Source: a virus
IMG/VR virus record: IMGVR_UViG_3300001589_000211
Coordinates: 1 to 22,469 of that record
Strand: one strand, 5' to 3'
DNA: 22,469 nucleotides
The notes under the pieces were generated by a model. It did not search any database. It saw only the letters and a program-made list of their open reading frames with translations, and was not told the origin of the DNA. The translations under genes and the position numbers were made by a program. Shown here piece by piece: positions 1 through 22,469 of this stretch; the stretch's first letter is position 1; the number at the start of each line of letters is the position of its first letter.

Positions 1-30
1 AGATGTATATTACCCAAAGGAGAAAGAAGA

Positions 31-231
31 ATGAGAAGAATAATACTGAGTAGCACACACCCTGTGAAGTCACTGCATGGTAACACGCAGGCTGAATGGG
101 ATCTCCTGTCACAGGAAGAGCAGTTACATGCATGGCTAAAGACATGTCCATTTGATTACCTGATGGTCAGGCATGAGGAAGGACTGAGAACTGTAAACTT
201 TTTAATAGAGGAGACTATAGATGACGAATGA
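31..231 (+). CDS. Small hypothetical phage protein (66 aa)
   Basis: I do not recognise this protein. It is 66 residues, soluble and without signal peptide or membrane segment, with a charged middle (DLLSQEEQLHAWLK) that looks helical and an acidic C-terminus. The start is supported by an AAAGGAGAAAG Shine-Dalgarno stretch about 5 bases upstream. It overlaps the next gene by 11 bases, so it belongs to the same + strand operon leading into the integrase and replication genes. Small variable genes of this kind are typical of phage early regions and often encode host-takeover or regulatory factors, but nothing in the sequence shows a specific role. Confidence 0.7.
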   Translation: MRRIILSSTHPVKSLHGNTQAEWDLLSQEEQLHAWLKTCPFDYLMVRHEEGLRTVNFLIEETIDDE

Positions 232-484
232 CATATACGATATCACTCGTAAGGAAATGATTGAACGCCATGTGGCATTACCTATGTACTACATACGTGG
301 TGGAATAGAATTACACATGGACTGCACTGAGGATCTCGTAATAGAGTGTGTAGAGCAGTCTCTGGGAGAGATACGTGATGGGTATGACACACTAGTAAAA
401 GTTAACAACAGACATTATGATGATGCTTATATGCTCATGGTAAATATGGACTTAGATGATTGGAGAGGAGACTACAATGGCTAA
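221..484 (+). CDS. Small acidic hypothetical phage protein (87 aa)
   Basis: An 87-residue acidic protein of unknown function. It has many Asp/Glu residues, especially toward the C-terminus (MVNMDLDDWRGDYNG), and no signal peptide, membrane segment or known motif that I can see. It overlaps the gene before it by 11 bases and the gene after it by 8 bases (ATGGCTAA), which argues for translational coupling and a real gene. Acidic small early proteins in phages can be inhibitors of host nucleic-acid-binding enzymes, but that would be speculation here. Confidence 0.7.
   Translation: MTNDIYDITRKEMIERHVALPMYYIRGGIELHMDCTEDLVIECVEQSLGEIRDGYDTLVKVNNRHYDDAYMLMVNMDLDDWRGDYNG
462..470 (+). promoter_or_regulatory. 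Ribosome binding site fixing the start at 477
   Basis: GGAGAGGAG ends 6 bases before the ATG at 477. It decides between that start and the in-frame ATG at 456, which lies upstream of it and has no comparable site. Confidence 0.6.
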
Positions 485-689
485 ATGGGCAGAACACAGA
501 CACTGGACAGATAAAACCGCTGAAGAAATTGACAAGAGTAAAGAGGTAGATGTAATACTACATAGAATTAGACGTGTAGCTAACCTCATAAAGACAGATG
601 CCGTACACAAGTCACGACCTACTGTGAGAGAGAAAGCATCTGAGATAGAGGCACTCTTAGTTATGTTGGAGAGGAAACTAAATGAATAA
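477..689 (+). CDS. Small basic helical hypothetical protein (70 aa)
   Basis: A 70-residue, mostly helical and charged protein starting MAKWAEHRHW. I chose the ATG at 477 because a strong GGAGAGGAG Shine-Dalgarno lies 6 bases upstream; a possible in-frame ATG at 456 would place that site inside the gene. The C-terminal half (VREKASEIEALLVMLERKLNE) has heptad-like hydrophobic spacing compatible with a short coiled coil. It overlaps the integrase start at 682 by 8 bases (ATGAATAA), so it is translationally coupled to the integrase. It is in a position where an excisionase-like factor could sit, but it has no clear winged-helix or MerR-like signature, so I leave it unnamed. Confidence 0.7.
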   Translation: MAKWAEHRHWTDKTAEEIDKSKEVDVILHRIRRVANLIKTDAVHKSRPTVREKASEIEALLVMLERKLNE

Positions 690-1596
690 AATCGTAAGCA
701 TAAATGATTTAGTACAACTGTACTATAAGTCTAATGACTTTGATATGCTTAGAGATACAACTAAGAATGACTACAAGTATTTCCTTGGGGTGGTGTCTGC
801 TTCAGTAGGCAATGAGAAGTTTACAGGCTTCACCTCTAGGAAAGCTAAGTGGGCATACGAGGAGTGGGTCAGGCGAGGTGTCAGCTTCGCTAATCATGTA
901 GCTACCTGTGCATCCAGAGTGTTTAACTATGCTGTGGAGATGGAGTATGCCATGCAGAATCCTTTCACTAGTATCAAACGTAAGCCTGAGATCAAACGTA
1001 AGGTAGTCTGGAAGCACGAAGACGTACTCAAGTTTCTTGACGTAGCCTACTCTGACTTCACCACTAGAAACATTGGTCTGATCATACAGATGACGTATGA
1101 ATGGTGTCAAAGAATAGGTGACATGCGTACACTGGAGTGGGAAGACATCGACTTTGATGATAAAGTATTAACATTAGAGCAGAGCAAACGTAGGGCAGAG
1201 GTATTCCTGCCCATATCAGATGACCTGATGTCGATGTTACATGAACAGCATAAAGACTTTGGCTTTCAAAGGTATGTAGCTCCTCATGTAACGCCCACTC
1301 GTGGCGTGTTCTATCCCTATGCGATGCAAAGGTTCTCAAAAAATGGAAGGGCTGTCATGCGTAAAGCTGGGCTGTCTGAGAGGCTACGACTAATGGACTT
1401 ACGTAGGACAGGAGTAGTACAGATGGTAGATAAGGGTGTACCCTTGACTAATATTATGGCAGTGACAGGCCATGCTAATGTGGCTTCTGTGAAACCCTAT
1501 TTAAAAAATACGTACACTTCTGCAAATGAAGCCTTGACACGTAGAAATGTATCTGTACAATCGAACACTGTGAGTAACATAGAAAGTGATACATAA
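682..1596 (+). CDS. int: Tyrosine recombinase / phage integrase
   Basis: A 304-residue site-specific recombinase expected to catalyse integration of phage DNA at an attachment site. Residues 1-100 resemble the SAM-like core-binding domain; residues 105-285 are the catalytic domain. Visible active-site residues are R144 (WCQRIGDMRTLEWEDID), the beta-hairpin K169 (QSKRRAEVFLPI), R241 of box II (LMDLRRTG), H264 (VTGHANV) and the nucleophile Y273, exactly ten residues after the Gly of the GH motif. The usual first His of HxxR is Met238 here, an uncommon substitution. The C-terminal tail after Y273 is normal length. The gene sits inside the replication operon: its start overlaps the preceding small gene by 8 bases and its stop overlaps the primase start (TAATG), so it should be co-expressed with replication proteins. 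No attP core can be identified next to it in this window. Family assignment is secure; activity is inferred. Confidence 0.93.
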   Translation: MNKIVSINDLVQLYYKSNDFDMLRDTTKNDYKYFLGVVSASVGNEKFTGFTSRKAKWAYEEWVRRGVSFANHVATCASRVFNYAVEMEYAMQNPFTSIKRKPEIKRKVVWKHEDVLKFLDVAYSDFTTRNIGLIIQMTYEWCQRIGDMRTLEWEDIDFDDKVLTLEQSKRRAEVFLPISDDLMSMLHEQHKDFGFQRYVAPHVTPTRGVFYPYAMQRFSKNGRAVMRKAGLSERLRLMDLRRTGVVQMVDKGVPLTNIMAVTGHANVASVKPYLKNTYTSANEALTRRNVSVQSNTVSNIESDT

Positions 1597-2363
1597 TGAA
1601 TATTAATAAAATACTAAATGATATAACACTTATAAATGGTGATACAAAAAGAATAGATTGTCCTGAGTGTAATGGTAAGAAGACATTTACTATTACAAAC
1701 AACATGGGTTCTATTGTATGGAACTGTTACAAGGCTGGGTGTACTGTGTCAGGTGGTAGAAGAGTACACTTATCTAGTGATGACATACGTAAGTCACTAG
1801 GTAAGACTGTGTCGGAGACTAGGGGTATCCCTAAGTTCGATAAACCTGAGTGGTTAGTACGTGACACAAAGGCTATTGCTCCTTACTGTAGTGAGTGGGG
1901 GTTAGATGCTGACAAGCTAGGCTTGTTGTATGATGTACGAGAACACAGGGTAGTGTTTCCAGTGGTGCATAATGGTCACACTGTTGATGCTACAGGAAGA
2001 AGTTTGGGTAAACGATTGCCTAAATGGAAACGATATGGAAAGAATGACTTGCCGTATGCTTCAGGCTATGGTAGTGTCGCAGTAGTTGTTGAGGACTGTG
2101 TGAGTGCCGCTGTTGTTGGTAGTCATGTATATGTAGGGGTTGCAGTGTTGGGTACGTCATTATCAGAAGCACACAAAAGGTATCTCTCACAGTTCTCAAC
2201 GGCAGTAATAGCACTAGACCCAGACGCCCTACGTAAGACACTGCAATTTGCTAAAGAACTAAGAGGATATGTAGACACAGTACGTGTCTTGAAACTACAC
2301 GATGATTTGAAATACAGAAACCCTGATGACCTACAAAATCTAACACGCATAGGAGAACAATAA
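1596..2363 (+). CDS. DNA primase, zinc-finger/TOPRIM type (T7 gp4 N-terminal-like)
   Basis: A 255-residue stand-alone primase that would make RNA primers on the lagging strand. The N-terminus has a four-cysteine zinc-binding motif (C22, C25, C44, C49), as in T7 gp4 and DnaG primases. The TOPRIM core follows: VVVEDCVSA supplies the metal-binding Glu166, and VIALDPDA supplies the Asp208/Asp210 pair. The tail contains DLKYRNPDDL, matching the K-DPDD-type motif of phage primases. In T7 the primase is fused to the helicase; here the helicase is the next gene, joined by a TAATG overlap at 2361-2365, so the two are split but coupled. The start overlaps the integrase stop in the same way. Length agrees with primase-only proteins of marine podoviruses. 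Confidence 0.9.
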   Translation: MNINKILNDITLINGDTKRIDCPECNGKKTFTITNNMGSIVWNCYKAGCTVSGGRRVHLSSDDIRKSLGKTVSETRGIPKFDKPEWLVRDTKAIAPYCSEWGLDADKLGLLYDVREHRVVFPVVHNGHTVDATGRSLGKRLPKWKRYGKNDLPYASGYGSVAVVVEDCVSAAVVGSHVYVGVAVLGTSLSEAHKRYLSQFSTAVIALDPDALRKTLQFAKELRGYVDTVRVLKLHDDLKYRNPDDLQNLTRIGEQ

Positions 2364-3586
2364 TGGAACTAAGTTTAATACGCAGTCTAATGGACAAAGA
2401 CTTTTACGATGAGCATCGTGGAGCTAGATGCCCCAACAGATTGTTCAGCAAGGATGTCCGAAAGATTAAGGAAGCAGTCGATGCTGCAATGCATAGGTAT
2501 GAACGTACAGTTACACCTGCTGAGATAGAGTCACTATTTATGGCTAACAATCCGACAATGACTACGGCACAGAAGCAGGCATACAGTGCTTTGTTTACAC
2601 AGATAACGAGCAAGCCGCCACTAGGTAATGACATAGCACAGGAAGTATTGTCTAAATTATTCCAACAAGTAATAGGAGAAGACATTGCTAACCTTGGCTT
2701 TGACTATGTGAATGGTGACAAGACTAGCCTTGAACCACTACGAATACTATTAGAACAGTATGCCGATGACTTCACACCTAACTTAAATATAAAGTGGGAA
2801 GACACTAGCCTAGATACTATACTTGCTATGACAAATCTTGAGTCTCAGTGGACATTTAATCTGCCTACTCTTACACGTAAAATAGAAGGAGTTAACGCAG
2901 GCCACTTGATTGAGGTAGGTGCAAGACCTAACACAGGTAAAACATCTTTCCATGCATCTATAGTTGCAGGCCCAAATGGTTTTGCACGACAGGGTGCTAA
3001 GTGTATAGTGTTATGTAACGAAGAGGGATACCATCGGGTAGTACACAGATACATAACAGCGGCAACAGGAATGGACAAACATCAGATTGTAAAAAACAAA
3101 GAGAAGGCGATGGAAATATACGGAGAGGTAAGAGAAAAAATATTGTTTAAAGACTCTACCAATATGGACATGGCGTGGGTTGAAAGTATTTGTAAATCCT
3201 ATAAGCCTGACATCGTAGTTTTAGACATGGGAGACAAGTTTGCAAAGACAGGGGGCTTTGCCCGAACAGATGAGGCACTCAAGGCTAATGCCATACATGC
3301 TAGGCAGATAGCCAAGCAACATGAGTGTGCAATATTCTACATGTCACAGTTATCTGCTGATGCAGAGAATAAGGTGGTACTCAATCAGGCCATGATGGAA
3401 GGCTCACGTACAGGTAAGGCGGCAGAAGCTGACCTGATGATACTGATTGCAAAGAACCCACCAGTAGAAGGGCAAGACGAAGAGGATACGATGCGTCACC
3501 TGAACTTAGTTAAGAATAAACTGTCAGGCTGGCATGGTATTGTCCATTGCGAATTAGAATACAAAACAGCGAGGTATGTAGTATGA
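2363..3586 (+). CDS. Replicative DNA helicase, DnaB/T7 gp4 C-terminal type
   Basis: A 407-residue RecA-fold hexameric helicase expected to unwind the phage replication fork. Residues 1-140 form a helical N-terminal part; the motor domain covers about 165-405. Walker A is G186-ARPNTGKT (K193), Walker B is IVVLDMGD (D288), with a catalytic-type Glu near CNEEG (219-222) after the second strand. YMSQLS (327-331) is the DnaB-family motif H3 region, and EGSRTGKAAEADLMI (346-360) matches the arginine-finger/loop region. KNKLSGWHG near the end is the typical beta-hairpin of the family. It starts on the TAATG overlap with the primase, forming the functional equivalent of T7 gp4. The stop overlaps the next start (ATGA). 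Confidence 0.93.
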   Translation: MELSLIRSLMDKDFYDEHRGARCPNRLFSKDVRKIKEAVDAAMHRYERTVTPAEIESLFMANNPTMTTAQKQAYSALFTQITSKPPLGNDIAQEVLSKLFQQVIGEDIANLGFDYVNGDKTSLEPLRILLEQYADDFTPNLNIKWEDTSLDTILAMTNLESQWTFNLPTLTRKIEGVNAGHLIEVGARPNTGKTSFHASIVAGPNGFARQGAKCIVLCNEEGYHRVVHRYITAATGMDKHQIVKNKEKAMEIYGEVREKILFKDSTNMDMAWVESICKSYKPDIVVLDMGDKFAKTGGFARTDEALKANAIHARQIAKQHECAIFYMSQLSADAENKVVLNQAMMEGSRTGKAAEADLMILIAKNPPVEGQDEEDTMRHLNLVKNKLSGWHGIVHCELEYKTARYVV

Positions 3587-4059
3587 TTGAGATAAAGATA
3601 ACAGATGAGATGATACAGTTAGCAAAGGATAAATCTATTGAGATGGGAAAACTAAACAACTCCATACTAAAAGGCAAAGGAAACATTGCAGGATTTATAG
3701 GAGAACAGATAGCTATACAAGCATTAAAAGGAGTATGGCAAAACACATACGACTATGACATTACAGTTGGTGATGTGAAGGTAGATGTAAAGACTAAGCA
3801 GACTACCGTCAAACCTTTACCACACTACGAGTGTAGCGTAGCTAACTATAATACAAAACAAAACTGTGATGCCTACGCTTTTGTTAGGGTACTAAAGGAT
3901 CATTCAGTAGGTTGGTATTTGGGTTCATTGAACAAAAAAGAATACTATGACAAGGCTACTTATATAAAGAAGGGTGACTTTGACCCATCGAATAATTGGA
4001 CAGCACACGCAGACTGTTACAACGTTAGGATAGATGAGCTAGAGAGGTACGTAGCATGA
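3583..4059 (+). CDS. Putative PD-(D/E)XK nuclease-fold protein
   Basis: A 158-residue protein starting at the ATG of an ATGA overlap with the helicase stop; an ATG further upstream lies inside the helicase gene and is not preferred. Residues 38-72 carry a restriction-endonuclease-like pattern: GFIGEQIA (E41) on a helix, YDYDI (D59), then KVDVKTKQ (D68-V-K70), which matches the E...D...(D/E)xK active site. The rest (YNTKQNCDAYAFVRVL, VGWYLGSLNKKEYY) alternates beta strands as in such folds. Marine phages often carry short proteins of this type near replication genes; substrate and role are unknown. It could be a recombination, host-DNA-degrading or homing-type nuclease. It overlaps the next gene by 4 bases. 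Fold call is moderately confident, function is inferred. Confidence 0.7.
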   Translation: MIEIKITDEMIQLAKDKSIEMGKLNNSILKGKGNIAGFIGEQIAIQALKGVWQNTYDYDITVGDVKVDVKTKQTTVKPLPHYECSVANYNTKQNCDAYAFVRVLKDHSVGWYLGSLNKKEYYDKATYIKKGDFDPSNNWTAHADCYNVRIDELERYVA

Positions 4060-4466
4060 CAACATTTAGATCAAGAGTACATTACATTAATAAAAAGGTA
4101 TACGATTTATACGATAAGCCTAAAGAGGGTGACGTATACATAATAGTAAACAAAGCATGGGATGGTTGGGTCAAGATAGGCATGGCAGTTGATGCCGAAG
4201 ACAGGCTTAATAGTTATCAGACATCCAGCCCACTCAGAGACTATGTACTATTACATAAAGTATTCTTCAGTGACAGGCGTACAGCAGAGGCAGAGGCACA
4301 CCTTCTTGCTGACACTGTAGCAGAGGAACGTAGAGGAGAGTGGTTCAAGATGAGTTCCTATGATGCAGTAAAAGTTTTATCTAAGGTTGACAACCAACAG
4401 ATAGACGTGGTAAAAAAGATAACAAAAGTGTTTAACCCCAAAGATAAACACGGATACTATAAGTAA
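4056..4466 (+). CDS. GIY-YIG-type endonuclease (T5orf172/MUG113-like)
   Basis: A 136-residue protein with a degenerate GIY-YIG core of the T5orf172/MUG113 kind. GDVYIIVNKAWDGWVKIGMA gives the two strands (YII at 28-30, KIG at 40-42), AEDRL supplies the conserved Arg50, TAEAEAH supplies Glu80, and GEWF at 94-97 is the strand motif characteristic of this subfamily. These domains cut DNA and are common in phages, either alone or as homing-type nucleases. It lies with the preceding PD-(D/E)XK-like gene between helicase and polymerase, sharing an ATGA overlap with it. A 15-base gap carrying AGAGGA separates it from the polymerase. The domain call is good; the cellular target is unknown. Confidence 0.8.
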   Translation: MTTFRSRVHYINKKVYDLYDKPKEGDVYIIVNKAWDGWVKIGMAVDAEDRLNSYQTSSPLRDYVLLHKVFFSDRRTAEAEAHLLADTVAEERRGEWFKMSSYDAVKVLSKVDNQQIDVVKKITKVFNPKDKHGYYK

Positions 4467-4481
4467 AGAGGAACAACCAAC

Positions 4482-6530
4482 ATGATAACAATCCTAGACG
4501 TAGAGAACACAGTAGTTAAAAGGAATGGCAAGATGCACCTTGATCCATTCGAACCAGAGAATACACTTGTTATGGTGGGGATGCTAGATGGTACTGGGCT
4601 TGAGCAAATTGTAACGTTTGACCACACAGAGCATCCCCCCACAGAAAATGGTAGGGAGATAGTACAGAAGATGCTTGATCGTACTACTCGTCTGGTTGCT
4701 CACAATGCAGTACATGATTTGATGTGGCTGTGGGAGTCAGGCTTTACCTATGATGGCAGAGTGTTTGATACCATGCTAGGTGAGTATGTACTACAGCGTG
4801 GGCAGAAAGAACCACTGTCTCTTGAAGCATGTGCAGAAAGACACCAGCTACATACACAGAAGCAGGACACACTGAAAGAATACTTTAAGCAAGGTCTGAA
4901 TGTATCAGAGATACCACACGATGAGTTGTCTGAGTATCTGTCTGCTGATCTGCATGCAACACAGCAGTTGTTCAGGCATCAGGACAGGCAGTATACGTAT
5001 GGTACAGGTAGAACATTAGTAGATACAATACGACTGACCAATGACTTAGTTGTACACCTAGCTCGTATATACCAACGAGGTTTCAAGGTAGACATGGAAG
5101 CACTTGAAGAGGTACGCAAAGAGTTTGAGGCAGAAAAGCAGGAGCTTACAGTACAGCTAGAGAAACAGGTACAGGAACTCATGGGTGACAGACCCATCAA
5201 TCTTAACAGCCCAGAGCAATTGTCTTGGATTATATTTAGCCGTAAGGTATTTGATAAGAAGGTCTGGGCTGAAGCATACGATGATCGTGTATCTGACAGG
5301 CAACACCTAGCAAACATAAGACAGATGACTTTACCTCTGTATAAACAGTATGCTGTTGTCTGTACACAGTGCATGGGTCATGGTTGGATACGTAAGAAGC
5401 GTAAGGATGGCTCACCATATAAGAATACAAACAACTGTCCTGAGTGTGCCAGTGCAGGGTATCTGTACCGTGACAGAAAAGAGTTAGCTGGGTTGAGGTT
5501 TAATGCACCTGATGCTAAGTGGGTAAGTGCCAATGGCTTCAGTACAAGTAAAGATACCCTAATATATTTAGAGGGCATAGCCAGATCACGAGGTATGTAT
5601 GATGCTGAGATGTTTCTACAGAGAGTACGCAGGTTGTCTGCTCTGGATACATACCTGTCCAGCTTTGTTGAGGGCATAGCTACCTATGTAAAGCCTGATG
5701 GTATGTTGCATGTACGTCTACTACAACACAGGACAGGTACAGGCAGGTTGTCTGGTGCTGATCCTAACATGCAGAACATGCCACGTGGTGGTACGTTTCC
5801 AGTTAAGAAAGTGTTTGTCTCTCGCTGGGATGGTGGACAGATTTGTGAAGCTGACTTCGCTCAGTTAGAGTTTCGTGTAGCTGCATTCCTCAGTCAGGAT
5901 AAGGTTGCAATAGAAGAGGTAGCTACAGGCTTTGATGTACACAGCTATACAGCTAAAGTTATTACAGAAGCAGGGCAACACATCTCTCGCCAAGACGCAA
6001 AGGCACACACATTTGCCCCTCTCTACGGTGCGTCTGGGTTTGGTCGTACACCAGCAGAAGCATCCTACTACCAACAGTTTACATCTAAGTACTCAGGTAT
6101 AGGTGCATGGCACAAGAAGCTAGCCAAGGAAGTAATTACTACAGGTAATGTGCGTACTCCATCAGGTCGTGAGTTTGCATTCCCTCTGGCTACACGTAGA
6201 GCCAATGGAAGTATTACATACTTTACTCAGGTAAAAAACTATCCTGTGCAATCATTTGCTACAGCAGACATTGTGCCTGTATCTCTTATCTACATAGACA
6301 AGATGTTACACGCTAACAAATTACAATCATGTGTTGTCAATACCGTACACGATTCAATCGTGATTGACGTACACCCTAATGAGAAGGAGAAAGTATTACG
6401 GATCATCAATCGTACCAATGAAGTACTGGTCGATATCATAAATAAGAAGTGGGATGTTGACTTTAATGTACCACTATTATTAGAAGCAAAAATAGGTAAT
6501 AATTGGCTTGACACAAAAGACGTGGCATGA
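4482..6530 (+). CDS. Family A DNA polymerase with 3'-5' exonuclease and DnaJ-like zinc-finger insert
   Basis: A 682-residue replicative polymerase. The N-terminal exonuclease has ExoI ILDVE (D6, E8), ExoII HNAVHD (D79) and ExoIII YLSAD (Y152, D156). The polymerase domain has motif A ADFAQLEFRV (D458), motif B R503-QDAK507-AHTF511-APLY515-G and motif C VHDS (H623, D624). The residue equivalent to E. coli Pol I position 762 is Phe (F511). Between thumb and palm, residues 294-325 hold CTQCMGHG...CPECASAG, a CxxCxGxG pair like the DnaJ central domain. This insert is known from the SAR116 phage HMO-2011 and its relatives and is absent from T7 polymerase. The gene is the centre of the replication operon and is followed by a 31-base gap with an AGGAGA site for the next gene. 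Confidence 0.96.
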   Translation: MITILDVENTVVKRNGKMHLDPFEPENTLVMVGMLDGTGLEQIVTFDHTEHPPTENGREIVQKMLDRTTRLVAHNAVHDLMWLWESGFTYDGRVFDTMLGEYVLQRGQKEPLSLEACAERHQLHTQKQDTLKEYFKQGLNVSEIPHDELSEYLSADLHATQQLFRHQDRQYTYGTGRTLVDTIRLTNDLVVHLARIYQRGFKVDMEALEEVRKEFEAEKQELTVQLEKQVQELMGDRPINLNSPEQLSWIIFSRKVFDKKVWAEAYDDRVSDRQHLANIRQMTLPLYKQYAVVCTQCMGHGWIRKKRKDGSPYKNTNNCPECASAGYLYRDRKELAGLRFNAPDAKWVSANGFSTSKDTLIYLEGIARSRGMYDAEMFLQRVRRLSALDTYLSSFVEGIATYVKPDGMLHVRLLQHRTGTGRLSGADPNMQNMPRGGTFPVKKVFVSRWDGGQICEADFAQLEFRVAAFLSQDKVAIEEVATGFDVHSYTAKVITEAGQHISRQDAKAHTFAPLYGASGFGRTPAEASYYQQFTSKYSGIGAWHKKLAKEVITTGNVRTPSGREFAFPLATRRANGSITYFTQVKNYPVQSFATADIVPVSLIYIDKMLHANKLQSCVVNTVHDSIVIDVHPNEKEKVLRIINRTNEVLVDIINKKWDVDFNVPLLLEAKIGNNWLDTKDVA

Positions 6531-6561
6531 TATACCTACAAGTCTAACATAGGAGAAATAT

Positions 6562-7455
6562 ATGAATCAGATAACAAATTTAGATACAAGTAACTACGAA
6601 GCTATGGCAAAAGCAATGGGCATGAGTTCACTGGCAGTGCCAACAAAAGAGAAGACTAACTCTCTTGCAAGACTACGCATCCATCACACACCATTGATGG
6701 GTCAAGAAGAAATTAAAGGTAAGATGACTAACGTTGAGGTTGTCAGTGGTGGTGTATATAAACTGGAGATACCAGATAGTGATACATACTATGCAGAGAG
6801 CATAGCGATGCGTCCATTCTTACAGAGGTTTATGTACAAGCGTTTCATTAAAGGTAATGACACGACACCTAACAGGTATGTTAAGACAATCATGGCTGAT
6901 AATCTAAACATGGATCTCAAGGATAACGATGGACAGTTTAACTGTGGTAAACCTGCAGGGTACATCGAAGACTTCAAGGCTCTACCTGAGAAGATGCAGG
7001 ATCTAATAAGACAGATCAAACGTACACGAGTATTGTTTGGTACTGTTGACTTGGTTAATCCTGTTGATGCTAATGGCAACTCAGTAGACATTGATACTAC
7101 CCCATTCATATGGGAAGTAGAGAACCGTGATGCCTTTAAAACTATGGGTGATGTGTTTAATAAACTAAACAAAATGAAACGTCTTCCTGTACAGCACTAC
7201 GTTAAGGCAGGTACAGAGGAACGTAAGTTACCTAATGGTGGGTCGTTCTATCTACCTACTGCAGAGTTAGACTTGTCAGAAACACTTGACATGGATAACG
7301 ATACTCAGGAAAACCTAGCTAACTTCTTGGCTTGGGTAGCTAACTATAATGAATACATTATGGGTGCTTGGAATGATAATATGCAGAAGCACCAGTCAGT
7401 GGATAAAGATATTGTCAATGACTTTATTGACATTGATACTGCTGAGTTAGTGTAA
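6562..7455 (+). CDS. Conserved phage protein, candidate single-stranded DNA-binding protein
   Basis: A 297-residue soluble protein that I cannot assign by motif. It is mixed alpha/beta, with basic patches (SLARLRIHHTPL, KRFIKGNDTTPNRYVK) and an acidic, flexible C-terminal tail ending DIVNDFIDIDTAELV. An acidic tail ending in hydrophobic residues is how single-strand-binding proteins such as T7 gp2.5 and bacterial SSB contact polymerase and helicase. The position, directly between DNA polymerase and a recombination exonuclease, is also where a single-strand-binding protein is expected and no other gene here fills that role. The start has AGGAGAAATAT upstream, and the stop overlaps the exonuclease start (TAATG). 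Function is inference from context and the tail, not from a recognised OB-fold motif. Confidence 0.55.
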   Translation: MNQITNLDTSNYEAMAKAMGMSSLAVPTKEKTNSLARLRIHHTPLMGQEEIKGKMTNVEVVSGGVYKLEIPDSDTYYAESIAMRPFLQRFMYKRFIKGNDTTPNRYVKTIMADNLNMDLKDNDGQFNCGKPAGYIEDFKALPEKMQDLIRQIKRTRVLFGTVDLVNPVDANGNSVDIDTTPFIWEVENRDAFKTMGDVFNKLNKMKRLPVQHYVKAGTEERKLPNGGSFYLPTAELDLSETLDMDNDTQENLANFLAWVANYNEYIMGAWNDNMQKHQSVDKDIVNDFIDIDTAELV

Positions 7456-8312
7456 TGAACCATCCTGCTGAACTGCCCATTCATCAGTACCTTGATAACG
7501 CTTCCAATGGCAAGACAACTATGTCTGACGAAACCATTGAACAAGTAGCACAAGACATCAAGGATGCTATGAAGCGGCAGTTTGGTGGGGGCAATAGGAG
7601 AGATAAGTTTCGTCTACGTATGTCCAATATAGGTAGACCTACATGCCAACTCTGGTGGGAGAAGAACCATCCAGAGAAGGCACTCCCCAAGCCTACCACC
7701 TTCGTAATGAATATGTTAATAGGAGATATAGTTGAGGCAGCATTTAAAGGAATACTTAAAGAGGCTGGAGTTAAGTACGAAGATAAAGACAATGCCGTAT
7801 CTTTGGAGCTTGATAACACTACAGTTAATGGAAGCTATGATCTTGTTGTTGATGGTGCTTTGGATGACGTGAAGTCTGCGTCACACTGGTCATACACTAA
7901 CAAGTTCGAATCATACGACACACTAGCCAAAGGAGATGGCTTCGGATATATAGGTCAGCTTGCTGGCTACATCAAAGCATCAGCTAAAAAGATTGGTGGC
8001 TGGTGGGTAGTCAATAAAGCTAATGGTCAGATCAAGTACGTACCTGCAACAGGCTTAGACTTAGATGCAGAGATAGCAAAGTTAAACAGGACAGCTAAGA
8101 TTGTAGAAGCTAATGAGTTTAAACGTTGCTTCGAGCCTGCACCAGAGGTATACAGAGGTAAAGCATCTGGCAATAAAGTGTTGCCTGAAGGCTGTAGGTT
8201 CTGTGACTACAGGTATTCATGCTGGGATACTATTAAGGATCTGCCATCCAAAGTATACCAAGGTAAGAAGACACCCCCTACTGTGTCTTACATTGGAGAA
8301 GTAGTAGGGTGA
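7455..8312 (+). CDS. RecB/Cas4-like PD-(D/E)XK exonuclease with probable Fe-S cluster
   Basis: A 285-residue nuclease likely acting in phage recombination or end processing, in the slot where T7 has its gp6 exonuclease. The core motifs are GDIVEAAFKGIL (E94), NGSYDLVVDG (D129), DDVKSAS (D138-V-K140) and GQLAGY (Q168), the order seen in RecB/Cas4-family nucleases. One Cys lies before the nuclease core (GRPTC, C64) and three after it in CRFCDYRYSC (C247, C250, C256; CxxCx5C). This 1+3 arrangement is the Fe-S cluster pattern of Cas4, AddB and Dna2. Start and stop overlap neighbours (TAATG and GTGA). Nuclease fold is confident; the Fe-S cluster and polarity are inferred. There is no CRISPR context, so it should not be called Cas4. 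Confidence 0.85.
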   Translation: MNHPAELPIHQYLDNASNGKTTMSDETIEQVAQDIKDAMKRQFGGGNRRDKFRLRMSNIGRPTCQLWWEKNHPEKALPKPTTFVMNMLIGDIVEAAFKGILKEAGVKYEDKDNAVSLELDNTTVNGSYDLVVDGALDDVKSASHWSYTNKFESYDTLAKGDGFGYIGQLAGYIKASAKKIGGWWVVNKANGQIKYVPATGLDLDAEIAKLNRTAKIVEANEFKRCFEPAPEVYRGKASGNKVLPEGCRFCDYRYSCWDTIKDLPSKVYQGKKTPPTVSYIGEVVG

Positions 8313-8761
8313 ATGGTAAACGCTTTCAAGCTGCCCTAAAGCATGGGTACAGGAGTGGGTTGGAGATGAAAGTCTCCGACTACCTTAAAGAACTAAACGT
8401 ACCTGTGGTATATGAGGCCATTAAGATTGAATGGGAAGACCTTATGTACCGCACGTACACACCAGACTTTGTGTTGCCTAACGGTATCATAATAGAAACT
8501 AAAGGAAGGTTTACTGCAGCAGACAGACGAAAGCACATTGAAATAAAGAAACAACACCCTAAATTAGATATAAGATTTGTGTTCTACAACAGCAGAAACA
8601 AACTAAGTAAGGGTGCTAAGACTACATACCAAGGTTGGTGTGATAAGAATAAGTTTCTTTATCACGATAGGATCGTACCACTGGAGTGGCTAAAAGAAAA
8701 AGGAAAGAATAAACACAAACCTGTAATACAATTACCCTATAAAAAAATAATAAGGAGATAG
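8309..8761 (+). CDS. T7 endonuclease I-like Holliday junction resolvase
   Basis: A 150-residue resolvase that should cut branched and Holliday-junction DNA, helping to debranch replicating phage DNA and degrade host DNA. It matches the T7 gp3 pattern closely: YRSGLEMKVSDYL (E19), YTPDFVLPNGI (D53), IIETKGRF (E63, K65), RRKHIEIKKQHPKLDIRFVF and NSRNKLSKGAKTTY. Length is close to T7 gp3 (149 residues). The start is GTG at 8309, in a GTGA overlap with the exonuclease stop. No in-frame ATG lies upstream of the catalytic E19; the first internal Met follows it, so the GTG start is needed for an active enzyme. The basic tail ends KKIIRR. Confidence 0.93.
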   Translation: MNGKRFQAALKHGYRSGLEMKVSDYLKELNVPVVYEAIKIEWEDLMYRTYTPDFVLPNGIIIETKGRFTAADRRKHIEIKKQHPKLDIRFVFYNSRNKLSKGAKTTYQGWCDKNKFLYHDRIVPLEWLKEKGKNKHKPVIQLPYKKIIRR

Positions 8762-8764
8762 CCC

Positions 8765-9121
8765 ATGACAATAGAAGTAGATGATTTTGATGTAAACGAT
8801 TTTATAATAAGAATGAAACCTAACTTCGATACAGGAGGAGCATGGAATGGTTTTATAGATCTCGATATTATTACAGACAATAAAAGAACTATGGCTCAAA
8901 AAGATTATCTTAACATAATGCAAGTCGCATCTCTTGTATGTTCCTCTCTACCTCTGATGGAATTAGATGAGAATTTTAGAGATACCCTTTGCAATTACGT
9001 AGAAGATATGATAAAAGAAGAAGACAGGCAAGATAGGAAAGACGTAGTAAAAGAAGCCGTTTCAAATGCTACAGGAAATGTTATCAAAGTTAATTTTAGT
9101 AAGGGAGGAAGTCATGGCTAG
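8765..9121 (+). CDS. Small hypothetical protein (118 aa)
   Basis: A 118-residue, mainly acidic soluble protein, not recognised. The N-terminal half (VDDFDVNDFIIRMKPNF, GFIDLDIIT) looks beta-rich, and the second half (MDELDENF-like through MIKEEDRQDRKDVVKEAV) looks helical and charged. The start follows AAGGAGATAGCCC, a strong Shine-Dalgarno only a few bases after the resolvase stop, so it is in the same operon. It overlaps the DUF3310 gene by 8 bases (ATGGCTAG). No signal peptide or membrane segment. Its place between recombination and nucleotide-metabolism genes gives no clear hint of function. Confidence 0.75.
   Translation: MTIEVDDFDVNDFIIRMKPNFDTGGAWNGFIDLDIITDNKRTMAQKDYLNIMQVASLVCSSLPLMELDENFRDTLCNYVEDMIKEEDRQDRKDVVKEAVSNATGNVIKVNFSKGGSHG
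9101..9110 (+). promoter_or_regulatory. Ribosome binding site fixing the start at 9114
   Basis: AAGGGAGGAA lies 3 bases before the ATG at 9114. It favours that start over the in-frame ATG at 9066, which would put the site inside the gene. Confidence 0.5.
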
Positions 9122-9353
9122 TAAAAAAGTATACGATGTAGTAGAGAAGCCAGAGCATTACAATCAGGATCATGACATAGAATGTATTGATGCCATACGT
9201 GCTGCACTGGGTGATGGGTTTAAAGAATATCTACAGGGTAATATACTCAAGTATATATGGAGACATAAGTATAAGAACGGTGTAGAAGATTTAAACAAAG
9301 CACGTTGGTACTTAGATAGATTAATAGAAGCAGAGATAACAGATGGTAATTAA
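9114..9353 (+). CDS. DUF3310-family phage protein
   Basis: A 79-residue protein with the DUF3310 pattern common in phages: a PEHYNQD motif near residues 13-19, IECIDAI, then the core GNILKYIWRHKYKNGVEDLNKARWYLDRL. Phage nucleotide-kinase or metabolism regions often contain this family, but its biochemical role is not established. The start at 9114 was chosen because of an AAGGGAGGAA site directly upstream; an in-frame ATG at 9066 would overlap the preceding gene by about 56 bases. It overlaps the preceding gene by 8 bases and the following 52-codon gene by 11 bases. Confidence 0.88.
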   Translation: MASKKVYDVVEKPEHYNQDHDIECIDAIRAALGDGFKEYLQGNILKYIWRHKYKNGVEDLNKARWYLDRLIEAEITDGN

Positions 9354-9501
9354 ATTATTATTAACTCTTGACATTGACGAAGAAGAATACAGAATGCCAG
9401 CAGATGGAAAGATAGAAGAAGAAATACATGAAGCAATACACGAGTTTGTCTATGACATTGACGGCATGGACATTAAAAACATTAGAGTAATATCGGAGTA
9501 A
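9343..9501 (+). CDS. Small acidic protein (52 aa)
   Basis: A 52-codon ORF filling the gap between the DUF3310 and RNR genes. It starts at the ATG inside the end of the DUF3310 gene (11-base overlap) and ends TAA four bases before the RNR start. The protein begins MVIKLLLTLDIDEEEYRMP, has an acidic helical middle (KIEEEIHEAIHEFVYDI) and ends MDIKNIRVISE. Alternating hydrophobic residues at both ends with a helix between suggest a small beta-alpha-beta fold. Similar short acidic proteins with a LLTLDIDEEEY-type start occur in phages, but I know no function. Its tight fit between neighbours and absence of any other coding explanation support it. Confidence 0.7.
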   Translation: MVIKLLLTLDIDEEEYRMPADGKIEEEIHEAIHEFVYDIDGMDIKNIRVISE

Positions 9502-9505
9502 TCAA

Positions 9506-11413
9506 ATGAGCAACAACTACCTACCCACAGACTACCAAGCATTTATCCATACCTCACGGTATGCTCGTTGGTTAGAAGACGAGAACAGAAGAGAGACATG
9601 GCCTGAAACAGTACATAGATACATGGAAAATATTGTAAAGCCTATAGTAATAACTAAATCTGAATACAAAATTATAGAAGATAGCATACTTAATCTTAGT
9701 GTCATGCCAAGTATGAGAGCCTTGATGACAGCAGGTGCTGCATTAAATCGTGACAACACAGCAGGCTACAACTGTAGCTACCTGCCAGTAGATGATCCTA
9801 AAGCATTTGACGAAGCTATGTATGTATTGTTGTGCGGTACAGGCGTAGGCTTCAGCGTTGAACGTCAGTACATACAGAACCTACCTGAAGTACCAGAGCT
9901 ATCAGAGAGTGAGACTACAGTAGTTGTGAAGGACAGCAAAGAAGGCTGGGCTAAAGGACTGAGACAGGTACTTGCACTACTCTGGGCAGGAGAGATACCT
10001 AAGTGGGATGTCAGTCAGATCAGACCAGCAGGAGCTAGGCTGAAGACATTCGGAGGTAGAGCATCTGGCCCTGCACCACTGATAGACCTGTTTAACTTCT
10101 CTGTAAATACATTTAGATCTGCATCAGGTAGAAGGTTGTCATCAATAGAATGCCACGACTTGATGTGCTACATAGGACAGATAGTTGTTGTAGGTGGTGT
10201 GCGTAGGTCAGCTATGATCTCACTGTCTAATTTATCAGACGGTAGAATGCGTCATGCTAAGTCTGGTAACTGGTGGGAGACAGCAGGACATAGAGCATTG
10301 GCTAATAACTCTGTCTGTTATACAGAGAAGCCAGACTCAGAGACATTCATGCGTGAGTGGCTTGCACTAGTAGAAAGTAAGTCAGGTGAACGTGGCGTCT
10401 TTAATAGACAGGCGTGCAAGGTACTGGCAGATCGTAGCGGTAGACGTGATTCAAACCACGAGTTTGGCACTAACCCTTGCAGTGAGATCAGCTTGAGGCC
10501 GTATCAGTTCTGTAATCTAACAGAGGTAGTTGTACGTGCAACTGACACACTGAAAGACATCAAAGATAAAGTAACGTCTGCTACGATACTAGGAACAATA
10601 CAGTCTAAGTATACTAAGTTTCCTTATCTACGTAAGATATGGCAGCGTAACACGGAAGAAGAAAGATTGTTAGGTGTAAGTCTGACAGGCATAATGGACA
10701 ATCCTATTATGACATCAGCAAATAAGAACTTAGCTAGAGACTTAGAGAGTCTTAAACAGCATGCCGTATATGTAAACTCTGTATGGTCTAAGCGGCTAGG
10801 TATAGAACAGAGTACTGCGGTTACATGCTGTAAGCCATCAGGCACTGTGTCACAGTTAGTAGACTCTGCATCAGGTATACATGCAAGACATTCACCACAC
10901 TACATACGAACTGTACGTGGGGATAACAAAGATCCTCTTACACAGTTTATGCAAGATCAGGGCATACCATCAGAGCCATGTGTCATGAAGCCTGACACAA
11001 CTACAGTGTTTAGCTTTCCTGTTGCAGCACCACCGAAGTCTGTTACACGTAATGACATGACAGCTCTACAACAGCTAGACATGTGGCTTATATATCAAAG
11101 ACACTGGACAGAGCATAAGCCTTCTGTTACAATAACAGTTCGAGACAATGAGTGGATGGAAGTAGGTGCGTTTGTATACAAGAACTTTGACGAGATGAGT
11201 GGTGTGTCATTTTTACCACACTCTGATCATACTTATCAGCAAGCACCATATCAGGATTGCACTAAACATGATTATAAGATACTAAAGAGTATTATGCCTA
11301 GTAAAATAGACTGGTCTAAGCTATCTGACTTTGAAGCTGAAGACACAACTAAATCATCTCAGACATTCGCATGCACTGGCGAAGTCTGTGAAATGGTAGA
11401 CATCAGTGCATAG
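9506..11413 (+). CDS. nrdJ: Class II (adenosylcobalamin-dependent) ribonucleotide reductase, monomeric type
   Basis: A 635-residue enzyme that reduces ribonucleotides to deoxyribonucleotides to supply phage DNA synthesis. Catalytic residues align by spacing with the Lactobacillus leichmannii monomeric enzyme: C90 (YNCSYLP) and C336 (QFCNLTEV) as the redox pair, N323-P-C325-S-E327 with thiyl-radical Cys325 and Glu327, and the C-terminal shuttle pair C623/C628 (ACTGEVCE, five apart). CKPSGTVSQLVDSASGIHARH is the phosphate-binding region typical of class II. There is no separate small subunit gene and no class I or III signature, so activity should depend on host-supplied B12 and need no oxygen-dependent cofactor assembly. 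At 635 residues it is shorter than the bacterial monomeric enzyme (about 740), as in many marine phages. It lies downstream of replication genes, four bases after the 52-codon gene. Confidence 0.94.
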   Translation: MSNNYLPTDYQAFIHTSRYARWLEDENRRETWPETVHRYMENIVKPIVITKSEYKIIEDSILNLSVMPSMRALMTAGAALNRDNTAGYNCSYLPVDDPKAFDEAMYVLLCGTGVGFSVERQYIQNLPEVPELSESETTVVVKDSKEGWAKGLRQVLALLWAGEIPKWDVSQIRPAGARLKTFGGRASGPAPLIDLFNFSVNTFRSASGRRLSSIECHDLMCYIGQIVVVGGVRRSAMISLSNLSDGRMRHAKSGNWWETAGHRALANNSVCYTEKPDSETFMREWLALVESKSGERGVFNRQACKVLADRSGRRDSNHEFGTNPCSEISLRPYQFCNLTEVVVRATDTLKDIKDKVTSATILGTIQSKYTKFPYLRKIWQRNTEEERLLGVSLTGIMDNPIMTSANKNLARDLESLKQHAVYVNSVWSKRLGIEQSTAVTCCKPSGTVSQLVDSASGIHARHSPHYIRTVRGDNKDPLTQFMQDQGIPSEPCVMKPDTTTVFSFPVAAPPKSVTRNDMTALQQLDMWLIYQRHWTEHKPSVTITVRDNEWMEVGAFVYKNFDEMSGVSFLPHSDHTYQQAPYQDCTKHDYKILKSIMPSKIDWSKLSDFEAEDTTKSSQTFACTGEVCEMVDISA

Positions 11414-11425
11414 AGGAGAGACAAT

Positions 11426-11662
11426 ATGAATATTAATATAGATGGTAAAGACTACGAAGTAGATGAGACAGATGAAAAGAACGCTGAACTTATGGGTGTG
11501 CTTGGAGTCGTAAGAACAGGTGACAATGCGTTACCTTTACTGCAACACATACAGCAGTGTGTGCAAGCAGTACACTCAGGTAAGTTACAAGAGTTAAGAA
11601 ACTTACTACCTAAAGACGAACCAAAAGCAGACGCTAAAACTAAAACTAAACTTAAAACATAA
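11426..11662 (+). CDS. Small hypothetical protein with MNINIDGKDYEVD start
   Basis: A 78-residue protein, not assigned. The N-terminus MNINIDGKDYEVDETDEKNAELMG resembles a family of small phage proteins beginning with a beta hairpin of the form M-x-I-x-IDGK-x-Y-E-x-D. A helical middle (LPLLQHIQQCVQAVHSGKLQELRNLLP) follows, then a Lys/Thr/Ala-rich low-complexity tail (ADAKTKTKLKT). The start has GAGGAGAGACAAT upstream. It sits 12 bases after the RNR, so it is probably co-transcribed. The basic disordered tail might bind nucleic acid, but nothing proves that. Confidence 0.75.
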   Translation: MNINIDGKDYEVDETDEKNAELMGVLGVVRTGDNALPLLQHIQQCVQAVHSGKLQELRNLLPKDEPKADAKTKTKLKT

Positions 11663-11673
11663 GGAGATAATCC

Positions 11674-11937
11674 ATGCAAAGAAATCTAACGAGAGCAGAA
11701 CGAGGTCTTGGAAAATATGATGCCCCACTGAAGGTTCAATTTCAGCGAGGCTATGAAGACTTTAAACGTGGTCGTGTAGGTAATCCATTCCATAAGGATA
11801 CTATGCAACACAGAGAATGGAACAGAGGATTCAATAAAGCATGGTGCGAGAATCTAAAGCGAGTAACTAAGTATGAAGCAACTAAAAAAGGAAGTAGATC
11901 AATGGCTCAAGGAGAAGTACAGCATGTCGGACTTTAA
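11674..11937 (+). CDS. Small basic protein, weakly ribosome-modulation-factor-like
   Basis: An 87-residue basic protein. The central part QFQRGYEDFKRGRVGNPFHKDTMQHREWNRGFNKAWCENLKRV has the form of two aromatic helices linked by a turn: RGY-x2-F-x-RG ... REW-x-RGF-x-KAW. This recalls the small RMF-like family (GYxxGxxG ... WxxGW), and similar short proteins occur in marine phages. The match is loose, so ribosome binding is only a suggestion. Its start follows AAGGAGATAATCC. Its 3' end overlaps the MazG-like gene by 14 bases in another frame. Confidence 0.7.
   Translation: MQRNLTRAERGLGKYDAPLKVQFQRGYEDFKRGRVGNPFHKDTMQHREWNRGFNKAWCENLKRVTKYEATKKGSRSMAQGEVQHVGL
11909..11917 (+). promoter_or_regulatory. 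Ribosome binding site fixing the start at 11924
   Basis: AAGGAGAAG ends 6 bases before the ATG at 11924. It supports the short MazG-like protein beginning MSDFNSYQ rather than the in-frame ATG at 11873. Confidence 0.55.
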
Positions 11938-12253
11938 CTCATATCAAAGATCTGCAACTAAAACTGCTATCTATCCACCAGAACATAAGATACTTTACCC
12001 TGCACTAGGACTAGCAGGAGAAGCAGGTGAGGTAGCTAACAAAGTTAAGAAGGTTATGCGTGACGGTGTAGAGAACCAGCCAGATAATTGGAGAGAACAG
12101 ATTGCCAGTGAGATAGGAGATGTGTTATGGTACTGTGCAGCACTCGCAACAGATCTTAATGTATCACTAGGTATGATAGCAAGTCTTAATGAAAAGAAGT
12201 TACAGGATAGGTACGACAGAGGAAAGCTGAATGGTAGTGGAGACAATAGGTAG
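11924..12253 (+). CDS. MazG-like nucleoside triphosphate pyrophosphohydrolase
   Basis: A 109-residue all-helical hydrolase of the MazG superfamily, expected to cleave nucleoside triphosphates to monophosphates and pyrophosphate. The metal-binding motif is clear: GLAGEAGEVANKVKKV gives E33 and E36, and SEIGDVLWYCAALAT gives E63 and D66 (ExxE...ExxD). The C-terminal LNEKKLQDRYDRGKLNGSGDNR is typical of this subgroup. Start chosen at 11924 because of the AAGGAGAAG site. MazG genes are common auxiliary genes of marine phages and are proposed to alter nucleotide pools or host starvation signalling. It is the last gene of the + strand operon, ten bases before the tRNA; its TAG stop coincides with the first base of a direct repeat. 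Confidence 0.9.
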   Translation: MSDFNSYQRSATKTAIYPPEHKILYPALGLAGEAGEVANKVKKVMRDGVENQPDNWREQIASEIGDVLWYCAALATDLNVSLGMIASLNEKKLQDRYDRGKLNGSGDNR

Positions 12254-12266
12254 AAACATTTAGGGG
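12251..12266 (+). repeat. Direct repeat copy 1 flanking the tRNA
   Basis: TAGAAACATTTAGGGG matches the stretch at 12339-12354 at 15 of 16 positions, with 13 consecutive identical bases (AAACATTTAGGGG). It starts on the MazG stop codon and ends in the first four G of the tRNA acceptor stem. Confidence 0.8.
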
Positions 12267-12338
12267 TCTTAGCTCAGTTGGTAGAGCATCTGATTTGCAT
12301 TCAGGAGGTCAGGAGTTCGACTCTCCTAGACTCCACCA
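12263..12338 (+). tRNA. tRNA-Ala (anticodon UGC)
   Basis: A complete 76-base cloverleaf. The acceptor stem GGGGTCT (12263-12269) pairs with AGACTCC (12328-12334). The D-arm is GCTC-AGTTGGTA-GAGC. The anticodon stem TCTGA/TCAGG encloses loop TTTGCAT, giving anticodon TGC at 12296-12298. The variable loop is five bases, and the T-arm is AGGAG-TTCGACT-CTCCT. Discriminator A and CCA are encoded. The third acceptor pair is G:U (G3:U70), the main identity element for alanyl-tRNA synthetase, so alanine charging is expected. It would read GCA and GCG codons. It lies at the end of the early operon just before the terminator and is intact, not a 3' fragment. It could supplement host tRNA for Ala-rich virion proteins. 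Confidence 0.96.
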
Positions 12339-12354
12339 TAAAAACATTTAGGGG
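12339..12354 (+). repeat. Direct repeat copy 2 flanking the tRNA
   Basis: TAAAAACATTTAGGGG, one mismatch from 12251-12266. It begins directly after the tRNA CCA end and runs into the left arm of the terminator hairpin. The period of the two copies is 88 bases. Confidence 0.8.
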
Positions 12355-12371
12355 GCTTACGCCCCCTTTTG
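12350..12371. terminator. Bidirectional intrinsic terminator between the convergent operons
   Basis: GGGGGC (12351-12356), loop TTAC, GCCCCC (12361-12366), extended by an A-T pair and followed by TTTTGTTT on the + strand. On the - strand the same hairpin is followed by TAAATGTTTTT. It ends transcription of the early operon plus tRNA from the left, and of the late operon, whose last stop codon is at 12373, from the right. Confidence 0.88.
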
Positions 12372-12372
12372 T

Positions 12373-15300
12373 TTATTTAATTTTACCTAACGACATTAAC
12401 GTTTGAATATCTGATGGGCTACGGTAGTCAGGATCTCTATCAAACTGAGTAAACCACATACGTAAACCCTTTTTACGTTGGGCTTTAGGCTGATTTCTAT
12501 AATCTATTATTGCGTTACCAAGAATACCTGCCTGTGGTTTAGATAAATCAGTAAGTGAGTTTGTAAACGTTTCCATATTACTTTTTATAAATTCTAATGC
12601 TGCTAGTTTACCAGACAGTGTCTTGCTGTATTTACTTTTGTAAGTGTTGTTTCTTTTTTCATACTGTTTGTTGTCTATCTCTTCCATTCTTTGAGCAAGA
12701 GAAACGTACAAGGGAAGTACCCTTTGTATAAATTCATCTTGATAGTTTCTAGCTGCAGTATCACGCAATTTACTACTAAAATCATACTGATCTTTACCCA
12801 GTCCTCTAAGGTAATTGCCTTCTTCACCATCTCCTTGGTCAAAGCTAACACCAAAAATTAATTTCTTACCCAGTCCAATGCGTTTATTTTCTACACCTCT
12901 TTCCTTAAATATATTTACCCTATCTATATAATCTTTTTCTTCTACAGAACCCCACCTTTGAAAGAAAGATCTCTTTATATTGCTACCCAGAGTTTGTTCT
13001 TTAGTTATAGGAGACAATGCGTCTTTATATACCAGTGGTTTTAATCCTACCACTCTTTGTGCATCCGACAATTGAAATGCTGGTGTAAATAATCTTGACC
13101 CCCACTGACCAATAGCCTTGCCAAATACTTCATTTGCCCTTCTCTTATTTTCTATATTTTCTGTAGTTATTAACATATCTCTTATGTCTTTTATAAACAT
13201 ACTACTGTTACCTGACCTAAAAGCGTCACCTAAAAAAGCTTCAGTAGCCTTTTCTAAAGTGGGATCGAAGAGACTAAATGTTCCATCTTCAACTGCCTTG
13301 AGAGCTTGGGCTGTGTATTTAAACTGCATCAATGGAAAGTTACCCTGTATGTTAACTGGATTTTCCCCACCAAAGTTCATCATTTTAACATCTTCTGGCT
13401 GTTCGCCAAGGTATCCCTCGTCTTCTTCTTTGGCTGTAACTAATTTATACATTGCGTAGATAGCTGCCCACCCTACCATGTTTTCTCCTACACCCCTTAC
13501 ATCGCTTGCACTTTTTACATTGCCTGTTATCATACGTAGTGCAGGCATAGTAGAACCTGCTGTGCTTTTAGCCATAAGTTCTAGGCCATTAAACATAAAT
13601 CTAGGGAAGGTAAGTCCGGGAAGTACTGTCAAGCCTGTCCTAGATATAAACCTAGATACATCCCTAAACAAAAAGAAGTCAGGTTGTTTAGCGTAAGTAA
13701 CATCTAAGGCTTTGTAGGTAGCATCTTCTATTATGGCCATGATAGACCTTGCTCCATCAGGTCTTAGTTGAGTTGTGTTATCTGCTGCTACACTAGCATC
13801 CTGTAGTATCCTTTTAAAGTTTCCTTTATTAAACATTTGATCATCTAAGTCTAAGCCCCATTCATTTTTTAACAGCCTTCTCATCTGACCAAGAAACACC
13901 CCTCGCCTAACGGCAAACTCTTGAAATTTATTAAAGCCATTAAGAAACTCTACGGTATCTTCTGCCTTAGTTAACGCCAAATCAGCAGCATTAGCTACAG
14001 GATTAGTGTGTTGACCTCTACCCATTGCTTTTCTTAACTCAGCAACCGCACCAAATAAAGTGTCATCTAAATTTGCTAACTCAGGATGGTCAGAAATATA
14101 CTTCATTGTCCTTTCTGTATCAAAGTAATTTGCAGTAGCAGTAACATCTGCAAAAGAATTTTTCCATGCAGAGTTGTCTGATAAAGGATTTAATTTTTTA
14201 CCTGCTTCATAAGCACCTTTATAAGGAGCTAAACCAAAAGCATCACTACCTTTTGCACCCTGATAAAAGGCGTAGGTTGCTTCTTCCATTACGTTTATAA
14301 GTGTTTCTGCTGGCATACGTATACCTACAGAACTAGCATTACGCATAGCAGTAGCTAATGGTGTAACCAAAGCACCACGCATAACATTTTCTGATCTTAA
14401 AAACCAATCACTCCAAAATTTCCTAAACCCCTTTTCAAACTTTTTGTTTTCTATTTTTGCTTCTTTTGTTGTAGTACCTAACCTACGACCACGTATCTGC
14501 CCTATTTTTTGCATCAGTCTACCTGCTTCTGATCCATTACCTATAGCAACTAATATAAACTCATCCATATTCATACCGTAGTCAGCTAAGACATTTATAA
14601 AGTCATCTGTTCTCTCTATTTTTTCTTCAAGAGTGTACTCAAACAATTGGTCGATGAGAGTTTTTTTTCTGCCATTAGACATGACCTCATCAGATTTTGC
14701 AAAAAACTTAGGGTCAGATTTTCTCAGTGCCACACCTATAGCAACTAGGGCATCAAGCTTTTCAGCTTTTAATGTGGGTATTGTAAGCTCATCTATGGGA
14801 GAAGCTAAGTCTGACAACGTCATGTCAGCTTCGTTTAATTTCATATGTTCTTTAACTTTTGTAATTAAATTTTTATCATGGTGTATCTGCCCTATTTCTA
14901 ACCCTGTTTCTCTAATTTTAACTGGGTCAATTACTTTTTTACCATCAACTACTGTGTGTATAACTATGGGCCTGCCTGCCAGAATAGAATTTTTCTCTTC
15001 AAACTCTTCAATATGTCTTTGTCTATCTTGCCAGTTTTCGTCTGCAATTTTTTTATTGTTAACCTGTATTGCTAATTTTGCTTTTGTGTCTTTAACTCTT
15101 TGAAGAGCCTGTTTAGAAACTCTGTTAGTTGTTTCCTGCGTAATTTTAAAAGATTTTTTTGCTGCTCTATAAATTTTAGCCATTGGAAGTATGTCTACAA
15201 CTGTTAATGCTAAGTTTCCAACCGCTGGAAGTCCTTCAAATTCCTGACTACGATAGTACCAACCCTTTTTTTCTTTGTCATACTTTAAGTGTTCTCTATT

Positions 15301-16323
15301 AGGAGCATAAAAATACTCACCCTCTTTTTCAACTGCATTGTTAGATCTTTCAGGATCTTTTTTTGCGTCTTCGTAATCTTCTTTAGATATCTGTACACTG
15401 TCTATGTCTAGCAGTTGATCATGTTCTTCTTCCGTTACCTCATACCAGTCTCTCTTAGAAATATTTTCTTGCAAATTCATTAAGTTCTTTGGTGTATTAA
15501 ACACCCAAGTAAAAGGATCAAAGTAAGAGTCTACTTCCGTAACAAAATTAATGGCCTCAAAATTATGTCCACTATTATACAAAGCTCTAGCTATATTTCT
15601 TGTAACTAAGTTTGGGCTAGACAGTGCCTTAACTGCTCTAGTCTCCTTTCTATCCATTGCATCTTCACCAAAGTTAAAATCTGCTGCTTCTTCAGCTTCT
15701 TCTACAGCAGTTTGTTCTATAGATAATCCAATTGCATATTTAACTATAGGACTGTCAGGAAATTGTGTAGCCATTGGAGAGTTTAGTATTCTTAAAAATG
15801 CTTCTTCTTTACTTATGTCATATTTTGACATTATGTGATTTACGTATTGGATAGCAGGCTCACGATCCTCTGTTACTCTTTTTATTGTAGCATCTTCATG
15901 TGTTAAAAAATTAATATTTCCTTTTGCCTTTTGCTCATCAACAATTTTTTGATTTTTTATTTTATTTTCTTCGGTTAAAAGAAGGTCATCATAACGGTCA
16001 AGACCTGTCTGTTTTATGCCTGCTATTTTATCCTGATTTTCTGGAGACATGTTTTCTATTAGTCGTTCTCCTACATTTTCTTCAAGTTGATTTTCCGCAA
16101 TCATAATATTTTCTCTTACGGCATTGTATATTTTACCACCCCTCATTTTAGCGTCAGGGTTAAGTAGATCTGCGTCAAAATACTCAGGATCATCTTCAGG
16201 TGCAGCTAACTCTATGTTGTTACCTTTCTCATTAGATGTTACAGTTTCTGTAGGTACGCCCATTATACTATTACTAGTGGAGCCATCCTCATCTTTTGGT
16301 ATTGCTAGTTCTATTTCCGACAT
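12373..16323 (-). CDS. Large internal virion / DNA-ejection-type protein (1316 aa)
   Basis: A 1316-residue protein, the largest here and last gene of the late operon. Most of it is charged and helical, with long stretches of coiled-coil-like sequence. Amphipathic or hydrophobic segments occur near residues 366-381 (VGNLALTVVDILPMAKIY), 893-915 (RTGLTVLPGLTFPRFMFNG) and 948-962 (MVGWAAIYAMYKLV). Very large, mostly helical proteins with membrane-active segments at this position in short-tailed phages are usually inner-core proteins ejected into the host, like T7 gp15/gp16. I see no lysozyme or transglycosylase active-site motif. It starts one base after the preceding stop, so it is translationally linked to the 388-residue gene. 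The role is inferred from size, composition and context. Confidence 0.8.
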   Translation of the reverse strand: MSEIELAIPKDEDGSTSNSIMGVPTETVTSNEKGNNIELAAPEDDPEYFDADLLNPDAKMRGGKIYNAVRENIMIAENQLEENVGERLIENMSPENQDKIAGIKQTGLDRYDDLLLTEENKIKNQKIVDEQKAKGNINFLTHEDATIKRVTEDREPAIQYVNHIMSKYDISKEEAFLRILNSPMATQFPDSPIVKYAIGLSIEQTAVEEAEEAADFNFGEDAMDRKETRAVKALSSPNLVTRNIARALYNSGHNFEAINFVTEVDSYFDPFTWVFNTPKNLMNLQENISKRDWYEVTEEEHDQLLDIDSVQISKEDYEDAKKDPERSNNAVEKEGEYFYAPNREHLKYDKEKKGWYYRSQEFEGLPAVGNLALTVVDILPMAKIYRAAKKSFKITQETTNRVSKQALQRVKDTKAKLAIQVNNKKIADENWQDRQRHIEEFEEKNSILAGRPIVIHTVVDGKKVIDPVKIRETGLEIGQIHHDKNLITKVKEHMKLNEADMTLSDLASPIDELTIPTLKAEKLDALVAIGVALRKSDPKFFAKSDEVMSNGRKKTLIDQLFEYTLEEKIERTDDFINVLADYGMNMDEFILVAIGNGSEAGRLMQKIGQIRGRRLGTTTKEAKIENKKFEKGFRKFWSDWFLRSENVMRGALVTPLATAMRNASSVGIRMPAETLINVMEEATYAFYQGAKGSDAFGLAPYKGAYEAGKKLNPLSDNSAWKNSFADVTATANYFDTERTMKYISDHPELANLDDTLFGAVAELRKAMGRGQHTNPVANAADLALTKAEDTVEFLNGFNKFQEFAVRRGVFLGQMRRLLKNEWGLDLDDQMFNKGNFKRILQDASVAADNTTQLRPDGARSIMAIIEDATYKALDVTYAKQPDFFLFRDVSRFISRTGLTVLPGLTFPRFMFNGLELMAKSTAGSTMPALRMITGNVKSASDVRGVGENMVGWAAIYAMYKLVTAKEEDEGYLGEQPEDVKMMNFGGENPVNIQGNFPLMQFKYTAQALKAVEDGTFSLFDPTLEKATEAFLGDAFRSGNSSMFIKDIRDMLITTENIENKRRANEVFGKAIGQWGSRLFTPAFQLSDAQRVVGLKPLVYKDALSPITKEQTLGSNIKRSFFQRWGSVEEKDYIDRVNIFKERGVENKRIGLGKKLIFGVSFDQGDGEEGNYLRGLGKDQYDFSSKLRDTAARNYQDEFIQRVLPLYVSLAQRMEEIDNKQYEKRNNTYKSKYSKTLSGKLAALEFIKSNMETFTNSLTDLSKPQAGILGNAIIDYRNQPKAQRKKGLRMWFTQFDRDPDYRSPSDIQTLMSLGKIK

Positions 16324-16324
16324 A

Positions 16325-17491
16325 TTAACTTCCTACTTTATAAAAAGGAAAGACTTGTCTATTACCAGTTTTCTCATTTATACCAAGATCTGTAGCGAGC
16401 CATGACCCAGTACCCACGTACACGTAAAGATCCTTGCCTATAGGCACAACGTCTGAACGTTTGTAACTACTAATATTATCAAGCGCACCTTGAAAAGTAG
16501 TAGCTTCTTTTTTAGCAGAGCCAAGACCTAAAGTTCCTGCAAATTCTGAGGTAGTAATTTTGAGAGCCCAATCATTTAAGTCTGCTTTAACTAAATCTTT
16601 TTGCCTATTTATTTGAGCAGTAAGTGTTGGGTCTTTTTCTTTAAACGATTCGTTTATGGCCATCATTCCTTGAACAGCTTCTCCAGCCGCTATAGCATAC
16701 TGACCTTCCTCACCTTCTATTTTATCTATAATCTTTCCTGTTAGACTATCTGTTGCTTTTCCAATATTAGAAAATGCAATAGTTCTTTGTAGTGTAATCT
16801 CTGCCCTTATGTCAGCAGGGGTAAATTTTTTAGCACCACCATTTTTTTCAGTTTCAAGTTCTGTTATAATTTTTAAAGCATCAGCTTTTTTCTGTGTAAA
16901 TTTTGCAATATCTTTTTCATTACCATTACGTATTGCCTGTGATAATTGCTGGCTCATTGCAGTATAGTAAGCAGAATCATCTGTATAAATTTTATCTTGC
17001 TTGCCAAAGGCCGCTTCCTGTATATTAATATTTACATTGCTATCTGTATCTTGAAGATTATTAGTAGAAATCTTATTACTATCTTGAATAGCTACAGTAG
17101 ATTTTATATCTTTGTAATTATCTAAACCTAGTCCATTTAAAAGTGTGTTAATATTTCTTGAAGGATCTTTTTCATATGCAGCTAGAATCATATCTCTGTA
17201 TTGATTTCCCCCACCCTCACCTAGACTAACAATGCTTTTAATATTTTTATCGTCTACACCTAAAGCTTTTAATTGTCCTGCAGTATTTTTAGTCCATTCT
17301 TCAAGCTCTATTCTTCTTGTTCTATTACTTTCGTCTGTGCCTAGCTTTTGTCTGTAGTCAGCTAATTTCATAGCATCTTCTACGCCAGCAGCTCTGTCAA
17401 GTGCATCATCTTTTCTATCTTCTTTGCGTTCTATTTGACGTGTCCACTCTTGGTCAATGCCAGTAATAATACCACCAAAATTTATAGCCAT
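16325..17491 (-). CDS. Putative internal virion protein (388 aa)
   Basis: A 388-residue soluble protein with a highly charged helical N-terminus (DQEWTRQIERKEDRKDDALDRAAGVEDAMKLADYRQKLG) that looks like a coiled coil. Polar helices continue through the middle (QQLSQAIRNGNEKDIAKFTQKKADALKIITELETE), and the C-terminus is compact and beta-like (DLYVYVGTGSWLATDLGINEKTGNRQVFPFYKVG). No signal peptide or enzymatic motif is visible. Its start forms a TAATG overlap with the preceding gene and its stop sits one base before the 1316-residue gene. That placement, beside the large putative ejection protein, suggests a partner in the internal core, comparable in position to T7 gp14/gp15, but I have no sequence match to those. 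Confidence 0.72.
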   Translation of the reverse strand: MAINFGGIITGIDQEWTRQIERKEDRKDDALDRAAGVEDAMKLADYRQKLGTDESNRTRRIELEEWTKNTAGQLKALGVDDKNIKSIVSLGEGGGNQYRDMILAAYEKDPSRNINTLLNGLGLDNYKDIKSTVAIQDSNKISTNNLQDTDSNVNINIQEAAFGKQDKIYTDDSAYYTAMSQQLSQAIRNGNEKDIAKFTQKKADALKIITELETEKNGGAKKFTPADIRAEITLQRTIAFSNIGKATDSLTGKIIDKIEGEEGQYAIAAGEAVQGMMAINESFKEKDPTLTAQINRQKDLVKADLNDWALKITTSEFAGTLGLGSAKKEATTFQGALDNISSYKRSDVVPIGKDLYVYVGTGSWLATDLGINEKTGNRQVFPFYKVGS

Positions 17492-18006
17492 TACATTCTC
17501 CTCGACATTAATCCACTCTCTTGTTGAGGTGTTTCTTCAGACATTACCTCTTCACTGGGCATGTCTTCTATCATTTTTTCTTTACTAGTATCTTTGTCAC
17601 TTAATCTTTTCATTATTACATCTATCTTAGTTTGTGTAGGTTTATCTGTCTTTAAACCTTCAGTGCCTGTATTAAATTCTATACCTGCATCTTCTGCTAT
17701 ATAAGAAATCATTTCTACTAACACAGGAAGAATAATTATTCCCACATCTATGCTGTGCAAACCCTCCATTACAGCACCAGTTTGTAGTGTGTTAGCTATA
17801 CTAGTAACAGGAACTCCTAACTCTAGGGTGTCTAATAATCCCTCTACAAACTCTTCGTTTTGAAATCTAGGTAAGTAAAAGCCAAGTGCCTCTTCAGTAG
17901 TAGGATACTTAGGTGGTTGTTGCCACGGCCTAGCACCAAGTTCATGCATCATACTTTCACCGGGAATAGGAGCATCAAAAGATGCATTGTTAATTGGTTC
18001 AGCCAT
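17491..18006 (-). CDS. Small putative virion protein (171 aa)
   Basis: A 171-residue acidic protein beginning MAEPINNASFDAPIPGESMMHELGARPWQQPPKYPTTEEALGFYLPRF. This N-terminal block (a Pro-rich lead, then HELGARPWQ) is one I associate with conserved structural-region proteins of marine phages, including cyanophages. A hydrophobic stretch around residues 82-106 (GLHSIDVGIIILPVLVEMISYI) could be a membrane-interacting helix. The C-terminal third is Glu/Ser/Met-rich and probably disordered. It overlaps the preceding gene by 8 bases and joins the next by TAATG, so it belongs to the late operon. No function can be named. Confidence 0.75.
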   Translation of the reverse strand: MAEPINNASFDAPIPGESMMHELGARPWQQPPKYPTTEEALGFYLPRFQNEEFVEGLLDTLELGVPVTSIANTLQTGAVMEGLHSIDVGIIILPVLVEMISYIAEDAGIEFNTGTEGLKTDKPTQTKIDVIMKRLSDKDTSKEKMIEDMPSEEVMSEETPQQESGLMSRRM

Positions 18007-18196
18007 TTTTTAACTTCTCTCTTTCGTTACGTATGTTAGTAATAATCTGTGCAACAGCATCCATCTTCTTAGGTTCAGGTGTTTTATTTCTTGATGCCAT
18101 AAAACCTTTAGTCATAGAACCTGAATCAGACATACTGTCTTTTGGTAGACGGTAGTTCTGTACTATTTTTTTAGTTGCTTCTGAAAAACTTGACAT
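17999..18196 (-). CDS. Small late-operon protein (65 aa)
   Basis: A 65-residue basic protein starting MSSFSEATKKIVQNYRLP and ending in a charged helix (MDAVAQIITNIRNEREKLKNG). I use the ATG at 18196 because AAGGAGAGTT lies 4-5 bases upstream; the in-frame ATG at 18223 would place this site inside the gene and overlap the 691-residue gene by 11 bases. It overlaps the next gene by 8 bases. The function is not recognised; size and place suggest a minor virion or assembly factor. Confidence 0.75.
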   Translation of the reverse strand: MSSFSEATKKIVQNYRLPKDSMSDSGSMTKGFMASRNKTPEPKKMDAVAQIITNIRNEREKLKNG

Positions 18197-18200
18197 ATTA

Positions 18201-18210
18201 AACTCTCCTT
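18201..18210 (-). promoter_or_regulatory. Ribosome binding site fixing the start at 18196
   Basis: Read on the - strand this is AAGGAGAGTT, four bases before the ATG at 18196. It sets the start of the 65-residue protein. Confidence 0.6.
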
Positions 18211-18212
18211 TA

Positions 18213-20288
18213 TTATAGACCAAACATACCAGCAGTTAAAAACTTACCAATCATACTACCAAAACCAATAGAACTTTGATAATCATTTTCTAACTGAGCA
18301 ACAGTAGTTTTACCATCGTTTATCATTTGTTGTTGTGCTAGTTTATTCCAACGTTCCTGTTGGTTCTCTGCACTAGTCCACGCCCACTCCATAGTATCAC
18401 CATAGTAGTTCCATAAATTATTAAATGCTGTCTTAGACATATCAAGTGTAGCTGCAGCGTTAAGTTCGTTAGCTCTGTTAACTGCAGCAGTATCTGCTGT
18501 AGCTATTTCTCTACGCCACACTGCATTGTTTTGATCTACCACTAGTTGATTAGCTGCTGTAAACTGATCTCTTTGATTCATTATGTCTTGCTTAAATTTC
18601 TCCATAGCATTAGCCTCTTGTTGATTTTGCGAGTCCATTGCATTTACTTGAGAAGCATTAAACTGTTCTACTTGACTTTGTATATTTTTTGTAAACTGTT
18701 TTGTTTGGTTTTCGCTAGTAGCATTAAACTGTTTACTTGCATTTATAGCTGCTGCATCAGAAAATAATGCCTGTTGTCTTTGTTGCGCTCTAAATACATC
18801 TGATTGTTGCAGGTTATTCATGTTCTGCATATCCATAGCTAAGAAGTTCTGTGCATTCTGTACAGCAGCCTGTTGCTGATTAGAAAGATTAGCCTGCTCT
18901 AAGTTAGCTAATGCACCTGCCTGTGCCATAACCTTACCTTGTCTATTAGATAGGTTATTTAACTCCATAGTATTTGCAGCACGACTATTCTCTAAAGCTA
19001 TCTGTTGTTCTGCTGTAAAGTTCATGTTAGCTATGTCACCAATCCTAGCAGAGTTTTGCACACGTGACTGAAAGTCTTGATCAAATTCCATGCCTACAAA
19101 CTTAGCACGTTGCTCTGCCATTTGCATAGCTCTTTGTTGTCTGTTACTTAGATTAGCCTGTTCAAACGTTGCCTGCGTAGATGCATCTATCTGTGCTATA
19201 GGTAATGCTGACTCCATAGCTGCCTGTACGATAGCTTGACCAGACATACTGGAAGCACCCATACCACGAGCTAACATACGTTCTTGTGCTGCTCTCATTG
19301 CTCCTGCTGCCCAAGCTGGTGTAGCACCATCATCAAATGATGTCATTAAAGATTCTAGTTGTCCAGCTACTGTAGCTTTTTTACTAGGTGTAGCTTCTGC
19401 TGCTTGTACTTGTTCAGTAAACTTAGCTGCCTTCTCTGCGTCAGCAGATCCTGATATTATTTCTCCTGCCTGTATCTCTCTTTGCATAGGAGCATCAACT
19501 TTAACTGCTGTACCCTGTGCTGCTGTTACGCCATCTACAAGAGTAGTTTCATCTGTTACTCCAGTTACTGTACTTCCAGTAGTTATAGCACCTGTTCTTC
19601 CTTGTACAGCATCTGAGGCTTGTCTTGCTGCATCTCCTGCAAGACCATCTCCCTGTGTCGCACTTGTTGTACTGGTATCATAAGCAGTAGGAGCTACAGC
19701 TCCCTGTGCTGCGTTACGCATAGTAGTATTTACATTTACTGCACCTAACTGTTGTCGTGGATCTATTATAGTGTCAGCACCAGCAACTGTACCTACAGCA
19801 CCTACTTGTCCTCCGTAAGGTAATGTAGGATTGTATGCTTGATTAACCATTTCTTGCCCAATAGACATATCAGATCCTTGTGGTACAGATGTTGGCACTC
19901 TAGGATTAGGTTGAAAACTTCTATCTCTCATGTCTGATGTACCTGTTCTAGGATCAACACCACCCGGCCCGAAGTTATCCAATCCACCACCGGGTAGACC
20001 TATAAATTTATCCATACTATAGTTTTGGAACGTACCATCTGGAGTTAGTATTTGTGGGTTAGGATCTGCTACAGCAAGATTTGACCCTAGTGTACCGCCA
20101 TTAGCATAGCCCATAACTATACCACCGTTCATCATCTGTACAGCTTTTTTATTATAGCTATCCATAGTAGCTTTTTTATCAGGGTTATCTTCCAGATATT
20201 TATCAAAGTCTTCGGCATATCCTTGAAAGCCTAATGTGCCTTGAATTTTTTTCATGGCTTCAGGTTTAAATCCTTTGAACTGCATCAT
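18213..20288 (-). CDS. Gln/Ala-rich virion structural protein with hendecad repeats (691 aa)
   Basis: A 691-residue protein. Residues 1-130 contain a charged lead and Gly-rich MNGGIVMGYANGGTLG; residues 130-290 are a low-complexity Thr/Ala/Gly/Val stretch, probably extended; residues 300-600 are strongly helical and rich in Gln, Asn, Ala and Met. In the helical part, QANLSNRQQ (377), NMNFTAEQQ (421), NNLSNRQ (445) and QANLSNQQQ (465) recur on a 22-residue period, and QFNA/QFTK/QFNA at 520, 531 and 542 show an 11-residue period, so it likely forms a hendecad coiled coil. The C-terminus is hydrophobic and glycine-rich (IGFGSMIGKFLTAGMFGL). It resembles virion proteins of marine phages from memory. 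Two adjacent ATG codons are possible starts, preceded by AAAGGAAA. An exact structural role (internal core, tail or fibre) cannot be set. Confidence 0.78.
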   Translation of the reverse strand: MMQFKGFKPEAMKKIQGTLGFQGYAEDFDKYLEDNPDKKATMDSYNKKAVQMMNGGIVMGYANGGTLGSNLAVADPNPQILTPDGTFQNYSMDKFIGLPGGGLDNFGPGGVDPRTGTSDMRDRSFQPNPRVPTSVPQGSDMSIGQEMVNQAYNPTLPYGGQVGAVGTVAGADTIIDPRQQLGAVNVNTTMRNAAQGAVAPTAYDTSTTSATQGDGLAGDAARQASDAVQGRTGAITTGSTVTGVTDETTLVDGVTAAQGTAVKVDAPMQREIQAGEIISGSADAEKAAKFTEQVQAAEATPSKKATVAGQLESLMTSFDDGATPAWAAGAMRAAQERMLARGMGASSMSGQAIVQAAMESALPIAQIDASTQATFEQANLSNRQQRAMQMAEQRAKFVGMEFDQDFQSRVQNSARIGDIANMNFTAEQQIALENSRAANTMELNNLSNRQGKVMAQAGALANLEQANLSNQQQAAVQNAQNFLAMDMQNMNNLQQSDVFRAQQRQQALFSDAAAINASKQFNATSENQTKQFTKNIQSQVEQFNASQVNAMDSQNQQEANAMEKFKQDIMNQRDQFTAANQLVVDQNNAVWRREIATADTAAVNRANELNAAATLDMSKTAFNNLWNYYGDTMEWAWTSAENQQERWNKLAQQQMINDGKTTVAQLENDYQSSIGFGSMIGKFLTAGMFGL

Positions 20289-20310
20289 TAGTTATTTCCT
20301 TTTGTATAGT

Positions 20311-20814
20311 TTAATTGCCTACTAGGGGATTGTCAAGAGCTTCTTGTAGTCTTGTGCCTAGTCTTTCTTCTAACTTAGTCATTGATTCTTCTATGCGACT
20401 TTCTGTTTCTCGCATAGTATCTCGTACATCTTTTTCTGTTTCACGGTTTAACGCTTCTACTTCTCGCATAGATGCTATTGTATCTTTTTGTAGCTGGTTC
20501 ATTTCGTCTATAGCATTTTGAACTTCATTACGTATTCTGTCTACGTGTCCTTCTACAGACATTATATCTTCACGTAAGTTATTTTTAATGTCACGAGTAT
20601 AGTCTATAGCATCTTCTAGTTTAGTCTGTGTTAAAGTATTCTTTGCTACTATTGCATCTACATCTATTTCTTGTATAATTTCTTTCATGTCCATGTAGTC
20701 TTTGTAAAACTCAAAGCCACCCCATAGACCACCACCTAGTGCCGAAACGATTGGTACAAGTAACATGAGCTTGCCACCCTTTATCTTTGCACCTGCTATC
20801 TCTACTTCTGCCAT
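20311..20814 (-). CDS. Membrane-anchored coiled-coil protein (167 aa)
   Basis: A 167-residue protein with one transmembrane segment near residues 15-34 (KLMLLVPIVSALGGGLWGGF), followed by a long charged helix (about 40-160) with heptad-like spacing (VEGHVDRIRNEVQNAIDEMNQLQKDTIASMREVEALNRETEKDVRDTMRETESRIEESMTKLEERLGTRL). Topology is one anchor plus a coiled-coil rod, the layout seen in inner-membrane spanins and some tail or holin-associated proteins. The N-terminal MAEVEIAGAKIKGGKL recalls a protein conserved in marine phages, including cyanophages. No lysozyme or classical holin is in this window, so a lysis role is only one option. It lies 8 bases after the secreted 134-residue gene and 22 bases before the 691-residue gene. 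Confidence 0.8.
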   Translation of the reverse strand: MAEVEIAGAKIKGGKLMLLVPIVSALGGGLWGGFEFYKDYMDMKEIIQEIDVDAIVAKNTLTQTKLEDAIDYTRDIKNNLREDIMSVEGHVDRIRNEVQNAIDEMNQLQKDTIASMREVEALNRETEKDVRDTMRETESRIEESMTKLEERLGTRLQEALDNPLVGN

Positions 20815-20822
20815 GTCATACC

Positions 20823-21227
20823 TTAGTTTTCAAATGCTAAACTTCTTAATTTTTTAAGTTCTTGTTGTAGCTTCATTACTTCTAGTTCTTTTTTCTGTAA
20901 CTCTAGTTCATATAGTCTGTTACAATCTATTCTTGACTTAACTCTTTTACCTAGTGGTATTATTATTCTACTGTATACACCTATGTCACCAGTTTTTTTA
21001 CTGTTAGTAGATATAGTACCACCCTGTATTATACCTGTAACTCCAAACTCCCACTGTGTCGCAGAGCCTATGGCGTTACTGCAGTCTAGTTCACCAGCTC
21101 TAAACTTATCAGCTTGGTAACTCATACTAGAGTTAGGTAGTGATAAACTTAACGAGTTAGATGTAGAGTCTGCCCAACTAGGTATATAGCTACATACAAG
21201 TAAACATATAATTAATAGTATTCTCAT
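20823..21227 (-). CDS. Secreted small protein with C-terminal coiled coil (134 aa)
   Basis: A 134-residue exported protein. A Sec signal peptide (MRILLIICLLVCSYIPSWA) is likely cut after residue 19. The mature part is Ser/Asn-rich and beta-like (SNSLSLSLPNSSMSY, WEFGVTGIIQGG, GVYSRIIIPLG), with two Cys (FRAGELDCSNAIGS and SRIDCNRLYE) positioned for a disulfide. It ends in a helical, Leu/Glu/Lys-rich tail (about 104-134). The -1 residue before Cys12 is Val, so it lacks a proper lipobox and should not be a lipoprotein. The start overlaps the chaperone-like gene stop by ATGA. It is the third consecutive exported protein in this operon. The function is unknown; the envelope of the infected host is the probable site of action. 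Confidence 0.78.
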   Translation of the reverse strand: MRILLIICLLVCSYIPSWADSTSNSLSLSLPNSSMSYQADKFRAGELDCSNAIGSATQWEFGVTGIIQGGTISTNSKKTGDIGVYSRIIIPLGKRVKSRIDCNRLYELELQKKELEVMKLQQELKKLRSLAFEN

Positions 21228-21610
21228 TCGTCTTGCTCTATCTTAGAACATATTCTTGAAGATACTAGTGTAACTTGCTTTGTACTCTTGTACACCTTTG
21301 ACTCTGTACATATATACATAGCCTTTGGTAAGTCTACTGATCTTATGTATACCTCAAATAGTTTTCTTCTACTGAAGGATACTTTTATTATCTTTGAACT
21401 AGAAGCAAATGGTAATGCTTTCCAGTCTTTCGTAAAGACACCTATCTCATAATACTCTACGTCATCTCTTCTATTAAATATTTTCATCTTTGCTACGTAT
21501 ACATCGTCTACATAAGATGGTACTAGCTTGGGATAGGTAGGTGTCATTTCGTGTGCATGTAGGGTTGTACAAAAAATAAGACCTAATGCTAGTATTATTT
21601 TGCTATACAT
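21224..21610 (-). CDS. Secreted PapD/pilus-chaperone-like protein (128 aa)
   Basis: A 128-residue protein with a signal peptide (MYSKIILALGLIFCTTLHA, cut near residue 19). The mature sequence has the run of strands expected of a single immunoglobulin-like domain: KLVPSYVDDVYVAKMKIFNRRDDVEYYEIGVFTKDW, then ALPFASSSKIIKVSFSRRKLFEVYIRSV, and a final disulfide-capable pair (C101, C121). Strand order and the R/K-rich linker before the last strands recall the N-terminal domain of periplasmic pilus chaperones (PapD and Csu type). The second domain of true chaperones is missing. It is directly downstream of a pilin-like secreted gene (16-base overlap), which is why I call it chaperone-like. The Ig-like fold and pairing are inferred; strict motif identity was not tested. 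Confidence 0.6.
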   Translation of the reverse strand: MYSKIILALGLIFCTTLHAHEMTPTYPKLVPSYVDDVYVAKMKIFNRRDDVEYYEIGVFTKDWKALPFASSSKIIKVSFSRRKLFEVYIRSVDLPKAMYICTESKVYKSTKQVTLVSSRICSKIEQDE

Positions 21611-22092
21611 TCTGCTTTAATTAATGCTGTATAGTTACCTGCTGGTAGAGACTTAGTGCTACCATACTGTGCAGTTGACTCTACAGTAAACCATGTGCTA
21701 CCTGCAAGTGTCAAGTTAAACTCAGTTACGTTGTTGTATGTAACCTTTGCAGCTTCATATGCTGACATACCTGATACAGATACCTGTCCTACTTTAGTGC
21801 TGCCTGTCCATGCAACTGAGTCATTAAGTGTTGGGCTTGATGAGAAGCTGTTAGGATGTGTAAACTTAGCTTTGTAGTAGTCTGCCTGTGCTACATCTAT
21901 TCTAATAGAAGCCTTTACGCCACCATCTGCTGGTGTTGTAGTTAGCTTATAGGGTAATGGATGTCCGTAGACACCTGCTGTTTCAGTCCATACAGAACAT
22001 TTGCTTTGTACTTGCCCTTGTATTGGTGAGTCCACCGCTAATGCAGAAGACGCTGACATTAACAGTATTGCTGTTGCTAATCTTTTTATCAT
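21595..22092 (-). CDS. Secreted pilin-like/spore-coat-U-like beta protein (165 aa)
   Basis: A 165-residue exported protein. The signal peptide MIKRLATAILLMSASSALA is cut after residue 19. The mature part starts VDSPIQGQVQSKCSVW and is almost wholly beta and rich in Ser, Thr, Gly and Ala, without charged clusters. The final strand GNYTALIKAECIAK resembles the last strand of fimbrial subunits. Two Cys (C32 and C162) bracket the domain and could form one disulfide, as in fimbrial/spore-coat-U (Csu) subunits. Start and spacing: TGGAGATATC upstream, 12 bases after the preceding acidic gene. The next gene is the chaperone-like one, overlapping by 16 bases. A pilin-like fold is inferred from composition, the Cys pattern and the neighbour; the purpose in a phage is unknown. 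Confidence 0.6.
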   Translation of the reverse strand: MIKRLATAILLMSASSALAVDSPIQGQVQSKCSVWTETAGVYGHPLPYKLTTTPADGGVKASIRIDVAQADYYKAKFTHPNSFSSSPTLNDSVAWTGSTKVGQVSVSGMSAYEAAKVTYNNVTEFNLTLAGSTWFTVESTAQYGSTKSLPAGNYTALIKAECIAK

Positions 22093-22104
22093 GATATCTC
22101 CATT

Positions 22105-22469
22105 TTATTTATCATATTGTGAACGAACTAATGTTCTGTGTAAATTATCTTGTGCTAGGTTTCTTAATGCTCTAGTGTTATCTTTTATCTCTGCATCTTT
22201 TAACTCTATTGTATCTTCGTAGCTACCACCCTCTATAGTTGCACTGTAGTAACTATCCAGTGTACCTGTAGAAGCTAACTGTTGCATCATGGCAAGTTGC
22301 TGCATCGGGTTAGCTATTTGTTCTGCTGCTCCAGCTACAGACAAAGCTTTCTCTAGCTTTAACTCTTCCTGCTCTTCTTTTTTAGCTTCTTGTTCTTTTT
22401 TCTCTTCTTCTTCCTGTTCCTCTGTCTTACGATCCATTTGGTATTGTACCCACTCATCGTAATAAGGAT
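22105..22469 (-). CDS. Acidic coiled-coil late protein, 5' end beyond the window
   Basis: From the first in-frame ATG at 22437 this is 110 residues, but the frame stays open to the window edge (PYYDEWVQYQ precedes that Met), so the gene probably begins outside and only its C-terminal part is seen. Residues after the Met are a very charged Glu/Lys/Gln helix (KTEEQEEEEKKEQEAKKEEQEELKLEKAL). An Ala/Gln/Met-rich segment (AAEQIANPMQQLAMMQQLAS) and a mixed tail ending LHRTLVRSQYDK follow. This looks like the end of a virion or scaffolding-type protein, but no family can be named. It is the most upstream visible gene of the - strand late operon, 12 bases before the pilin-like gene. Confidence 0.65.
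   Translation of the reverse strand, partial: PYYDEWVQYQMDRKTEEQEEEEKKEQEAKKEEQEELKLEKALSVAGAAEQIANPMQQLAMMQQLASTGTLDSYYSATIEGGSYEDTIELKDAEIKDNTRALRNLAQDNLHRTLVRSQYDK

Follow-up and report, generated by a model that had tools for sequence, protein, structure and literature searches.

Chaperone-usher systems normally need an outer-membrane usher, and their chaperones have two Ig domains (PapD_N and PapD_C). The FGL chaperones are described by a disulfide between strands F1 and G1, an F1-G1 loop with an average length of 24, and two basic anchors, an Arg in A1 and a Lys in G1 (PMC4133393). Donor-strand fibres can also be built without an usher, as in the TasA/TapA system of Bacillus, which uses a dedicated helper (PMC10151520). 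On the phage side, T5 llp lies downstream of the receptor-binding gene pb5, and superinfection-exclusion (SE) lipoproteins have been found next to receptor-binding genes (PMC9586334). We found no phage-encoded usher-less pilus system in the open-access literature. Here, we describe three genes of a marine phage, also present in other phages and in bacteria, for a predicted one-domain chaperone, a pilin-like subunit and a third exported protein.

The window, meaning the whole stretch of DNA analysed, is a 22.5-kb IMG/VR record (IMGVR_UViG_3300001589_000211; 22,469 nucleotides). Its DNA polymerase is closest to those of Roseobacter phages CRP-345 and CRP-1 and of HMO-2011, and we therefore assign the window to an HMO-2011-type phage. 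The polymerase A gene (4482-6530, plus strand) carries a CxxC-rich (DnaJ-like zinc) insertion, a trait known for phages of this type. A tyrosine integrase is encoded at 682-1596 on the plus strand, which fits the integrase-carrying HMO-2011 subgroups I and III (PMC9038755). A tRNA-Ala (TGC) lies between two gene blocks at 12263-12338, plus strand; with the integrase present, it is possibly an attachment-site tRNA mimic. The features at issue here are the following.

22105..22469, minus strand: P0005, C-terminal part, cut by the window end; full-length relatives have about 286-319 residues and a signal peptide
21595..22092, minus strand: P1, 165 residues, pilin-like exported subunit (AF2 model, Foldseek); signal peptide at residues 1-19
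22000..22035, minus strand: P1 residues 20-31, the mature N-terminus VDSPIQGQVQSK, candidate donor strand (DSSP of the model)
21224..21610, minus strand: P2, 128 residues, exported single-domain PapD/FGL-like chaperone (AF2 model, VIA-align, profile matches)
21248..21310, minus strand: P2 F-G loop, bounded by Cys101 on the predicted F strand and Cys121 on the predicted G strand, and Lys123
20823..21227, minus strand: P3, 134 residues, exported; a short core rich in beta structure, containing one Cys pair, precedes a C-terminal helix
20311..20814, minus strand: P4, 167 residues, N-terminal membrane helix and long predicted coiled coil

The initial annotation had singled out P1, P2 and P3 as three overlapping genes; they lie on the minus strand, and on recheck their positions and the overlaps of 16 bases (P1/P2) and 4 bases (P2/P3) proved exact. 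It had also given each protein a Sec signal peptide, which is borne out: in each sequence one can read a hydrophobic N-terminal signal and, following residue 19, a cleavage site of A-x-A-like type, and a mechanical score for signal-like N-termini was passed by 86/98 P1, 96/99 P2 and 86/88 P3 distinct viral homologues. Each protein further has one conserved Cys pair (C32/C162 in P1, C101/C121 in P2, C49/C102 in P3), retained in bacterial relatives, and dN/dS values of 0.12-0.18 indicate purifying selection on the genes. That these are late genes is something we infer from their position beside tail-fibre and internal-virion-like genes; they lie within that minus-strand block, and no promoter of their own was identified.

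Family libraries offer little guidance. Pfam and NCBIfam gave no useful match for the trio except that of one P1 family member to fimbrial StkA (E 6e-5), a search of PDB sequences returned nothing useful for P1 or P3, and no function for the trio was found in curated family libraries. Weak full-length matches connect P1, P2 and P3 with PHROGs 25895, 25455 and 37374, respectively, all of unknown function. These are probably the families of the trio of Vibrio phage pVp-1 (see below), which their profile lengths fit; the PHROG table records neither a function nor a mutual link for them.

P2 gives the clearest connection to a described system. The initial annotation had read it as one PapD-type Ig domain with a disulfide near its end, and the predicted fold upholds this. 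In an AF2 model built from 65 sequences (mean pLDDT 89.3), the structural ranking by VIA-align consists mostly of pilus chaperones, aligned across the N-domain over roughly 100 residues, with Caf1M (Z 10.5) and DraB (10.3) among the first, then FimC (about 10), PapD (9.7) and CsuC (9.2). Two other kinds of domain score about as high against this model: MSP/VAP domains, at Z 9-10, and a glucosaminidase domain. Support independent of the model comes from a profile match to DraB (E 0.005), and hhalign against a PapD_N set gave E 6e-5 at a probability of 65%, while PF00345 itself did not match P2. Of the homologues, 96/99 viral and 40/40 bacterial ones have the Cys pair, its members 14-22 residues apart, against the average FGL loop of 24, and a Lys or Arg stands at +2 of the second Cys in 96/96 viral and 38/40 bacterial versions (134/136 in all; Lys123 in the window copy). 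The placing of the two cysteines in the predicted F and G strands and of the basic residue matches the description of FGL chaperones (PMC4133393), so that the PapD-type assignment can be refined to one that resembles Caf1M and DraB but has a single domain. Judged by eye, only the bacterial members have a plausible candidate for the A1 arginine. In the Csu loci, phmmer with FimC retrieved no relative, and the Csu chaperones there were picked by eye and then aligned. We also considered a histidine brace, given the mature N-terminal His of phage versions, and rejected it: a second conserved His is absent, and the first is missing in most bacterial members.

The case for P1 is less direct. The initial annotation took it for a fimbrial or Csu-type beta subunit with a single disulfide, and a fold without an Ig-like sandwich would have spoken against both proteins; an Ig-like fold is predicted for P2 and a beta-sandwich for P1. 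The P1 model (AF2, 66 sequences, pLDDT 92.4) has a free N-terminal strand, residues 20-31 being in no strand by DSSP, and its final strand runs to the C-terminus in pilin fashion. Hydrophobic residues at -4 and -8 before Cys32 recur in 85/85 viral and 60-65/66 bacterial homologues. The best Foldseek matches include FimF, CfaB, the PapG pilin domain, FimG and CsuA/B (E 1e-3 to 2e-2). FimF heads the list and SdrE, CfaB and the PapG pilin domain come next; the pilins, at E about 1e-3 and TM about 0.4, are interleaved at similar E with MSCRAMM, AP2-mu2 and other Ig-like domains. VIA-align ranks MSCRAMM domains first, at Z 7-8, a range that the tool classes as common. In BFVD, a fold search with P1 and P2 led mostly to generic Ig domains and to phage proteins that are unnamed or uncharacterised. 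Since the pilin matches are weak and mixed, our reading of P1 as pilin-like, which we regard as the best one, depends more on its partnership with P2 than on fold rank; weakly, the model suggests an incomplete Ig-like subunit with a candidate N-terminal donor strand. The Csu-type assignment does not stand in one respect: the last Cys lies 1-3 residues from the C-terminus in every homologue having the pair, and the disulfide would link the first strand to the last residues, unlike the A-B pattern of Csu and FimA. Membership in the SCPU family (PF05229) was not supported: none of 22 P1 members had an SCPU match, and profile comparison aligns the last 29 columns only.

P3 had been described as a secreted protein with a coiled-coil tail. 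Its predicted secretion stands; the tail is a predicted C-terminal helix only, and the label of plain secreted protein needs correction, because a lipobox-like motif occurs in 35/88 viral versions, the window copy not being among the clear ones. No useful match for P3 was found in Pfam, NCBIfam or PDB sequences. We regard it as a candidate outer-membrane anchor or assembly base.

The initial annotation saw no usher gene, and none has emerged since: PF00577 matched 0/15 phage records at E<=10, several of these records being fragments, and it is absent from 7/11 trio-bearing bacterial genomes, taken as assemblies of unspecified completeness. Where ushers are present in such genomes, their contig coordinates mostly fall with SCPU and PapD_N genes; likewise, the PF00345 proteins of four trio-bearing bacterial genomes are encoded elsewhere only, mostly at SCPU clusters.

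How does the trio compare with the systems above? With FGL chaperone-usher systems (Caf1M/Caf1, DraB/DraE, SafB/SafA) it shares the chaperone N-domain fold predicted for P2, cysteines on both the predicted F1 strand and the predicted G1 strand, the latter followed at +2 by a basic residue, a modelled P1 beta-sandwich that ends at its last strand and leaves the N-terminal strand free, and the adjacency of chaperone and subunit genes. It differs in having one chaperone domain rather than two, no usher, no PF00345 match in P2, a P1 Cys pair that would bridge first strand and C-terminus, and the additional P3. Archaic Csu/SCPU pili have a similar N-terminal donor-like pattern before the first Cys, and CsuC and CsuA/B are among the matches of P2 (Z 9.2) and P1 (Foldseek E 0.02), respectively; however, P1 has no SCPU match, and separate SCPU-usher clusters co-exist with the trio in some genomes. 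TasA/TapA and archaeal donor-strand pili likewise combine a helper protein with the lack of an usher, and P1 has weak Foldseek matches to bundling pili of Pyrobaculum and to Pyrodictium cannulae, but the TapA helper donates its own N-terminus, the envelopes are Gram-positive or archaeal, and there is no P3. Finally, T5 Llp and related superinfection-exclusion lipoproteins of phages are also small exported proteins encoded beside receptor-binding genes, but Llp is a single lipoprotein plug, with neither chaperone nor subunit.

The trio is conserved as a unit. Independent occurrence of the genes in related phages would have argued against this; instead, the order P1-P2-P3 is kept in all 258 viral loci examined, apart from cuts at contig ends, although loci from one contig recur in this set and are not independent counts. 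The 16-base overlap is found in 111/124 gene pairs (from partly overlapping loci, hence not independent events). Scans of viral contigs with single-sequence patterns gave 68 P1 loci and 137 candidate P3 relatives, and profiles gave at least 388 P1 and at least 549 P2 relatives. Among isolate phages, tblastn found nothing with P2 or P3, and P1 gave a weak match (E 0.2) that led to the pVp-1 trio, which has the same 16-base overlap between its first two genes. Profiles recover this trio at E 1e-21 to 1e-24, having been iterated on a set that included pVp-1; with an alignment built without pVp-1, its P3 scores E 3.5e-20. A search with P3 by itself reached 195 isolate phages, 184 of them Vibrio phages. 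Reading individual genomes, we saw the trio or P2-P3 pairs in Thalassa, in Vibrio phages of 60 kb and 83 kb, and in two jumbo phages; P2-P3 without a recognisable P1 occurs in the two jumbo phages and two Comamonadaceae loci. One 201-kb record (locus L133) has the trio among genes that look T4-like by eye. Carriers thus range from podoviruses of the HMO-2011 type, a T4-like phage and Vibrio phages (T5-like, 60 kb and 83 kb) to bacteria. The trio is absent from the closest cultured relatives, CRP-1, CRP-345, HMO-2011, CRP-207 and HTVC033P (P3 was searched in these five HMO-2011-type isolates), and so is not essential to this phage type.

The exported block of three is larger in relatives, where tail-fibre and collagen-like genes are followed by a secreted protein of 200-230 residues, then P0005, then P1. 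P0005, directly upstream of P1 and without a phage or PHROG match, is a candidate tip or accessory subunit. The 200-226-residue secreted protein upstream of P0005 has a C-terminal membrane tail in loci L027 (4570-5172) and L133 (1582-2262), and the L027 copy matches phrog_20531. On the other side, nearly all such viral loci have P4 after P3, most of them immediately after it; P4 is missing in bacterial cassettes and Vibrio phages and has a homologue without the trio in HTVC115P, and we therefore place it outside the core. In Vibrio phages, two large fibre-like proteins, whose PHROGs have no recorded function, precede the trio; in the T5-like ones a small lipoprotein gene comes right after P3, and the trio lies just before the holin and endolysin.

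The trio had been described as phage-encoded, which holds, but it is not phage-specific, because bacterial chromosomes and plasmids carry it as well. Scanning bacteria with a single genome for each species, we obtained 45 loci, four of which look like phage contigs because the whole viral module is present; most of the others carry P1-P2-P3. Stand-alone cassettes occur in Mesorhizobium, Aminobacter, Aureimonas, Sphingomonadales and Vibrionaceae. In Rhizobiales, a second P1-like gene follows P1-P2-P3, and the genes around the cassette on a Mesorhizobium chromosome have, by eye, a housekeeping character; none of phage type was seen there. P3 was found in 6/297 sampled genomes of the order of the Mesorhizobium carrier, and its occurrence is thus sporadic. 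Photobacterium and a Vibrio nigripulchritudo plasmid have a small pilin-like gene, a gene for an exported protein of 264-313 residues, then P2 and P3, the end of P3 being overlapped by a gene with an EAL domain (the Photobacterium EAL call was made by eye). The 264-313-residue protein (L148, 4668-5609; L351, 4757-5551), encoded upstream of P2, has a pilin-like C-terminal end and is possibly a two-domain tip adhesin or tip subunit.

What might such a cassette do? The reading that we prefer, and to which we give an even chance, is that the trio forms a minimal export cassette of chaperone and subunit that works without an usher and yields an adhesive fibre or coat, with which phages remodel the surface of the infected cell. 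P1 would be a subunit whose Ig-like fold is incomplete and whose N-terminal strand is free. P2 would be its periplasmic chaperone, an FGL-type protein of one domain that keeps hold of P1 by offering it a G strand. P3 would be a partner at the outer membrane, lipid-anchored in part, that anchors or nucleates P1, which would form a fibre or coat through donor-strand exchange. Bacteria would retain the cassette for surface or adhesion functions, sometimes coupled to an EAL (c-di-GMP) gene; phages, with the trio beside tail-fibre genes, would most likely alter the surface of the infected cell with it, for receptor masking, superinfection exclusion or lysogen adhesion. We favour surface remodelling and superinfection exclusion for the phages because of the gene position and the T5 Llp precedent (PMC9586334). 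The chaperone-subunit part of the reading is well supported; P1-P2 binding, fibre polymerisation, the role of P3, surface location and phage benefit are steps that we infer. Against the reading as a whole count the weak match of P1 to pilins, the missing second domain of P2 and its MSP/VAP matches, the loci with P2-P3 and no P1, and the absence of the trio from the closest relatives.

Perhaps no fibre is made at all, and the exported proteins, among them P3 as a lipoprotein, occupy an outer-membrane receptor of the host from its periplasmic or surface side, like T5 Llp and FhuA, so that progeny are not lost on infected cells or debris. The trio does lie downstream of fibre-like genes in several phage groups, as llp does of pb5; 35/88 viral P3 versions have the lipobox-like motif, T5-like Vibrio phages have the extra lipoprotein gene, and SE lipoproteins occur beside receptor-binding genes (PMC9586334). 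Nevertheless, a plug lipoprotein needs no pilus-type chaperone with a dedicated subunit, bacterial chromosomes retain the cassette in places where no phage genes were seen around it, and we think this unlikely. We are more sceptical still of lysogenic conversion, in which a lysogen would gain an adhesive surface structure to its own benefit rather than that of lytic growth. The integrase, as in HMO-2011 subgroups I and III (PMC9038755), would permit it and the EAL genes adjoining bacterial cassettes suggest adhesion or biofilm, but the genes sit in the tail-fibre/internal-virion-like block with no promoter of their own identified, and T4-like and T5-like phages, usually virulent types, have them too.

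The neighbouring tail-fibre and collagen-like fibre genes could also point to a virion component, exported, oxidatively folded in the periplasm and attached to particles at lysis as an extra adhesin. This is very improbable: Sec signals place the proteins across the inner membrane from assembling virions, and the same gene set occurs in bacteria without phage genes. A lysis module, with lipoprotein-like P3 and P4 (inner-membrane helix, coiled coil) as a spanin-like pair and P1 and P2 as passengers, has the slimmest chance of all. P4, which comes right after P3 in most viral loci, has a spanin-like layout and the trio precedes holin and endolysin in T5-like Vibrio phages, yet P3 occurs without P4 in bacterial cassettes and Vibrio phages, P4 also occurs without the trio, and the annotated Rz-like spanin of Thalassa lies elsewhere than the trio.

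The trio recurs without an usher in unrelated phages and bacteria, and may thus be an undescribed way of building on the cell surface. In the strongest form of this idea, which we put forward as a doubtful but serious conjecture, P1-P2-P3 would be a Gram-negative usher-less donor-strand fibre pathway, with P3 oligomers replacing the usher, and a mobile late module repeatedly acquired by unrelated phages to coat the infected cell. If true, there would be an export and assembly route that uses a one-domain chaperone and a small outer-membrane partner instead of an usher, and that phages carry, as a candidate of a new kind beside the few ways known so far for phages to change the infected-cell surface. 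The trio is common in marine viral contigs and present in cultured Vibrio phages and Mesorhizobium, and the proposal is thus testable now.

Several further genes adjoin the module in individual loci. Some phages encode a small exported protein between P3 and P4 that looks by eye like an outer-membrane barrel (L133, 4432-4773; L121, 3190-3534; L072, 5735-6061), and several marine phages have a lipase-like gene with a GHSLGG motif next to the module (L120, 6420-7178; L303, 5814-6530; L133, 5340-6065). The 201-kb T4-like L133 also has heme-oxygenase-like (6975-7559) and porin-like (757-1548) genes beside it, again by eye. In pelagiphage HTVC115P (L355), gp46 (8703-9152), annotated as a toxin-activating lysine-acyltransferase, lies about 2.3 kb downstream of the P4 homologue.
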